Shown: positions 1-64,000 of the stretch, one piece after another
Layout of the letters: the number at the start of each line of letters is the position of its first letter
Numbering within the stretch: position 1 is the stretch's first letter
Position numbers and translations under genes: made by a program
Notes under the pieces: generated by a model
What the model saw: the letters and a program-made list of their open reading frames with translations, nothing else
Told to the model about the DNA's origin: nothing
Databases searched by the model: none
Assembly (NCBI GenBank): GCA_002869145.1
Contig: PKTM01000002.1
Location: 1 to 64,000 of the forward strand
Source of the DNA: Denitrovibrio sp.
GTDB lineage: Bacteria; Chrysiogenota; Deferribacteres; Deferribacterales; Geovibrionaceae
Length of the DNA stretch: 64,000 nt
Direction: 5' to 3'

Positions 1-1
1 G

Positions 2-1735
2 ACAAGCAACCACGCTGACAGCCCAAGAACATACGCGGGCACAGACAGAACATGTAGTGCATGTCACTCACATGAAGGTTTCCTTGCTAGAAACACTAGC
101 AAGAGAGCAATTGCAAAAACAGTTGCCGGAATAGATGATAACTATAAAAACGTTTTCGAAAGCGGCGAGCTTGAAGGTAATTCTATTGGCTGTAACACCT
201 GCCACGATGACAACACATTTGAGCTTCGTTCACAGGAAACTAAAAATGAAGCAGGCGACGCTGTTGTATTCTCTAAGCAGTTCAACCTCTGTACATCTTG
301 TCACCAAGTTGAACTTGATGCTACAACATATGAACTCACAGATGCATATCTTCACGCTAACAGCCCTGCTACAAGCAAGACAGTTGGATACCACACTGAT
401 TCTCATCAGGAAAGAAACTTCGTAGATACACACTTCGCTGGTCAACTCAGTAAAGATGTTTACTACGCAGACGTTAAAGATGGTAGAGATGAGAATGGCT
501 TCTACGCTGCACAGGTTTCTCACAGCGGAACACAGTATGATGTTCTTAACACAGAACTTGATGCTTACTATACAGCATATCAAGCTGCTGCAGATAATTT
601 AACTATCAAAGGTTATAAAATTAACCCAGCGTCACCAACAGCATGTTCATCATGTCACGATGTTCACTCTGCTAACGTTATGAGAACCTCTGAAGAGACA
701 GTACTGGCTTACGACCAGAACTTCGAAGAGAGAATCTCAGTTGGTATAAAAGCTGCTGAAGGCATCGGTGAAACACACGGTGACTACTCAAAATCAGCAT
801 TCGGATACGCAGTTAGAGATAGCTGTATGCCATGTCACACTGCTGAGGCAATTATAACTGAAACAGTTGGCGGCGAAGCTGAATTCGAAGCTGGCGTAAC
901 TGAAGGAAGACTCGGCTGTACTACATGTCACGACATGGTTAACATAGGCGATGACTTTAAAGTTACAAACACACGTACATTCAAAGAAGACCACGCATTC
1001 AACTTTGTAACTGAAGATGCAGAAGGCGCTGAAGTTGTTCTTGGAACTGTTACAGCTGCTGAGCTTGGAAAAGAGCAGATCTGCTTCGAATGTCATAAAG
1101 GAAGAGTAGGTCTTAAGCCTGGCGCAGCTACAGCTACTGCAGTATATGATGTAGCATATCTTCACTACGCACATGTATTCTCAACAATGTTTGGCTCAAA
1201 GGCAGGCACTATTCCAACTTATACTGGAAAAGAGTATGCTGGCAGATTTGCTCACTACGATGGTACAGAGTTCAGCTGTGCAGATTGTCACGATGTACAT
1301 ACAACTGAAGCTAAAACTGCTATGGCTGGTGCGTCTTGTAACGGTTGCCACGGAACAGGCGCAACATTTGCAACAGCAACCCTTAAAGCTCGTACACAAG
1401 CGTTCTCTGACAGACTGTTTGACACAATCTATGCTCTTACACCAGATTCGCTTTATACAGCAGTTGTTGATGGTTCACCTAGATTCGCTGACGGTAAAAC
1501 TGTAGCTAATCTTCAGAACATCCTTACTTCAAGAGGCTCTAGCTCTGAAGTTGGAGACGCAGCTCTTGCAAAAGCTGGTGCAATATGGACAACATTTACA
1601 TATTATGATGGCTACTATGGCGAAGGTCATGGACACGGTGCATCATGGGCACACAACAGTAAATTTGCTAGACAAGTTATGTATGACGCTATTGAAGCTC
1701 TTGGCGGAAACGTTTCAGACCTCGTTCGCCCATAA
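2..1735 (+). CDS. Large multiheme c-type cytochrome, 5'-truncated by the window edge
   Basis: The reading frame is open from base 2, so the gene starts upstream; 577 C-terminal residues are visible. They contain nine CxxCH heme-binding motifs (for example CSACH, CMPCH, CTTCH, CNGCH). Heme ligation implies export and periplasmic or extracellular work. The last ~130 residues lack heme motifs and end in a helical, His- and aromatic-rich segment (ASWAHNSKFARQVMYD). That tail resembles the C-terminus of the 9-heme lipoprotein at 10757-12958 (GLHNPTYARNLIELSL), so the two may share a C-terminal fold. Long Ala/Thr-rich linkers and very uniform codon choice suggest high expression. A strong terminator follows, so it is transcribed separately from the downstream block. 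Family identity and final location (surface, secreted or filament) cannot be decided without the N-terminus. Confidence 0.9.
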   Translation, partial: TSNHADSPRTYAGTDRTCSACHSHEGFLARNTSKRAIAKTVAGIDDNYKNVFESGELEGNSIGCNTCHDDNTFELRSQETKNEAGDAVVFSKQFNLCTSCHQVELDATTYELTDAYLHANSPATSKTVGYHTDSHQERNFVDTHFAGQLSKDVYYADVKDGRDENGFYAAQVSHSGTQYDVLNTELDAYYTAYQAAADNLTIKGYKINPASPTACSSCHDVHSANVMRTSEETVLAYDQNFEERISVGIKAAEGIGETHGDYSKSAFGYAVRDSCMPCHTAEAIITETVGGEAEFEAGVTEGRLGCTTCHDMVNIGDDFKVTNTRTFKEDHAFNFVTEDAEGAEVVLGTVTAAELGKEQICFECHKGRVGLKPGAATATAVYDVAYLHYAHVFSTMFGSKAGTIPTYTGKEYAGRFAHYDGTEFSCADCHDVHTTEAKTAMAGASCNGCHGTGATFATATLKARTQAFSDRLFDTIYALTPDSLYTAVVDGSPRFADGKTVANLQNILTSRGSSSEVGDAALAKAGAIWTTFTYYDGYYGEGHGHGASWAHNSKFARQVMYDAIEALGGNVSDLVRP

Positions 1736-1772
1736 GTTTCATAGCACAATTTAAGTAATAACATTACTAATG

Positions 1773-1801
1773 GCGGCTCCTTCGGGAGCCGCTTTTTTTT
1801 T
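1773..1801 (+). terminator. Rho-independent terminator
   Basis: An 8-bp perfect GC-rich stem (GCGGCTCC/GGAGCCGC) closes a TTCG tetraloop and is followed by nine T residues. It ends the transcript of the first cytochrome gene. Confidence 0.93.
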
Positions 1802-1820
1802 GATTAATTGACGACATAAA

Positions 1821-1883
1821 TCCCCCTTAGACCCCTTTTAATAAAGAGGGATATAATGAACTTCACCTATCAAAAGGGGAGTC
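1821..1883. repeat. Degenerate inverted repeat in an otherwise empty intergenic stretch
   Basis: Arms at 1830-1842 (GACCCCTTTTAAT) and 1869-1883 (ATCAAAAGGGGAGTC) are near-complementary, and a smaller CCCTTTT/AGAGGG hairpin sits inside. C-run/G-run hairpins like this resemble short intergenic repeat elements, but only one copy is visible here. The rest of 1802-2057 shows no gene or clear signal. Confidence 0.35.
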
Positions 1884-2057
1884 AGAGAGGTTTTGCCTTT
1901 CGCATTACGCATAAGGCATGATGTTCGATAAATGTTCTAAGTATTATCACACCTAATAAGTCTTGTTTAAGTCACTTGTAATTATGAATATTCGGATTTA
2001 TCTATCATTGGAAAATCTAATGTAAATGGGTTTAATTTATGTTATGTTTATTAATAT

Positions 2058-2078
2058 AGATCAAAATTGAACTGATCT
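2058..2078. promoter_or_regulatory. Inverted repeat upstream of the electron-conduit promoter
   Basis: AGATCA and TGATCT are perfect inverted arms separated by 9 nt. The centre lies about 49 bases before the predicted transcription start, a typical activator position. The cognate regulator is unknown. Confidence 0.4.
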
Positions 2079-2082
2079 GTTT

Positions 2083-2110
2083 TTGATTTTGTATTGATTG
2101 ATATTATAAT
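2083..2110 (+). promoter_or_regulatory. Predicted sigma-70-type promoter of the cytochrome operon
   Basis: TTGATT, a 16-nt spacer and a consensus TATAAT (2105-2110). Transcription would start near 2117, leaving a short leader that holds the GGAG ribosome site at 2121-2124 used by the ATG at 2131. This is a sequence prediction only. Confidence 0.5.
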
Positions 2111-2130
2111 TTATTTAGTTGGAGCTGATG

Positions 2131-3180
2131 ATGAGAATATTTAGTATTTTTGCCGTCATGATCTTCAGTATGTTTTTTAACTTTAGCGTTGCTAATGCAC
2201 AAACAATTACTGATGATGAAAACTGCATGATGTGTCACAAATACCCAGGCTTGACAAGAGTTAACGACGAAGGCTATCTTAGGCTTTTTTATGTAGATTC
2301 CGAAAGATATGACCATACCGTCCACACTAAAGTCAAATGCTCCGGGTGCCACACTGACATTAAAGAGATTCCCCACAAAGAAGCCAAGCAGGTTGACTGT
2401 GCCACAGAGTGTCACATCAAAGAGAGCGGTTCAGAAAAACCGTTTTCTCACAAAAAGATACTTAAAGATCTTCAGACAAGTATCCACAACCCTGAAAACG
2501 AAAATGTGAGAGCGAAAATTGTTGAGGATTTTCCCACCTGCACAGACTGCCACAAAAACCCCTCTTACCGCTTTCTTGAAAAGGATGTGGACGAGCTTGC
2601 AAGTGCCAGACACACTGAAAGAGTTTTTCAAAAGTGCAGTGTCTGTCATGATAACAGCTCACAGTACAGGTACTTTTTCAACCACGTAACCCATAGAATA
2701 AAAGATTTGACTCCTCATGAGGATGTCGTGGCAACATGCAGTAAGTGTCACTCCAAGCAGGAGATGGCAGAGAAGCATAAGCTTAAAAATGCTGCTGCAA
2801 CATATCTTGATACATTCCACGGCAAAGCAGTTGAGTTCGGGCTTGACAATGCTCCGACATGTATCGACTGCCATGTTAAAACCGGTGAGTCTGCTCACAA
2901 GATTATGAGCTATAAAAACCCGCAAAGTGCAACTTACGAAGAAACCAGGTATCTTGCTTGTAAAGATTCTGACTGTCACGCTGATCCGGGTAAAGAGTTC
3001 GGTATGATAAGAATGCACACTGTTATTGACAAGGATATATACCCTATAGAGTTCTATGTAGCTCTAGGATTTACTATCCTTACTATCGGTGCTTTCTATC
3101 CACTGCTTGGACTTATGATACTCGAGCTGATCAGGGAGCTTTTCCCTAATGTCAGCTTCAGACGCAGAAAGAAGAAGTAG
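2131..3180 (+). CDS. Octaheme c-type cytochrome with C-terminal membrane anchor
   Basis: The product has a signal peptide ending near ANA-QT and eight heme motifs: six CxxCH, one CX3CH (CATECH) and one CX4CH (CKDSDCH). A single hydrophobic helix lies near the C-terminus (VALGFTILTIGAFYPLLGL), followed by a basic tail. It should therefore be a periplasmic cytochrome tethered to the inner membrane. It is followed 11 bp later by a b-type cytochrome and then another anchored cytochrome, the arrangement of Cbc-type menaquinol oxidoreductases in Geobacter. I infer it takes electrons from the b-heme subunit. ATG 2131 is preferred over ATG 2128 or TTG 2119 because GGAG at 2121-2124 is then 6 nt away. 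Confidence 0.88.
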   Translation: MRIFSIFAVMIFSMFFNFSVANAQTITDDENCMMCHKYPGLTRVNDEGYLRLFYVDSERYDHTVHTKVKCSGCHTDIKEIPHKEAKQVDCATECHIKESGSEKPFSHKKILKDLQTSIHNPENENVRAKIVEDFPTCTDCHKNPSYRFLEKDVDELASARHTERVFQKCSVCHDNSSQYRYFFNHVTHRIKDLTPHEDVVATCSKCHSKQEMAEKHKLKNAAATYLDTFHGKAVEFGLDNAPTCIDCHVKTGESAHKIMSYKNPQSATYEETRYLACKDSDCHADPGKEFGMIRMHTVIDKDIYPIEFYVALGFTILTIGAFYPLLGLMILELIRELFPNVSFRRRKKK

Positions 3181-3191
3181 AGGGTACTGAT

Positions 3192-4082
3192 ATGATGAGA
3201 AAAATGCCACTAATTAAAATAAAAAACGGTGAGAAACACTATCTCAAAATGACCGTTGGCCAGAAATATCAGCACTATATATTGATGACTACATTTATCA
3301 TTCTTGTGCTGACAGGATTTCCGCTGAAATTTCACTACTACCCTTGGGCAGGCAGTACGATAGACTTTTTAGGAGGTCTTGTTGTTACAAGAACACTGCA
3401 CAGGATAGCTGGTGTTATAATGTGCGCGCTCTTTTTCTACCACTGGTACTACCTGTTTAGAAACACTTACCAGTACTATATAGGACCTGCCAGAAAGACA
3501 GGAACATTCTCTTGGAAAGAGCTTGGACTCTTCATTTACTATTCTCCTATGTGTCCTAGAAAGAAAGACTGGGACGACATAGTTGATTTCGTGAAATTTG
3601 CTTTCTTCTTTACAGACGAGAGACCAAAACACGAAAGATTTCACTGGAGAGAGAAGTTTGACTACTGGGCTGTTTTCTGGGGTATTCCTGTACTTGGCAT
3701 CACAGGTATATTCCTCTGGTTCCCAGTTTTTGCAGCCAGCTTTCTTCCCGGATGGGCTGTAAACATCAGCTACATAGCTCACTCAGACGAGGCTATGCTC
3801 GCTGTTAGTGTTATCTTCATATGGCACATGTACAATGCTCATGTGAATTATGACAAATTCCCTATGTCACCACTTTTCATCACCGGCTACCTGCCGGAAG
3901 ACCTGATGAAGCATGAGTATTATGTTGAGTGGGCAAGGATCAACAAAGTTGTGGATAAAGATCCTGCACTTATGGTTGATCTGGATGCTGAAAAGGCTAA
4001 TGAGGCAATCTCGAGCGAGGAGAAGCTTCAGATAATACGAGACCAGATAGCCTTTCTGAAAGATGGTGAGGGAGAGAAATAA
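3192..4082 (+). CDS. Cytochrome b561-type membrane subunit, putative quinol oxidase of a Cbc-like complex
   Basis: A 296-residue integral membrane protein with about four to five hydrophobic helices. His residues suited to b-heme ligation are placed in or next to them: QHYILMT, TLHRIAG, FYHWYY, YIAHSDEA and IWHMYNAH. It resembles the b-type subunits of formate dehydrogenase, thiosulfate reductase and hydrogenase, and of Geobacter Cbc complexes. The inferred role is menaquinol oxidation in the inner membrane, passing electrons to the flanking anchored cytochromes. The gene lies 11 bp after the preceding one, with an AGAGGG ribosome site, and its stop overlaps the next start (TAATG). ATG 3195 is an equally possible start. 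Confidence 0.87.
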   Translation: MMRKMPLIKIKNGEKHYLKMTVGQKYQHYILMTTFIILVLTGFPLKFHYYPWAGSTIDFLGGLVVTRTLHRIAGVIMCALFFYHWYYLFRNTYQYYIGPARKTGTFSWKELGLFIYYSPMCPRKKDWDDIVDFVKFAFFFTDERPKHERFHWREKFDYWAVFWGIPVLGITGIFLWFPVFAASFLPGWAVNISYIAHSDEAMLAVSVIFIWHMYNAHVNYDKFPMSPLFITGYLPEDLMKHEYYVEWARINKVVDKDPALMVDLDAEKANEAISSEEKLQIIRDQIAFLKDGEGEK

Positions 4083-4939
4083 TGACTAAAAGAAATAAAA
4101 CACTGAAAAAGATATACTGCATTCTGGGCATTGCGATAATGCTCTATTGCGGATACATAGTTGAAATACTAGTCATGCATATATGGCACAAGGCTCCTCA
4201 GGGAGAGCATTCTGCTGCTGGAATGTCCGAAGCGGATAAGCAGTTTCAGGAGATGCTTGCAGGGGTGGACAAAGAGCATTCTGCCGGGGTGTCTTTTAAG
4301 GATATTAACAAAATACACGAGTTATACGATTTTCATAAATCAGACCGTGAGGCGCTCCTTGACGAACAGAACCTTTGTGTTTCCTGCCACGGAGATGTTC
4401 CGCACGATAAAAAGAAAGAGATCAGAGCTTTTCTGAATATGCACGCATTTTTTATGGGGTGCGAGACATGTCATATTCGAACAGAAGACAAGATTAATAC
4501 AAAATTTATATGGTATAACAAAACAGATGGCGCAGAAGCCAAAGATATTGACCTTACTCAGTATCTAGGTGACACGCCTTACAAGCTGATGCCTGTCAAG
4601 AGAAGCGGAGAGGATAAAAGCCTTTACGACACTGCTCAGATGCGAAAATATGTCGCTGGTTTCAAAGAGAACGTGGCAGATATGATTCCTTCTGCAAAAA
4701 GTGCATCAATGAAGGTTATACACAGACCTATGACAGAGCTCAAAGAGACTGTCAAATGTGAAGAGTGCCACACCTCAAACAGAGCTGCAGGGTATCTTCC
4801 TTTTAAAGATATAGGTTATCCTGAGCGGAGAATGAATCAGCTTGTTGGAAACGAAGTTGTTGGTATGATAGATAAGTATAAAAGATTCTATATCCCTGAC
4901 TTTTTAACACCAAATGAGGAAGCTGAGAGTGAAAAATAA
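4082..4939 (+). CDS. Membrane-anchored triheme c-type cytochrome
   Basis: A 285-residue protein with a short basic N-terminus, one uncleaved transmembrane helix (IYCILGIAIMLYCGYIVEIL) and a periplasmic domain with three CxxCH motifs (CVSCH, CETCH, CEECH). The topology recalls NapC/NrfH-like quinol-linked cytochromes, but the heme spacing is too wide to place it in that family. It overlaps the b-type cytochrome gene by one base, so it is translationally coupled and probably the third subunit of the inner-membrane complex. Extra His residues (HIWH, MHAFF) could be distal ligands. Confidence 0.85.
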   Translation: MTKRNKTLKKIYCILGIAIMLYCGYIVEILVMHIWHKAPQGEHSAAGMSEADKQFQEMLAGVDKEHSAGVSFKDINKIHELYDFHKSDREALLDEQNLCVSCHGDVPHDKKKEIRAFLNMHAFFMGCETCHIRTEDKINTKFIWYNKTDGAEAKDIDLTQYLGDTPYKLMPVKRSGEDKSLYDTAQMRKYVAGFKENVADMIPSAKSASMKVIHRPMTELKETVKCEECHTSNRAAGYLPFKDIGYPERRMNQLVGNEVVGMIDKYKRFYIPDFLTPNEEAESEK

Positions 4940-5813
4940 GCTAATATTAGTTGTTTTGTTGCTGTGTTTTGCGTTGTCTGCACATGCCGAGGGAATAAAT
5001 GCAAAGTTCCTTTATAAGGTAGATCTGAACGGGCATAATGCCCCTGCTGATGTTTTACCGGAAAAAGACAGTACGCTGCATATATATGATGCGTTTTCAG
5101 GCAGCTACATAACATATTCAGACGGTGAGGCTATCACTGCTATTGCAAAACCTTTTCTGAAAGGCGGCAACTGTTTGGTGAAAAACGAGAACTATTTCCT
5201 TTACTGCAATAGCGTTGAAGGGAGTGTAGATATGCTCACAGAGAAGCTTGACAGACTCAAGTCGTATAAGCTTCCTGAAAGCATGAAAGGCCGTTTTGAC
5301 CCTACAGATGTTTATGTGTCCGGCGGATACATGTTTATAGTAGACAACGATAATCACCGCGTACTGAAGATGAGCCTCGCCACCGGCGACATAGAAAAGC
5401 AGATAGGCGGATACGGGCAGGCTAAGCTTCAATTCTGGTACCCTTATTCTATAACTGTTGACCAAAAAGGTGTTCTTTACGTCACTGAGGTTATGAATAC
5501 TCGTGTACAAAAAATTACAAAAGAGCTTAAATATTACGAATTTATAGGTAAATGGGGGATAAAAAGAGGTTAGTTTTATCGTCCCACTGGTATTGCCAAT
5601 TATAAAGGCAAATATATGCTGGTTGGTGATGGTTACACCGGAATCATCCACTATTTAGACGATGAGGATATGTGTAATGGAGTGCTTACTGATGTGAGTT
5701 TAAATAAACTTGGTTTCGAATCCGTTACCCATTTACGCATTAAAGAAGACATCCTGGCTGTTGTAGATGCTTTCAAAAAGAGTGTTTACGTGTATAAACT
5801 GGAGGAGAAATAA
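4929..5813 (+). pseudogene. NHL-repeat (beta-propeller) periplasmic protein interrupted by an in-frame TAG
   Basis: The open frame encodes a signal peptide (KLILVVLLLCFALSAHA) and NHL-type repeats (RFDPTDVYVSGGYMFIVDN; FWYPYSITVDQKGVLYVTE). It stops at TAG 5571-5573 and continues in the same frame to 5813. The next repeat reads RG-stop-FYRPTGIANYKG. NHL repeats usually have Gln at that position (GQF..P.GIA), so one CAG-to-TAG change explains the stop. Full length would be 294 residues with the stop at residue 215. Start: GTG 4929 has GAGG at 4917-4920; ATG 4914 lacks a ribosome site. The 3' end overlaps the next start (TAATG), consistent with an originally intact operon member. NHL proteins usually act as scaffolds, here perhaps for the cytochrome complex. 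It could be a true pseudogene, a read-through gene or a sequence error. Confidence 0.85.
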
Positions 5814-8800
5814 TGAAAAAGATATTATTTTTACTCCTTCTGACATGTGTGTTCAGCTCAGCCTATGCTGTGGATGTTGCTAACCAGAAGCCAAACGCAT
5901 CCAAAGAGTGTGCGGTATGCCACTACGAGTGGATGCCGGAATTTCTTTACGATCTGAAAGGGACTGAACTTGTCCCTTACCAAAAAGAGAAAGTAGTGGC
6001 CACAGAGAAGATGTGTTTCAGCTGTCATAACGGTACAGTGGGCGACAGCCGAATAAAGATATGGTCTGGAGATATGCACAAGGGATCAGAGAAGATACCT
6101 GAGCACATGACAATACCAAATAACCTGCCTCTTGAAGACGGGAAAGTTGCGTGTAAAACCTGCCACACAGCTCACGCCACCGGAAACCCTGAAGGAGAGG
6201 GTGTGGATAAGTCTGTCTTTCTGCGAATGGAGAACGCTGACTCCCAGCTTTGTAAAACCTGTCATGATTATCTTCTGGATAATCAGCATGAAATGCACCC
6301 GCTTGTGAAGCCAAAAAGAAGCTATGATGCTATAGAGAAGAAGCTTAACTCTCTGGACGGCAAACTAGGCAGCGAAGGTCAGCTTGTTTGCGAAAGCTGT
6401 CATACTCCTCACTCACCGAAAGATAAAAAGCTGCTGATATATCCAGAGCACGACTCCCAGCTATGCTCAATTTGTCACGACAATAAAGTAAACAGCGAAA
6501 ATGCAGAATACTTGAAAGGGATGCTTAACCACCCGATAAATATTATTCAGAAAGATCTGGAAAATGTAGAAAAGACAATGAAAGAGGGTGGTGTTTACGG
6601 GTATGATAATGAGGTTATATGCCTTACATGCCATTCCCCGCACAAAGGTAAAACAAAGAGTCTTTTGATTCAAAAGAATAAAAACAGCGCACTTTGCATA
6701 AGATGCCACGAAAAGAAAAATACAGTTATAGATAGTAATCACGACATGCACAGCGTGAAAGGGTTTGTCACTAAAGACGGCAAAACTGCTGCTGAGAAGG
6801 GAACCTGCGAAAGCTGTCACGCTCCTCACGGTTGGTCGCTGAAACTTCCTAAACAAGGCGAAGACCTAATATCAAAAGGTTGTCTCTCCTGCCATCAGGA
6901 GAAGGGCTTTGCACCGAAAAAGGTGCTTTCTGAGGATAAGTACAACCACCCAGTGGGCAAAGAAGTAAAAGACACAATGGATCTTGATGCATCACTCCCG
7001 CTCTTTGCAAAGATGGCAAAATTCTTTACAGAGATACGTACAGGTGAAACATCTAAGACCATCGTTACCTGCGCTACATGCCATGATGTGCATTCAAAAG
7101 CTAAAAACTTCCTAAGAAAGGAAGCCTCAGACAGTAAGCTGTGTATAACCTGCCACAGTGAAAAGAAGATGATAGAAAATACCCTGCATGGTCAGGAAAA
7201 GCTGAAAGACAGCTGTCTGTCATGTCATAAGGTTCACAACTGTGAAAATAAGCGCCTGCTGATAAAACCTAAGAATGACGGCTGTGTGGAGTGTCATAAA
7301 AAAGGCGGAAGCGGTGAGAAATTCACTGTTGACCTTGAACATTCTCACCCGGTAAACATTAAAATTGATCGTAAGCTAGATGAACATTTCAAACTTACAG
7401 AAGACGTCAAGTTCACCTGTGTAAGCTGCCACGACCCTCATAAGCAGTCAAAGACAGAGAGGTTTAATAAGGACTTTCTGCGAGGCGACTATAAAGATGA
7501 GGATACGTTCTGTGCCGCTTGTCATGAAAACAACAAAGAGATAATATCAACCGATCATGACGTTCGAAAAGACACTAATGAACAGGTCTGTATACAGTGT
7601 CATTCTGTTCACAAGGCTAAGACTTCAAAGAACATAATGGCCATAGAGTTTGATTACAAAGATAAAGATGACAGCTGTATAGTCTGCCATAATGAAAAAG
7701 GGACTGCTGATAAAAAAGTTGTAACCGACGGTCATAAACTTGGCAAGACCGAAGCCCATGAAAAGTATGGCAAATTCCTTACCGAAAAAGACGGTGAATA
7801 CTATATTTATTGTTCAAGCTGTCACACAGTGCACAATAACGGACCGAAAAAAGGCGAAGAAGGAACCATACAAAACAGCTTCCTCAATAAGAAACTGTCA
7901 GAAAACGGTAATTTCTGTGCTGGTTGTCACGAGGATAAAAAATCATTTACAGACTCTAAGCACAACGTCATGAAATTTGAGAAATCAAACGAGAAGACGC
8001 AGAAACTGAAAGCTGAAAAAGACACCTGCGGCGTTTGCCACGAGGTTCATAACAGCGGCAAGTATCTCTTCAACAAGTCTATTGATGACAATTTTGAAAC
8101 GATTTGTAAAAGCTGTCACGCAGATTCTAAACTTGCAGACAAGACAAAGATAGACACAAGCCATAAGATGAACGTGGAGCTTAAAAAAGATATCAAAATT
8201 TATCTTGAAGAAGGTAAGGTTGTTTGCGCAACATGCCACGAACCTCATGCCGCAGATAAGGGTATGCTTAGGAAAGTAGATGACCAAAATCTTTGCTATG
8301 CCTGCCACAGTGACCAGAAGATGGTTAATCTTACAGAACATAATCTTGCCAGACTGGAATATGTTGAAGCGGATATACGAAAGAAAGCTGACGAGAATGT
8401 CTGCTACACATGTCATAAACCGCACAACTTCCATAAGGACAACAGTTTCATGTGGGCGTTTGACCCTATGGGCGGCAAGAAACCGATATTCGCTTACGAG
8501 CTTTGCACAGACTGCCATAGAATGGATGGGGTTGGGTATAAGAAAGTTCCCGAAGCGATAGCTCACGACAGGATATTTAAAATATTCCCTCATAAAGAGA
8601 TATTTGAAGGTTATCTGTATAATGATGCCGGTATGATGTCAAAAGATGGAAACATAACATGTCAGACTTGTCACGATCCTCACGTGTGGAAAAAAGGGAT
8701 GACAGAACCTGCGGCAAATGTCGAAGGTGATGTGAAGAACAGCTTCCTGAAACATGAAGTGAAAGAAGGATTTTGCCAGGCTTGTCATGGACCTGAAAAA

Positions 8801-8935
8801 ACTGAAGATCTTTTTGCCAAATACCATAGCAAAGAGTTCAGAAGCACCAGAAATAAAAAGATAGGCGAAGCAGAGGTCATGAGAAACATCATGATGATAC
8901 AAATGAATATACAAAAGTATGAGGAGAAACAATGA
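5813..8935 (+). CDS. Giant periplasmic cytochrome with 28 heme motifs
   Basis: A 1040-residue protein with a signal peptide (ILFLLLLTCVFSSAYA) and 28 CxxCH motifs spread over the whole length. Most occur in doubled-CXXCH units: one motif followed by PH or VH (CESCHTPHS, CATCHDVHS, CVSCHDPHK), then 25-45 residues later a second, Lys-rich one (CITCHSEKK, CAACHENNK). This repetition suggests a linear heme wire. There is no lipobox and no membrane helix, so it should be soluble in the periplasm, bridging inner-membrane oxidoreductase and outer-membrane conduit. A GGAGGAG ribosome site precedes it and both ends overlap the neighbouring genes. High Lys content would favour binding to acidic partners. 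The role is inferred from context; the heme count is read directly. Confidence 0.93.
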   Translation: MKKILFLLLLTCVFSSAYAVDVANQKPNASKECAVCHYEWMPEFLYDLKGTELVPYQKEKVVATEKMCFSCHNGTVGDSRIKIWSGDMHKGSEKIPEHMTIPNNLPLEDGKVACKTCHTAHATGNPEGEGVDKSVFLRMENADSQLCKTCHDYLLDNQHEMHPLVKPKRSYDAIEKKLNSLDGKLGSEGQLVCESCHTPHSPKDKKLLIYPEHDSQLCSICHDNKVNSENAEYLKGMLNHPINIIQKDLENVEKTMKEGGVYGYDNEVICLTCHSPHKGKTKSLLIQKNKNSALCIRCHEKKNTVIDSNHDMHSVKGFVTKDGKTAAEKGTCESCHAPHGWSLKLPKQGEDLISKGCLSCHQEKGFAPKKVLSEDKYNHPVGKEVKDTMDLDASLPLFAKMAKFFTEIRTGETSKTIVTCATCHDVHSKAKNFLRKEASDSKLCITCHSEKKMIENTLHGQEKLKDSCLSCHKVHNCENKRLLIKPKNDGCVECHKKGGSGEKFTVDLEHSHPVNIKIDRKLDEHFKLTEDVKFTCVSCHDPHKQSKTERFNKDFLRGDYKDEDTFCAACHENNKEIISTDHDVRKDTNEQVCIQCHSVHKAKTSKNIMAIEFDYKDKDDSCIVCHNEKGTADKKVVTDGHKLGKTEAHEKYGKFLTEKDGEYYIYCSSCHTVHNNGPKKGEEGTIQNSFLNKKLSENGNFCAGCHEDKKSFTDSKHNVMKFEKSNEKTQKLKAEKDTCGVCHEVHNSGKYLFNKSIDDNFETICKSCHADSKLADKTKIDTSHKMNVELKKDIKIYLEEGKVVCATCHEPHAADKGMLRKVDDQNLCYACHSDQKMVNLTEHNLARLEYVEADIRKKADENVCYTCHKPHNFHKDNSFMWAFDPMGGKKPIFAYELCTDCHRMDGVGYKKVPEAIAHDRIFKIFPHKEIFEGYLYNDAGMMSKDGNITCQTCHDPHVWKKGMTEPAANVEGDVKNSFLKHEVKEGFCQACHGPEKTEDLFAKYHSKEFRSTRNKKIGEAEVMRNIMMIQMNIQKYEEKQ

Positions 8936-9810
8936 AAATCTATCTCCGGTTATTACTGACAGTCATTGTGTCGGTGTGTTTTGTAAATATCGCCTCAGCG
9001 AAGGAGCTTAAAAAGCTATCAGCAAGTGCTGTTGAGATGAATAAAGATATGGCTGTGCTTTATTTCGACAGCAATCGCCGTCTTGACCTAAGCATCATGG
9101 CGGAGTTTATCCAGTACTGCTCTGAGCATGCTGATGTCGTTTGTATCTGTGCTGAAAGCTCAGATGCAAAAGAAGCCGATATTATGGAATCTTTTAAAGG
9201 TACAGGTGATGAAAAATATCTTTACAAAGGTGTATCTGATAAACCGTTGCCGAGAATGGAGTTCTTAAAAGATTCTGAATTGGTGGGCACTATAGAGAAA
9301 GGCGGCAGCTTTGCAATTTTGACTGATGCTTATCTTAGTTTTCTGGCTGGAGAGATAGATAAAGCGAATCTGATGACTAAGATAGATGAGGCTGAAAGCG
9401 CAGAAGAATTTAAAAAAATTGTACCAAGAATGAGATTTGTGCACATGCTTGCGAAAAAGGGTCAAATTGATTCCGCTATCAAAGAGTTGGATAAGATGTC
9501 AGCATATAATCTTGATAATAAAGGTATACTGATGCTTGGTGAAGCGTATTTACGTTTTAAAGCGCCAGAAAAAGCTGCGGCTATCCTGAGCAAATGCGAT
9601 GATATTGATTGTACATTTTATAAGGGTGTGGCAGAGTATTTAGCAGGAAATATGGATGCTGCTCTTAATACACTTCAAGGATTGAGAGGCATTTACAGCG
9701 ATGTTAATAAGCTTAATTATTTCTTGAAAAAAACATATGAAGCAAAAGGGGATATGAAACATGCGGATGAAATTCGCCTGCCTGAAAACTATAACATTAA
9801 TTCTGACTAG
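8932..9810 (+). CDS. Exported thioredoxin-like/TPR protein of the cytochrome operon
   Basis: A 292-residue protein with a signal peptide (LLLTVIVSVCFVNIASA). Residues ~35-125 look like a thioredoxin-fold domain without CXXC (AVLYFDSNRRLDLS, then EFIQYCSEHADVVCICAE). The C-terminal half is helical, with TPR-like units (GQIDSAIKELDKM; LGEAYLRFKAPEKAAAIL; GNMDAALNTLQGL). The N-terminal domain resembles the small protein at 15924-16373. It contains no heme motif. ATGA overlap with the 28-heme gene and a 50-base overlap with the next gene couple their translation. An assembly or scaffolding role for the periplasmic cytochromes is plausible but unproven. Confidence 0.75.
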   Translation: MKIYLRLLLTVIVSVCFVNIASAKELKKLSASAVEMNKDMAVLYFDSNRRLDLSIMAEFIQYCSEHADVVCICAESSDAKEADIMESFKGTGDEKYLYKGVSDKPLPRMEFLKDSELVGTIEKGGSFAILTDAYLSFLAGEIDKANLMTKIDEAESAEEFKKIVPRMRFVHMLAKKGQIDSAIKELDKMSAYNLDNKGILMLGEAYLRFKAPEKAAAILSKCDDIDCTFYKGVAEYLAGNMDAALNTLQGLRGIYSDVNKLNYFLKKTYEAKGDMKHADEIRLPENYNINSD

Positions 9811-10741
9811 TTTCTTATTTGCATCAATTGCTTATGCTGATATGCAGGTGCTTTTTCCAACTAGTAACGATGTAAAGGCTGTCAGTGATATTCATGTTAT
9901 TTGTATTTCAAAAGATGAGTCGCCTGCTGTTATAAGCATAAACGGCGTGGACACAGAGAAAAAGCTAATATGTACTGACCCTGAAAAAAAAGAGGGCGAA
10001 CATTATATGCTTATGTCCATTCTGAAACTGCATGATGGAGAAAACAATATCACCATCACTCAGGGCGGAGTGCAGGAAACATTTAAAATAACAAAGGTAG
10101 AATCTCCTGTAGGGATAGTGGATTGGACAGATAATCTAAGCAATTTCCATTCGGGCGAAAGGAATGAGCTTTGTAAAAGCTGCCATAAATTCGAGAATCT
10201 TGCAGATTGTGTGAACTGTCACAGAGATAAGTTTGCAGGGGAGTGGGTACACAAGCCTGTAAAAGAGGCTAAGTGTTTTGCATGCCATGAAAAAGATAAA
10301 AATTTTATACCCCAGGAACCTTTTGCTGTAACCTGTTTGAACTGTCATGAGAACACAAACAAGGCGATGCAAAATGCAGCTTACACACACGGCCCTGTTG
10401 CTGCTGGTTTTTGTACCATATGCCACTCTCCGCATAAAGCCACAGAGCAGACACATTTAAGACGCCCTTCCAATGATCTTTGTGCTGACTGTCACGTTTC
10501 TGCTGAGCAGGGGTTCAATTTCCACTCAAGAAGCTATATACAGTTTCACCCAGTTGATAAAGTATATGTAGAAAAGCTGGGGAAAGAGCTGGAGTGCAGC
10601 GATTGTCATAACCCGCATTATGCTGACAATGCTATGTTTATAAAAACAGAGGACGAAGAAGCACTTTGCGTTTTGTGTCATGAAAAGGGCGAGACGGGGA
10701 AGCTTTTAAAGGCACTTTCTGAAAAATTTAACTCTAACTAG
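9761..10741 (+). CDS. Periplasmic octaheme c-type cytochrome (doubled CXXCH type)
   Basis: A 326-residue protein with a signal peptide (LILTSFLFASIAYA). A heme-free N-terminal domain of ~100 residues follows and looks beta-rich (AVSDIHVICISKDESPAVIS; DGENNITITQGG). Eight CxxCH motifs follow: CKSCH, CVNCH, CFACH, CLNCH, CTICH, CADCH, CSDCH and CVLCH. The heme part has the doubled-CXXCH pattern with SPHK/NPHY spacers, as in the 28-heme neighbour. It overlaps the preceding gene by 50 bases and precedes the surface lipoprotein gene by 15 bp. A likely role is electron relay at the periplasmic face of the outer membrane. Confidence 0.85.
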   Translation: MRMKFACLKTITLILTSFLFASIAYADMQVLFPTSNDVKAVSDIHVICISKDESPAVISINGVDTEKKLICTDPEKKEGEHYMLMSILKLHDGENNITITQGGVQETFKITKVESPVGIVDWTDNLSNFHSGERNELCKSCHKFENLADCVNCHRDKFAGEWVHKPVKEAKCFACHEKDKNFIPQEPFAVTCLNCHENTNKAMQNAAYTHGPVAAGFCTICHSPHKATEQTHLRRPSNDLCADCHVSAEQGFNFHSRSYIQFHPVDKVYVEKLGKELECSDCHNPHYADNAMFIKTEDEEALCVLCHEKGETGKLLKALSEKFNSN

Positions 10742-10756
10742 ATATCAGGGGAGAAT

Positions 10757-12958
10757 ATGAAGATATTAAAGTTTATTTTTATTGCCGCTTGTTTTTTCTC
10801 ATTGAGTGCATGCGTTGGCGGGGGTTCAGCTAAACCATCAGTAAGTGATGATACTAGTGTAGTGAACGAATTTACTGTTCCTCAAAGCGGAACAATAACA
10901 TATACAGGAACCGGCGATTTCGAAGGGTTCAGCATCTCCGTATCTGATGCTGCACTTGCCGGCAGAACCATCTATATAGAAAAAGTTGAACCGGATTATA
11001 ATATTGATGGTTATAAATCTTTATCAGATATATACGCAGTCAGACTTAAAGACTCAGCTAGGGATGCTTCCTCATCTGCACTTTACACTGCCAACGTTAC
11101 CTTGCCTTACAGCTCTTCTATTTTGAATGGAGAGGGCGGAAACAGCGGTGATGTTTTTTTATGCTCAGAATCCTCAGGATCAGCAACAAAGTATACAACA
11201 ACTCCTGGCTCTGGAGCATACATTTCAGCTCAGGCAGTTTTTCCGGGCAGATTTTTTGCAGGCTACCTTGACTCAAGTATTTCTAATGATTCGAATGGAC
11301 TCATTCTTTTAAAAGGTATTAGCTATAAAGAAGCAAAGAATAGCGGTAATCTCTTGCAGGATCCAGCCGGAGTATTTCACCCTGACGTAGTCAGAGGGAC
11401 ACAATTTGTTCAGCCTGGTGAAAGAGTTTTGTTAGGAGTAAATGAAGAAGCTTTTGCAGATGAAGTGCTTACTTCTTCTTGGCAACTTACAAGTATTCCA
11501 ACAGGTTCCGCTGCTGAACTTACAATTACAGGTGATGATGCTTTTTTAACACCTGACATTACAGGTGTTTTTGAAGTGACGCTTGATATTACGGGGATTA
11601 ATGGATTTGTCGGTGAGCAAAGAATGAAAATTTTTGCAAAGCCTTATTTGGACAGCTTTGGTACCGGAGAGCCTTTATGTTACACTGGGTGTCATAGCGG
11701 TGGAATTACTGATTCTGTACTGGATGACTATGGCAGACCTTTATTCAGAGATATAGCAACGCCATGGCGGAATTCTGCTCACGCTGGAGCTTTCACCTCT
11801 GTTGCTGCTGAAACTGATTCCACATGCTTTAAGTGCCATACAACAGGCTTTCTTTTTGCAGATAGGAATTCAGATGGTGCTGACGAATACTCCTATGCAA
11901 AAGGTTATGATGATTCCATAAGCGACTGGGCTGCACCGAATGGTGGTGAAAGCCATCTTAGAGGAGTAGCGTGCGAAGCATGCCACGGGCCTGGCTCAAG
12001 TGTATCAGCAAACGACGGTTTTATTGCATCTCACTACAAAAATACTCCGATAACTTCTTATGCCTGCCTTACATGCCATGACAACAGCGATGTGACATTC
12101 GCAGGACATACTTTTGAATACTCTACAAGTCATGATAATGCCCATACTCTTGCAGGCGGCAATGTTGCAAAAAATGCTTCATGTTTTAAGTGCCATACCG
12201 GTCAGGGAGCACTCTCCAAAATATATGATGCCGATGTGACTCCAGCAAATACTGATACAGTGAGTGGTGTTGGCTGCGTGGTGTGCCATGACCCACATGA
12301 CGAAGACGGCAACTATGCTTCGCTCAGAGTGACCGGAAACTATAATATATCACTCTCAACAGGGGTACATACTGTTGATGCAGGCAAAGGACTTGTCTGT
12401 TATAACTGCCATAATACTGATTCTAATCCTGATTCACCTCTTCCCGCTGTCGGCACGATTCCTCATAACGCTCAGGCAGAGTTATATCAGGGGGTTGGAG
12501 GTTACTCTTACGGAGAGCTTTCGAAACCTGCAAAATCTATACACACTTTTTTCCCACTTTCCTGTAACGACTGCCATCTAAAAAAAGACACAGGTGTTAC
12601 TCATAATTTACAGATGAGTGATGACTCTGATTCTAGAATAGCTGTTTGCACTGATTCCTGCCATAGTGTTGCCGCACCTACATTTGAAAATGGTCATTAT
12701 GAATATCAAGGCAGGCTGGCTGAACTGCGGTCACTTATTCAGAGCCTGAAAGAGACTATAAATGCGAAAGCAGGTCTCGCCTTAACAACGACTATAAAAG
12801 CATCTTACACATCTGATGTGGACGGGCTGGCTGAAGCACTGAACAGAGCGGCATATAACTATAACTTTATAAAAGCGGACAGAAGCAATGGTTTGCATAA
12901 CCCTACTTATGCCCGCAATTTGATAGAACTGTCCCTTGCTGACCTCGGGAACTATTGA
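10757..12958 (+). CDS. Outer-membrane multiheme lipoprotein, nine heme motifs
   Basis: A 733-residue protein with a lipoprotein signal (FSLSAC-VGGG, lipidated Cys 19). Residues ~30-300 form a beta-rich, heme-free region resembling Ig-like or carbohydrate-binding folds. Nine heme motifs follow: seven CxxCH plus two CX3CH (CYTGCH and CTDSCH). A helical C-terminus (GLHNPTYARNLIEL) resembles the end of the cytochrome at 2-1735. Its size, lipid anchor and place directly before a porin gene match the surface-exposed terminal cytochrome of porin-cytochrome conduits, the role OmcB-type proteins play in Geobacter. I infer it is the exit cytochrome facing the outside. The ribosome site is GGGGAG before ATG 10757. 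Confidence 0.85.
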   Translation: MKILKFIFIAACFFSLSACVGGGSAKPSVSDDTSVVNEFTVPQSGTITYTGTGDFEGFSISVSDAALAGRTIYIEKVEPDYNIDGYKSLSDIYAVRLKDSARDASSSALYTANVTLPYSSSILNGEGGNSGDVFLCSESSGSATKYTTTPGSGAYISAQAVFPGRFFAGYLDSSISNDSNGLILLKGISYKEAKNSGNLLQDPAGVFHPDVVRGTQFVQPGERVLLGVNEEAFADEVLTSSWQLTSIPTGSAAELTITGDDAFLTPDITGVFEVTLDITGINGFVGEQRMKIFAKPYLDSFGTGEPLCYTGCHSGGITDSVLDDYGRPLFRDIATPWRNSAHAGAFTSVAAETDSTCFKCHTTGFLFADRNSDGADEYSYAKGYDDSISDWAAPNGGESHLRGVACEACHGPGSSVSANDGFIASHYKNTPITSYACLTCHDNSDVTFAGHTFEYSTSHDNAHTLAGGNVAKNASCFKCHTGQGALSKIYDADVTPANTDTVSGVGCVVCHDPHDEDGNYASLRVTGNYNISLSTGVHTVDAGKGLVCYNCHNTDSNPDSPLPAVGTIPHNAQAELYQGVGGYSYGELSKPAKSIHTFFPLSCNDCHLKKDTGVTHNLQMSDDSDSRIAVCTDSCHSVAAPTFENGHYEYQGRLAELRSLIQSLKETINAKAGLALTTTIKASYTSDVDGLAEALNRAAYNYNFIKADRSNGLHNPTYARNLIELSLADLGNY

Positions 12959-12977
12959 GTTACAGGAGAATAGATAA

Positions 12978-14213
12978 GTGAAATTACTCAGACTCATTTT
13001 AATTTTAATCTTGTCATTAACGGCATACGCATCCGCATTTAATATTGACGGAAGTCTTGCTACATCATACGAAGTTTCAAAAAATGAAGGCGAGAGCTCC
13101 GAAGGCCTCTGGGAAAACTACCTGAGCATAGACAATGCTAAGCTGCTTGACCCTTACCTGGGGCTTACTTTCTACGGCAGATATTCTTACGACGAATCTA
13201 TTCAGGAAGATTATACTGATATTTATTCGGCTTATCTGGACTATAGCAGTTTCCAAAAAGCACTTGAGGTGCGAATCGGACGTTTTTCATATATTGCTAA
13301 CAGGTTCCTGACTCTAGACGGTGCTCAGGTTACTTTCAGAACAGATTTTATGCTGGGGGCTACCGCTTTTGCCGGAGTGCCTGAATATTACGATTCAGAC
13401 GGAAGACACATTAACGAATCTTTCCGTGATACCGGAGACAGGCTCTACGGCGCAAAGGTTTTTTTAAACGGTGTGAAAGACACAACCGGATTCATCAGCT
13501 ATTCAAAAGAGGAAGAGGATGATGTAACTTTTCAGGAGATGCTTGGTCTTGGAGCAGGCTATAGGTTTAATGTGTCTGATATTAGCTTACACGCAAACGG
13601 CAGTATGCAGTATGATATGGACTCCGGAGTTATATATAAAGGTGCTGCAAAACTGCATATGAAATACGGTAAGCTGAGAGTTAATACAGACTTTATCACG
13701 TATAACGTCAAAGATGGAAGTACATACGAAGATGAGCTGATAATCAGCAACTTCTCTTCCGGGAAGCAGGATAAATATGCACTATACGTCCAATATGATG
13801 TTACTAAGAACATAGCACCTTACTGGAGCGCTGTTTATTCCAGAATGGAGATGGGCAGCGGTTTAATATCCAAAGGTGAGATATATAAACTAGGTTCTGA
13901 ATTTAACTATTTTAAAGAATTCGGCATCATTTCCGGTCTAGAGGGCTACATTTACAGCAGTGACATATCTAATGCAAAGGGCGGCAGTTTTGACATTGAC
14001 TGGAGTGTTACCAGAGCTTTCAGAATGAATTTTGAAAGCGAAATGCTGAGAGTTGAGCAGTCTTTTGAAGAAAAGACAATATACTCTTTGTATTTAAGAG
14101 CGGAATACGACCTTTTAAAAGATTTTACCATAAGTGTTTATGCTGAAAATAATCAGGAGACGAGATATCTTCCAGAAAACAGGTACGGTCTCAAAGCTGT
14201 GTACAGCTTCTAA
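12978..14213 (+). CDS. Outer-membrane beta-barrel (porin) of a porin-cytochrome conduit
   Basis: A 411-residue protein with a signal peptide (LILILSLTAYASAFN), no cysteines, alternating hydrophobic/polar beta strands (KALEVRIGRFSYIANRF) and a C-terminal Phe (AVYSF) recognised by the BAM machinery. It sits between multiheme lipoprotein genes, so it is the best candidate for the barrel that lets cytochromes contact each other across the outer membrane, as MtrB, PioB and OmbB do. At ~390 mature residues it is nearer OmbB-type barrels than MtrB (~700). It starts at GTG 12978 with AGGAGAA at 12964-12970. Sequence similarity to a named porin family cannot be judged by eye. Confidence 0.84.
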   Translation: MKLLRLILILILSLTAYASAFNIDGSLATSYEVSKNEGESSEGLWENYLSIDNAKLLDPYLGLTFYGRYSYDESIQEDYTDIYSAYLDYSSFQKALEVRIGRFSYIANRFLTLDGAQVTFRTDFMLGATAFAGVPEYYDSDGRHINESFRDTGDRLYGAKVFLNGVKDTTGFISYSKEEEDDVTFQEMLGLGAGYRFNVSDISLHANGSMQYDMDSGVIYKGAAKLHMKYGKLRVNTDFITYNVKDGSTYEDELIISNFSSGKQDKYALYVQYDVTKNIAPYWSAVYSRMEMGSGLISKGEIYKLGSEFNYFKEFGIISGLEGYIYSSDISNAKGGSFDIDWSVTRAFRMNFESEMLRVEQSFEEKTIYSLYLRAEYDLLKDFTISVYAENNQETRYLPENRYGLKAVYSF

Positions 14214-14236
14214 AAAAGAAAATAACGAGGATATTG

Positions 14237-14806
14237 ATGTATAGAAAATTAGCACTGATTTTACTGTTAGCTTTTATTGCAACTCTGATAGGGTGTACAA
14301 AGTTTTACTATCAATCCCCCTATGCCAAGTTTAAGCACGAACAGCATGTAGACATTCTTTTTCAGCAGCAGAAAGACTGTTTTTACTGCCATAAACTGCC
14401 TGACATAGAAACTATTGTTAAGCAGGGCGGAGAGATTAAAATGACCTCAGAGCTGAAGATTGACGGTAAGTGCCACACATGCCACAAAGATCAGGCTACT
14501 AAAGTTGCCAAAGCTCCACATAGCTGTGACTCATGCCACGAGAACATGAAAATTATGAAGCCGGATGACCACTCAAACAACTGGACAGAGCTTCATGCAG
14601 CGCCGGCGGCAGCAGACAGCAAAGACTGTGAAAGCTGTCATAAGGAGTGGTATTGCGAAAGCTGTCACACCAACACAGTCTCCACGGAAGCTCTCAGACA
14701 TTCCAGATCTTTTAAGCTTACACACTCTACAGAGGCTTATATTGATCCAGGTTCATGTGATTCTTGTCATCAGATATCATACTGCATGAGCTGTCATGAC
14801 AAATAA
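14237..14806 (+). CDS. Heptaheme lipoprotein cytochrome, putative periplasmic side of the outer-membrane conduit
   Basis: A 189-residue protein with a lipobox (TLIGC, Cys 20) and seven CxxCH motifs: CFYCH, CHTCH, CDSCH, CESCH, CESCH, CDSCH and CMSCH. It is small, compact and heme-dense, like the periplasm-facing cytochromes (MtrA/OmaB role) that plug a conduit barrel. It follows the porin gene by 23 bp. ATG 14237 is preferred over TTG 14234 because the ACGAGG ribosome site ends at 14230. The assignment to the inner rather than outer face of the barrel is an inference from size and position. Confidence 0.85.
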   Translation: MYRKLALILLLAFIATLIGCTKFYYQSPYAKFKHEQHVDILFQQQKDCFYCHKLPDIETIVKQGGEIKMTSELKIDGKCHTCHKDQATKVAKAPHSCDSCHENMKIMKPDDHSNNWTELHAAPAAADSKDCESCHKEWYCESCHTNTVSTEALRHSRSFKLTHSTEAYIDPGSCDSCHQISYCMSCHDK

Positions 14807-14826
14807 CACTAAGGTGGTAAGGTTTT

Positions 14827-15867
14827 ATGAATAAAAGAGTAAATATATGTCTTATATCTGTTTTGATTATCACAGCTGTTTTTCTGGCTGCTTGTGGTTC
14901 AAATTCTGGTGATGCCAGTTCGCCATTGAGAGAATCTAAAGCGTCTGCTCCGCAGCTTCTGGAGCCGGAAAACCATGCAGGCGGTATAGGCTGGCAAAAA
15001 ACTAACTGCATATCCTGTCACCCTGATGCTCAGCTGGAAGACATTCACGAATACAGCTCTATGCTTTCTGCCAGTTTTGCAAAGATCAGTTCCACAGAAA
15101 CAGGTGCATGCCTTTACTGTCATGGCTCAAATGGTATTGAGAATATTACAGCAGAGACTTATGACTGTATGCTTTGCCACGAAAACAGAGAAATTGTTCC
15201 ATGGTATGAGCTTTTTTCCCACAAAAATAAACACGATTTTAACGGTAATGACAAAATGGACAGCAGCGACTGTGTAACATGTCACGCCTTTTCAGATATG
15301 AACGGTAAGATAGATGCAGCTATAGATTTCTCAAAATCAGGCTCCCCTTATGCAACAACGACAGATTTCTGTCTGAATTGTCATGATGGTAACGGTGCAT
15401 TCGGCATAATGCCTTCAGCACTGGATTTTGAAAAGGACAGTACAAACATCTACAGCACTTTCATGGGCACAGGTGAAACAACCGATACCCAGAAGCTGAC
15501 TGCTGACATCCATGGTGTGAAAGACGGATACGGACAGAGCTTCGGTGAGTTCAGAGGAAGCTATACAAACAGCATGACAGTGCCTTGTCTGGCCTGCCAC
15601 TTGGCTCACTCATCAGATAACCCTTACCTTATAACAGAATCCGGTAAAACCGCTGAGCTCACAGATGCTGATGCTATGGCGGCATCTGTTTCTGTCACAG
15701 AGAACAACTATACACAGCTGTGTGCTGTTTGCCACAAAAGTGATGATGGTGCGCTAACAGAAAATGGCCTGCTTGAAGTTGTTCATAACAGCACCTTCTC
15801 ATCTAATTGTTCGGATTGCCATTACCACGGTTCAGGGTTTGGCACAGATAATTCTAATCTTTACTAA
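14827..15867 (+). CDS. Octaheme lipoprotein cytochrome
   Basis: A 346-residue protein with a lipobox (FLAAC-GSNSG) and eight CxxCH motifs: CISCH, CLYCH, CMLCH, CVTCH, CLNCH, CLACH, CAVCH and CSDCH. Ser after the lipid-bearing Cys is compatible with outer-membrane sorting. It is the last gene of the plus-strand block and is followed by a terminator. It may be a second surface cytochrome or an alternative partner of the porin. A Ser/Thr/Asp-rich segment between hemes 5 and 6 suggests a flexible exposed loop. Confidence 0.85.
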   Translation: MNKRVNICLISVLIITAVFLAACGSNSGDASSPLRESKASAPQLLEPENHAGGIGWQKTNCISCHPDAQLEDIHEYSSMLSASFAKISSTETGACLYCHGSNGIENITAETYDCMLCHENREIVPWYELFSHKNKHDFNGNDKMDSSDCVTCHAFSDMNGKIDAAIDFSKSGSPYATTTDFCLNCHDGNGAFGIMPSALDFEKDSTNIYSTFMGTGETTDTQKLTADIHGVKDGYGQSFGEFRGSYTNSMTVPCLACHLAHSSDNPYLITESGKTAELTDADAMAASVSVTENNYTQLCAVCHKSDDGALTENGLLEVVHNSTFSSNCSDCHYHGSGFGTDNSNLY

Positions 15868-15870
15868 CAC

Positions 15871-15902
15871 AAAAAAGGGAAGCATAAGCTTCCCTTTTTT
15901 TA
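15871..15902. terminator. Bidirectional terminator between convergent cytochrome operons
   Basis: GGGAAGC/GCTTCCC stem (15877-15883 with 15888-15894), loop ATAA, with an A-run before and a T-run after. It can end the plus-strand conduit operon and the minus-strand operon that stops at 15924. Confidence 0.88.
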
Positions 15903-15923
15903 TACATTTAAAAGTGGTTAAAA

Positions 15924-16373
15924 TCACTGCTTTTTGAGATTGTTTATAACCTCACGCATCTTATGCTTGTACTGACCTTCATAGCCCACTGCATCAATTA
16001 TCTTATTGTCCTTGTTTAGGATTATTGTTACAGGGATAGTTATTAGACCCCAAGTCTCAGTGTAACCGTTTTTATCCACAGCGGAGACAACATCAGTATC
16101 ATCGTGAAAATCACCATTTCTGTCTACTGCAAAACAGGCAACTTTCTCTTCAGTGCAGAACTCACTGTAAACTTCGTACTGCTTTTTGCTGAGTCGTTTG
16201 TCACTGCTCCAGACTATCAGCATCTTAAGAGCAGAGTTGTCCTTAAGCGCTGAGCCGTTCTTAGTTGAGAATTTCTGCAAATCTATCAGCGCACCCTTTT
16301 CCAAACCTCTCATAGGGAAAGCATAGCTGGATACAGCTATCAGAAAAGAGAAAATAATTACTAATGTTTTCAT
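15924..16373 (-). CDS. Exported thioredoxin-like protein lacking the CXXC active site
   Basis: A 149-residue protein with a signal peptide (IIFSFLIAVSSYA). A thioredoxin-fold pattern follows: strand KMLIVWS, helix, and a cis-Pro-type segment (LITIPVTIILNKDNKIIDA). Where redox-active members have WCxxC it reads WSSDKR, so it is unlikely to be a thiol oxidoreductase. It lies 11 bp downstream of the 13-heme cytochrome gene with its own ribosome site (AAGGCGG). The same SDKRL/SNRRL segment and following EFC..V.C helix occur in the protein at 8932-9810. A chaperone-like role for multiheme cytochromes is a guess from this pairing. Confidence 0.75.
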   Translation of the reverse strand: MKTLVIIFSFLIAVSSYAFPMRGLEKGALIDLQKFSTKNGSALKDNSALKMLIVWSSDKRLSKKQYEVYSEFCTEEKVACFAVDRNGDFHDDTDVVSAVDKNGYTETWGLITIPVTIILNKDNKIIDAVGYEGQYKHKMREVINNLKKQ

Positions 16374-16384
16374 AATAAACCGCC

Positions 16385-17536
16385 TTATTTACTGTAGTCT
16401 ATGGGGTTTTCTCTATCGTACGTCTTTGGTTTATGACAGCCAACTACGCAGCTTCCGCCGTTTTCTGTTTTTGTATAGTTAATAGGCAATTGCCATCCTC
16501 CAGTACCAAAAGGCACTTTAGCTCTTATGTGTAGAGGCTGTGACGATGCATGTACCTCGTGACATGACTTACAGCTTCTGCCTTTGCCCTCAAGCCTTAC
16601 ATGAAAGTAATGCAGATTTTCTTTTCCATTTCTGAAGCCTGTTCCGTCGTCAGTAGTAGAATTCTGAATGTTTTCAACGTTATGGCACTCAAAACAGAGC
16701 TGATACATCCCTTCCTCATAGTCGTTGTAGAATGTTTCAGGGAAGTACTCGTAAAGCATGAAAGGATTTTCTGAGCCATGGACATTATGACATGCCGAAC
16801 AGCCGTCGTATTCAACAGGGGCGTGTTTATACTCTTTAGAGTTTATCATGTCACCCAGGTCGGAATGGCAGTCGAAACAGTGATCCTTTAGGTCTGAGGT
16901 TAGGAACATGTCGTAGTCAGAGTTGTGCGGGTCATGACACTGCGTACAGTCCTCCAGCACCGGATCATGCTTGAATTTTACATTCATAGATCCTTTCTTT
17001 TCCGTGTGGCAGTCCAGACATAGTTTCTCCTTCGGCTGTTTTAACTGGTACGGATTGCCAGAGGCGTGTGGTGAGTGGCATACGGTGCACTCTCCCACAG
17101 CAAGTGGTCCGTGTATATATTCTTTTACCATTTTATCATTTTCGTGGCAGTAGAAGCAGAGTTCTGCCTCGGTAGCTTCCGGCATCATAAATTCGTTATC
17201 ACTGCCGTGCGGGTTGTGGCAGGTTGTGCAGTCTCCTTCTCCGACAGGAGAGTGAACTACAGGCATATCCTCCACTGGGTCGTGACACATAAGGCAAAGA
17301 TTTTCATCTTCGCCAACAGGAAATTCGAAAGGTTTATTAGCTTCAGGGTCTTCTTCGTGTTTAGCGATGTCAGCGTCGTCTATCATGTGACAGTCCATGC
17401 AGCCACCTTCTTTGACCGGTGAGTGCATCTTTTTCAAATCAGTAATGTCAGTATGGCAGTCTGCATAGTTACAGCTTTCTGCGTAAGCAAAGACAGTTGT
17501 CATTAAAATAAAAATAGTTAACAAATACTTTAACAT
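16385..17536 (-). CDS. Periplasmic cytochrome with 13 heme motifs
   Basis: A 383-residue protein with a signal peptide (LLTIFILMTTVFAYA). It has eleven CxxCH motifs plus CX4CH at the N-terminus (CNYADCH) and CX3CH at the C-terminus (CVVGCH). The middle consists of doubled-CXXCH units (CTTCHNPHGS, CTVCHSPHAS, CTQCHDPHNS, CSACHNVHGS), each followed by a second motif. No lipobox or membrane helix is seen, so it should be periplasmic. Compared with the Lys-rich 28-heme protein it is rich in Asp and Glu, so the two could dock electrostatically. It is first in a two-gene minus-strand operon convergent with the conduit operon and has its own promoter-like sequence. Confidence 0.88.
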   Translation of the reverse strand: MLKYLLTIFILMTTVFAYAESCNYADCHTDITDLKKMHSPVKEGGCMDCHMIDDADIAKHEEDPEANKPFEFPVGEDENLCLMCHDPVEDMPVVHSPVGEGDCTTCHNPHGSDNEFMMPEATEAELCFYCHENDKMVKEYIHGPLAVGECTVCHSPHASGNPYQLKQPKEKLCLDCHTEKKGSMNVKFKHDPVLEDCTQCHDPHNSDYDMFLTSDLKDHCFDCHSDLGDMINSKEYKHAPVEYDGCSACHNVHGSENPFMLYEYFPETFYNDYEEGMYQLCFECHNVENIQNSTTDDGTGFRNGKENLHYFHVRLEGKGRSCKSCHEVHASSQPLHIRAKVPFGTGGWQLPINYTKTENGGSCVVGCHKPKTYDRENPIDYSK

Positions 17537-17566
17537 TGGTCTGCTCCAATTTTTTTTATTAGTGAA

Positions 17567-17595
17567 ATAATACTATAAAACCAAATGTAAATCAA
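17567..17595 (-). promoter_or_regulatory. Predicted promoter of the 13-heme cytochrome operon
   Basis: On the minus strand TTGATT (17595-17590) and TATTAT (17572-17567) are separated by 17 nt. GGAG with a 7-nt spacing precedes the ATG at 17536. Prediction from consensus only. Confidence 0.45.
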
Positions 17596-17637
17596 TGCTG
17601 ATAAGGAGTTTTACAGTTTAATCGAATATATAAATAA

Positions 17638-17665
17638 ATAAGGCGGCCTTTAACAGCCGCCTTTG
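17638..17665 (-). terminator. Rho-independent terminator of the decarboxylase gene
   Basis: GGCGGC (17642-17647) pairs with GCCGCC (17656-17661); on the minus strand the hairpin is followed by TTATTTATTTAT. It lies directly behind the stop of the gene at 17670. Confidence 0.75.
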
Positions 17666-17669
17666 ATTG

Positions 17670-18908
17670 CTAGAATTTCAGTGTAGCGAAAAGGTCGTCA
17701 TATGTTTCTGCGCGTCTTATCATCTGGGCTGTTCCATCTGTTTTCAGCAGAAGCTCAGCAGAGCGGAGTTTTCCATTGTAGTTGAAACCCATCGCATGTC
17801 CATGGGCACCTGTGTCGTGGATGACAATAATGTCACCCTTATCTATTGCTGGCAGTTTTCTGTCTATGGCGAACTTGTCACAGTTCTCACAAAGAGATCC
17901 AACAATATCATAAGTGCACTCCTGTGCTGCGTTCTCCTTTCCTAAAACAGTCACGTGGTGATATGAGCCATACATTCCGGGGCGCATAAGGTTTGCCATT
18001 GTTGCATCAACGCCTATATACTCTTTATATATGCTTTTTGTATGTATTGCTCTGGTTACCAGATAGCCGTAAGGTCCTGTAACCATTCTTCCGCATTCGA
18101 ATATTATAGAAGGTGTCAGCCCTTTTGAGCCTAGTATCTCTTCATATTTAGCTTTTATCTTTTCACCCAGCTCTTCAAGGTTTACTTCGTTTTGTTCAGG
18201 GTTGTAAGGTATACCGATACCACCGCCTAAGTTTATGAAGTCAAGGTCTACCCCTGTTTTCTCGGCTATTTCCGCTGCCATCTCGAAGAGTATGACCGCA
18301 GTTTCTACGAAGTAGTCAACATTTAATTCGTTAGATGCAACCATAGTATGCATGCCGAATTTTTTGACACCTTTTTGTTTCATGATGCCATATGCTTCAA
18401 TCATCTGTTCTCTGGTGAGCCCGTATTTTGCATCTTCAGGTTTGCCAATTATCTCGTTTCCCCCTTTCAGTGCACCCGGGTTATAACGGAAACAGATAGT
18501 TTCAGGCAGTCCGGCGCATTTTTCCAGAAAGTCGATATGTGTTATATCATCCAGGTTAATTATGGCTTTCTGATCCATTGCCTTCTGGTATTCATCCTCA
18601 GGAGTTTCGTTCGAAGTGAACATGATATCACTGCCGGAAAGTCCTACCATGTCGCATATCTTAAGCTCTGCCATAGAGCTGCAGTCTGCTCCAAAGCCCT
18701 CATCCGCTAAAAGCTTCACTATGGAAGGGTTAGGAAGCGCTTTTACAGCGAAATAATTTTTAAACCCCGGAGCCCATTCAAAAGCTTTCTTAAACCTTTT
18801 GGCATTTGCGACAATCGCCTTCTCATCATAAATGTGGAAGGGGGTAGGGAATTTCTCTATTATTTTTTCAATCTGATCTTTAGAAAAAGGTACATTCTTT
18901 TCAGCCAT
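17670..18908 (-). CDS. Diaminopimelate decarboxylase-type PLP enzyme (alanine racemase fold)
   Basis: A 412-residue cytosolic enzyme with fold-type III PLP decarboxylase features: N-terminal barrel with PLP lysine (YFAVKALPNP), Gly-rich phosphate loop (NLGGGIGIPY), ECGRMVTGPYG in place of the usual EPGR, and C-terminal CENCDKF matching the CESxD substrate site. The closest role is decarboxylation of meso-diaminopimelate to lysine. The HTMVASNELN segment and ECGR differ from textbook LysA, so related activities cannot be excluded. Start: ATG 18908 (MAEKNVPF) has GAGGATAAG directly upstream; an in-frame extension to 18977 has a hydrophobic, atypical start and is rejected. It appears to be a single-gene unit. 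No feature was found in 18909-19116. Confidence 0.85.
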   Translation of the reverse strand: MAEKNVPFSKDQIEKIIEKFPTPFHIYDEKAIVANAKRFKKAFEWAPGFKNYFAVKALPNPSIVKLLADEGFGADCSSMAELKICDMVGLSGSDIMFTSNETPEDEYQKAMDQKAIINLDDITHIDFLEKCAGLPETICFRYNPGALKGGNEIIGKPEDAKYGLTREQMIEAYGIMKQKGVKKFGMHTMVASNELNVDYFVETAVILFEMAAEIAEKTGVDLDFINLGGGIGIPYNPEQNEVNLEELGEKIKAKYEEILGSKGLTPSIIFECGRMVTGPYGYLVTRAIHTKSIYKEYIGVDATMANLMRPGMYGSYHHVTVLGKENAAQECTYDIVGSLCENCDKFAIDRKLPAIDKGDIIVIHDTGAHGHAMGFNYNGKLRSAELLLKTDGTAQMIRRAETYDDLFATLKF

Positions 18909-19116
18909 CTTATCCTCGGAATTAATTAGTATAAAGTTGATATAACTAACATAGAAAAAAGACACTTTCAATATCATTCTGAAATTACTGGGAGAGGATC
19001 AGTGTTTTATTTTTACATTACCGTGTTTTTCATGTAAACTGTATCACTGATTGGGTGTTTTTATTATTCTTTTATCATTATTATTTTGAACAAAATAAGA
19101 TTTCTTGGATTAAACA

Positions 19117-20997
19117 ATGTCAGTAGATATCATGTGGGTATTGCTTTGCAGTTTTATGGTTGCAGTAATGCAGGCAGGCTTTACTTGTCTTGAAACGGGA
19201 TTTGTGCGTTCAAAAAACAGCATAAACGTTGCTGTGAAAAATCTCGTTGATTTCTGCATAAGCTGCACACTTTTCACTGTTGTGGGTTTTTCACTGATGT
19301 TCGGAGAGTCCAGATATGGTTTTTATGGTTTCAGGAGCAATTTCGACCTTTATTCCACTTCCGCAGAAAACATCTCATTTTATATATTTCAGCTTATGTT
19401 TGCAGGGACAGCTGCCACTATCATCTCTGGAGCTGTTGCTGAAAGGATGAAGTTTTCAGGATACATTATCCTGACCACTGCAATGTCGCTTATGGTTTAC
19501 CCTATTTGCGGTCACTGGATATTGGCAAATGACGATGCAGGAGCCTACACTGGGTGGCTTGGCCGAATAGGCTTTATGGATTTTGCAGGTTCAACTGTTG
19601 TGCACAGTGTAGCAGGCTGGTGCGCTCTTGCTGCAGTTATTATCATAGGCCCCAGGCTTGGCAGATACGGGAAAGGGGGCAAGTTCATAGAAGGACATAA
19701 CCTAACTATCGCAGTCCTTGGTGTATTTCTTCTCTGGTTCGGTTTTTTTGGTTTCAACGGCGGGAGCACTTTAGCTCTTAACGATAAAGTGCCCATGATA
19801 ATTGCAAATACAACTCTGGCTGGTGCAGCTGGAGGTATATCCAGTATGATTCTTAGCTGGTATTTCTTTAAAGTGCCTAAGGTTGAGCATCTTATAAATG
19901 GCGTTGTTGCGGGGCTTGTTGCCATATGTGCAGGGTGCAATCTTTTTGACGAGATATATGGTCTTTTGGTAGGTTTTATTGCCGGGATATTATGTGTCTT
20001 ATCAATGAGAATATTGGATAAACTGCAAATAGACGATGTTATAGGTGCTGTTCCTGCTCACCTTGTAGCAGGCATATGGGGAACATTAGCCATAGCATTT
20101 TTTGCTCCGGTAGAATCTTTTGCTTTTGCCACAGGAAGGTTTGAACAGTTTGGTATTCAGTTTATGGGTGTTATTGCAGTCGGTGCATACTCATTTACAA
20201 TAATATACGCCGTTATGAAGGTCTGTGGGAAAATTATTGATTTCAGGGTGTCAGAAGATTCTGAAAGGATAGGTCTTAACATTTCTGAACACGGTGCTTC
20301 ATCCAGCCTTATTGAACTGATAAGCCAGATGGACCTACAGGCCAGAAGCGGCGATTTCTCTAACAAAGTCTCTATAGAACCGGAAACAGAAGCTGGACAC
20401 ATAGCCACTTTCTACAACACCGTACTGGAGAAGTTTAACATAGAGAGTGTTCGCAGACAGCAGGCAGTGGACGAACTTTATAAGCTTGCAAACTACGACT
20501 CTCTCACCAGTCTGGTAAATAGAAGGTACTTCTATGACCTAACCACAAAAGCTATTAAGCGAACTAAAAGATCAGGCAAAAAACTCGCACTTTTATTTCT
20601 TGATTTGGATGGTTTTAAGGTTGTTAACGATACTCTTGGTCACGAAGCAGGTGACGAACTGCTTGTTCAGGCCGCTGAAAGAGGCATTGAAACTCTGCGT
20701 GAATCCGATGTTATGGGCAGGATAGGCGGGGATGAATTCTGCATTATCGTGGAAAATGTCGAAAATGTGAAAGATCTGGAAAGCCTAGCCAAAAAGCTTA
20801 TCAAAAATATATCCGCTACATATCACCTGCGTGCTGCAAAAGCTAACATTGGGGTTTCTATAGGTATATCTGTTTATGATGGTGCCTCAGATGAGAAGAT
20901 GACCACAGAACATCTTATGAGTATGGCTGATCAGGCGATGTACAAGGTGAAAACCGGCACAAAAAGTAATTATCGATTTTTTGTCCCCGAGGAATAG
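19117..20997 (+). CDS. Ammonium transporter/sensor fused to a diguanylate cyclase (Amt-GGDEF)
   Basis: A 626-residue protein. Residues 1-~375 are an Amt/Mep/Rh domain with many hydrophobic helices and typical motifs (MQAGFTCLETG near the N-terminus; DFAGSTVVHSVAGW). A linker of ~80 residues leads to a GGDEF domain (~460-626) with intact GGDEF at 537-541 and a canonical RxxD inhibition site five residues before it (RESD). The catalytic domain should make cyclic di-GMP in the cytoplasm, with output set by ammonium at the Amt part. Amt-histidine kinase and Amt-GGDEF fusions are known ammonium sensors. No glnK lies next to it. The ribosome site before ATG 19117 is weak. Confidence 0.93.
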   Translation: MSVDIMWVLLCSFMVAVMQAGFTCLETGFVRSKNSINVAVKNLVDFCISCTLFTVVGFSLMFGESRYGFYGFRSNFDLYSTSAENISFYIFQLMFAGTAATIISGAVAERMKFSGYIILTTAMSLMVYPICGHWILANDDAGAYTGWLGRIGFMDFAGSTVVHSVAGWCALAAVIIIGPRLGRYGKGGKFIEGHNLTIAVLGVFLLWFGFFGFNGGSTLALNDKVPMIIANTTLAGAAGGISSMILSWYFFKVPKVEHLINGVVAGLVAICAGCNLFDEIYGLLVGFIAGILCVLSMRILDKLQIDDVIGAVPAHLVAGIWGTLAIAFFAPVESFAFATGRFEQFGIQFMGVIAVGAYSFTIIYAVMKVCGKIIDFRVSEDSERIGLNISEHGASSSLIELISQMDLQARSGDFSNKVSIEPETEAGHIATFYNTVLEKFNIESVRRQQAVDELYKLANYDSLTSLVNRRYFYDLTTKAIKRTKRSGKKLALLFLDLDGFKVVNDTLGHEAGDELLVQAAERGIETLRESDVMGRIGGDEFCIIVENVENVKDLESLAKKLIKNISATYHLRAAKANIGVSIGISVYDGASDEKMTTEHLMSMADQAMYKVKTGTKSNYRFFVPEE

Positions 20998-21029
20998 TCC
21001 ATAAAGCACTATCTGTGTTATAATTAATC

Positions 21030-22136
21030 ATGTTTAGAAAAATACTGCGATCCAGACAGAATAAATTTCTGTTCTTGCTGCTGCTTTCCATAGCTGTTTT
21101 GCTTTTGGTAAGCTCCATCATATTTTATTTGATGGAAGGTGAAAAGCTGGTGTCACTTTTTGACGCTTTATGGTGGACTGTTGTTACCATAACCACTGTT
21201 GGCTATGGGGACATAGTTCCATATACAGCAGGCGGAAAAGTATTCGGACTGATGGTGATAGTCTCCGGGTTCATTATGATGTCTGTAACAACAGCTCTGG
21301 TGTCCAGTATTCTTATATCTCGAAAACTTAAAGAGGAGAGAGGCTTGAGTAACGTTACATATAAGCAGCATACGATTATCTGCGGTTGGAACAAGACCAC
21401 AGAAAGTGTTATCTCAGAGCTTTTCAAGTGCGACGAAGCTCTGTATCTGGTTTTGATAAACAATCTTGCAGAAGAGGACATATCCGAAGTGATTTTTAAT
21501 CACAAAGGCCGCAACATACAGTTTGTCAGAGGAGATTTCCTAAGTGAGCACATACTGGACAGGGCAAATGTTGCAAAGGCTAAAGATATAATACTTACCC
21601 CTGACAGTGACACAGGTACTGATGACAAGATTGTTCTGGCAGCCTATACGATCAGAGCTATAAACCAAAAGGCGAGGATCTTTGCACACATTAAAAGCAA
21701 TGAGAGCGTTCAGCACCTCAAAAAAGCCAATGTAAATGATTATGTAATAAGCGATTCCAATGTCAGTTTTATGCTTGGTCGAATGGTTACAGCACCGGGT
21801 ATAACTCAGACAGTAAGAATGATTTTTGACAATGAGGATGGCCATGGTTTTGGAAGAGAAAAGGTTCCGGCAGAACTTGTCGGTAAAACTTTTATAGATG
21901 CTATTATGCATTTTCGAAAAAAAGGAAAAATTGCACTAGGGATAATGAGGGATATCGAAAGTTTTTCTCTGAAAAACGTGCTTTCAGCTGACGATTCATT
22001 TCTGGATGAGTTTATAGCTATGAAATTTGAAAAAGCAGGCAAGACTGTAGGGCAGTCAAACAAAAGAGAAATAAAGCTAAACCCTTCTGATGAAACTGTT
22101 ATAGAGGAAGGAACTTATATTTTAGTGATGGAATAG
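21030..22136 (+). CDS. Potassium channel with RCK (TrkA-N/TrkA-C) domains
   Basis: A 368-residue protein. Two helices flank a pore loop with the K+ selectivity filter TVGYGD at 56-61. A cytosolic RCK N-lobe follows (HTIICGWNKTTESVISEL, a Rossmann-like start; RGDFLSEHILDRA). A C-terminal TrkA-C-like lobe carries VPAELVGKTFIDA and ends EGTYILVME. This is the MthK/Kch architecture, a ligand-gated K+ channel of the inner membrane. It starts 32 bp after the Amt-GGDEF gene and is followed 2 bp later by a cyclic-nucleotide-binding protein, so the three probably form one transcript. Confidence 0.92.
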   Translation: MFRKILRSRQNKFLFLLLLSIAVLLLVSSIIFYLMEGEKLVSLFDALWWTVVTITTVGYGDIVPYTAGGKVFGLMVIVSGFIMMSVTTALVSSILISRKLKEERGLSNVTYKQHTIICGWNKTTESVISELFKCDEALYLVLINNLAEEDISEVIFNHKGRNIQFVRGDFLSEHILDRANVAKAKDIILTPDSDTGTDDKIVLAAYTIRAINQKARIFAHIKSNESVQHLKKANVNDYVISDSNVSFMLGRMVTAPGITQTVRMIFDNEDGHGFGREKVPAELVGKTFIDAIMHFRKKGKIALGIMRDIESFSLKNVLSADDSFLDEFIAMKFEKAGKTVGQSNKREIKLNPSDETVIEEGTYILVME

Positions 22137-22138
22137 AT

Positions 22139-22636
22139 ATGAATACTGATGTTATTAAAAACTCACCGCTTTTTGAGAATGTTTCTGATGAAACAGTCAG
22201 GCTTCTCGCTGACAGCGCAAGAGAACTTTCATACAGTTCAGGATATGATATTGTGAAAGACGGCGAAATGGGCAATTGTCTCTACCTGTTGAAGTCCGGT
22301 ACAGTATCCATAACTAAAAAACTGACAATGCTTGATGACCATGATCTGGATGTAAAAGATAAAGAGCTGAAACATATGAGTGCAGACCAGCACGCATTTT
22401 TTGGAGAGATGGTAATCTGCTCCGGAAAAGATGTCCGCTCAGCAACTGTCAGCTCTGTTACTGATTGTGAGCTTTTAGAGCTTAGCTCTGAAGATATAAA
22501 TAAAATATTAGAAAAAGATCCAAAATCTTCGGCGGCATTTTATAAAAATCTTGCAAATATGCTTACTAAAAGGCTTCGAAAGTCAAATACTGATGTTTTA
22601 AAGCTAACTACAGCACTAAGTCTGGCTCTTGAATAA
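22139..22636 (+). CDS. Cyclic-nucleotide-binding-domain protein
   Basis: A 165-residue soluble protein that is one CNB domain: N-terminal LFENVSDETVRLLADSA, the beta-roll KDGEMGNCLYLLKSGTVSI and the FFGEMVICSGKDVRSATVSS phosphate cassette. In CRP-like proteins the cassette reads FGE(L/M)..... (R)(S/T)A, and the Arg and Ala are kept here. There is no DNA-binding helix-turn-helix, so it is not a transcription factor. Because it lies 2 bp behind a K+ channel gene, it may be a detached regulatory subunit, or it may bind another nucleotide. Function beyond ligand binding is unknown. Confidence 0.85.
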   Translation: MNTDVIKNSPLFENVSDETVRLLADSARELSYSSGYDIVKDGEMGNCLYLLKSGTVSITKKLTMLDDHDLDVKDKELKHMSADQHAFFGEMVICSGKDVRSATVSSVTDCELLELSSEDINKILEKDPKSSAAFYKNLANMLTKRLRKSNTDVLKLTTALSLALE

Positions 22637-22657
22637 TAAAAAATAGAGATATCTGAG

Positions 22658-23770
22658 CTATTCCATAGTTTTACGAAATCTAAACGAAGCGAATGTGAGA
22701 AAAAATACCGCATGCCCTATCTGCCACTGAATCTGAGTGCTCAACTCTCTAATTCCTGCACCTTTAATTATCACACCCGTTATTGACTCGAAACCCCATC
22801 TCATTGGGTCTAAATATGTAAGGTATTGTATAGGCATGGGCATGTTGTCTATAGGGAAGAGGAATCCGCTCAAAAGAGAAAAAGGCATAAGTATGAAAAA
22901 AGCAGTCAAAAGAGCCTGCTGCTGGGTGTAAGATGCAGAACTTATGAGGAGAGCTAATCCTAAATATGATAATATGTTCAGGCTTACAACTAATCCAAGA
23001 GTGAAGATACTCCCTTTGACAACTATGTCAAAAGCTAAGAAAGCGATAGTCAGCATTATAGTTGTTGTTATAATTCCTGTTATGAAAAATGGTAAAGTTT
23101 TGCCAATTATAAATTCGAACTTCCCAATAGGCGTTACCATGACCTGCTCAATGGTTCCTATCTCTTTCTCTCTTACAATAGCTATGCTTGTGAGCAGGAT
23201 ACTTGTGACAAGTATCATCATTGTAATGATTCCCGGTACATAGTAAAAGCGGCTGTCAAGGTTTTCGTTGTAGAGAGCTCTTGCAGTAAATTCCACAGGT
23301 GTGTCGGCTTTACCGGTTAACCTGAACATGTTCTGCATGTTATATTCAGAAATGATAGATGACATATAGCTGAAAATTATTCCTGCATCATTGCTCATAG
23401 TACCATCTGCAATAACCTGAACATCTGCCTTTTGACCTTTGTAAATTTTTTCCTGAGTACCAGCCTCAAAGACTATCGCGCCTCTGACTTCTCCATTATC
23501 AAGCATACCCCGGACTTCATCTAAGCTATTTGCATAACTTTCTATTTTAAAGAAACCTGAAGAGTTCATCTTATGTGCTATCTCGTAAGTTGTACTTGAT
23601 TTGTCAAAATCAAGTATGGTCACATTTATGTTTTTTACATCCAGAGTCATAGCAAAAGACATTACAAGCATCTGGATAGTTGGTATGCCTAATACAACCA
23701 TACGCATTTTTGGGTCACGAAGCATTTGTTTGAGCTCTTTAATGAGCATAGCCTTTAGTTTAAGCAGCAT
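22658..23770 (-). CDS. ABC-2 type exporter permease (YbhR/YhhJ-like)
   Basis: A 370-residue inner-membrane protein. It has an N-terminal helix (LGIPTIQMLVMSFAMTL), a large periplasmic domain (~35-175) and five C-terminal helices. The conserved ABC-2 stretch REKEIGTIEQVMVTPI sits before the helix bundle. It is the last gene of a five-gene operon, overlapping the upstream permease by one base (TGATG). The two similar permeases probably form a heterodimer driven by the fused ATPase. In E. coli the equivalent YbhR/YbhS pair is linked to drug and cation efflux; the substrate here is unknown. Confidence 0.88.
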   Translation of the reverse strand: MLLKLKAMLIKELKQMLRDPKMRMVVLGIPTIQMLVMSFAMTLDVKNINVTILDFDKSSTTYEIAHKMNSSGFFKIESYANSLDEVRGMLDNGEVRGAIVFEAGTQEKIYKGQKADVQVIADGTMSNDAGIIFSYMSSIISEYNMQNMFRLTGKADTPVEFTARALYNENLDSRFYYVPGIITMMILVTSILLTSIAIVREKEIGTIEQVMVTPIGKFEFIIGKTLPFFITGIITTTIMLTIAFLAFDIVVKGSIFTLGLVVSLNILSYLGLALLISSASYTQQQALLTAFFILMPFSLLSGFLFPIDNMPMPIQYLTYLDPMRWGFESITGVIIKGAGIRELSTQIQWQIGHAVFFLTFASFRFRKTME

Positions 23771-24900
23771 CAGTCCAGCCTTAGCTTAAGTTTCTTGTTT
23801 GCAAGAACAATCATTAAAACAGCATAAACAGTTAAAAATGAAAAATGTGTAAATAACATGCTGAATCCTACACCTTTAAGGTAAATATCTCTTAATATCG
23901 ATATAAAATATCTGGCAGGGAAAAGGTGTGTGATTATCTGTATCGGCAAGGGCATGTTTGCAATGGTAAAGACAAACCCGCTCAAAATTAGTGTCGGCAA
24001 AAAACCAGACATAATAGCGATCTGGTTTGCTAAAACTTGTTTTTTCAGCGCTATACTTAGAAACAAACCAAAAAATAGCACTGCTGTTAAAAACACGGTA
24101 GCAGTGAGCACCACAAGCGCCGGCTCTCCACGCAGAGGGACATCAAAAAAGATCATGCCAGCGTACGCTGCGATCATAACATCTGCAATACCAATTACAT
24201 AAAGCGGGATAGCTTTGCCAAGTGTCATCTCTAGTTTTCTCACAGGAGTGCTTATAAGCTGCTCCATGGTGCCCATTTCCCACTCTTTTGCAACGGTAAC
24301 ACTTGCTAACATGGAGGCGATAACAACCATAACAATAGCAGTTATTCCCGGGACAAGGTTAAAAGTGCTGATTAGCTCCTGATTGTACCATGCTCTTGGT
24401 TTCATATTTATTTGGCTTGATTGAAAGTTTAGTTTTTTCGCTGTCAACCTTTCGTTATATATCATACCCAGTGCCTGAATATAGTTCATCACAAGACGCC
24501 CGGTATTAGCATCGCTTCCGTCTATTACTGCGAAAACATGAACAGGTGAACCATTGTTAATATGTTTAGCGAAATCCTTATCAATGATAATTCCAGCTTT
24601 TATCTCTCGCCTTTGAATAGCTTTTTCTATCTCTTGTTTATCATCATAATAATTTCTGATTTTAAAATATGGCGATCCGTCAAACGTGGATATAAGCTCT
24701 CGACTCTCTGGTGTTTTTGAATAGTCTATTATAGCTGTTGGAATGTTTTTAAGATCAATGTTTAAAGCATATCCAAAAAGAAGCAGCATCATTATAGGCA
24801 TAGCTATTGCAATTGCCAGACTGCGCCAATCACGGAGTATATGCAAAAACTCTTTAACTATTATAGCTTTTAACCTGCGAAAACTAAATGAATCAGGCAT
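23770..24900 (-). CDS. ABC-2 type exporter permease (YbhS-like)
   Basis: A 376-residue inner-membrane protein with the layout of the next gene's product: first helix (LAIAIAMPIMMLLLFGYAL), periplasmic domain, AKEWEMGTMEQLISTPV before the C-terminal helix bundle. It overlaps the ATPase gene by 8 bases and the second permease by one. The adjacent permeases are diverged paralogues. It is assigned as YbhS-like from its place directly behind the double-NBD ATPase. Confidence 0.88.
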   Translation of the reverse strand: MPDSFSFRRLKAIIVKEFLHILRDWRSLAIAIAMPIMMLLLFGYALNIDLKNIPTAIIDYSKTPESRELISTFDGSPYFKIRNYYDDKQEIEKAIQRREIKAGIIIDKDFAKHINNGSPVHVFAVIDGSDANTGRLVMNYIQALGMIYNERLTAKKLNFQSSQINMKPRAWYNQELISTFNLVPGITAIVMVVIASMLASVTVAKEWEMGTMEQLISTPVRKLEMTLGKAIPLYVIGIADVMIAAYAGMIFFDVPLRGEPALVVLTATVFLTAVLFFGLFLSIALKKQVLANQIAIMSGFLPTLILSGFVFTIANMPLPIQIITHLFPARYFISILRDIYLKGVGFSMLFTHFSFLTVYAVLMIVLANKKLKLRLD

Positions 24901-26794
24901 CTGCCACCTCCGCCTGATCTATGAGGGAGACAAAAACATCTTCCATGGAAGGCTGTATAAGCTTGCTGTCCGCATGCACACTTTTTGCTGAGAAATATTT
25001 ATTTATTTTATTTAAGACTGAATCAGGATCTGACGTTCTTGCATGAAGACCAGCACCGAAAAGTGCAACATCATTCATGCCTTCCATTTTCGAAAGCTCT
25101 TCAATGTATGTTTGCGGCTGCTCTACGCTAATATTGACTATCTTATCATCCATATACTTTTCTTTCAGTTCAAAAGGTGTACCGTGAGCGATCATGTTGC
25201 CTCTAAATATCATTGAAAGTCTGTTGCAGTATTCTGCTTCTTCCATGTAGTGGGTGCTTACAAAGACAGTGACCCCTTCTGCGGCTAAACTGCTTATTAT
25301 GTCCCAGAAAAGCCTTCTGCTTGCAGGGTCTGCGCCGCTTGTAGGCTCGTCTAAAAAGACTATTGAAGGTGAATGGATGATTGAGCAGGCGAGAGCTAAC
25401 CTTTGTCTCCAGCCCCCTGCAAGGTTCGCTGTTATCTCTCTGCTGCGCTCTTTAAGACCGGAAAGCTCAAGAGCCCAGTCACGGCGTTTTTTAAGCTTAT
25501 CACCTGAAAGCCCATATATTCCGCCGTAAAAGTCAATATTTTCATATATTTTCAAGTCTTCATAAAGTGAGAATTTCTGGCTCATATATCCAATATTTTC
25601 TTTTATCTTTTCTGGATTTTTTGAAATGTCGAAACCGCCAACACTGCCGTTGCCGGATGTTGGGATAAGAAGTCCGCAAAGCATTTTTATAGTAGTACTT
25701 TTTCCTGCACCATTAGGGCCTAAAAAACCGAATATTTCACCATATTTAACGTCAAGCTCGATAGAGTTTACTGCTGTAAAATCGCCGAATCTTTTTGTAA
25801 GAGAGCTTGTTATGACAGAGCTACCTTCTCTTTTTTCGATCCCTTCGCTCACCATAGACAAAAGTTTTTCAGATGAGCCAGAACGGGACTGCAATGACAT
25901 AAAGATATCTTCCAGCATAGGCTTTTCCTGAGTAATCTCAGTTTCGCCATCTAAGTTTTCATTCAATTTTAAAGAAGCAGCTTGATAATCTGATGTGTTT
26001 ATACGAATTTTTTCTCCGAAAATATGTATTGAACTATCTGGAAAGAGATTTCTTATTTTAGATATATTTTGTTGATTATCTTGTGTTTTCACAGATGCTA
26101 TCTTAATTCCACTTTCATCTATTACAGAACTGGGAGTACCAGTTGTAATTATTCTGCCGTTGTTCATAAGCGCTATGCGTGAGCATCTCTCCGCTTCATC
26201 TAAATATGCCGTGCTGACCAATATGGTTACCCCCTCCGCAGAGAGGTTATAGAGTATGCGCCAGAAATCACGCCTGCTTACGGGATCAACTCCGTTTGTA
26301 GGCTCGTCCAGCAATAAAACCTTTGGTTTATGAACAAGTGCACATATGAGCTGAAGTTTTTGTTTCATCCCTCCGGAAAGTTTCCCCGCACGTCTGTTTC
26401 TGAAAGGGCGCATATAGCTGAAATCAAGCAGGTCGTTTATCTGCTCCTTCATGTTTTTTTTGCTAACGTCATAAAGGTCTGCGTAAAGCCTTATATTTTC
26501 ATATACCGTAAGATCTTGATAAAGTCCGAACTTCTGGCTCATATAAGCCATATCATCTTTTATCTGCTGATGCTGCTTTAAAGAAGATCTGCCGCAAATT
26601 GACGCATCGCCGCTGTCTGGTGTCAGCATCCCTGCCAGCATTCTCATCAGTGTGGTTTTACCAGCACCGTCAGGTCCAATTAGCCCAAAAATCTCACCTT
26701 CACGGATACTGAGCGTTACCTTGTCAACAGCCTTTAGTTTTCCAAAACTTTTTGTTATATCCTGCGCTGTAATAGCTGAATTAAAGTTACTCAA
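24893..26794 (-). CDS. Tandem ABC transporter ATPase (YbhF-like, two fused NBDs)
   Basis: A 633-residue protein with two nucleotide-binding domains. NBD1 has Walker A GPDGAGKTT, signature LSGGMKQKL and Walker B LLLDEPTNGVDP. NBD2 (from about residue 325) has GPNGAGKST, a degenerate signature LAGGWRQRL and VFLDEPTSGADP. Each domain is followed by a ~70-residue regulatory extension typical of ABC-2 drug-export ATPases. The fusion matches E. coli YbhF (578 residues). It lies between the membrane-fusion protein gene and the two permeases, overlapping both neighbours by 8 bases. Confidence 0.92.
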   Translation of the reverse strand: MSNFNSAITAQDITKSFGKLKAVDKVTLSIREGEIFGLIGPDGAGKTTLMRMLAGMLTPDSGDASICGRSSLKQHQQIKDDMAYMSQKFGLYQDLTVYENIRLYADLYDVSKKNMKEQINDLLDFSYMRPFRNRRAGKLSGGMKQKLQLICALVHKPKVLLLDEPTNGVDPVSRRDFWRILYNLSAEGVTILVSTAYLDEAERCSRIALMNNGRIITTGTPSSVIDESGIKIASVKTQDNQQNISKIRNLFPDSSIHIFGEKIRINTSDYQAASLKLNENLDGETEITQEKPMLEDIFMSLQSRSGSSEKLLSMVSEGIEKREGSSVITSSLTKRFGDFTAVNSIELDVKYGEIFGFLGPNGAGKSTTIKMLCGLLIPTSGNGSVGGFDISKNPEKIKENIGYMSQKFSLYEDLKIYENIDFYGGIYGLSGDKLKKRRDWALELSGLKERSREITANLAGGWRQRLALACSIIHSPSIVFLDEPTSGADPASRRLFWDIISSLAAEGVTVFVSTHYMEEAEYCNRLSMIFRGNMIAHGTPFELKEKYMDDKIVNISVEQPQTYIEELSKMEGMNDVALFGAGLHARTSDPDSVLNKINKYFSAKSVHADSKLIQPSMEDVFVSLIDQAEVADA

Positions 26795-27815
26795 GTATGA
26801 TCTTCCCAGTCAGGGGCATCCCTTTTTTCAGTTCTCTTTCGCTGTTGTTCACAGAGACTTTTATCATATACATAAAATTTATACGCTCTTCGTATGTCTG
26901 AACAGATTTTGGTGTAAATTCAGCTTCATCAGAAATGTATGTTATAGTGCCATTGTATTGTTTGTCTGGGTAAGAGTCTGATTTTAATATTACTTTTTGT
27001 CCAAGTTTAACTTTACCCAGATAAGTTTCACTGAGGTATCCTCTGACCCACATATCCGAAATGTCAGCAACAGTCATTATGACAGCACCCGGCTGTATGA
27101 ATTCCCCCGGTTCAGCAGTTTTTGTAATTACACTCCCTGATATTGGAGAGTGCAGTTTTGTATATTTGAGCTTCTGTTTAGCTTGCATGACTGACTGTTC
27201 AGATATGGATACGACAGCTCTGGCTTTTTCAATAACCTCACTGCGAGCACCTTCAATGGCAAGGCTTAAGCTCTCTTTAGCACTTCTTTCAGCGGCCTTT
27301 GCCTCCTCGCTTGCATGTAGAGCTTTTTCGTATGATGTTTCGTAAAGCTCATATGTTCTTTTGCTTACTCCGTTTAACTCGTACAGTTTTTTGAACCTGT
27401 CTCTGTCAGATTTTGCCTGATGAAGGTCTGCATCGGCTTTTTTCACAGCGGCGAGAGCTTTGTCTAAGGCTGCCTTTGTGTTTCTGATCTCCTGCTTTCT
27501 GCTTCCGGCCAGAACTTCTGCTAAGGATGCTTCGCTATATGCAAGGTTTGCCTGTGCAGCAGATAAGGCGAGCTTTTCGTCTGTGTCGTCAAGGGTTGCA
27601 GCCAGCTCTTCAGAGTTTATACTTTCCCCCTCTTCGAAATTGACACTTTTTATCCGGCCTGATGTTTTAAATGAGAGCTTAACTTCCGTAACCTCTGCTG
27701 TTCCAGAGAAAAGATACGAACCGTCCGGGTGAGTTCTCTCCATTTTGTTAGACTTAAAAACCACTAAAGATATTATAACTATAGGTATTATTAAAAGAAA
27801 AAACCGTTTTTTCAT
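26787..27815 (-). CDS. HlyD-family membrane fusion protein (YbhG-like)
   Basis: A 342-residue protein with one N-terminal membrane helix (FFLLIIPIVIISLVVF) and a lipoyl/biotinyl-like half (SFKTSGRIKSVNFEEGESI). A long alpha-hairpin coiled coil covers ~70-205 (Ala/Glu/Lys-rich). The second lipoyl half (LHSPISGSVITKTAEPGEFI) and a beta-barrel domain end the protein. It should connect the ABC permeases with an outer-membrane channel, which is not encoded here. It lies between the TetR gene (4-base overlap) and the ATPase gene, as ybhG does in E. coli. Confidence 0.9.
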   Translation of the reverse strand: MKKRFFLLIIPIVIISLVVFKSNKMERTHPDGSYLFSGTAEVTEVKLSFKTSGRIKSVNFEEGESINSEELAATLDDTDEKLALSAAQANLAYSEASLAEVLAGSRKQEIRNTKAALDKALAAVKKADADLHQAKSDRDRFKKLYELNGVSKRTYELYETSYEKALHASEEAKAAERSAKESLSLAIEGARSEVIEKARAVVSISEQSVMQAKQKLKYTKLHSPISGSVITKTAEPGEFIQPGAVIMTVADISDMWVRGYLSETYLGKVKLGQKVILKSDSYPDKQYNGTITYISDEAEFTPKSVQTYEERINFMYMIKVSVNNSERELKKGMPLTGKIILE

Positions 27816-28447
27816 CTCTTTTCTCCGTAGTAATTCATTATTCCGTTTAGAGAGAATTTATATATATGTTCTGCATGTTTTTCTATATCTTCATCTGTGC
27901 TTTTGATTGTAAGTCCTGATTTTGCCAAGATCTCTTTTGCAAAAAGAGGATGCATACACTGACCTGCTATGCTGGAAACAAAACGAATAACCTTTTCTTG
28001 CTCCACCTCTCCGGTGAGCTCCCTTACGATTGAGCTTATAAGCATAATTATTTTAGAGATGTGTTTTTCAAAAATCTTTTCCATTGTGTCCGTTGGATTT
28101 GTCATCTCCATCAAAACAATACGAACTTTAGCCGGTGAGTTTCCTAGGCCTTTTGGACCTATCATTCTGTGCAAAATTAGTCTTATCGCATTTTTGAGCT
28201 TCTCTTCAGCACTCATCTCTTCTTTTATAAAATCAGTAACTGAGACAGCATCAAAAGCTTCATTTATAGTCGCCTGTACAATCTCGTCGTAAAGTGTCTT
28301 TTTGTTTCTGAAATGATAATTTACCAGAGCTAGGCTGACGTCCGCCTTTTTGCAGATTTCTCTTATTGTAGTAGCCTTAAAACCTTTCTCTCCGAAAAGC
28401 TCCAGTGCGGCATTTACAATCCTTTCTTTCGGCTCACAGCAGTACAT
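27812..28447 (-). CDS. TetR-family repressor of the exporter operon (CecR-like)
   Basis: A 211-residue protein. The N-terminal HTH (LFGEKGFKATTIREICKKADV ... LVNYHFRNKKTLYDEIV) is a textbook TetR motif; the C-terminal domain is all-helical. It is first in an operon with HlyD-, double-ATPase- and two permease genes, the same order as E. coli cecR(ybiH)-ybhGFSR, so it very likely represses its own operon. Palindromic sequence just upstream (28470-28488) could be its operator. The inducer is unknown. Confidence 0.9.
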   Translation of the reverse strand: MYCCEPKERIVNAALELFGEKGFKATTIREICKKADVSLALVNYHFRNKKTLYDEIVQATINEAFDAVSVTDFIKEEMSAEEKLKNAIRLILHRMIGPKGLGNSPAKVRIVLMEMTNPTDTMEKIFEKHISKIIMLISSIVRELTGEVEQEKVIRFVSSIAGQCMHPLFAKEILAKSGLTIKSTDEDIEKHAEHIYKFSLNGIMNYYGEKR

Positions 28448-28469
28448 ATTAACTCCTAAACAATTGTTC

Positions 28470-28488
28470 TAAACAAATGTATAGTTTA
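28470..28488. promoter_or_regulatory. Candidate TetR-type operator
   Basis: TAAAC and GTTTA form a perfect inverted repeat with a 9-nt spacer 22 bp before the repressor start; AACAATTGTT (28459-28468) is a second small palindrome beside it. Placement between repressor gene and its promoter region supports autoregulation. Confidence 0.35.
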
Positions 28489-28595
28489 TTTGCAAATTTA
28501 GTCAATACTAAATATTCAATCTGTAATGCGTGATGTTATCATTAAAAAATCTCTTGTATAGTTTTTAGCTTTCCTTTACTAAAGAGAAGAATGAT

Positions 28596-29378
28596 ATGAA
28601 AAATAATCTTAAATTTGCACTAACAATATTATTGTTTCTTTTCACTTGCAACGCCTATGCAGAGCGCATAGTAAGCCTTTCACCAGGGTTGACGGAGATA
28701 CTCTTTGCCATAGGTGCTGGTGATGATGTGGTGGGAGTTACAGAGTTTTGTGACTATCCTCCGGAAACAAAAAAGATAGCAAAAGTAGGCAGCGGCTTCA
28801 GACCTTCCATAGAAAAGATAGTGAGTCTTAAACCTACTTTGGTGCTTGGTTCTGTGGAGGGTGCTGAAAAAAATCTTAAGAACTATCTGGATAATCTGAA
28901 TATACGTAATTACTTTTTTCGCTCAACAGATGCCACAGACGTTATAAACAGCATAACCCAAATTTCAAACCTGCTTAACATAGATTCTTCTGAGATGGTA
29001 TTAGATATGATGGATCATTTTGACAAAAAAAATAAGGCTGACAGCAGTGGACTTTTTCTTGTGGGTATTGACCCTTTTTCTGCTGCCGGCAGCGGCACAT
29101 TTGTCAACGACATAATGAACTGCTCAGGTGTTTCGAATATAATGGGTGATAGCTATAAGGGCTATATCCTTGTGAGTTTTGAATATATTCTTGCCAAAAA
29201 TCCCGACTATATATTTATTTCAGGGAAGATGGGCGCAACTGACATTGAATCTTTTATAGATAGGCTTAAGCGTTCGGGTGTAAAATCAAAAATAATTAAA
29301 CTGGACTGTGACTGCTTTCTGCGTCCGTCCCAAAGGATAAAACAGGCGTGCATAAACATGCGGCAAATAATCAGGTAA
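28596..29378 (+). CDS. btuF: Periplasmic vitamin B12-binding protein, BtuF-like
   Basis: A 260-residue protein with a signal peptide (LTILLFLFTCNAYA) and a class-III substrate-binding fold: RIVSLSPGLTEILFAIGAGDDVVGVT at the start of the mature protein and KPTLVLGS before the linker helix. The SLSP.LTE and Y/CDYP motifs are typical of cobalamin and corrinoid binders. It is the first gene of a three-gene ABC importer that precedes a cobalamin riboswitch and btuB. Iron-siderophore or heme transport is a less likely alternative, given that riboswitch. Confidence 0.85.
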   Translation: MKNNLKFALTILLFLFTCNAYAERIVSLSPGLTEILFAIGAGDDVVGVTEFCDYPPETKKIAKVGSGFRPSIEKIVSLKPTLVLGSVEGAEKNLKNYLDNLNIRNYFFRSTDATDVINSITQISNLLNIDSSEMVLDMMDHFDKKNKADSSGLFLVGIDPFSAAGSGTFVNDIMNCSGVSNIMGDSYKGYILVSFEYILAKNPDYIFISGKMGATDIESFIDRLKRSGVKSKIIKLDCDCFLRPSQRIKQACINMRQIIR

Positions 29379-30322
29379 CTCTTTATCTGTTATTCATAAT
29401 TCTTTCTGCCTTTTCCATATACGCCGGGCTTTGCTTCGGCGGCGAGTTTATCCCCCCGTTTAATATTTTTAGCCCAGACAACTCTCTGGTAACTCTAAAC
29501 ATCAGACTGCCGAGGGTTCTTGCTGGCTTTATGATTGGCGGAGGGCTGAGCATAGTCGGCATGTCTTTTCAGACCTGGTTCAGAAATCCGCTGGCAGATC
29601 CATTTATCTTAGGTGTTGCTGGTGCTGCCGCTGTTGGTGTTGTTTTCGGTATGATATTTCAGATAGACAGCTACTACGGCTCCCGTGTTCTTGTTTTTGT
29701 GTTTTCCATGATATCGATAGCTCTGATATTTCTCCTGTCTGGCATCCATAAAAGAGGGCAGGGTGTAAAATTGATACTGATAGGAGTTGGACTGAATTTC
29801 TTTTTTACATCAGTAATAACCGTTATGCATACTGTTATGAGTGACCGTTTCAGCAAAAATATTATCCTCTGGTATATGGGGGACACCTCCTCGCTTCAGC
29901 TTCGGGATGCACTCTTCATGTCGGTGTTTGTGATAATCTGCTCTGTTTTACTCATAAGGATGGGGCGGCAGATGAATCTTTATATGATGGGTGACGATAT
30001 AGCCGAAAGTTCCGGGCTTGACATGGGTAAATTCTCATTTAAAGTTTTTATGCTCGGCTCAGTCATAACAGCAATACTTGTTACATTTTGCGGAAGTATA
30101 GGCTTCATAGGGATAGTGGTTCCGCACATAGCAAAAATAATATCAGGCTACGATTTTCGCAGAAATATGCCAGTCAGCTTTTTTATAGGCGGGATATCTG
30201 TTGTTTTTATAGATACTTTCTGCCGGACAGCTTTTTATCCGAGAGAGATTCCACTTGGAGCTGTTACTGCACTTGTGGGTGCACCATTTTTCATTCATAT
30301 CCTGCGCAAGGGGCTGTCATGA
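29348..30322 (+). CDS. btuC: Vitamin B12 ABC transporter permease, BtuC-like (FecCD family)
   Basis: A 324-residue protein with about ten hydrophobic helices and FecCD signatures: LNIRLPRVLAGFMIGGGLSI, FRNPLADPFILGVAGAAAVG and CGSIGFIGIVVPHIAKI. It should form the inner-membrane homodimer that moves corrinoid delivered by the neighbouring binding protein. Start GTG 29348 overlaps btuF by 31 bases and gives a short N-terminal tail; a later start is possible. Its end overlaps btuD (ATGA). Confidence 0.88.
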   Translation: MHKHAANNQVTLYLLFIILSAFSIYAGLCFGGEFIPPFNIFSPDNSLVTLNIRLPRVLAGFMIGGGLSIVGMSFQTWFRNPLADPFILGVAGAAAVGVVFGMIFQIDSYYGSRVLVFVFSMISIALIFLLSGIHKRGQGVKLILIGVGLNFFFTSVITVMHTVMSDRFSKNIILWYMGDTSSLQLRDALFMSVFVIICSVLLIRMGRQMNLYMMGDDIAESSGLDMGKFSFKVFMLGSVITAILVTFCGSIGFIGIVVPHIAKIISGYDFRRNMPVSFFIGGISVVFIDTFCRTAFYPREIPLGAVTALVGAPFFIHILRKGLS

Positions 30323-31044
30323 TAGATATTAAAAATCTCATCTTCAGCTATGGGCAGGATTTCACACTTGCTGTTGATGAACTTAATCTACCAGACAAAG
30401 GATTTGTTTCGCTTATAGGTCCAAACGGAAGCGGGAAAACAACGCTTTTGCGGATACTTGCTGGTCTTTTGAAAGAGCACACAGGGGAAGTGATTGTTTG
30501 CGGAAAAAATATTAAGCAGCTATCAAAAGAGGAGATGGCAGAAAAGGTGGCTTACGTCCCTGTTTACGTAAGACCGGATAACCCAGTCACCGTTAGAGAG
30601 CTTATCCTGTCTGGTGCATACAGATATGGTGGTGATGCAGATATTTCTCAGGTGACAGAGCTTTGCGGCATTGAAAAGATGCTAGAAAAATCAGTTTACT
30701 CTATCTCTTCCGGGGAAATGAAGCGTGTGCTCATTGCACGTGCTCTTATTCAGAAAACCGATATTGTCATTATGGATGAACCATTTGCAAATCTTGATCC
30801 TAACTATGAGATACGTGTCATGGAGCTGATAAGAGAGATAGCGAAAGAGAAGCTTATTATAGCAGCAGTGCATAACGTCACTCTGGCATCGGTTATTTCA
30901 GACAGGATAGCAGGACTGAAAGAGGGCAGACTTGCTTTTTACACTGAAAAAAAGGTGGATGCTAAAATACTGAAAGACCTTTATAGTTCAGAGTTTATAA
31001 CAATAAATGATCACCCTTATCCTGACTACTTTTCTGTTAGGTGA
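30319..31044 (+). CDS. btuD: Vitamin B12 ABC transporter ATPase, BtuD-like
   Basis: A 241-residue ATPase with Walker A GPNGSGKTT, Q-loop region YVPVYVRPDNPVTV, signature SISSGEMKRVLIARAL, Walker B IVIMDEPFANLDP and H-loop AAVHNV. The length is normal for BtuD/FecE-type subunits. ATG 30319 overlaps the permease stop (ATGA). An in-frame extension upstream lies wholly inside btuC and is not used. It powers import by the BtuC-like permease. Confidence 0.9.
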   Translation: MIDIKNLIFSYGQDFTLAVDELNLPDKGFVSLIGPNGSGKTTLLRILAGLLKEHTGEVIVCGKNIKQLSKEEMAEKVAYVPVYVRPDNPVTVRELILSGAYRYGGDADISQVTELCGIEKMLEKSVYSISSGEMKRVLIARALIQKTDIVIMDEPFANLDPNYEIRVMELIREIAKEKLIIAAVHNVTLASVISDRIAGLKEGRLAFYTEKKVDAKILKDLYSSEFITINDHPYPDYFSVR

Positions 31045-31094
31045 AAAAAAACTTCTTGCATTTTTGAACCATTCTAAATAATAATCAACTTACC

Positions 31095-31250
31095 AACTGC
31101 TAGTATGATGCGGGAAACCGGTGCAAATCCGGTGCTGTCGCGCAACTGTAAGCCGGACGAAAACCCATTTATGTCACTGCCCTAAGGCGGGAAGGCGGGT
31201 TAGTAGAATGAAGGCAAGCCAGGATACCTTATTCATGCTTCTAAGCAGTA
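31095..31250 (+). promoter_or_regulatory. Cobalamin riboswitch
   Basis: The conserved core is unmistakable: CGGGAAACCGGTGCAAATCC, then GCTGTCGCGCAACTGTAAGC and the B12 box AGCCAGGATACC (31218-31229). ACTGCT (31096-31101) can pair with AGCAGT (31244-31249) as a closing stem. CCTTATTC (31227-31234) is complementary to GAATAAGG (31263-31270) and may be part of the expression platform, since it overlaps the B12 box. No T-run follows that stem, so translational control is possible. A weak promoter-like TTGCAT lies at 31056. It controls btuB and probably tonB. Confidence 0.95.
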
Positions 31251-31359
31251 CCTACTTACGCCGAATAAGGGGGTGCGACGTGAACACATCTAAAACCTGA
31301 CATCAATTTTTCCACCTTAAACTTTTGTTTTATAATTTAATCAAAATAAGGAGAGATTG

Positions 31360-33258
31360 ATGAAATCTTTAAGAATTGCACTTGTATTAATGTTCCTCTG
31401 CAATATTGCTTTTGCAGAAAATCTGGAAGAGATAGTTATTTTCGAAGACTCACTTGCGCTCAAAGAGAGCAAGACCACAGCTAATGTCGAAGTTATTACT
31501 TCAGAAAAAATTGAAAACATAGATCCTGCAACTACAGCAGATCTGCTGAAAACCATACTTGGTGTGTCGGTAAAAAGCTATGATGCTAAACATGTTTCCA
31601 TTGATATGGGTGGCTACGGTGCAGAGAAGGGCAGCCTGAACAGTGTTATTATGCTGAACGGACGCAGGATAAACTCCCCTGATATGTCCAGCATAGACTG
31701 GAACTTTATCCCGGTGGAAAACATTGACAGGGTGGAAGCTTATCATGGTGGAAACTCAGTGCTTTTTGGCGACAGAGCAACAGGCGGGGCTATAAATATT
31801 GTAACAAAAAAACCAATTAAATCTGGTTTTGCTGTGAAAGCAGAGGGTGGAAGCTATGGCACATATCACGGCAACCTTGCTGGTCAGTATGCATCAGAAA
31901 AATTCGCATTTCTTCTTAACTTAGACAAATATTCAACTGACGGATACAGAGACAACTCTGAGCTTGAAACGAAATCATTATCAGCAGATGCCACATACTA
32001 CCACGATTATTTTGAAATTAATCTTTTCGGCAACTACACAGATTCAGAGTATGGTCTGCCGGGCAGTGTTACAAAGGCGGAGATTGCGCAGCACGGCAGC
32101 AAGTATTCTTCAAGATCTGATGACGGTGGTGATGATTCCGAATATATTTTCGGACTCGGCGCAAAGGTTTTTCTTCCTGTGGGTGAGCTGAACATAAAAA
32201 CTGATTTCCACAATCGAGATAGAGACTATAAGCTGTACGGAAGCAGCAACACCGACAAGCTTTCAAGCAAAGCGGTCAACCCTTTTTATGTTTATAAGAT
32301 AGAGCACAATGATTACTCAAACAGGCTTATAGTTGGCGGTGAATATATCTCTTATACTATTGATGGTGAATCAGATTTCGACAGTTTTGACATAGACCGC
32401 ACAATGACAGCCTTTTATATGTCTGACAATATTAAGCTCAAAGGCTTTTTACTTGAGGCCGGGTACAGGGTTCAAAAACTTTCTGATGATTACAAGTTCG
32501 AAGACAAAAGCAAAGACGATACCGAGAACGCATATAATATACTTGCCGGATATGATTTTGGCAGCCTGGGGTCATTCTTTGTAAAATATGACAGAAGTTT
32601 CCGCTTCCCTACCACAGACGAACTGAGAGAGTATGACTTTTTCACAGGTGCCGGCAAGCTGAACACAGATATTGAAACCCAGAAAGCAAATACTTACTCG
32701 CTGGGCTATTCATATAGCCGTGATGCACATTTTCTTGATGTTTCTGTTTATAAGCAGGATACAGATAATGAAATTTTTACTAACCCTACATACACACCGT
32801 TTGCAAATGAGAATATTGATACTAAAAGAAAGGGAGCAGATATAAGAGTCGGTTACGATTCAGACACTCTTCTTATGGAGCTCGCATACTCTTATGTGGA
32901 TGCAGATATTGACGAGGGTGTGAGCAAAGGGAATGATATCCCGCTTTTGTCTAAAAACAAAGTGAAGGCAACTTTCGGGTATAGGTGTTCGGCAGGAGTA
33001 GGGGTCTATTATTTTGCAAACTACTACAGCTCTTCTTATCAGGGGAGCGACTATGGAAACACTCAGGACAAGCTTGACGCATACTGGGTCAGCGATATGA
33101 AGATAGACTACAAATATGACAGGTTCAGCATTTTCTTTAAAGTAAACAACATGTTTAACGAGAAATATTACGATTATGCATTCAAAACAGCCTTCTATGA
33201 GGCTTACTACCCTGCAGCAGAGAGAAACTTTGCCGCAGGTCTCACTTTCAGGTACTAA
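31360..33258 (+). CDS. btuB: TonB-dependent outer-membrane cobalamin receptor, BtuB-like
   Basis: A 632-residue protein with a signal peptide (LRIALVLMFLCNIAFA) and a TonB box-like EEIVIFED. The plug domain carries KTILGVSVKSY, VIMLNGRRINSPDM and GGAINIVTKKP. A ~22-strand barrel ends AAERNFAAGLTFRY with an aromatic last residue. The cobalamin riboswitch directly upstream identifies the substrate class. ATG 31360 is chosen over TTG 31357 because AAGGAG lies 6 nt upstream. Confidence 0.92.
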   Translation: MKSLRIALVLMFLCNIAFAENLEEIVIFEDSLALKESKTTANVEVITSEKIENIDPATTADLLKTILGVSVKSYDAKHVSIDMGGYGAEKGSLNSVIMLNGRRINSPDMSSIDWNFIPVENIDRVEAYHGGNSVLFGDRATGGAINIVTKKPIKSGFAVKAEGGSYGTYHGNLAGQYASEKFAFLLNLDKYSTDGYRDNSELETKSLSADATYYHDYFEINLFGNYTDSEYGLPGSVTKAEIAQHGSKYSSRSDDGGDDSEYIFGLGAKVFLPVGELNIKTDFHNRDRDYKLYGSSNTDKLSSKAVNPFYVYKIEHNDYSNRLIVGGEYISYTIDGESDFDSFDIDRTMTAFYMSDNIKLKGFLLEAGYRVQKLSDDYKFEDKSKDDTENAYNILAGYDFGSLGSFFVKYDRSFRFPTTDELREYDFFTGAGKLNTDIETQKANTYSLGYSYSRDAHFLDVSVYKQDTDNEIFTNPTYTPFANENIDTKRKGADIRVGYDSDTLLMELAYSYVDADIDEGVSKGNDIPLLSKNKVKATFGYRCSAGVGVYYFANYYSSSYQGSDYGNTQDKLDAYWVSDMKIDYKYDRFSIFFKVNNMFNEKYYDYAFKTAFYEAYYPAAERNFAAGLTFRY

Positions 33259-33949
33259 GCGTGTTGTCGGGGGGGGCTTGCTCCCCCTGACTCTGCTTTT
33301 TGCGGTGCTTTTGCACCTTTCATTTTTTATGATAATAGATTTGCGTCCAGACGAGGCCGACAGTACTGTAAAAAAGACATCTGCTTTAAATGTAAGCTTT
33401 TACAGCATTAAAAAACAAGCACCCTCACCAGAGCCAGTGGTGAAAAAGGCTCTGCCAAAAGAGGTACCACAACAGACAAAGGTTTCTTTAAAGGCAAAGC
33501 CGTTGCAAAAGACAATGGTTAAAACTGATAAGACTACACCTTTGCCTATAACAGAAAAAAATATTCCGGCAAAATCTGTTAATGTGACTGTAGAACCTCA
33601 GCCTGAACCGTCAGCTCCTGTAATTCAGGCTTCAGCGACAAAACCCGATCTGCCAAATTTCAGTGATACCGCTTTTCTGAAAACAAAATACAGAGACACA
33701 GTTCGGGAAATTATTGCTGCTAATAAAAAATATCCGGTTCGAGCCAGAAGAAGAGGGATACAGGGGAGTGTTACCGTTGCCTTTTCAGTGTACACTGACG
33801 GCGTGGTTTCAAACACCTCTGTTGAAGGCTCCAGCGGTTTTGATATTCTAGACAAAACAGCACTTCAGATACTGGCTGAATCATCTCCCCTGCCAGCACC
33901 GCCAGAGCAGATGGACTTTACCGTTCCCATCAGTTTTAAGCTTAATTAA
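33197..33949 (+). CDS. tonB: TonB energy transducer
   Basis: One N-terminal membrane helix (LLPLTLLFAVLLHLSFFMII) is followed by a Pro/Lys-rich periplasmic stretch (~60-150) and a C-terminal TonB domain (KKYPVRARRRGIQGSVTVAF ... SSGFDILDKTAL). It should energise the BtuB-like receptor encoded upstream; exbB and exbD are not in the window. The start is unclear: in-frame ATG 33176, ATG 33197 and TTG 33230 all lie inside btuB and lack convincing ribosome sites. A well-placed GTG at 33261, just after the btuB stop, is out of frame because of the following G8 tract. Confidence 0.85.
   Translation: MRLTTLQQRETLPQVSLSGTKRVVGGGLLPLTLLFAVLLHLSFFMIIDLRPDEADSTVKKTSALNVSFYSIKKQAPSPEPVVKKALPKEVPQQTKVSLKAKPLQKTMVKTDKTTPLPITEKNIPAKSVNVTVEPQPEPSAPVIQASATKPDLPNFSDTAFLKTKYRDTVREIIAANKKYPVRARRRGIQGSVTVAFSVYTDGVVSNTSVEGSSGFDILDKTALQILAESSPLPAPPEQMDFTVPISFKLN
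33269..33276 (+). repeat. Homopolymeric G8 tract at the tonB start
   Basis: Eight consecutive G residues sit between a possible GTG start (33261) and the TonB membrane helix. With nine or six G the GTG would be in frame with tonB, so this is a possible slippage or phase-variation site, or a sequencing-length error. Confidence 0.6.
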
Positions 33950-34000
33950 ATCCTTTTAAAACCACTTCAAAAGGTGTAGTCTTCCTAACCGGAGGATTAT

Positions 34001-34888
34001 GTGAACACCGAAGATTCTAAAGCCAGCCTTTTACAGCTTACTTTTGGCGCATTCATCATAAGTTTTTCTCCTGTGTTTGCGAAACTTTCAGGTTCAGCCA
34101 CTACTATGTCCGGTTTTTACAGGATGTTTTTTGGACTTGTAGGGCTTTCACTTATGTTTCTGCTGGGGAAAAAAATAACGAAGTGCACCAAAGAAGGAGT
34201 GTTAATGGCTGCACTGAGCGGTGTTTTCTTCTCACTGGACATATATTTCTGGCATAAGAGTATTTTATATGTGGGAGCCGGTCTTTCAACTCTTCTTGCA
34301 AATTTTCAGGTATTTTTTCTGGCAATGCTTGACATCTTTGTTTTTCGTCAGAAGGTCTCCAAGAAATTGTGGGCTGCTATTCTTCTAGCTGTAACAGGGC
34401 TTTATCTTTTAGTTGGGACAAGCTGGAGCGACAGTGATGTTGTTTTCCGCATGGGCGTTCTTTACGGTATTTTAACAGCTATGATGTACACAGGCTACAT
34501 AGTCACACTCAGGCTGACTGGAGCTGAAAAACGTATTCTGGACAGAAGGGTGAGTATGGTTGTTGTCACCTTTGTTGCTTGTGTTCTGCTCGGCTTTGTG
34601 GCTGTTGTCACAGGGGAGAGTCTTGCTATACCTGACGTTCAGACAGGTGTGTATCTTGTCTCATATGGTGTTCTTTGTCAGGCTGCGGGGTGGGTTATCA
34701 TAGCCACTGCAATCCCTAAGTTAAAGCTTACTGTTAGCGGTCTTATACTTCTGCTTCAGCCGACACTTGCATACGTTTGGGATGTCTCTTTTTTCGGCAA
34801 ACATATTACACTCGTTGAGCTTTGCGGTGCTTTGCTTGCCCTTACAGCAATATATCTGGGAAATTTGCGGACTGTGGAAAAGAAATAA
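34001..34888 (+). CDS. DMT-superfamily (EamA) transporter
   Basis: A 295-residue protein with about ten membrane helices in two EamA repeats (AFIISFSPVFAKLSGSATTM at the start of repeat 1; LYGILTAMMYTGYIVTLRL at the start of repeat 2). The family exports amino acids or other small metabolites; the substrate cannot be told from sequence. It starts at GTG 34001 with GGAGG 5 nt upstream. It lies 51 bp behind tonB and could share its transcript, but a corrinoid-related role is not indicated. Confidence 0.85.
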   Translation: MNTEDSKASLLQLTFGAFIISFSPVFAKLSGSATTMSGFYRMFFGLVGLSLMFLLGKKITKCTKEGVLMAALSGVFFSLDIYFWHKSILYVGAGLSTLLANFQVFFLAMLDIFVFRQKVSKKLWAAILLAVTGLYLLVGTSWSDSDVVFRMGVLYGILTAMMYTGYIVTLRLTGAEKRILDRRVSMVVVTFVACVLLGFVAVVTGESLAIPDVQTGVYLVSYGVLCQAAGWVIIATAIPKLKLTVSGLILLLQPTLAYVWDVSFFGKHITLVELCGALLALTAIYLGNLRTVEKK

Positions 34889-34995
34889 TTTTGTTTTACT
34901 GTTTAATAAAAAATATTGTAAGTGTAAAATTTTCGGTTTATTATTAATTTAGATTCAAAACCTTTAAAATTATTACTTTAGTGGATGTATGTCCT

Positions 34996-36831
34996 ATGAG
35001 CTTGCGTATCATTTTTTGTGTCACTGCTTTCTTGATTTGCGTTTTGTGCAGCACCTCTGCTTTTGCCTATCCTGTGAAGATTACAAACGGAAAAGATTCG
35101 GTGAACATCGGGTTATCTGTTGAATACTTCGAAGATAAGCATTCGTCTTTGACTCTTAAGGATATTATCAAACTTAATAATAATAATAAATTCAGCACTA
35201 CCACCAAAGTACCGCTAAATTTTGGATATTCCAAAGCCACTTACTGGGTCAGTTTCTCTGTTTTGGGTGATACCTACTCAGATTCTGGGTGGCTGCTGGA
35301 TCTGCCTTATGCTCCGCTGGATTACATTACCCTTTATATACCCAACGGAAAAGGCGACTATATTGAATATAGAAACGGCGATAAGGTGCCTTTTGCAGTG
35401 AAACATATAGAGTATAAAAATGCTGTTTTTCTTCTTGGACAAAATCTGATTCCTTATCAGGAATATTACATTAGGGTTTCATCTGAGGGTTCCATAAACG
35501 TGCCACTTTTTCTTTGGACTGGGGCAGGTTTTGCAGAGCATATTAATATTGTTCAAAGTGCAATGGGGATGTATTTCGGTATATTGATGGCACTTGCGAT
35601 CTATAATCTGTTTTTGTATGCATCTGTCCGAGACAGGGATTTTGCCTTATGCTCATTTGCAATAATCAGCTATACACTTGTACAGGGCAGTTATTACGGC
35701 TTAGCCGGTCAGTTTCTATGGCCGAATCTAATCTGGTGGTCAAACATATCACTGCTCATTTTTGCAATCCTGCTATTTTTCTCTATTGCTGTTTTTACAC
35801 GTTCTTTTTTAAATTTAATTCATAACTCAAAGAGATTTTATAAAATATTATCTTTCTTTATATATTTTTACGCAGCACTTTTTCCAGGCTCATTTCTCCT
35901 TGGGTATCGGGTGGCAAGTATAATAACGGCAACAATGGGCATAATACTCATTCTTTTTGTTTTTATGGCGGCTCTTTTTGTTTATGCACGCGGTTATAAA
36001 CCAGCAAGGTTCATGCTTCTGGCATGGACTGTATTTCTTATGGGTATGCTTCTTCTTCTTCTGAAGCTGCTTGGTGTTTTGCCACATGTTTTTATCACCG
36101 AGTATTCAGTACACATAGGTTTCATTCTTAACAGTATGCTTCTCTCTTTTGCACTTTCTGACAAAGTAAATATGCTCAGACAAGAGAAAGATCAGGCACA
36201 GCAGGAAGCTCTTGCACATCTGGAAGAATCAGAAAAGATGAAGACTATCTTTTTGGAGGAGACAGAAAAGCTTGTAGACGAGCGCACAATGGAGCTGGAA
36301 AATGTTAATGCTAAACTTATGGAGTTGGCCTCCATAGATGTACTGACAGGGCTCTCCAACAGGCGTGTTTTTAACGAGGGCATCGAGAAAGAGTTCAAAA
36401 GAGCCAAAAGGGTTGAAGCTGAGATATCTATTATTATAGTGGATGTGGATTATTTCAAAAACTATAACGATTATTACGGGCATCTGAAAGGCGATGTAGT
36501 TCTGGCTGAACTGGCAGAGATTTTCAGATTCTCAACTAACAGATCTACAGACATCCTGGCCAGATACGGCGGGGAGGAGTTTGCGCTTGTACTGTCTGAT
36601 ACAAATGAAGAGGGGGCTATGATGATAGCTGAGTCACTGAGAGAGAAAGTCGAAAAAGCTCGTATCTCTCATAAAGTGTCCCCTATTGGATTTGTTACCG
36701 TAAGCTGCGGTGTGGCCAGCTTAAAACCTTCTATGCAGGACAGATTAGAGGATTTTATCAACATGGCTGATCAGGCACTTTATAAAGCAAAGAATGCCGG
36801 GCGAAATAAAGTCATAAAAAGCTCATTGTGA
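34996..36831 (+). CDS. 7TMR-DISM sensor with diguanylate cyclase (GGDEF) domain
   Basis: A 611-residue protein. A signal-like N-terminus is followed by a 7TMR-DISMED2-type extracellular domain (~25-175; FGYSKATYWVSFSV, YYIRVSSEGSINVPLFLW). Seven helices cover ~180-385, then a coiled coil, then a GGDEF domain with intact GGEEF and the RxxD inhibition site five residues earlier (RSTD). It should make cyclic di-GMP in response to a periplasmic ligand, perhaps a carbohydrate given the DISM fold. ATG 34996 is chosen; GTG 34981 is an alternative. No strong ribosome site is seen. No feature was seen in 34889-34980. Confidence 0.9.
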   Translation: MSLRIIFCVTAFLICVLCSTSAFAYPVKITNGKDSVNIGLSVEYFEDKHSSLTLKDIIKLNNNNKFSTTTKVPLNFGYSKATYWVSFSVLGDTYSDSGWLLDLPYAPLDYITLYIPNGKGDYIEYRNGDKVPFAVKHIEYKNAVFLLGQNLIPYQEYYIRVSSEGSINVPLFLWTGAGFAEHINIVQSAMGMYFGILMALAIYNLFLYASVRDRDFALCSFAIISYTLVQGSYYGLAGQFLWPNLIWWSNISLLIFAILLFFSIAVFTRSFLNLIHNSKRFYKILSFFIYFYAALFPGSFLLGYRVASIITATMGIILILFVFMAALFVYARGYKPARFMLLAWTVFLMGMLLLLLKLLGVLPHVFITEYSVHIGFILNSMLLSFALSDKVNMLRQEKDQAQQEALAHLEESEKMKTIFLEETEKLVDERTMELENVNAKLMELASIDVLTGLSNRRVFNEGIEKEFKRAKRVEAEISIIIVDVDYFKNYNDYYGHLKGDVVLAELAEIFRFSTNRSTDILARYGGEEFALVLSDTNEEGAMMIAESLREKVEKARISHKVSPIGFVTVSCGVASLKPSMQDRLEDFINMADQALYKAKNAGRNKVIKSSL

Positions 36832-36833
36832 GA

Positions 36834-37604
36834 CTAGTGCCTCAGAAACATTTCGTAAAGCGTTAGTACTATTTCAACAACAATAAGTATTACAATGTAC
36901 CACTCAACTCTAAGTGAGTGTGTTCTGTTTATAAGCTCTAGCTGTGTCTCCGCTGTGTTGGTTATCAGTTCCAGCTTTTTCTGAAGTGCGGAGTTTCTTT
37001 CGGCTATCTCAAATTCGTCTTCCAGTTTATGGAAAAACTTCTCAAGCTCCGGATGATCCCATAAAGTTTCAGGTTTTTCATGCACTTCAACCCTGCCTAC
37101 CATTATCTGTTGAATGAGTAGTGTCGCACCTATCCTGTGTGTGAGTTCTTTTGACTTTATCTTCTGGCTTCTGCCTTTCATCAGTTGTCTGGCAAGAGGT
37201 TCTATCTCAGTGAATACCTCTGACATGGCTGTTTCGTACCGGTCCAGCATTACACTTTTTGCCATTATGTCGGCCATAACAAGAACATGCTCACGGCTGA
37301 GAGACTTCAGTCTTATCTGTTCGTTGTCTATAATGTCTTCTTTGCCGCCAATGGTAATGTGAATATTTTCAGACAGCTGAGAGCTGAGCGGTGAATCCAT
37401 GAAAGGAGTTATCTCAGAGAGAATGTCTGAGCGTTCCTTGTCGTTTATCCCTATGGTGACAACGACTCCGAAACGGAAGATAACAACCCACTGGTTTTCC
37501 CCTAAGTTAAAGCTGGAAGGGAGATAAGACGTCCTTTGACCAAGCTCTATCCCTTTTGTTCTCATCTTTTCGCTAACACATACGGCTGACATTAATAACT
37601 GCAT
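36834..37604 (-). CDS. DUF155/RMD1-family protein with C-terminal membrane helix
   Basis: A 256-residue protein matching the RMD1/SIF/YagE-type DUF155 pattern: NQWVVIFRFGVVVTIG near residue 40, a helical middle (SREHVLVMADIMAKSVMLDRYE), TLWDHPELEKFFHKLEDEF, and a final hydrophobic helix (WYIVILIVVEIVLTLYEMFL). Eukaryotic members are mitochondrial inner-membrane proteins linked to translation; the bacterial function is unknown. GAGGTG lies 4 nt before the ATG. It is convergent with the 7TMR-GGDEF gene, with only 2 bp between the stops. Confidence 0.75.
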   Translation of the reverse strand: MQLLMSAVCVSEKMRTKGIELGQRTSYLPSSFNLGENQWVVIFRFGVVVTIGINDKERSDILSEITPFMDSPLSSQLSENIHITIGGKEDIIDNEQIRLKSLSREHVLVMADIMAKSVMLDRYETAMSEVFTEIEPLARQLMKGRSQKIKSKELTHRIGATLLIQQIMVGRVEVHEKPETLWDHPELEKFFHKLEDEFEIAERNSALQKKLELITNTAETQLELINRTHSLRVEWYIVILIVVEIVLTLYEMFLRH

Positions 37605-37677
37605 TTTGCACCTCAGCTATAATATATACTATTCCATCTAAATAAGAAGAAGAACGTTACAGAGTGTAGGGGATAAA

Positions 37678-37732
37678 AAAAGAACGCCCCCGGCATGACT
37701 CGAACATGCGACACCTTGATTAGGAATCAAGT
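37678..37732. repeat. Left direct repeat of a tRNA-Arg island (3' fragment of tRNA-Arg)
   Basis: Fifty-five bases identical to 40446-40500. They cover the 3' half of tRNA-Arg on the minus strand, from the anticodon arm through the T arm and acceptor, plus a few downstream bases. The 5' half of the tRNA is missing here, so this is an attachment-site duplicate, not a working tRNA. Confidence 0.92.
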
Positions 37733-37834
37733 TGTTTATCTGGTTGTTCCTTTTATTATTAAACTTAGGCTTCCAACTCTGCAAACTTAATGTTAAGCTT
37801 AGTAAATGTGTACTAACATTACGAGGTGTAAATT

Positions 37835-38581
37835 ATGGAAAATATAAATAATCATAAATTAAAAAGAGATATTCCTTCTGGTGTTAAAAGAGAGGTCAGA
37901 CAAAGGTGTGGGTTTGGCTGTGTGGTCTGTGGTAACGCATTTATTGAATATGAGCATATGGATCCTGAGTTTAAGGATGCTGTTAAGCATGACGCTATGT
38001 GTATTACTTTGCTTTGTCCTACGTGCCATGGTTTAGTGTCGAGTAAGTTTTGGTCAAAACAGAAAATTATTGAATGTGATAAATATCCTTTTTGTAAAAA
38101 TAGTAATACTGCAAGGTCAGTGCTTAGCTCTTTTTCTGAATCTCCAACGGTAGTTTTCGCTGGTATTGAGATAAGGAATTGTAAAAGCCTGATTAATGTA
38201 AACGATGTATCGATTTTGAGTATAAAAGAACCGGAAGAGGGGAGTAATGTTTACCGTTTAAGTGGAATTTTCCATAATTCAGCAGGGAATAAAAGTTTAG
38301 TTATAGTTGATAACGAGTGGATGATTAATAATGATAATTGTGATGTTGATGTTTCTGGAGGCTGCATTACTATTAGAGAGGGCTTGCGTAGAATATCTTT
38401 AAAAATTTGCATTGAAGAAAATAATCGGCTTGTTGTTGAAAATATTGATATGTCGATAGATGGAGTGGTGTTAAAAGGTGGCAGGGATGAACTAGAATTA
38501 TCTATTAATGGTGTAAAAAATAATATATTTGGTGGTCGTATTGAAAATTGTATGTGTGGTATTAGTTTAAGAAGTGTTTAA
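37835..38581 (+). CDS. HNH-motif protein in the tRNA-Arg island
   Basis: A 248-residue protein. The N-terminal part carries a zinc-binding HNH-type signature: CGFGCVVCG, then YEHMDPEF, then LLCPTCHGLVSSKFWSKQ. Cys pairs frame the His of the presumed nuclease centre. Residues ~110-248 are beta-rich and match nothing I recognise. Phage and defence loci often encode such proteins; target specificity cannot be inferred. The ribosome site is GAGGTG upstream of ATG 37835. Low-GC codon use (many AAT, GAT, TTA) fits recent acquisition. Confidence 0.75.
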   Translation: MENINNHKLKRDIPSGVKREVRQRCGFGCVVCGNAFIEYEHMDPEFKDAVKHDAMCITLLCPTCHGLVSSKFWSKQKIIECDKYPFCKNSNTARSVLSSFSESPTVVFAGIEIRNCKSLINVNDVSILSIKEPEEGSNVYRLSGIFHNSAGNKSLVIVDNEWMINNDNCDVDVSGGCITIREGLRRISLKICIEENNRLVVENIDMSIDGVVLKGGRDELELSINGVKNNIFGGRIENCMCGISLRSV

Positions 38582-38638
38582 AAACATACCATTATTTGCT
38601 GTGATTTTATTGTATTGTGTTTAATTTATTTTACTTAG

Positions 38639-38755
38639 AGGTACTTTCCTGATGCAGAGTGCGAGCTTCTCCGTGTGAACGATGGGGACGCAATCACCCT
38701 TCGGGATATTGGCAGGGGTAAATATTTCCGTGTCGTGGCGGACGTGTGGGCATGA
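38639..38755 (+). pseudogene. Remnant of a thermonuclease-like (SNase) gene, copy 1
   Basis: Between stop codons the frame reads RYFPDAECELLRVNDGDAIT, then GRGKYFRVVADVWA and TGA. It is an N-terminal SNase-like segment, with no start codon and no downstream catalytic part. A similar segment occurs at 40065-40316. The rest of the 38582-38845 gap shows nothing else. Confidence 0.6.
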
Positions 38756-38845
38756 GATCAGTTTCAAGATGTGCCGAGTTCAAAGTGAGAAAGTTTCAGT
38801 CTTAAACATATAGTGTTTTAATAAGTGATATAAGAGAGGTGTAAT

Positions 38846-39841
38846 GTGGCTGGAGATGTAAATATTTTTTCTATGAGTAGCTCCGATGCTGGTGAAGCAG
38901 GTAACAGATTTTTGAACAGTGTGAAGCGTAAGTTACTTGGAGACAAAAAGAAACACCAATCATCTGATTATCATATGAAGGTGTATGATATTATTAAACA
39001 GATTGTTTGCTATAATCAGGGCAAAATTTTAGAATTTAATTTTGAACTTAGCAATAAACACAGAATAATGAGAGATGTTTTAACAGAATATAAGGGTGAT
39101 TCAACAGATGCAAACAAGCAAAAGTTGAACGATGCTCGTTCTGTATTATTAAACTACATAGGTATAGAGACTGTTAATATATATAAAGTTAATATAGGTT
39201 TTTTGAAAACGTACTACAAAATGAGAGATATAGAAAATATTCCACGATGTTGTATAAAAACAGTTTCAGCATCTAAAGATAGAATTGTCGACAACTACCG
39301 AGACCATGACGCTTATAAGGGTGAAAATATGGCCTCAAGTGCTATTGACGAAAATACTGGTTTTAGTCAAGTGTTAAATACAGGGGTATACTATCTTGAG
39401 AATAACATCCCGGAAAAAGCAATTGCCGGGTATTATAAAAACCCAAGACTTAATAATGAGAGGGTCAGGCGATATAAAAAAAGTAACAGAAATGGGGAAG
39501 GAGTTGATCATGAATGGGTGCACTGTTGGGACGGTCAAGACCCGACAGATTATAAAGCTTGTTATAAATCTACGCTAATAATACCAATGACTCTCATGAA
39601 TAACAATGACTTGCCTTCAGGTTTTATGGATAAAATAGCGAAAGGACACAAGAGTAAACGAACCAACTGGGGATTTGTTTGTCTAGATAGTATTAAAGAA
39701 GGCTTTTTTTTGGACGATATAGATGTTAATATAGGATATATAGTTGCAGACATGCTTTCAATGTATTATATAAAGAGTTATATATATACAGACACCTCTA
39801 GAACCTACAACGAAGCAACAACTTTTTTAAGGAGTAAGTAA
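38846..39841 (+). CDS. Uncharacterised 331-residue island protein, possible GAF-like domain
   Basis: I do not recognise the family firmly. There is no signal peptide or membrane helix. The N-terminal ~100 residues are charged and helical. The C-terminal ~200 residues show a faint GAF-like pattern: YKSTLIIPMTLMNN (strand and loop), then NWGFVCLDSIKEGFF, then a closing helix IGYIVADMLSMYYI. Its start is GTG 38846 after an AGAGGTG ribosome site, and its stop overlaps the next start (TAATG). A sensor or effector role in a two-gene system is a hypothesis from the coupling. Confidence 0.6.
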   Translation: MAGDVNIFSMSSSDAGEAGNRFLNSVKRKLLGDKKKHQSSDYHMKVYDIIKQIVCYNQGKILEFNFELSNKHRIMRDVLTEYKGDSTDANKQKLNDARSVLLNYIGIETVNIYKVNIGFLKTYYKMRDIENIPRCCIKTVSASKDRIVDNYRDHDAYKGENMASSAIDENTGFSQVLNTGVYYLENNIPEKAIAGYYKNPRLNNERVRRYKKSNRNGEGVDHEWVHCWDGQDPTDYKACYKSTLIIPMTLMNNNDLPSGFMDKIAKGHKSKRTNWGFVCLDSIKEGFFLDDIDVNIGYIVADMLSMYYIKSYIYTDTSRTYNEATTFLRSK

Positions 39842-40032
39842 TGAGTTATGTAAGATGTGAATCTGACGGGTCTTGTTATTTAGTTTCAGCAGGAGCTAAT
39901 GAAAGGCCTAGTGATGTCGCAGGAGTTAATTCAGAAGTGGTTGAGCGAATTCAGTATTATTCAAGCCTATCTAACAAGGAAGATAAAGAACTGGAAAAAC
40001 AAAAATTAGACCAAAAGTCTAGAGATAAATAA
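39841..40032 (+). CDS. Small 63-residue partner protein, unknown function
   Basis: It starts in a one-base overlap with the 331-residue protein and has AAGGAG upstream, so translation is coupled. The product is hydrophilic, with a Cys pair near the N-terminus (VRCESDGSCYLV) and a Glu/Lys-rich helical tail (NKEDKELEKQKLDQ). A terminator follows. It may be an antitoxin or regulatory partner, but nothing in the sequence decides that. Confidence 0.6.
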   Translation: MSYVRCESDGSCYLVSAGANERPSDVAGVNSEVVERIQYYSSLSNKEDKELEKQKLDQKSRDK

Positions 40033-40038
40033 ACGTTA

Positions 40039-40063
40039 GGCGGCTCTTCTGGGTCGCCTTTTC
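40039..40063 (+). terminator. Rho-independent terminator of the island gene pair
   Basis: GGCGGC (40039-40044) pairs with GTCGCC (40053-40058), including one G-T pair, and is followed by TTTTCT. Confidence 0.75.
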
Positions 40064-40064
40064 T

Positions 40065-40316
40065 ATGCTATTGTTACCCATTTGTAAACCTATCCTTTTA
40101 ACCATTTTCCTGTTAGTGTCAATATTCGCATCCGCTGAACGCTTTTATCCTGATATAGAGTGCGAGCTTATACGGGTGATAAACGGCGACACAATAGTCT
40201 GTAACATTCAAGACTGGGGATTGTTGGGTCAGGGAAAATACTTTCGCCTCGTCGCTCACGTCTATACCCGCTCCGAAAATGGTGATCGTTTCACCCGTGT
40301 CTGGCCGCATAAATAG
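40065..40316 (+). pseudogene. Truncated thermonuclease-like (SNase) gene, copy 2
   Basis: An open frame of 83 codons with a signal-like N-terminus (PILLTIFLLVSIFASA). It then has the first SNase strands (CELIRVINGDTIVCNI; GKYFRLVAHVYTR) and stops. SNase domains need ~120-140 residues, so the catalytic Arg and Glu region is absent. It parallels the remnant at 38639-38755: YPDIECELIRV versus FPDAECELLRV. I treat it as a decayed gene, although a short exported peptide cannot be excluded. Confidence 0.55.
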
Positions 40317-40445
40317 TTTTTTTATTTGGGTGCAGATTGGGTGCAAATGCACCCAAATGGATACGATTCTGAGCAATTCTAATCGATTTCATATAAATTA
40401 TTTTATCCTGATAAACTGCTGATTTTGTTATAGATTATTGATATT

Positions 40446-40500
40446 AAAAGAACGCCCCCGGCATGACTCGAACATGCGACACCTTGATTAGGAATCAAGT
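40446..40500. repeat. Right direct repeat of the tRNA-Arg island
   Basis: Identical over 55 bases to 37678-37732. It lies inside the intact tRNA-Arg and includes 7 bases beyond its 3' end. Confidence 0.92.
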
Positions 40501-40526
40501 GCTCTATCCTCCTGAGCTACGGGGGC
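40453..40526 (-). tRNA. tRNA-Arg (anticodon CCT)
   Basis: The minus strand folds as a complete cloverleaf: acceptor GCCCCCG/CGGGGGC, D arm with GCTC...GAGC, anticodon stem CTTGA/TCAAG with loop TTCCTAA, T arm GCATG-TTCGAGT-CATGC. Anticodon CCT is at 40490-40492. CCA is not encoded. It is the integration target of the adjoining island. Confidence 0.95.
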
Positions 40527-40647
40527 AGCAGAGAAAAAACTACTTGGTTGTATGTTCTTTGTCAAGATTTATATTATATAAGATTTTACTATGAAAAAGA
40601 TAATAAGATATATAATATTTATTATTATTAAAAAAAGAAGGATTGAT

Positions 40648-41325
40648 ATGAAATACCCGTACTTTCTTATGGATAAAGAGATACAGACAGCCCCAGTTGT
40701 GAAGCTTTCGGGACAGCCGCTTATTATAAACCTTGATGAGGCTATGGCCAGAGAGCTAATGAGTATGGAGGGCGATTCTGTAAAGATAAATGACTGGTTT
40801 GACAAAGTGATAAAAGAATCTGGCAAAAGCTGGGCTATGGGGTCTTATTTGGAAAACAGAGAATTGATACTCTCCCAATATGAGCACATGTCGATAGGCA
40901 AGAGATATTATCATCTTGGCATAGATATATGCGCTCCTGCCGGAACTCCTGTTTATGCGCCGCTTTTAGGTGTGGTGGAAGATGCTGATTATGAACCAGG
41001 CACAGGGAACTACGGCGGCTATGTAATTCTCAGACATGAAATAGGTGAGGTAGAGCCTTTTTACTCGCTTTATGGTCATATGAGTCTGGACAGTCTGCCG
41101 GAAAAAGGTTCTTTTATAAAAGCTGGCGAAGAGGTGGCGCTTATAGGTGACCTGCAAGAGAATGGCGGATGGAACCATCACACACATATTCAGATAATTA
41201 CCAGTAAAGGTAAAGAAAGAGGCTTTTTCTTTAAGGGTTATTGCTCTGAAAGTGATTTGAAAGAGATAGAAGAGCTTTGTCCTAATCCTATGTCATTGTT
41301 AACTGTGGGAGTTAATTCTTTATAA
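40648..41325 (+). CDS. M23-family (LytM-like) peptidase
   Basis: A 225-residue protein with the LytM metallopeptidase pattern: HLGIDICAPAGTPVYAPLLG (HxxxD zinc ligands), SLYGHMSLDSL and HHTHIQI (HxH). All expected zinc ligands are present, so it could be active, though no signal peptide or cell-wall-binding domain is seen. Similar single-domain proteins occur as cytosolic or unconventional members. ATG 40648 has an AGAAGGA ribosome site; the in-frame ATG at 40591 gives an implausible basic hydrophobic leader, though that leader might be a membrane segment. The 40317-40445 stretch before the tRNA shows nothing. Confidence 0.85.
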   Translation: MKYPYFLMDKEIQTAPVVKLSGQPLIINLDEAMARELMSMEGDSVKINDWFDKVIKESGKSWAMGSYLENRELILSQYEHMSIGKRYYHLGIDICAPAGTPVYAPLLGVVEDADYEPGTGNYGGYVILRHEIGEVEPFYSLYGHMSLDSLPEKGSFIKAGEEVALIGDLQENGGWNHHTHIQIITSKGKERGFFFKGYCSESDLKEIEELCPNPMSLLTVGVNSL

Positions 41326-41366
41326 ATTCCTACGAATGCACAAGTGAACACATGAGCAATCACTGA

Positions 41367-42272
41367 TTACTTGTCGGATTCTTCAACTCTGTTTCGGCCT
41401 TTCCTTTTTGCAGCATATAGGCCTTCATCTGCCATTTTAAGAAGAGTTACACGATTGTCACAATTTGCAGAATCCGCTATTCCGGCACTTATGGTTACAG
41501 AAACTGAAGATGCACCTTCTTCTATGGTCATCTGCTCTATCCGCTCCCTTAGCCTTTCTGCAACAAGGCGTGTCTGGTCTATGTTTTGGTCTGTGAGCAG
41601 ACAAACGAACTCTTCTCCGCCGTATCTTGCAAGAAAGTCTTCTGTGCGCAGGCAATCGCTGCAGGCACTCACCACATTTTGTAGAACTTTATCCCCAAAC
41701 TGATGACCGTATGTATCGTTTACTATCTTAAAAAAGTCCAGGTCAAACATTATAATGCCGAGAGGAATTCCTGTTCGTTTATGTCTGGCAAACTCTTCCT
41801 GTAGTCTTCTTTCAAATGCACGCCTATTGTATGCTCGAGTCAGTCCGTCTATATAGGTAAGTTCTTTCAGCTGTTTATCAAGCACGGCGTTTTCAGTTTC
41901 ATCATGAACATTTATCATTACATGATCCACTTCATCATCATCATTTCTAATAGGTATAAGGTAGCAGCTTTGCTGCATATGCGTGAAAAACGTAGAGTTT
42001 GAACCTTGTATTTTAAAAGGAAATAGATATTTGTGGAGTGTAGAAGATAAAAAAACCAGATTTCCAAAAGTGAAAACCGCTTTGCAGCCTCTGCTAAAAC
42101 TTTTTTTATCAAGTTCAGGGTAAACGTCAAAAATACTCTTACCGCGAACGTCTTCACAGGTTTTATTACTGTAAACAGTCATCCAGTTGTTCCATTCGGT
42201 GATACAAAAATCTTTATCAATTATGACTATACCAATATTTATGGATTCAAGTATCTGTGCACATTTGTTCAT
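41367..42272 (-). CDS. PAS-GGDEF diguanylate cyclase
   Basis: A 301-residue soluble protein. An N-terminal PAS domain (~1-130; ILESINIGIVIIDKDFCITEWN) is followed by a GGDEF domain. GGEEF is intact, with RxxD (RTED) five residues upstream for product inhibition. It should produce cyclic di-GMP under control of the PAS sensor. It overlaps the CheC-like gene by 4 bases, so PAS-GGDEF, CheC and CheY form one operon. Confidence 0.92.
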   Translation of the reverse strand: MNKCAQILESINIGIVIIDKDFCITEWNNWMTVYSNKTCEDVRGKSIFDVYPELDKKSFSRGCKAVFTFGNLVFLSSTLHKYLFPFKIQGSNSTFFTHMQQSCYLIPIRNDDDEVDHVMINVHDETENAVLDKQLKELTYIDGLTRAYNRRAFERRLQEEFARHKRTGIPLGIIMFDLDFFKIVNDTYGHQFGDKVLQNVVSACSDCLRTEDFLARYGGEEFVCLLTDQNIDQTRLVAERLRERIEQMTIEEGASSVSVTISAGIADSANCDNRVTLLKMADEGLYAAKRKGRNRVEESDK

Positions 42273-42904
42273 TCATAACTCTCAAAAAGTTTTGCAAGTG
42301 CATGTTTTATAGGTCCCACAGAACTCTGGTTGTTAACAAGAAAAAGGAAACCTTCCACAGATTTTTCACTTAAAAAGAAGCTTGTTTTCAGAATTATTGC
42401 GCAATCATCTCCTGAAAAGCGTCCTTTGAAAAATTTATCTCCAAACTCCTGACCAATAATAGCATGGGGTGGAGTATATATGACCGGTGATTTAAGAAGA
42501 TCAAAGAGCTTACTGACACAGGCACCAATAAGTATGTTACCTACTTCAGCAAGTATTTCTCTGTCTGCATCGGCAAAAAGTTCAAGTTCGTCTTCCTCAT
42601 CAAGGTGGAATAGGGATAGAAAATCACTCTCTGAACCGAACGGAAAGATAAGGAATGCAACTCCGCCTGCTTCACCTTTGTATGTTTGTTCGACAATATT
42701 ACATTTCGTGTTGATAGACAAGTCACCTGAGATGAAATCAGGCAGCTCTTGTATTTTTACAGTCTCTAGTTTTGGAAAGCTGAGAACAACTGATATGTCA
42801 ATTATTTCTGCAAGCTCTGCTGCTGCTTTGCCAAATGCGATATTCATCAGCTCTTGGAGTGCATCTGTTTCGTCTTCGGTGAAGAAAGATGATTTATTCG
42901 ACAT
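42269..42904 (-). CDS. CheC-like phosphatase
   Basis: A 211-residue protein with the two CheC half-site helices: DALQELMNIAFGKAAAELAEI at the N-terminus and DREILAEVGNILIGACVSKL in the middle. Each has the E...N pair used by CheC/CheX/FliY to hydrolyse CheY~P, and a Pro lies at the expected distance (SPVIYTPP). It is encoded between a CheY-like receiver and a diguanylate cyclase, so it may dephosphorylate that receiver outside classical chemotaxis. Confidence 0.82.
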   Translation of the reverse strand: MSNKSSFFTEDETDALQELMNIAFGKAAAELAEIIDISVVLSFPKLETVKIQELPDFISGDLSINTKCNIVEQTYKGEAGGVAFLIFPFGSESDFLSLFHLDEEDELELFADADREILAEVGNILIGACVSKLFDLLKSPVIYTPPHAIIGQEFGDKFFKGRFSGDDCAIILKTSFFLSEKSVEGFLFLVNNQSSVGPIKHALAKLFESYE

Positions 42905-42918
42905 AGAATACCTTTTAC

Positions 42919-43284
42919 CTATTTTAAAGTGTCTGCAAGTTCCTTAACAACGAAGCCGATAATTTCTTTGTTAGGTGGTTTTTTTATAAACTTGCGTGCG
43001 CCGAGTGCCATTATTCTTTCATACGTGGTTCTCTGAATATCAGCTGTAAGAATGTAAACAACAGCATTCTTGTTCATCTGCATGATCTTTGCGAGAGCTT
43101 CTTCTCCGCCCATTACAGGCATTGTGAGATCTAAAAAGACAAGGTCAGGCGCGAACTCCTGATATATATTAACACATTCGAGCCCGTTCTCGCACTCTTT
43201 GTATTCAATCTCAATGTCCTTCGGCAGGCTCTTTATCAAGAAAAAGCGTGCACTTTTCGAATCATCTACTATTAATATTTTCAT
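42919..43284 (-). CDS. CheY-like response regulator receiver
   Basis: A 121-residue stand-alone receiver domain: ILIVDDSKSARFFL (acidic pocket), DLVFLDLTMPVMGG with the phosphoacceptor Asp, VYILTAD (conserved Thr) and KKPP (conserved Lys). There is no output domain. ATG 43284 follows a GAGAAAG ribosome site by 9 nt; ATG 43290 is possible. It is first in the CheY-CheC-GGDEF operon. The partner kinase is not adjacent. Confidence 0.9.
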   Translation of the reverse strand: MKILIVDDSKSARFFLIKSLPKDIEIEYKECENGLECVNIYQEFAPDLVFLDLTMPVMGGEEALAKIMQMNKNAVVYILTADIQRTTYERIMALGARKFIKKPPNKEIIGFVVKELADTLK

Positions 43285-43478
43285 TTTCATTTTCTTTCTC
43301 AAAAATAACTATAATAAAAATATTGTTACACATAAATAGTATTTTATGCAAATATTTTTGCTATATAATTATTTTATTGGTCTTTTTTGAAGGTGACATT
43401 AATTCTTATATCTGGTATAAAAAATTCTCTCTAAAATATAAAATATCAGCAAAAAAACATACAAAAAGGTGCTTTTTT

Positions 43479-43712
43479 ATGAAAGTAAAAGTATTTGTTA
43501 AACTAAAAAGCGGAGTTCTTGATCCGCAGGGGCAGACAATCCTCAGTTCTATAGGAAGAATGGGATATGATTTCGCATCTGAAGTGCGAGTTGGGAAGTT
43601 TTTTGAAATCGAAGTGAAAGACAAATCCTGTGAAAAGGAGCTGGAGAAGATTGCAGGCGATCTTTTGGCTAACCCTATCATAGAAGAATATTCCATTGAA
43701 TTTGCGGAATAG
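43479..43712 (+). CDS. purS: Phosphoribosylformylglycinamidine synthase, PurS subunit
   Basis: A 77-residue protein with the PurS fold pattern KVKVFVKLKSGVLDPQGQTI, then GYDFASEVRVGKFFEIEV. PurS joins PurQ and the short PurL to form the FGAM synthetase complex (step 4 of IMP synthesis). It is followed 3 bp later by purQ and then purL, the order seen in many bacteria. ATG 43479 is set by the start of the conserved fold and an AAGGTG site; an in-frame extension upstream is not PurS-like. Confidence 0.95.
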   Translation: MKVKVFVKLKSGVLDPQGQTILSSIGRMGYDFASEVRVGKFFEIEVKDKSCEKELEKIAGDLLANPIIEEYSIEFAE

Positions 43713-43715
43713 ATT

Positions 43716-44414
43716 ATGAAAGCAGGAGTAGTTGTTTTTCCGGGATCAAACTGTGACCATGATTGCTATCATGTACTGAAGCATGTGTTAGGCGTGGATA
43801 CTGTTTTCCTGTGGCACAAGGATACTGATCTTCAAGGTGTTGATCTGGTGGTTTTGCCGGGCGGATTCTCTTACGGAGACTACCTGCGCTGCGGAGCCAT
43901 TGCAAAGTTTTCGCCCATAGTCAGCGAAATTGTTGATTTTGCCAATAATGGCGGGCGTGTGCTTGGCATATGCAACGGCTTTCAGGTGCTTACTGAGACA
44001 GGGCTCCTTCCGGGTGCTCTGATGCGTAATCGCGATCTTAAATTTATCTGTAAATATGTAAACCTCCGTGTGGACAATTCTGACACTCCTTTCAGTAGAA
44101 TGTATGCCGCAGGGGAAGTGGTAGGGATACCTGTTGCTCATATGGATGGAAACTACTTCATAGACCCTGAAGGTCTTGCAAAACTTGAGGATAACAACCA
44201 GATAGTCTTTCGTTACTGCGATGAGAACGGCGAGTGTATTCCCGGAACTAATCCAAACGGTTCTTTGAACAACATAGCAGGGATAATAAACGAAAATGGA
44301 AATGTGCTTGGAATGATGCCTCATCCGGAGCGCTCTGCAGAGGGTGTTATGGAGACCAGAGACGGATATTTCCTTTTCGAGTCAATTATAAAAGCTATAG
44401 GGGGTGCAGCGTGA
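43716..44414 (+). CDS. purQ: Phosphoribosylformylglycinamidine synthase, PurQ glutaminase subunit
   Basis: A 232-residue class-I glutamine amidotransferase. It starts [17 protein letters not shown]. The nucleophile is in [10 protein letters not shown], and the His-Glu pair is in [10 protein letters not shown]. It supplies ammonia from glutamine to PurL. Its stop overlaps the purL start by 4 bases. Length and all catalytic residues are normal. Confidence 0.96.
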
Positions 44415-46642
44415 GTGTATACGAAAGTTTCAATTACCCAGAAGTAACGTACCCTATAGCAAAAGAGATGGGGCTCACTGAAGGTGAGTTTGAGGGTGCG
44501 AAAAACCTTATCGGCAGAAACCCGAATTACATAGAGCTGGGCATCATATCTTCAATGTATTCCGAGCACTGCTCTTATAAATCCAGCAGAGTTCATCTTG
44601 CAAAGTTCCCCACAGAAGCACCTTGGGTTGTTCAGGGGCCGGGCGAGAATGCTGGTGTTATATCAGTAGACGACGAGGGGCTCTGTGTCTGCTTTAAAGT
44701 AGAATCACATAATCACCCTTCATTCATAGAGCCATTTCAAGGTGCTGCCACAGGAGTTGGCGGTATTTTAAGAGATGTTTTCACCATGGGGGCAAGACCA
44801 GTTGCTGCTATGAACTCTCTTCGCTTCGGCAGCCTTAAAAGTGCGAAAAACAGATATATTTTCGAAGGTGTTGTTGAGGGTATTTCCCACTACGGCAACT
44901 GCTTCGGAGTGCCGACAGTGGGTGGCGAGGTTTACTTTAATGACTGTTATAACGGAAACCCTCTGGTGAACGCATTTGCTCTGGGTGTTGTTCAAAAAGA
45001 CAGAATCTTTTTGGCCAAGGCAGAAGGTAAAGGCAACCCTGTGATATATGTCGGTGCCAAAACAGGTCGTGACGGCATTCATGGAGCCACAATGGCATCT
45101 GCTGAGTTTGACGAAAACAGCGAATCCAAACGTCCTAATGTTCAGATAGGCGATCCTTTTAAAGAGAAACTACTGCTTGAAGCGTGTCTTGAGCTTATGA
45201 AGACCGACTACATAGTGGGCATACAGGATATGGGTGCAGCGGGACTTACAAGCTCATCTTTCGAGATGGCTTCCAAGTCAGGCTCAGGCGTCAGGCTTGA
45301 CCTTGACAATGTACCAGTCCGTGAAAACAACATGACACCTTATGAAATAATGCTTTCAGAGACACAGGAGCGCATGCTCATGGTTGCAAAGAAAGGCTAT
45401 GAGGATAAGGTTAAAGAGATATTTGATAAATGGGATCTTGATGCCGTAGTTATAGGCGAGGTTACAGATGACGGTTACGTCAGACTAACTTGGGACGGCG
45501 AGGAAGTTGCCGCACTGGAAGCTGCGCCTTTGGCTGATGAGGCCCCTAAGTATAACAGACCATACAGCAGACCTGATTCTCAAGACCTGCTTCAGAAAAC
45601 TGTAAAGACAGAGTGCCCGGAAGATATTCAGGGAGTTCTGCTTCAGCTTCTTGCTAACCCGACCATCGCATCAAAAAGATGGGTTTGGGAGCAGTATGAC
45701 CATATGGTAAGGGTTGGGACAGTTCAGCTTCCGGGCTCGGATGCGGCTGTTATCAGGCTAAACGAATCAGATAAGGGTGTTGCCATCTCAAGTGACTGCA
45801 ACAGCAGATATTGCTATTTGAACCCATATGAGGGCGGTAAGGCTGCCATCGCAGAATCAGCCAGAAACGTGGCTGTATCAGGTGCAAGGCCAAGAGCGTT
45901 TACCAATTGTCTGAATTTCGGCAACACTGAAAAAGAAGCTATTATGTGGCAGTTTGCTACAGCTTTAGAGGGTATTTGTGAGGCGGCTAAAGCTCTTAAC
46001 ACACCAGTGGTAAGCGGAAACGTTTCTCTTTATAATGAAACAGAAGGAACTCCTATTCACCCAACACCGACTATAGTTATGGTTGGTGTGATAGACGATG
46101 TTACAAAGAGAATAGGGTCGTATTTTATAGATTCCAGCAGCACAGTTTATCTTTTAGGCGAGAACACAGGCCATGTCGGCGGTTCAGAGTACCTTGCTTC
46201 CATCCACGGAAAAGAGCTTGGAGATGCTCCGGCTGTTGACCTTGTACATGAGAAGGCTATTATAGAATTTATGTGCGAGGCGGCAGACCAAAGACTTGTA
46301 AATGCTGCCCACGATATCTCCGAAGGAGGGCTGGCTGTTGCGCTTGCTGAAATGACTTTCGGAGCCAAAGAGATAGGCGTAACTGTTAAACTGGAGAGCG
46401 AGCTTGCGGCTGATGCACTGCTTTTCGGAGAAAACCACGGAAGAGTTATTCTGGAGGTTTCTAATGTAAATGCTGCTGCAGTAGAAAAACTTGCAGAAAA
46501 GCACGAACTGCCTATATCAAGAATAGGTCGTACTTTAAGCGACAGGATAGAAATATCTGCTGACGGCAGAAAACTTATAGACATCAAAGTTAAAGATGCA
46601 GAGGATATATGGAAGAACAGCATTGGGAAAATAATGAAATGA
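44411..46642 (+). CDS. purL: Phosphoribosylformylglycinamidine synthase, PurL subunit (short type)
   Basis: A 743-residue ATP-dependent synthetase subunit, the usual length of the short PurL that works with PurS and PurQ. Motifs include [31 protein letters not shown] and the second half starting near [17 protein letters not shown]. It starts GTG 44411 inside purQ and its last codons overlap purF (ATGA). Confidence 0.96.
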
Positions 46643-48006
46643 CATTTGATAAATTTCACGAAGAATGCGGCGTGGCAGGCGTTTTCGCAAACGAAGATGC
46701 CGCAAACCTTGTTTACCTTTCACTTTATGCGCTTCAGCACAGAGGTCAGGAAGGAGCTGGTATAGCTGTCAGTAACAGATCAGAGATGAAATATGAAAAA
46801 GGTATGGGGCTGGTTGCAGATATCTTTTCTGAAGCAAAACTGGAAGGCCTTGCTGGTGATATTGCTATAGGTCACAACAGGTATTCCACTACCGGCATTT
46901 CAGAATTAGCCAACACTCAGCCTATTACTGTAACGATAAACGCAGGTCAGATATCTCTGGCTCACAATGGAAACATCGTTAATGCAGAAGAGATAAAGAA
47001 TGAACTGGTTAGACAGGGCGCAATATTTAATTCAAGCTCTGATTCAGAGGTGATAGTCCATCTTATAGCTAAAAGCAAAAAAGAGGATCTCGTTGAGTCC
47101 ATTATACACTCACTTCGCCAGTTGAATGGTGCTTTCTCCCTGCTTGTTATGACTAATGATAAGTTGATTGGTGTTCGTGACCCTATGGGGATGCGACCGC
47201 TGGTGCTCGGAAAGTTAAAGAACGGATATATCCTTACTTCTGAAAGCTGTGCGCTGGATCTTATTGAAGCTACTATGGTTCGCGAGATAGAGCCGGGCGA
47301 GATGGTTATTATTGATGAAAACGGTCTGGAATCCATCTTTCCTTTTGAAAAAACAGATCCTAAGCCCTGTGTTTTTGAGCATATTTATTTTGCAAGACCT
47401 GACTCATTCATTTTTGGCGACAGTGTTTATGATGTCAGAAAAAGGATGGGTAAAAAACTAGCAGAAGAGGACAATATAGAGGCGGATGTTGTTATTCCTG
47501 TGCCGGATTCAGGAGTTGTGGCGACACTTGGCTATTACGAAGAGAGCGGAATACCATTTCAGATGGGGCTTATGAGAAATCACTATGTTGGCAGAACCTT
47601 TATCGAGCCAAGCCAGTCTATCAGACACTTCGGGGTAAAGATAAAGCTGAACCCTGTGCGCAGTGTTATTGAAGGTAAACGGGTTGTTGTGGTGGATGAT
47701 TCAATCGTAAGAGGAACCACCAGCCGTAAGATTGTTAAGATGCTTCGTGAAGCTGGCGCAAAAGAGGTGCATATGAGAATAAGCAGTCCTCCTACAACCT
47801 TTCCATGCTTTTACGGAATAGACACACCCACAAGAAAAGAACTAATTGCATCCACGCATAATGTAGAGGAGATCAGGAAATACATAACAGCAGATAGCCT
47901 GAGTTATCTCAGTCTCGAAGGACTTATGGAGTGTGTGAACGGCGGGGGTTACTGCCATGCATGCTTTTCTGGTCAGTACCCAACCTTACACCCTGATGGC
48001 GATTGA
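46639..48006 (+). CDS. purF: Amidophosphoribosyltransferase
   Basis: A 455-residue enzyme for the first step of purine synthesis. The N-terminal Ntn glutaminase has the nucleophile Cys 10 in EECGVAGVF after a nine-residue propeptide. The PRPP-binding loop is [18 protein letters not shown] near the C-terminus. FPCFYGID and C-terminal Cys residues suit the Fe-S-containing PurF type. ATG 46639 (ATGA overlap with purL) gives the expected short propeptide; ATG 46609 with AGAGG is an alternative. Confidence 0.95.
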
Positions 48007-48019
48007 TAAGGAGAAGTTA

Positions 48020-48361
48020 ATGAGTGAAGCTATTATCATAAGAATGTTCGGCAGCAGCATGGAGTTTGTTTCTGGCTGAAGCCCTTCTAATTTTCCCGCA
48101 GGCTGCGGGGAGAAGAAAGACCCATATGAAGAGCTATCATATAATCTGGATACATTGCTGCGGAAAGAGTTTGGAAAAGATGGTGTGGATTTTAAGTACA
48201 TAGACGTTTCTTCACCAGAGATACTGGAATATGTAAATGAAGTCACTACAATAGTAGAGGGAAGGTTGCCTTTCCCGTTTGTTTCAATGTCATCTAAACC
48301 TTTGTGCTGGGGTGTTCTGGAAGCAGATGAAATTATGGAGAAGATAAAAGAGAGTCTCTAA
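48020..48361 (+). CDS. Thioredoxin-fold selenoprotein (in-frame UGA at residue 20)
   Basis: ATG 48020 has a strong AAGGAGAAG ribosome site 13 bp after purF. The frame meets TGA at 48077-48079 and then runs open to TAA 48361, giving 113 residues. The local context is MEFVSG-U-SPSNFPAGCG, with the Sec after strand 1 where thioredoxin-like proteins hold their active site. A cis-Pro-type segment follows (GRLPFPFVSMSSKP). A hairpin with a SelB-type loop starts 11 nt after the TGA. Homologous-looking sequence on both sides of the stop plus the hairpin argue for selenocysteine rather than a pseudogene. It is probably a redox protein; partner and substrate are unknown. The biosynthesis genes selA, selB and selD are not in the window. 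A standard gene caller would report only a fragment from 48155. Confidence 0.85.
48091..48113 (+). promoter_or_regulatory. SECIS-like element in the selenoprotein mRNA
   Basis: TTTTCCCGCA pairs with TGCGGGGAGA (10 bp including two G-U pairs) around a GGC loop, 11 nt after the UGA. GCAGG..CUGC is close to the apex of the E. coli fdhF SECIS (GCAGGUCUGC). An outer CTTCT/AGAAG pairing (48084-48088, 48111-48115) is an alternative base. Confidence 0.75.
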
Positions 48362-48411
48362 AGCACGCTCACCTCTCTTAGCTTATCCTGTAGAACTAGA
48401 GTGAATTCGGC

Positions 48412-48439
48412 TTGATAAAGTGGATACTAGTATTATAAT
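48412..48439 (+). promoter_or_regulatory. Sigma-70-type promoter of the histidine kinase gene
   Basis: TTGATA, 16-nt spacer, TATAAT, 29 bp before the start codon at 48469. Confidence 0.6.
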
Positions 48440-48468
48440 CAAACTATATTCAATTTTATGGTGCCGAA

Positions 48469-49581
48469 ATGATTAATACACACTTTGCTTCTTCAGACAG
48501 AAGTTCTGATGACCTTATCGTTGAACAGTATCAGCTATTTGCATTTTATCCAATGCTGAATGATCTGCTTGGAAAGATCGATCAGTACCTAATTATTCTT
48601 AACAATAATCGTCAGATAGTTTATGCAAACAGCTCATTTCTTAAAGATTTTAAAATTAAAAGTGTTGTTGATGTCATAGGCCAAAGATTAGGCGAGGTGC
48701 TGGAGTGCCGCTTTTCATGGTGCGAGCTTGGCTGCGGAACATCTGAGTTTTGTAAAGAGTGCGGTGCTGTTATTTCAGTGCTCAAAACACAGAGACACAA
48801 GGTCGACTCATACATGGAGTGTGTCATCCTTACAAAATACTCAAAAACATTGGAACTGGCGGTAACCAGCAAGCATATTGAACTGGACGGAGAAGATTTT
48901 ATAATGCTTTCTTTGGACAGTATAGATAAACAGAAACAGACAAAAAATCTTGAAGATATTTTGCATCATGACATTACAAATGTTGCCAGCGGTATTCATT
49001 CGATGATACAGCTTCTTTCTGATGATAGGTTTACCGACAAGGAGAAGGTTAAGGCTTATCTTGAAAAAAGTTCATCTCAGTTGCTTGATGAGCTTTATAA
49101 CCACAAGATACTTATGGAGGCAGAGAGAAAAGATCTACAGATCAAACTTAAAGAAGAGAACTCACTAGGCTTAATAGAACAAGCTGTAAAATTTGCTGAA
49201 TGCATGCAGACGGCTAGAGGGGTAATACTCTACATTCATCATACGTGTGAAGATTTTAATTTTAAAACAGATGCAGGGCTTTTGAGCCGTGTACTCATAA
49301 ATATGCTGACCAATGCTTTGGAGGCTTCGGCTTTTAGCCAGAAGGTTACCATAGGAGCAAAAATTGTAAATGGCGAAAAAGTATTCTGGGTTCATAACAA
49401 CGCCTTTATGCCGATAGAAATTCAGTCGAAGATTTTCAGACAAAAGTTTAGCACAAGGAAACGTAATTCGGGGTTTGGCACGTACAGCATAAGAGTCATT
49501 ACCGAAGGTTATCTTGGCGGCAGAGTGGATTTTAAATCTGATGAAGCAGAAGGCACTGTGTTTTCTATAACACTTCCGTAA
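48469..49581 (+). CDS. PAS-domain sensor histidine kinase with cysteine-rich loop
   Basis: A 370-residue cytosolic kinase. PAS domain ~40-150 (YLIILNNNRQIVYANSSFL) contains a cysteine cluster (CRFSWCELGCG, then EFCKECGA). The H-box is LHHDITNVASGI, with two adjacent His. The ATPase domain has N-box MLTNALEAS and a G box GFGTYSIRVI. No membrane helix is present, so the signal is internal. Five closely spaced Cys could bind metal or sense redox or nitric oxide. No response regulator gene is adjacent. Confidence 0.88.
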   Translation: MINTHFASSDRSSDDLIVEQYQLFAFYPMLNDLLGKIDQYLIILNNNRQIVYANSSFLKDFKIKSVVDVIGQRLGEVLECRFSWCELGCGTSEFCKECGAVISVLKTQRHKVDSYMECVILTKYSKTLELAVTSKHIELDGEDFIMLSLDSIDKQKQTKNLEDILHHDITNVASGIHSMIQLLSDDRFTDKEKVKAYLEKSSSQLLDELYNHKILMEAERKDLQIKLKEENSLGLIEQAVKFAECMQTARGVILYIHHTCEDFNFKTDAGLLSRVLINMLTNALEASAFSQKVTIGAKIVNGEKVFWVHNNAFMPIEIQSKIFRQKFSTRKRNSGFGTYSIRVITEGYLGGRVDFKSDEAEGTVFSITLP

Positions 49582-49582
49582 A

Positions 49583-49616
49583 AAAAAAGGGACACAGTTT
49601 CCTGCGTCCCTTTTAT
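49583..49616. terminator. Bidirectional terminator
   Basis: GGGACACAG (49589-49597) pairs with CTGCGTCCC (49602-49610) with one mismatch, with an A-run before and TTTT after. It separates the kinase gene and the convergent ppiD-like gene. Confidence 0.8.
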
Positions 49617-49637
49617 ATATGTACTTTTTTCTATGCC

Positions 49638-51539
49638 TTATTCGTAAAACTGAGCATATCTCTGATTTATCTCTATTCTCGCCTTCTGTTTAAGCTCATT
49701 AACATAGGACTGCATTGCTTGAGCTGACTTCACACCGTATAGATTGCTTTTGATCTGCTCTTTTTGCTGATCGGTAATCTCTGCAGTGTCTGGCGCAACT
49801 AAGTCTTTAACCTGAACAAGGAAGACCTTCCCGCCCACAGTGTATGAATCCTGAATGAATGTCTCAGGCTCTGACTTGAAGATATCCTCCATAAGTTTCT
49901 GGTTCATACCGAGTCCTTTTATAGGGTCAGTCCTTTTAAACTTCGGAGTAGTGGTGTATGTCTTGTTCAGCATTTCTGCAGCATCGTCCATAGTGGGAAG
50001 CTCGGCGGCTTCTTTAGCTTTTGCCTGAGCTTGCTCAAGGCTTTTTACCTGTATAAAGTCCGCGGTAACTTTCTCTTTAATATCTGAAAGCTCAGGTATG
50101 TACGAATCGTATTTCTCTGTCATCTCAAAGATCATTTGTGATTCATCAACCTCAATAACCTGTGAAAGTTCATACTTGTTCATTTGCATAAGCCTGGATG
50201 CTATGCTGCCCATGCCTTTAAGAGGAGCAACATTGCCTGCTGCTGTGAGCCCTTTTATTTCAATGGTTTTAATCTTATTTTCAGCTTTTTCATTATAAGC
50301 TGTAATGTTCGAAGTTGAGAGGATCGCCTTGTATGTGTCGAAGACATATGTTCTGAAAGATTAATTTGACTTCTGCTCAATAATTATATTCGCAATTTCG
50401 TCTTTTACTTCATCAAGTGTAGGTTTGGACTCCTGCTTATGCTCTTTGACTTTGATAATGTGAAAGCCGAATTGTGTTTTCACGACATCAGATATTTCAC
50501 CCACCTCTGTTTCAAAGGCTGCTTTCTCAAATTCTGGAACCATTTGGTCTTTTGTAAAAAATCCCAGATCACCACCGGTTTCAGCAGAACCATCTTCGGA
50601 GAATTTTTTTGCCATCTCTGCAAAATCAGCGCCGTTTTCTATTTGTTTTTTAATATCTTTGGCTTTCTGATATACGGCTGTAGCAGCTTTTTCATCATCC
50701 CAGTTGTCCACCGTAAGAAGAATGTGAGCTGCGTTGACCTGCTCAGGTTCAATGAAAGATTCTTTATTTCTTATAAAATAATTCTCTATTTCGCTTTCTG
50801 TTGCTTCTACATTTTCACTAAATGTTTCAGGGTTGAAAACAGCATATTTGAAGTCTGCTTTTTCTGGTACTCTGTAATTCTCTTTATATTCTTCATAGAA
50901 TGCAGTTACGGCTGTGTCAGTTACTTCCACATTAGAGACAAAGTCTTCAGAGTTGATTTCGAGAAATCTTATTGATGCCTGCATATTGTTATATGTGTAC
51001 TCTTTTTTAATCTCAAGATCACTTACAGCTACGCTATCGTTTATGAGTGCCTGCATTTTCTGGTATGTAAGGTTTTCGCGTACACTTTCTTCAAACGCCT
51101 GTGGAATAAGTCTGTTTCTGGCAAGCAGCTGTACATATCTTTCCTGATCGAAAAAACCATCTGTTTGGAAAGCCTGCATAGACTGGATGCTGGCTGAAAC
51201 CTCTGCATCTGATACTGGGATGCTAAGTCTTTTTGCTTCTATACGAAGGAGTGCTTCGTTAATAAGGCTTTCCATTACGTTTTTTTCAAGGGTATCACCT
51301 TGAAGAACTTCGTCGATATTGTTTCCGAACAGCTGTCTGAACTGCTCTCTTGTGTCATCTACTTTCTGACGAAAATCCTGATCAGTAATAATTATATCAT
51401 CTACCTTCGCTGCGTAAAGCTGCTCAGATGCCTTATCACCAACTCCCCAAACAAAGAATATGGTGCCTACAAAAGCTGCGATGATTAACCAAAGTGAAAA
51501 AGTGGTCAGTTTCTTTTTATTTCTCAAACTGGAGATCAT
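49638..51539 (-). pseudogene. ppiD: PpiD/SurA-like periplasmic chaperone gene broken by an in-frame TAA
   Basis: The frame from ATG 51539 encodes an N-terminal anchor (FSLWLIIAAFVGTIFFVWGV), a SurA_N-like helical region and a parvulin domain (QVNAAHILLTVDN ... GGDLGFFTKDQMVPEFEKAAF). It meets TAA at 50363-50361 (codon 393). The same frame continues without another stop to 49638 (next residues SFRTYVFDTYKAIL). Full length would be 633 positions, matching PpiD (~620-650), so one nonsense change is likely. The truncated product keeps the parvulin domain and may still work. The distal part has an ATG at 50213 but no proper ribosome site. Start: GAGG lies 9 nt before ATG 51539. Confidence 0.82.
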
Positions 51540-51564
51540 AATGAAATACCTCAGATGTTTAAAA

Positions 51565-51669
51565 GGACCCGACAGGGTGACTCCGGCACACAAAATTTCT
51601 CACTACCGTTGCTTCCTTCCGGATCTGGCGGGGTTCGCGTGAAACTTGTTGCAGAGGCCCCGTCGGGCC
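51565..51669 (-). ncRNA. ffs: Signal recognition particle RNA (small bacterial type, 4.5S)
   Basis: The minus strand has the SRP hallmark GAACCCCGCCAGATCCGGAA followed by GGAAGCAAC, in the domain IV hairpin. Ends GGCCCGACGGGG and CCCTGTCGGGTCC pair to close a ~105-nt hairpin RNA. It lies between ppiD and tRNA-Ser. Confidence 0.95.
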
Positions 51670-51702
51670 ATTCGTTAAAGTTTTTGTCAAAACAACAAAA
51701 AG

Positions 51703-51791
51703 CGGAGAAGGAGGGATTCGAACCCTCGGTACGCGTAAACGTACACACACTTTCCAGGCGTGCTCCTTAAACCTGACTCGGACACCTCTCC
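51703..51791 (-). tRNA. tRNA-Ser (anticodon GGA)
   Basis: The minus strand gives acceptor GGAGAGG/CTTCTCC, anticodon stem CACGC/GTGTG with loop CTGGAAA, a long variable arm (GTACGTTTACGCGTAC) typical of class II tRNA, and T arm with GGTTCGAATCC. CCA is not encoded. Confidence 0.95.
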
Positions 51792-51945
51792 AGAAAGGAA
51801 TCATTTGTATATCAGCCTTTTCGCTTTCTGTCAATACTCTAGATACAGTTTTGAAACTAATATCAGTTTCATTCCTGATCACTGCTATACATATCATATT
51901 TCGACAGAAATTATAATCTTTTAGTGTAAAAAAAAGGAGGATATT

Positions 51946-52092
51946 ATGGAAAGTAAACGCGAGAATACACTGCAAACATGTTTGTCGGAAAGAGAGCGTG
52001 ATCTTGTTATCAAAAAAGCGGAAGAAGAGGGTATTTCGGTATCGGCATTTATTCGCCGTGCGGTGAGAAGAGACCTAAAAGCATCGGAATAA
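51946..52092 (+). CDS. 48-residue ribbon-helix-helix (CopG/Arc-like) protein
   Basis: A very strong ribosome site (AAAGGAGG, 5 nt before ATG) precedes 48 codons. The product has the ribbon-helix-helix pattern: a short strand (NTLQTCLSER), helix 1 (ERDLVIKKAEEEG), the turn ISVSAFIRRA and helix 2 (VRRDLKASE). ISxSxFIRxA is typical of antitoxin and plasmid-copy repressors. No toxin gene is adjacent. It is a probable small DNA-binding protein, easily missed by length cut-offs. Confidence 0.8.
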   Translation: MESKRENTLQTCLSERERDLVIKKAEEEGISVSAFIRRAVRRDLKASE

Positions 52093-52102
52093 ATTTGCTA
52101 GT

Positions 52103-52136
52103 GGGGACATGCATATAGAAACATGTCCCCGTTTTA
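52103..52136 (+). terminator. Rho-independent terminator
   Basis: GGGGACATG (52103-52111) pairs perfectly with CATGTCCCC (52122-52130) and is followed by GTTTTATTA. It ends the small RHH gene and may also serve the convergent lipoprotein gene. Confidence 0.85.
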
Positions 52137-52556
52137 TTATTCTAGTCTCAGTTCTGCTTTTTTATCTGTCTTTTCTATCACTATGAACTGATGCGGCGCG
52201 TTCTTTTCATCTGCCTGCACAACCTTCGCAGTCACCATTACCTTATCAGTATTTACTGTTACGTTCAGTATCTTAAGTCCGTAACCATCTTCGGCTCTTT
52301 TTCCCAGATATGCAACAACCAGAGAATGTTTCTCAAAGTTTAGATTGTTAAGAAGTGAGTTCTTCTTAATAGACCTGCCCATCAGAAAAGATTCGTATTC
52401 TGATTCGGAGTTGAAAACCTTAGCGCCAAATGCAGCCTTAGAGAATTCTTTTCCACTGTGATAAATAGAGTAGTCACCTGTTGCTCCGGTTTGCGCAGAG
52501 GTACATCCGAAGATCATTAGCATGCTCATAATTATTAATAGTTTTTTTGGTTTCAT
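52137..52556 (-). CDS. PrcB-like lipoprotein
   Basis: A 139-residue lipoprotein (lipobox MIFGC). Its C-terminal part matches the PrcB C-terminal domain pattern: NFEKHSLVVAYLGKRAEDGY, then ILNVTVNTDKVMVTAKV, then FIVIEKTD. In Treponema, PrcB is a subunit of a surface protease complex; other members are free-standing envelope lipoproteins. A trypsin-like exported protease is encoded divergently next door, which might be relevant but could be coincidence. Confidence 0.7.
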   Translation of the reverse strand: MKPKKLLIIMSMLMIFGCTSAQTGATGDYSIYHSGKEFSKAAFGAKVFNSESEYESFLMGRSIKKNSLLNNLNFEKHSLVVAYLGKRAEDGYGLKILNVTVNTDKVMVTAKVVQADEKNAPHQFIVIEKTDKKAELRLE

Positions 52557-52666
52557 AATGTATCACCACTTTTAGTTTTTTTATTAGTTGGGTAAAATTA
52601 CATAACATATTAGCACTCTCTATGATAACATAAATATATTAAAAAATAATTTAGGAGAATATAAAC

Positions 52667-54193
52667 ATGGTAAGGATATTGCAAATTTTTATGGTTCTGA
52701 TTTTTAGTGTAACTTTCACTTTTACTGCCTCTGCAGAGAGCTCACTTGCAAGAATAATAGGCGGAGAGCTTGTTGCAAACGGGGAGCTTCCATTTCAAGT
52801 AGCAATAGGCAGTGAGAGTCCGGCTGGGTCATATAACGTCTCTTGCGGCGGAACCCTTATAAGCAGCACTTGGATTGTCACTGCTGCGCACTGTATGGAA
52901 GACTATGATACTCCGTCAGAAGTTGCTAGTTTATTTGTTCTCACAGGTACAAATACCGTAAATCCAATTAACCCTTCGACCATGTCAAGTGTTTCACAGG
53001 TGATAATCCATCCTGATTTTCACGATGCAGCTTATTACGACAACGACATCGCTCTTATTAAACTATCATCGCCAGTGGATTCAGCTCCTATAGGTGCAAT
53101 ATCAACTTCTACAACACCATATTATACTACAGGTACTTCTGCTACAGTCTCAGGCTGGGGCGATACTGACAGCACAACTGTAACTTCTTACCCGGATGAG
53201 CTTTATAAAGTGAATGTTCCGGTAACGGATTATTCAGTATGTGACGCTACATATTCCACAGAACTCACAACAAATATGATATGTGCAGGCTATCAGACTG
53301 GCGGCAAAGATGCTTGCCAGGGTGACAGCGGCGGGCCGCTTTTTGTGGATGGTTCTTCTATAGACTCACTCATAGGCATAGTCAGCTATGGTACAGGCTG
53401 CGCTCAGCCTGATTTCTACGGCGTTTATACTAAAGTCGAAAATTATACAGCATGGATAGAGAGTAACACAGGGCTTGACTTTGATTCAGCAGGCAAACTT
53501 GTTATCAATGAAGATTCCGATCCTGCTCTTGTCCCGATGTTGTCAAATATATCTTCTAACAGCTCATACGACATTGACACATCTATTGTAGAAACAGTTG
53601 CTGACAGCTTCAGTGATGATCTGGTTAGCGGCGATACTGTAAATGCCAGCATATATGCTATTGGCGGAACTATTGAAAGCATGAATCTTTCAAACAGCTC
53701 ATCTCAGGTGGGTGCTTTATACACCACTTACGCAAAGCTTCAATTTACAGTAGATACTGGTCAGGATAAGGATGTAGCTATAGTTCTTAAGTATAGCGGG
53801 GTTAAAGCTGACAGGTACAAAGCTTTTATATGCCCTCAGTATGCGCTTGATAATGGGTTGTCGATCACATGTACCGAAAGTGACATTGACACAGTTTATA
53901 ATAGCAGCGGAAACTGTCTGATGATATATCTTGAAAACAATAATTTGTTATACGACGAAAACCAGACGCCTTTTGGTATTGGTGATGACAAGATAGTTGC
54001 TTCAGTTGTTTTGGCAAGGAGCACAGAAGATGTAGCTTCAGATAAAGCTGAACAGGCTTTGGATGATCTAATAAGCAGCGCTAGCGGCGGCGGATGTTCT
54101 GCTGCGGGTTCTGGCTCGGCTTTCAGCTTTGCTCTGATGTTCGCCTTCTGCGGTGCATTTGTTTTGAGAAGAAAGTTTATAAAGTCTAAATAA
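52667..54193 (+). CDS. Secreted trypsin-like serine protease with C-terminal sorting signal
   Basis: A 508-residue protein with a signal peptide (LIFSVTFTFTASA). The S1 protease domain begins at the activation site R29-IIGG and has the complete triad His75 (TAAHC), Asp127 (DNDIAL) and Ser221 (GDSGGP). Asp215 in the S1 pocket predicts cleavage after Lys/Arg. A beta-rich domain of ~200 residues follows. The C-terminus is tripartite: GGGCS, a hydrophobic helix (FSFALMFAFCGAFVL) and a basic tail (RRKFIKSK). That resembles GlyGly-, MYXO- or Synerg-CTERM sorting signals, so the mature protein is probably cleaved and surface-attached or released. The sorting protease is not in the window. Confidence 0.92.
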   Translation: MVRILQIFMVLIFSVTFTFTASAESSLARIIGGELVANGELPFQVAIGSESPAGSYNVSCGGTLISSTWIVTAAHCMEDYDTPSEVASLFVLTGTNTVNPINPSTMSSVSQVIIHPDFHDAAYYDNDIALIKLSSPVDSAPIGAISTSTTPYYTTGTSATVSGWGDTDSTTVTSYPDELYKVNVPVTDYSVCDATYSTELTTNMICAGYQTGGKDACQGDSGGPLFVDGSSIDSLIGIVSYGTGCAQPDFYGVYTKVENYTAWIESNTGLDFDSAGKLVINEDSDPALVPMLSNISSNSSYDIDTSIVETVADSFSDDLVSGDTVNASIYAIGGTIESMNLSNSSSQVGALYTTYAKLQFTVDTGQDKDVAIVLKYSGVKADRYKAFICPQYALDNGLSITCTESDIDTVYNSSGNCLMIYLENNNLLYDENQTPFGIGDDKIVASVVLARSTEDVASDKAEQALDDLISSASGGGCSAAGSGSAFSFALMFAFCGAFVLRRKFIKSK

Positions 54194-54219
54194 ACAGTAT
54201 AATTTTTACCTATAAACCA

Positions 54220-54246
54220 GAGGGGGCTTTATGCCCCCTTTTTTTG
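54220..54246 (+). terminator. Rho-independent terminator
   Basis: GGGGGC/GCCCCC stem (54222-54227 with 54233-54238), loop TTTAT, followed by nine T. It lies 28 bp behind the protease gene. Confidence 0.93.
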
Positions 54247-54285
54247 TCATCATGAGCGAGTAAACGAGCGTAATGATCTCAGACC
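54247..54285. repeat. Possible degenerate REP-like element
   Basis: GTCATCATGAGCGAGTAAAC, then GAGCGTAATGATCTCAG, resembles the 'GTCATTGCGAGCGAAGCGA...' intergenic repeat found in many bacteria. Only this copy is visible. The rest of 54286-54437 shows nothing else. Confidence 0.25.
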
Positions 54286-54437
54286 GCTGATAATCAGAAA
54301 TCTTCATCCACAGTGACTATAGCCATCAGCTTAAAACGGTTTTGAGACTCTTATACCTTAATACAGGCTCAGAGTGATATTAGAACTTTTTACTTGCTGT
54401 TTTTGGAAATATGCTTTTTATAGATATGTATCTAAAT

Positions 54438-54463
54438 GAACTTTTAAGTGAGTAGCTAATCTA
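54438..54463 (+). promoter_or_regulatory. Sigma-E-type (ECF) promoter, probably autoregulatory
   Basis: GAACTT, 16 nt, TCTA matches the ECF sigma-E consensus (GGAACTT-N16-TCTGA). Transcription would start near 54470, just before the GGAGG site of the sigma-factor gene, so the sigma factor probably drives its own operon. Confidence 0.55.
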
Positions 54464-54486
54464 TGTTACATAAAGGCGGAGGAAAC

Positions 54487-55062
54487 GTGAAAGATTCTTC
54501 GATAATCGAAAATGTACTGGGCGGTGACAGTCAGGCCTTTGAGCTTCTGATACTGAAATATCAGTCAAGGCTATTTGCCACAGTGCTTAATGTCGTAAAA
54601 AACAGAGAGCTTGCTGAAGATATTGTTCAGGAAGCATACATGAAAGGCTTTCATAAGCTGCATACTCTGAAGAATCATGTCCAGTTTTACCCTTGGCTGA
54701 AAAGGATTGCGCTTAATCTGGCGCTTAACCATTTCGAAAGGGCAAAAAGGATTATGGATGTTGAGAACGAAGAGGATGAAACTAGCTTTTTTGAAAGGAT
54801 ACCTGACGGAGAAAGTCCAGAAGAGCTTCTTGTAAAAGAGGAGCTGAAAAGATATGTGAGACACTATGTTGATGCACTGCCGGATAAGCTCAGAGTTGTT
54901 ATTGTCCTTAGAGAGATAGAGGACATGAGCTACGAAGAGATATCTGAAATGATGAATATCCCTATAGGGACGGTTCGCAGCAGGCTTTTTAACGCAAGAC
55001 AAATGATAAAAGACAGATTGATAAATCAGGGGTTAGCAGATGGATTGTACAAAATTTCATGA
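54487..55062 (+). CDS. rpoE: ECF RNA polymerase sigma factor, RpoE-like
   Basis: A 191-residue protein. Region 2: FELLILKYQSRLFATVLNVV, then ELAEDIVQEAYMKGFHKL. Region 4: LPDKLRVVIVLREIEDMSYE, then MNIPIGTVRSRLFNARQMI. Both DNA-binding parts are complete. GTG 54487 with GGAGG 4 nt upstream is the likely start; ATG 54463 overlaps the predicted -10 element. It overlaps the anti-sigma gene by 23 bases. Order sigma / anti-sigma / RseB-like / DegP marks an envelope-stress response. Confidence 0.92.
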   Translation: MKDSSIIENVLGGDSQAFELLILKYQSRLFATVLNVVKNRELAEDIVQEAYMKGFHKLHTLKNHVQFYPWLKRIALNLALNHFERAKRIMDVENEEDETSFFERIPDGESPEELLVKEELKRYVRHYVDALPDKLRVVIVLREIEDMSYEEISEMMNIPIGTVRSRLFNARQMIKDRLINQGLADGLYKIS

Positions 55063-55477
55063 GATGATCTCTTTATATGTAGATGAAGAGACAAGCAGTA
55101 TTCAAAGGCAGGCGCTGGAGAAACATATGGAGACTTGTAAAGAATGCAAGAATGCCATGTCCAACCAGATCAAGCTTAAAGAGATGATAAGAGAGTCCTA
55201 CTCAAAAACAGTAGATATAAATCTTTCAGCAAGCATCATGAATAAAATCCAGCAACCAAAAGCTGTGAAAACAAACTCCAGAATGAAAAAGATATCAATG
55301 TTTGTGGCCGCAGCTGCGGCTGTATGCGTTATAACCATTGCAGCGCTTATGAGTCTACATGTAGACAATAACACCGTGGCCGGAAACGAAAAGCTCGAAG
55401 AGTACGTAATAGAACATGTTGGTTCAGCGGGCAATGAATTTAACGGTCAGGTAGAATCAGTTAATATAGAAAAATGA
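55040..55477 (+). CDS. Zinc-finger anti-sigma factor
   Basis: A 145-residue protein. The N-terminal ZAS domain carries HMETCKEC (the H-x3-C-x2-C zinc motif). One membrane helix (MFVAAAAAVCVITIAALMSL) and a short periplasmic tail follow. It should hold the sigma factor at the inner membrane until the periplasmic part is cleaved or released. It is shorter than E. coli RseA in the periplasm and uses the zinc-type fold instead. It overlaps the sigma and RseB-like genes. Confidence 0.87.
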   Translation: MDCTKFHEMISLYVDEETSSIQRQALEKHMETCKECKNAMSNQIKLKEMIRESYSKTVDINLSASIMNKIQQPKAVKTNSRMKKISMFVAAAAAVCVITIAALMSLHVDNNTVAGNEKLEEYVIEHVGSAGNEFNGQVESVNIEK

Positions 55478-56193
55478 AAAAAATAATCCTGCTTTTCTGT
55501 CTGTTGACTGCTGTTACTGCCAGTTATGCATCAGAGCAGGTTTACTTCAAAATTGCTGTAAACGAGAATGACTATTCAACATTTCTCACAGACAGAATAA
55601 GCACAAAACAAAAAATACTACAGTATCTCGCGACTAAGATGCGCCAGCCGTTTTTTAAACCGGAACAGCTCAACCGCAAATATTACAAAGTGGTTGAGAG
55701 CAGAGGCATCAAATATTTCGATGTTAATGTTGTTCAGTATGATGTGAGACCTATTCATAACGACAGGTTTCGTCATCTGCTTATGGTGGATCAGCGAAAT
55801 GGTGTTGTTATAAGAAAAGAGATATATGATACCCAGGGAAAACTGGTCTTCGCCTTTACTAGTTTGGAAAAGCATTCACAAGAACCTCTGCCAAGAGCTC
55901 AGAAGATATCTAAGAAGCCAGCGGAAGAAGTTTTTAAAGGGTATTTTCTTGTTCACGACAAAACACTTAAAGACGGCACAAGACACATGAGCTTTACCGA
56001 TGGATTAAATAAGTTTTCTGTATTCAGGAAAAAATATGACATTGAACTAAATACAATGGAAAGAATCTTATATGGAAATTATGTGTTTAGAAAAAGCGTA
56101 GGAAAGGAGCTTTTTACAGTAGTAGGCACTCTCCCTTTTACAGAAATGGAGAGACTCGTAGAAAACATATCGAATTTGGAGGAAAATAAATGA
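55474..56193 (+). CDS. RseB/MucB-like periplasmic regulator
   Basis: A 239-residue protein with a signal peptide (ILLFCLLTAVTASYA). The middle has an RseB-type beta pattern (RFRHLLMVDQRNGVVIRKEI, then DTQGKLVFAFTSLE). The C-terminal domain (~150-239) resembles the small RseB domain. Similarity is modest by eye; position between anti-sigma and DegP genes makes the assignment. RseB proteins bind anti-sigma factors and sense lipoproteins or LPS. It overlaps both neighbours by 4 bases. Confidence 0.75.
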   Translation: MKKIILLFCLLTAVTASYASEQVYFKIAVNENDYSTFLTDRISTKQKILQYLATKMRQPFFKPEQLNRKYYKVVESRGIKYFDVNVVQYDVRPIHNDRFRHLLMVDQRNGVVIRKEIYDTQGKLVFAFTSLEKHSQEPLPRAQKISKKPAEEVFKGYFLVHDKTLKDGTRHMSFTDGLNKFSVFRKKYDIELNTMERILYGNYVFRKSVGKELFTVVGTLPFTEMERLVENISNLEENK

Positions 56194-57557
56194 AAAGGCT
56201 TACAGCACTTATAATTGTGATTTTTTGTATTTCACTCACCAGCGCCTTTGCAAGCGGACCTGACGGTTTCTCTGACATCTATAAACAAACTAAAGACGCC
56301 GTAGTAAATATTTCCACTACTAAAGTAGTTAAAAGAAAATTCAGACAGTCTCCTGAGGATCTCTTCAGAAAGTTCTTTGGAGATAATTTCCCCGGTATGC
56401 CTGACAATCACCCGGATGTCGGGGGTAAAGAGAAAGAGTATAAAACAAGTTCACTCGGTTCTGGATTTATTATCGATAGATCCGGACTTATCGTTACAAA
56501 CAACCATGTTGTGGAAGAGGCTGACGAGATTATAGTCAAGCTGAACGATGAACACGAATTTGATGCAACAGTCATAGGGCGTGACCCTCTTACTGATCTT
56601 GCCCTTATAAAAATCGATGCGGAAGGTGTTTACCTGAAAACACTTGAGCTTGGCGATTCTGAAAGAGCAGATATAGGCGACTGGGTTGTAGCCATTGGCA
56701 ACCCGCTTGGGTTGGAATGGACTATTACAGCTGGCATTATCAGTGCAAAAGGACGTGAGCTTGGAAATGGTCCTTACGACAATTTTCTTCAGACAGATGC
56801 ATCTATTAACCCAGGTAACTCCGGTGGACCGCTTATCAATATGGACGGTGAAGTGGTAGCTATTAACACGGCTATTATTCCTTCCGGTCAGGGGCTTGGT
56901 TTTGCCATCCCTGTTAATATGCTGAAAGAACTTCTGCCTAAGCTAAAAACAGGCTCTGTAAAAAGAGGCTGGCTTGGTGTCTCTGTTCAGTCAATTAACG
57001 AAAAACTCGCCAAAGGATTTGGTCTGAAAGATGCAAGAGGTGCTCTTATTGCTGATGTTACCAAAGGTGACCCTGCTGATAAGGCCGGTGTTCAGGCGGG
57101 TGATGTTGTTATTAAGATTAACGGCAAAGAGATAGAAGATTCCAGAGAACTGGTGAATAAGATTGGACGCATGAGCCCTAATGAAGTTGTGACTCTTACA
57201 GTACTTAGAGGCAAAAAGCAGAAAGATATAAAAGTTACACTTGGCGAAAGAAAAGATGGCGTGGCAAAATCTGAACCAAATAAAGATTCGCCTGTCATAG
57301 TAGAGAACCTGACACCTGATGAGCTTTCAGCACTTAGCATTTCCGGCGGTGTGAAGGTTGCAGGGGTTAAAGAAACCACCAATGCATACGAAGCGGGACT
57401 CCGCAGAGGCATGGTTGTTGTTTCTGTGAACCACGAGCAGGTTACAAACGTTAGTGATTTCGAAAAGAAATATGGCGAAGTTAAAAAGGGCGAAGTTGTT
57501 GTTCTTCAGGTATATTCCAGAGGAAACACAAACTTCATAGCCTACGACAAAGATTAA
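56190..57557 (+). CDS. degP: DegP/HtrA (MucD-like) periplasmic serine protease
   Basis: A 455-residue protein with a signal peptide (ALIIVIFCISLTSAFA). The protease domain has triad His106 (TNNHVVEE), Asp136 (DPLTDLALI) and Ser211 (GNSGGP), followed by two PDZ domains (~260-350 and ~375-455; RGWLGVSV, AGVQAGDVVIKING). Its role is degradation and chaperoning of misfolded envelope proteins. It is last in the sigma-E-like operon and followed by a terminator. Confidence 0.95.
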   Translation: MKRLTALIIVIFCISLTSAFASGPDGFSDIYKQTKDAVVNISTTKVVKRKFRQSPEDLFRKFFGDNFPGMPDNHPDVGGKEKEYKTSSLGSGFIIDRSGLIVTNNHVVEEADEIIVKLNDEHEFDATVIGRDPLTDLALIKIDAEGVYLKTLELGDSERADIGDWVVAIGNPLGLEWTITAGIISAKGRELGNGPYDNFLQTDASINPGNSGGPLINMDGEVVAINTAIIPSGQGLGFAIPVNMLKELLPKLKTGSVKRGWLGVSVQSINEKLAKGFGLKDARGALIADVTKGDPADKAGVQAGDVVIKINGKEIEDSRELVNKIGRMSPNEVVTLTVLRGKKQKDIKVTLGERKDGVAKSEPNKDSPVIVENLTPDELSALSISGGVKVAGVKETTNAYEAGLRRGMVVVSVNHEQVTNVSDFEKKYGEVKKGEVVVLQVYSRGNTNFIAYDKD

Positions 57558-57603
57558 TTATGAAATAACGCAAAGACATAAACTTCCTGTAGTAACTGTA
57601 GTT

Positions 57604-57640
57604 GAAAGCCCGCTTAGTTTAAGCGGGCTTTCTAATTTTA
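57604..57640. terminator. Rho-independent terminator between convergent genes
   Basis: A 12-bp perfect stem GAAAGCCCGCTT/AAGCGGGCTTTC with loop AGTTT (57604-57632), followed by TAATTTTA. It mainly serves degP. Confidence 0.88.
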
Positions 57641-57654
57641 AAGGCGGGTTATAA

Positions 57655-58983
57655 TTAGTTGATACCGTATTTTTCCAGACGGTATAAAAAGACATGTCTG
57701 GGCATGCAAAGGTATTTTGCGGCTTTTGATTTATTTCCATCAAATTTATTAAGTGCTTTTACAATAAAACTTTTTTCCAGCTCTTCAAGGTTTAGTTCAT
57801 CATCAGGCAGATTCATATCAAGGCATGCAACCATGTTCCCGGAAAACTCAGACGGCAGGTCTTCCGGCTGAACCTCGCCAGTCCCCCGAAGAATACATAT
57901 CCTGTACACAGTGTTTTCCAGTTCTCTGATGTTGCCTGTCCAGTTGTGGTTTATCAGCTTGTTCATAGCCTCTTTGCTGAAAGTTATTTTTGATCCGTAT
58001 TTCGCTGCAAAAAGCTCCACAAGCTCTTTTATATCGTCTTTGCGCTGAGCCAGAGGCGGCACTTCAACAGGAAACACGTTAAGTCTGTAATAAAGGTCTT
58101 CTCTGAAGTCACCAGTTTCAGACATTTTTTTAAGGTTGCGGTTTGTGGCAGCCACAACCCTGACATTAACTTTAACAGGGACAGAAGCTCCAACAGGCTG
58201 TATTTCTGATTCCTGAAGGAAACGCAGTAACTTAACCTGTATAGAAAGAGGAAGTTCGCCTATTTCGTCCAGAAAGAGCGTCCCCCCCTCAGCTTCCAGT
58301 ATCTTGCCTTTATAGTCTCTGTCGGCTGAAGTAAATGAACCTTTTTTGTGTCCGAAAAGCTCGCTTTCGAAAAGTCCTTCGGGAACTGCCGCACAGTTTA
58401 CTGTTATGAATGGTTTGTCTGCTCTGTTGCTCTGGCTGTGTATCTGTCTTGCTATCAGCTCTTTCCCTGTACCTGACTCACCCAGAATAAGTACTGGAGC
58501 GTCAGTTGGCGCAACAGTGTCCGCCATCTGTATCAGTTTTCTGAAAGCTTCACTTTTGCCAACCAGCTTTGGTGCTATTGACTGTCGCAGGTAATTTTTT
58601 AGTTTTATATTTTCCCGCCTCATATGACAAACCTCAATGGCTTTGTTCACAGAGTTAAGCAGGTCATCATTCTCGAATGGTTTTGTAATGTAGTTGTATG
58701 CTCCGTTTCTTATAGCTGCAACGGCATCGGGTATGTTGCCATGTGCAGTTATTATTATAACTGGAAGATCTGGGTGAGATTTGGATACTTTTTCAAGCAC
58801 CTCGTTGCCGCTCATCCCTGGCATGCGTATGTCAGTAATGAGAACATCAAAGTCTTTGTCTTCAAGCATTTTAAGCCCTTCAAAGCCATTAGGTGCCCAG
58901 CTGTTGTCTATCTCTTCAGACGTTAGAAGCATTTGTATAAGTTTTGCCAGAGAGGTGTTGTCTTCTATCAGTAATACGCTCAT
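57655..58983 (-). CDS. NtrC-family sigma-54-dependent response regulator
   Basis: A 442-residue protein. The receiver domain (VLLIEDNTSLAKLIQMLL; DVLITDIRMPGMSG with phospho-Asp) is followed by an AAA+ domain with Walker A GESGTGKE, GSFTSAD (GAFTGA-loop variant that contacts sigma-54) and Walker B GGTLFLDEIGEL. A Fis-type HTH ends it (NKSKAAKYLCMPRHVFLYRL). Its start overlaps the kinase stop (TGATG), so the two form a pair. Promoters it controls are not evident in the window. Confidence 0.94.
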   Translation of the reverse strand: MSVLLIEDNTSLAKLIQMLLTSEEIDNSWAPNGFEGLKMLEDKDFDVLITDIRMPGMSGNEVLEKVSKSHPDLPVIIITAHGNIPDAVAAIRNGAYNYITKPFENDDLLNSVNKAIEVCHMRRENIKLKNYLRQSIAPKLVGKSEAFRKLIQMADTVAPTDAPVLILGESGTGKELIARQIHSQSNRADKPFITVNCAAVPEGLFESELFGHKKGSFTSADRDYKGKILEAEGGTLFLDEIGELPLSIQVKLLRFLQESEIQPVGASVPVKVNVRVVAATNRNLKKMSETGDFREDLYYRLNVFPVEVPPLAQRKDDIKELVELFAAKYGSKITFSKEAMNKLINHNWTGNIRELENTVYRICILRGTGEVQPEDLPSEFSGNMVACLDMNLPDDELNLEELEKSFIVKALNKFDGNKSKAAKYLCMPRHVFLYRLEKYGIN

Positions 58984-60068
58984 TAGCAGCCTCTTTTTAT
59001 CTGTAGTGTGAAACAGCAGCCCTGCTCAAGGTTTTCCACAGAGAGCTTTCCACCGTGTTCACGAGCTATTTTTGATGCCAGTGCCAGTCCAAGACCTGTA
59101 CCTTCGGCCTTTGTTGTAAAAAAAGGCTCAAAAATTGTCTGTATGTTCTTTTCGCTGACACCATGTCCGTTGTCTGATATATAAAATATAATATCTGTCT
59201 CTGTTATATCCACAGCAAGTTCCACCAGCGCATCAGTTTTATCAGCACAGGCTTCCATCCCGTTTATGGCAATATTTAAAAGTGCCTGTTTTATGGCGTT
59301 TTTATCCCCATCTAGACAGGTGTCTTCCGGCACATTTGTGGTTAGCTTTATCTGCACATGTTTTCTGGAGGCTGCAAGTTTAATAAGCTCAGTCAGCTCC
59401 ATCATAAAATGAGAGAGGTTTATATGGTTTTTTTGATCTGTTCCAAACCTTGCATACTGCAAAAACCGGTCAATGAATTTATCCAGATGCTCTATCTCTG
59501 ATGAGAGTATATCTATCACCTGATCGTTGCTTTTGCCGGATTTAATTATCGATATTCCTGATTTTATGGCAGCGAGAGGGTTTCTTATTTCGTGTGCTAT
59601 ACCTGCTGAAAGCTGACCAAGAACTCTTAGCCTGTCATCGTGTGCAATCTGTCTTTCAAGCTCCAGCATCTCGCTTGAAACCTTCTCCACTTTTAGCTTC
59701 TCTTTTTTAAGCTTACCTGAAAGATAGCCAGCCAAAAGTCCCACTGCATATACCATCGTTACTTCCACCATAGAAGGCAGAACGTGATGGGTGAAATTCA
59801 GATTCAGCAGATGGATATATGCACTCGGGCTGTAAATCATTGTTAGAAGCACAGACATGATAAGGCCGCCTTTGAGTCCAAACTTATAGGCGGCATATAT
59901 GACTATAATATAAAATGCATAGTAGTGCTAGATATGTATTACGGTATGGTGCAGGGGTATACCGTAATGGAAGTAAGTTACTACAAGGGTAGCGAAAACT
60001 ATAACAGATATGCTATAGATGTTTTCCTTTAGTTTAGACTGCTCCTGCGACTTCGTTGATTGTTCCAC
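58983..60068 (-). pseudogene. Membrane sensor histidine kinase gene interrupted by an in-frame TAG
   Basis: From GTG 60068 the frame encodes a first helix (IYSISVIVFATLVVTYFHYG), then TAG at 59930-59928 (codon 47). It resumes in frame with typical kinase membrane sequence (HYYAFYIIVIYAAYKFGLKG). ATG 59858 would yield only the later part. The kinase core is complete: H-box SAGIAHEIRNPLAAIKSGI, N-box ALLNIAINGMEAC, G boxes DNGHGVS and GTGLGLA. Related kinases have a hydrophobic residue at the stop position, so TTG-to-TAG or similar is likely. Restarting at ATG 59858 would lose one or two helices but keep catalysis. It is operonic with the NtrC-type regulator and overlaps the ATPase gene by 35 bases. 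Confidence 0.8.
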
Positions 60069-60723
60069 AGATGTTTCCGTCCTTCATCTCGATAACTCTG
60101 TCAGCGTATTTTGTATACTCCATTGCATGGGTAACCATAACCACTGATAGACCTTCTGAGTTTAGCTCTTTTAACAATTCTATAATACTTTTACCAGTTT
60201 TAATATCAAGACTTCCTGTTGGTTCATCTGCAAAAAGTATTTTAGGGTTTTTTACAAGAGCTCTTGCGATTGAAACTCTCTGCTGTTCTCCACCTGAAAG
60301 CTTGCCGGGCAGTCTGTTTTCTTTCCCTTGAAGCCCAACTCTTTCAATCATCTGCATGGCCTTTGTTTTTGACTGACCTGAAACAGGAATAACCCCGGAA
60401 AGGTACGGTAGAAGAACATTTTCTAAAACAGTTAAGTAAGGGAATAAGTGAAATGACTGAAATATTATAGAAAAGTCATTTTGCCTGATGTTATTAATCT
60501 CTTTAACCGTGGCCTTTCCGAGGTCTTTTCCTTTGTAAACAACGCTGCCCGAATCCGGACGTAAAAGGGTGGACAAAATATTGAGGAGGGTACTCTTGCC
60601 TGAACCAGACCGACCTATAATGCCGGTAAAGTCACCAGGAAGAATATCCATAGTCACACCCTTTAAAACGTTGGTGGTTGTATCTACTGTAAATGATTTT
60701 TTTATGTCGATTGCTGATAACAT
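60034..60723 (-). CDS. ABC transporter ATPase (MacB/LolD-like) of the DUF2318 operon
   Basis: A 229-residue ATPase: Walker A GRSGSGKST, Q-loop IIFQSFHLFPYLTV, signature LSGGEQQRVSIARAL, Walker B ILFADEPTGSLD, H-loop VTHAME. The type pairs with FtsX-like permeases such as the one encoded 12 bp upstream. With a DUF2318 lipoprotein, this set resembles part of the P19/FetMP-associated iron-uptake clusters (Campylobacter Cj1658-Cj1663); that link is an inference, as no P19 or FTR1 gene is visible. Confidence 0.92.
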   Translation of the reverse strand: MLSAIDIKKSFTVDTTTNVLKGVTMDILPGDFTGIIGRSGSGKSTLLNILSTLLRPDSGSVVYKGKDLGKATVKEINNIRQNDFSIIFQSFHLFPYLTVLENVLLPYLSGVIPVSGQSKTKAMQMIERVGLQGKENRLPGKLSGGEQQRVSIARALVKNPKILFADEPTGSLDIKTGKSIIELLKELNSEGLSVVMVTHAMEYTKYADRVIEMKDGNICGTINEVAGAV

Positions 60724-60735
60724 TTTTATTACCTC

Positions 60736-61902
60736 TTAAATTTCGCTGAAAACGTCAGTTGGCTGTACTTTTGTAGCTTTCATTGCAGGGATTGATGCAG
60801 AGACCACGGAAAGCAGCCCTACAAGCCCAGCTGAAACAAACATGGCAACAGCGCTGAAAGCTATTTCTGTGCCTTCTCCGCCAATGTTAACTCTGGCGAG
60901 AAGTTCGACACTGCTGAAATAACCGCCTATGTAACCAAGAACGCCTGCTAAGCATCCGATAATCATAGCCTCGAATCCGAAGATAAGGAATATCTTGCTA
61001 CCTGAGTAACCCACAGCTCTTAATAGTCCTATCTCTTTTTTGCGCTCGTTCACAGATGCAAGCATAAACATTGCGAGCATAAAACATGCGATCACAAGTA
61101 TTACACCACTGACAAGCAGAACCATATTTTTTACATAGTTAATAGTGCTCATTCGTTGTTTCACAATATTTTGCAGCGCATTGATATCAGTATCAGGCAA
61201 TTCGGCCTGTATTTGTGCAACTATGTCTTCTATAGGACAACCGGCGCAGAGTGCGGCAACCTCAACAAAATTAACCATATCTTGTTTTCCCGTGTAGGCT
61301 TGCACTGTGTGTAGGTCGGCAAAAATGAGATTGTCGTCCTCTGTTCCGGTACTCTGAAGAATGCCTGAAATTTTGATAACGCCGTTTCCTAAGTTTACGG
61401 AGTCGCTTATCGCTATTCCAAGGAATTCTGCTGCCCGACTTCCAATAATTGCTTCATCGGGTTGTTCGGGCATTTTACCATCTATAGACCAGTAGCTTTT
61501 TATCCGGGTTTCCTCCCCCCAGATGACACCTGTAACTGCAACAGGCTTGCCGTCATATTTAGTCAGTGACACTAGTTTTGGTGCCACTGTGCTGATGTTT
61601 TCTTTAAATTCAATATTACGTACTTTATACATAACTTCTTTTTCTGATAAATACTTTACCTGATAGTTAAGGTTTCCCAGCGAGAAACCGCCGTAGCTGA
61701 CATTAAGAGAGTCAGATTTCGGATATACAAGCACGTTTGCACCGAACTGAGTCATCTTTTTCTCAAGTGAGTGCCCTATGGTTTCAGAAACATTGTAAAG
61801 CATAACCACAGATAGTATCCCTACAGTGAAGACAGCCACCAGAATGGTTGTGCGCATCAGTTTTCGTTTCAGGTTTTTTACAGGCAGAGTAAATATGTTC
61901 AT
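60736..61902 (-). CDS. FtsX/MacB-type ABC permease
   Basis: A 388-residue protein. The N-terminal helix (TTILVAVFTVGILSVVMLY), large periplasmic domain (~45-265) and three C-terminal helices with NERKKEIGLLRAVGYSGSKI are the FtsX/MacB signature. Such permeases usually do mechanical or export work rather than import. ATG 61902 has AAGGAAA upstream; an in-frame extension to 61944 runs into the preceding gene's end and is less likely. Confidence 0.9.
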   Translation of the reverse strand: MNIFTLPVKNLKRKLMRTTILVAVFTVGILSVVMLYNVSETIGHSLEKKMTQFGANVLVYPKSDSLNVSYGGFSLGNLNYQVKYLSEKEVMYKVRNIEFKENISTVAPKLVSLTKYDGKPVAVTGVIWGEETRIKSYWSIDGKMPEQPDEAIIGSRAAEFLGIAISDSVNLGNGVIKISGILQSTGTEDDNLIFADLHTVQAYTGKQDMVNFVEVAALCAGCPIEDIVAQIQAELPDTDINALQNIVKQRMSTINYVKNMVLLVSGVILVIACFMLAMFMLASVNERKKEIGLLRAVGYSGSKIFLIFGFEAMIIGCLAGVLGYIGGYFSSVELLARVNIGGEGTEIAFSAVAMFVSAGLVGLLSVVSASIPAMKATKVQPTDVFSEI

Positions 61903-61912
61903 TTGTGTTTCC

Positions 61913-62353
61913 TTAGAAGTATCTTGAACCGGTTGCAACGTCATTCATAGAGATCTCAAGGTGGTCACCTTTTGGTTCTCTGGCAAGTGGTGATGGATTA
62001 CATCCGCCCTTTAAGACATTTATACGGCTTGAGTGGAATTTCTGTCCGCAGTTGTTGCAGATCATGAATTCTCCTTCCTGCCTGTAGCCTTTCTTTTCTG
62101 GGTAGCAAACATCGCAAGCATCAAATGCGGCTCTTATTACACCATCTCGGGATTTGAGGACAAAGAATTTAACCTCTTTTCCGTTAGAATTAACTGTGTA
62201 GTAGTGCGCAGATCCATCACTTACCTCTGAAAGGGGTATAGATAAAATACCGTTTTTAGGGGTTATTGTTGAATATTTTCCATTCGATTCGCCACATGCT
62301 GCAACGACTGTTAATAACATTATTAAAGCTATAAATTTTATAAAGTGTTTCAT
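61913..62353 (-). CDS. DUF2318 cysteine-rich lipoprotein
   Basis: A 146-residue lipoprotein (lipobox VVAAC) with the DUF2318 pattern: AFDACDVCYPEKKGYRQEG, MICNNCGQKF, INVLKGGCNPSPLAREP and final GSRYF. Five conserved Cys could bind a metal or Fe-S-like centre at the membrane. DUF2318 proteins accompany iron permease systems (for example near Campylobacter P19). It is first in a five-gene operon with ABC and two-component genes, downstream of two palindromes that may be metal- or redox-responsive operators. Confidence 0.85.
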   Translation of the reverse strand: MKHFIKFIALIMLLTVVAACGESNGKYSTITPKNGILSIPLSEVSDGSAHYYTVNSNGKEVKFFVLKSRDGVIRAAFDACDVCYPEKKGYRQEGEFMICNNCGQKFHSSRINVLKGGCNPSPLAREPKGDHLEISMNDVATGSRYF

Positions 62354-62449
62354 GAATTCCTCCGTTTAGTCAGAGTACTAAGAGCAACCGGAGTGCCATT
62401 TTGTATGTGGCTTATAATAAAAGACTTTATGTTTAGCGATTTTGAGTTT

Positions 62450-62465
62450 TGTAGAATATTCTACA
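62450..62465. promoter_or_regulatory. Perfect 16-bp palindrome, candidate operator copy 1
   Basis: TGTAGAATATTCTACA is completely self-complementary. It lies in the divergent control region of the DUF2318 operon and the DUF554 gene and shares 14 of 16 bases with the palindrome at 62483-62498. Confidence 0.6.
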
Positions 62466-62482
62466 TTTTATTAAAAGGTGAG

Positions 62483-62498
62483 TGCAGAATATTCTGCA
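62483..62498. promoter_or_regulatory. Perfect 16-bp palindrome, candidate operator copy 2
   Basis: TGCAGAATATTCTGCA is self-complementary; its centre is exactly 33 bp from that of copy 1, about three helical turns, so two dimers would bind on the same face of the DNA. Confidence 0.6.
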
Positions 62499-62505
62499 TA
62501 AAAAA

Positions 62506-62523
62506 TTACATTGAGAATTGTAA
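62506..62523. promoter_or_regulatory. Inverted repeat TTACA-N8-TGTAA
   Basis: An 18-bp dyad between palindrome 2 and the DUF554 gene; a possible site for a second regulator. Chance occurrence in AT-rich DNA is possible. Confidence 0.3.
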
Positions 62524-62577
62524 CTGCCCGTGGTAACGTTCTGAGTTCTATTTTTCTTTCTAAAATATGGTGATGTA

Positions 62578-63264
62578 ATGATTTTACAGGGAACTGCCGT
62601 TAATATTGTCCTGATACTTGCTGGTGCTTTAATAGGGAAGATTGCGGGACGCTACCTTTCTGATCAGCTAAGGAAGACTTTAATGACCGGGCTTGGTCTT
62701 GCTGTTATGCTTATAGGTATGAAGCTGGCACTTCAGAGTCAGCATCTGATGATTGTCATAGGAAGTCTTATCATAGGTGGACTAATCGGTGAAACAGTGG
62801 GAATTGAAAAGCGGCTTGATGCATTCGGCATGAAACTCCAGAAGCGTTTTGCAGGGAGAGGGACAATAGCTGAAGGTTTTGTCACTGCCAGTCTGCTTTA
62901 TTGTATAGGGGCTATGGCTATCATGGGTTCTCTTCAGGACGGCTTGGGCGAAACGCCGACTATTTTATATTCGAAGGCAGTTTTAGACGGTGTCGCATCC
63001 ATTGCTCTCACTTCCACTCTGGGTGTTGGTGTTGCCTTTTCTGTTTTCCCACTTGCTATATATCAGGGGAGTATAACCTTAGCCGCCGGTCTTGCTGCGG
63101 TTATTCTGACAGAACCCGTCATCACAGAGATGAACGCAGTTGGCGGACTGCTTATCGTAGCAATTGCGATAGACTTATTGGGAATAAAAAGACTTCCAGT
63201 AGGGAACTTACTGCCGTCAGTATTTGTATGTGTGGGGCTTTTGTGGTGTTTTGGCCTGTCTTAA
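62578..63264 (+). CDS. DUF554 family membrane protein
   Basis: A 228-residue integral membrane protein with about six to seven helices. DUF554 hallmarks: GTAVNIVLILAGALIGKI at the N-terminus, GLGLAVMLIGMKLAL, FVTASLLYCIGAMAIMGSLQ and a C-terminal GGLLIVAIAIDLLGIKRLPV. Such YdfK-like proteins are putative transporters of unknown substrate. It is divergent from the DUF2318 operon and may share its control region. Confidence 0.85.
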   Translation: MILQGTAVNIVLILAGALIGKIAGRYLSDQLRKTLMTGLGLAVMLIGMKLALQSQHLMIVIGSLIIGGLIGETVGIEKRLDAFGMKLQKRFAGRGTIAEGFVTASLLYCIGAMAIMGSLQDGLGETPTILYSKAVLDGVASIALTSTLGVGVAFSVFPLAIYQGSITLAAGLAAVILTEPVITEMNAVGGLLIVAIAIDLLGIKRLPVGNLLPSVFVCVGLLWCFGLS

Positions 63265-63267
63265 AAA

Positions 63268-63303
63268 AATGAAAGGGGACAAGCACCAAAGCACAAGTCC
63301 CCG
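63268..63303 (-). terminator. Rho-independent terminator of pheT
   Basis: On the minus strand GGGGACTTGTGC and GCTTGTCCCC frame a hairpin with a matched GGGGAC/GTCCCC base, followed by TTTCATTTTTTT. It lies just behind the pheT stop. Confidence 0.8.
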
Positions 63304-63314
63304 AATATTGTAAA

Positions 63315-63998
63315 TTATCTTAAAACTGCTCGGTATTCATCTGCCAGCTTCTCTATCATCTTCTGAAGGATTCCGTTTGTCTCATCATCTGTAAGAGTAC
63401 GGTCTTCAGCGGTGAAGAGCACACGGAAGGTTTTGCTTACTTTGCCTTCTTCGACTCCTTTTCCGGAGTAAACATCAAAAAGGGAAACGCTCTCTGCAAT
63501 AGGGCTTGTGCCTTTTATGCATTCAATAAGCTTTTCTGTGGGTGTGGAAGTGTCCACAACTACAGAGATGTCCTTATAAACAGATGGGAATTTGCTGAAG
63601 TTTTCATGTTTGAAAGTAAACTTCGCATTTTCTTTGAATATGAGCATATCAATTTCAAAAAGTGTAACAGACTCTCGAATCTCTGATTCATCAGCATTTG
63701 CAGGGTGGAGTTCTCCTATAAAACCTGCATTTACACCGTTAATTATTATATCAGCAGATTTGCCTGGATGAAGGAACGCTTTGTCAGACTTAACAAAAGA
63801 AGCAGACACTTTGTATTGACTGAGAATATTTTCCAGAACCCCTTTCAGTATGAAAAATGGCTCGGAGCTTGCAGGTGCGCCCCAGCTCATAGGCCAGAAT
63901 TCACCGGCAGTAGCAACTGACAGTTTCAGATTTTGTTCAGGAAGTTTTTCGCCAACTTCAACAAAACTGGAAGCAAACTCGAAGAATCTCGCCTGCTT
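63315..63998 (-). CDS. pheT: Phenylalanyl-tRNA synthetase beta subunit, 3' part
   Basis: The frame is open to the window edge, so only the C-terminal ~227 residues are seen. The B5/core-end segment has ARFFEFASSFVE, then LSVATAGEFWPMSWG. A region VYSGKGVEEGKVSKTFRVLF, then DRTLTDDETNGILQKMI, is the FDX-ACB anticodon-binding domain at the C-terminus. The beta subunit with PheS charges tRNA-Phe. pheS, expected upstream, is outside the window. Confidence 0.93.
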   Translation of the reverse strand, partial: KQARFFEFASSFVEVGEKLPEQNLKLSVATAGEFWPMSWGAPASSEPFFILKGVLENILSQYKVSASFVKSDKAFLHPGKSADIIINGVNAGFIGELHPANADESEIRESVTLFEIDMLIFKENAKFTFKHENFSKFPSVYKDISVVVDTSTPTEKLIECIKGTSPIAESVSLFDVYSGKGVEEGKVSKTFRVLFTAEDRTLTDDETNGILQKMIEKLADEYRAVLR

Positions 63999-64000
63999 GA

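Follow-up and report, generated by a model that had tools for sequence, protein, structure and literature searches.

A probable selenoprotein encoded directly behind purF in Denitrovibrio, a remote relative of the DUF1462/YuzD family

Introduction

The selenoproteins of prokaryotes were brought together in a 2026 inventory of 119 families and subfamilies (PMC13188914), none of which is a DUF1462 entry. The uncharacterised DUF1462/YuzD family includes SA0798 of S. aureus (PDB 1xg8), which has been classified as thioredoxin-like (PMC3091736). Amidophosphoribosyltransferase (PurF) carries out the first committed step of purine synthesis, and the Fe-S class of this enzyme is the B. subtilis type (PMC7056826). 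A full-text literature search, which was not exhaustive, found no paper that connects selenoproteins with DUF1462 or with amidophosphoribosyltransferase. Here we describe a gene that lies immediately behind purF in Denitrovibrio sp. and very probably encodes a selenoprotein. It was found in a 64,000-nucleotide stretch of contig PKTM01000002.1 (assembly GCA_002869145.1), referred to as the window, and no model of NCBIfam (June 2026) matched its product, with current RefSeq annotation remaining outside the comparison.

Results

Organization of the purF locus and the in-frame TGA

The features of the locus are as follows.

46639..48006, plus strand: purF, B. subtilis-type amidophosphoribosyltransferase (NCBIfam TIGR01134, 562.7 bits; invariant upstream neighbour)
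48008..48013, plus strand: ribosome-binding site AAGGAG (sequence reading)
48020..48361, plus strand, stop included: predicted selenoprotein gene, 113 aa, selenocysteine (Sec) at position 20 (sequence reading; orthologues)
48077..48079, plus strand: in-frame TGA, predicted to be read as Sec (TGA at the same codon in every orthologue; Sec machinery in the genome)
48104..48106, plus strand: codon of Cys29 (GCG motif in all close orthologues; TGC/TGT in 19/19)

The stop codon of purF occupies 48004-48006, and the gene starts with ATG at 48020, 6 nt beyond AAGGAG, in agreement with the strong ribosome site claimed in an earlier sequence-only reading of this DNA. Codon 20 is TGA, after which the frame stays open to the TAA at 48359-48361. 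The translation across the TGA, MSEAIIIRMFGSSMEFVSG-U-SPSNFPAGCGEKKD..., is the one given in that reading, which had also foreseen that automatic annotation would leave a 68-residue fragment; conventional ORF calling indeed returned only a 68-aa fragment starting at TTG. Gene callers can be expected to shorten genes of this selenoprotein family to fragments in the same way.

Elsewhere in the window, a gene for a PpiD/SurA-like peptidyl-prolyl isomerase (49638-51539, minus strand) is broken by an in-frame TAA at 50361-50363, which is either a nonsense mutation or a sequencing error; the corresponding gene in a Denitrovibrio metagenome-assembled genome (MAG) of the same genus is open over its whole length. 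Two RNA features were also recognized.

31073-31249, plus strand: cobalamin riboswitch (89 bits)
51567-51665, minus strand: small SRP RNA (69 bits)

Conservation of the TGA codon among orthologues

When 84,980 species genomes were scanned with the protein as query, six close relatives emerged, all from Deferribacteraceae, Denitrovibrio or Seleniivibrio. Within Deferribacterota, the gene was present in 19 of 51 genomes; these span 7 genera and 5 families and carry 20 orthologue loci, and the other orthologues were 46-67% identical to the window protein. Each of the 20 loci contained a single in-frame TGA, always at the same codon. No further genome with the gene appeared among 385 relatives from 319 genera, a tblastn search of plasmids with the protein as query gave chance matches only (those in Listeria fall in a glycerophosphotransferase), and viral contigs held no relative of the protein. 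In the frame following the TGA, orthologues differed mostly at third codon positions (differences of 54-75%, compared with 16-26% at second positions), and this frame is therefore translated and under selection at the protein level, in line with the continuous coding sequence noted in the sequence-only reading.

These results bear on whether the UGA is simply a true stop or a nonsense mutation, with the frame beyond it decaying or forming a separate short gene. TGA normally serves as a stop codon here, the 68-aa TTG fragment is what ORF calling reports, and the window has another in-frame nonsense codon, the TAA of the ppiD-like gene; nevertheless, the same TGA in all orthologues, the conservation of the protein on both sides of it, the conserved hairpin and the way in which presence of the gene tracks selA (both described below) leave this explanation scarcely credible. 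A plain nonsense mutation or pseudogene was rejected on the basis of the conserved TGA and the selection on the downstream frame.

Every close orthologue has Sec, and no close Cys orthologue was found. A Cys version behind purF was absent from the three complete genomes of the Sec-less sister genus, and the more distant Sec-less loci that were read showed no clear homologue. One genome (G023) encodes a diverged second Sec-type family protein with 24% identity (L033; G023:C2:132646-132975, minus strand), which has CTSGU in place of VSGU, lacks Cys29, carries its own hairpin after the TGA and does not adjoin purF; its C-xxx-U arrangement resembles the CxSC of YuzD. The MAG UBA6793 has two purF-selenoprotein loci on different contigs (L007 and L011), perhaps because the MAG mixes two strains and not because the locus was duplicated.

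Selenocysteine machinery and co-occurrence with selA

The sequence-only reading had made the case depend on Sec genes in the genome. The host genome (2.88 Mb, 99.4% complete) contains selA (504 bits), selB (275 bits), selD (329 bits) and a tRNA-Sec with anticodon TCA (67 bits), so that the whole set was found. The selD gene, too, contains an in-frame TGA, close to the N-terminal end of its product (KAAG-U-AAK; frame starting at 1441 of its locus), and SelD is itself probably a selenoprotein. The formate dehydrogenase alpha-like matches in the genome contain no TGA; therefore, SelD and the purF-linked protein may be among the main Sec clients of this genome, whose other selenoproteins were outside the analysis.

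Across 51 genomes of the phylum, the gene and selA occurred together in 18, the gene alone in 1, selA alone in 2 and neither in 30 (Fisher 1.2e-10, or 1.0e-4 by genus; the genomes are related and the events are not independent). Of the three discordant cases, two are incomplete genomes, at 87-88%, and the third is a distant family; the single genome with the gene alone is 87% complete and has tRNA-Sec. In one genus of the same family, represented by genomes of 100% completeness, both the gene and selA were missing. Read-through of the UGA without selenium, by a near-cognate Trp tRNA or by a programmed mechanism, can be excluded only by experiment; it is nonetheless very improbable in view of the complete Sec machinery, the hairpin at SECIS distance and the absence of the gene from lineages without selA.

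A conserved SECIS-like hairpin downstream of the TGA

48094..48110, plus strand: SECIS-like hairpin with a core of 7 pairs, UCCCGCA-GGC-UGCGGGG; stem reaching 48091-48113 in the window (conservation, folding)

The minimum-energy stem in the window (48091-48113, -15.4 kcal/mol) starts 11 nt after the TGA, just where the sequence-only reading had put a hairpin, and its 7-pair core is conserved across the order. The core begins 14 nt after the TGA and has the consensus CCY-NCA-GGY-UGY-GGG with a GGY loop, and almost every orthologue is able to form it. The folding energy of the single window hairpin was not significant alone (z -1.4; 18 of 200 shuffles were as good); we regard the hairpin as real because it is conserved and not because of its energy. 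Over 18 distinct sequences, 93.7% of the cells of the core were paired, as against 39-56% for slid partners, and 12 cells were changed on both sides, compared with a shuffled mean of 3.6 (none of 500 shuffles reached 12). The both-side changes were located at two stem pairs, 18-34 and 22-30. Pair 18-34, the outermost, is CG, UA, UG or GU, is never broken, even though one of its bases is a third codon position and the other the first base of a variable codon; pair 22-30 is GC or AU. An inner stem pair had a U mismatch in 6 of the 18 sequences, and two outer pairs were broken in one sequence. The codon of Gly30 was GGG in 18/19, compared with 20% GGG among the Gly codons in the reading frames of the neighbouring purF genes; codon 27 ended in A throughout. 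Judged by these codon patterns, synonymous codon choice in the hairpin region is constrained. A hairpin just after the UGA whose apical loop contains G/U, as demanded of a SECIS, is thus present; binding by SelB remains putative, without binding data.

Relationship to DUF1462/YuzD

The Pfam DUF1462 profile (PF07315) matched 16 of 20 members of the family at E up to 1, with a best value of 1.3e-5. Against the curated cut-off of 25 bits, one orthologue scored above (25.9), the window protein reached 18 bits and most members stayed below. Run over the 385 relatives, the same profile retrieved only the purF-linked family and four weak matches. The structure 1xg8 was the top match by profile search (E 1e-3) and ranked first among PDB entries by Foldseek (E 7e-4, TM 0.54), and the structure model of the window protein has a thioredoxin-like fold (pLDDT 79.8), in line with the fold proposed from the sequence alone; residues 15-32, the loop with Sec20 and Cys29, were poorly determined. 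A profile-profile comparison with YuzD gave E 4e-8, as a single comparison and not a database-wide value. The YuzD set consisted of sequences from Priestia, Listeria and Staphylococcus together with a B. subtilis YuzD sequence entered by hand, which scored 153 bits against DUF1462.

The CxSC motif did not vary among the four YuzD sequences used. When Sec was entered as Cys, it aligned with the second Cys of CxSC; when Sec was masked, it fell one residue past that Cys. CxSC after strand 1, as expected of a plain member, is therefore absent, the first Cys being missing and the second being Sec or having Sec adjacent, and the protein is accordingly a remote Sec-containing branch of DUF1462/YuzD and not a plain member. 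This assignment replaces the sequence-only reading's statement that no named family could be given. Its call for Cys homologues at the Sec position was answered in part: remote DUF1462/YuzD proteins have CxSC within one residue of it, but in the absence of a close Cys orthologue, the pairing of Sec with Cys rests on these remote members.

Genomic context of purF

The PurF protein has the propeptide, the catalytic Cys and the motifs CVFE, FPCF and CHACF expected of the [4Fe-4S] type, with a few variants of these motifs among the relatives. In 19/19 loci examined, from five families, purF was directly upstream of the selenoprotein gene with a gap of 2-15 nt, while the downstream genes differed, and the two genes probably form one operon. 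In Priestia and Staphylococcus, YuzD adjoins a NifU-family gene and is near an Fe-S assembly accessory gene. The settings of purF and YuzD both point to Fe-S or thiol redox biology. Sec-less relatives keep an Fe-S-type purF without the selenoprotein gene, so that the gene is dispensable there; a general requirement of Fe-S-type PurF for the gene was rejected, since the Sec-less genus has a PurF of this type but not the gene.

The protein may instead be a selenoprotein of general redox function, such as a reductase partner or a factor that deals with peroxide or metalloids, having no connection to PurF and merely using purF as a convenient constitutive operon. The Sec-less relatives fit this explanation, coexpression alone can account for the conserved position, and the Firmicutes relatives do not adjoin purF, whereas the persistence of purF adjacency in every locus across five families, while the genes downstream change, speaks against it. 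We give this explanation a chance only a little short of even.

Discussion

We are highly confident that the gene encodes a selenoprotein with Sec at codon 20, although actual insertion of Sec is inferred and no experiment supports it. This adds a well-supported selenoprotein family and provides a Sec form of the DUF1462/YuzD family, which is uncharacterised. The product would be a protein of ~12.5 kDa with a thioredoxin-like fold, in which UGA codon 20 would be decoded by SelB and tRNA-Sec, aided by the downstream hairpin. Sec20 is predicted to lie in the loop that connects strand 1 with helix 1, the site of the redox Cys in thioredoxin-like proteins, and may form a selenenylsulphide with Cys29; this redox chemistry, too, is inferred.

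As a selenol/thiol redox protein, it might serve PurF or the PurF cluster. The most likely job is maintenance of PurF thiols/disulphides or of its Fe-S cluster, inferred because the gene is immediately behind purF and the Firmicutes relatives are beside Nfu/Fe-S assembly genes, and it is proposed tentatively, at about even confidence or somewhat below. The stronger proposal, that this family, which has so far been seen in Deferribacterales only, is a dedicated partner of PurF, acting as a selenol switch or a cluster-repair factor and coupling selenium and redox state to purine synthesis at its first committed step, is possible but falls short of an even prospect. The link to PurF is an inference from genomic context only. 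If it is true, selenium would have a part in protecting or controlling purine synthesis, of which there was no record in the literature searched; the Sec-less clade that retains purF offers a natural comparison.

Among known systems, the UXX-star proteins (NCBIfam NF041212 and NF041211) are, like the protein described here, small thioredoxin-fold selenoproteins, glutaredoxin-like (seleno)proteins by name. However, only the window protein matched these models, at E 0.13-0.14 and with 12 bits where the cut-offs are 66 and 100, and assignment to UXX-star was rejected as resting on a noise-level match.

The hairpin shares with the fdhF-type SECIS of E. coli its place in the coding sequence just after the UGA and its apical GGU/GGC, and to this extent the likeness to fdhF drawn in the sequence-only reading stands. 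It differs in that 22 nt separate the UGA from the start of the apical loop, a distance about 3 nt greater than in fdhF, and in the lack of a conserved bulged U; a U mismatch is found only in variants with TCA at codon 27.

With DUF1462/YuzD, the protein has in common the thioredoxin-like fold, a similar length, homology from helix 1 to the C-terminus and a redox motif located after strand 1 and before helix 1. It differs from that family in having Sec instead of CxSC (register within one residue), about 7-10 more residues with a second conserved Cys (U-x8-C), and purF as its neighbour, where YuzD has nfu.
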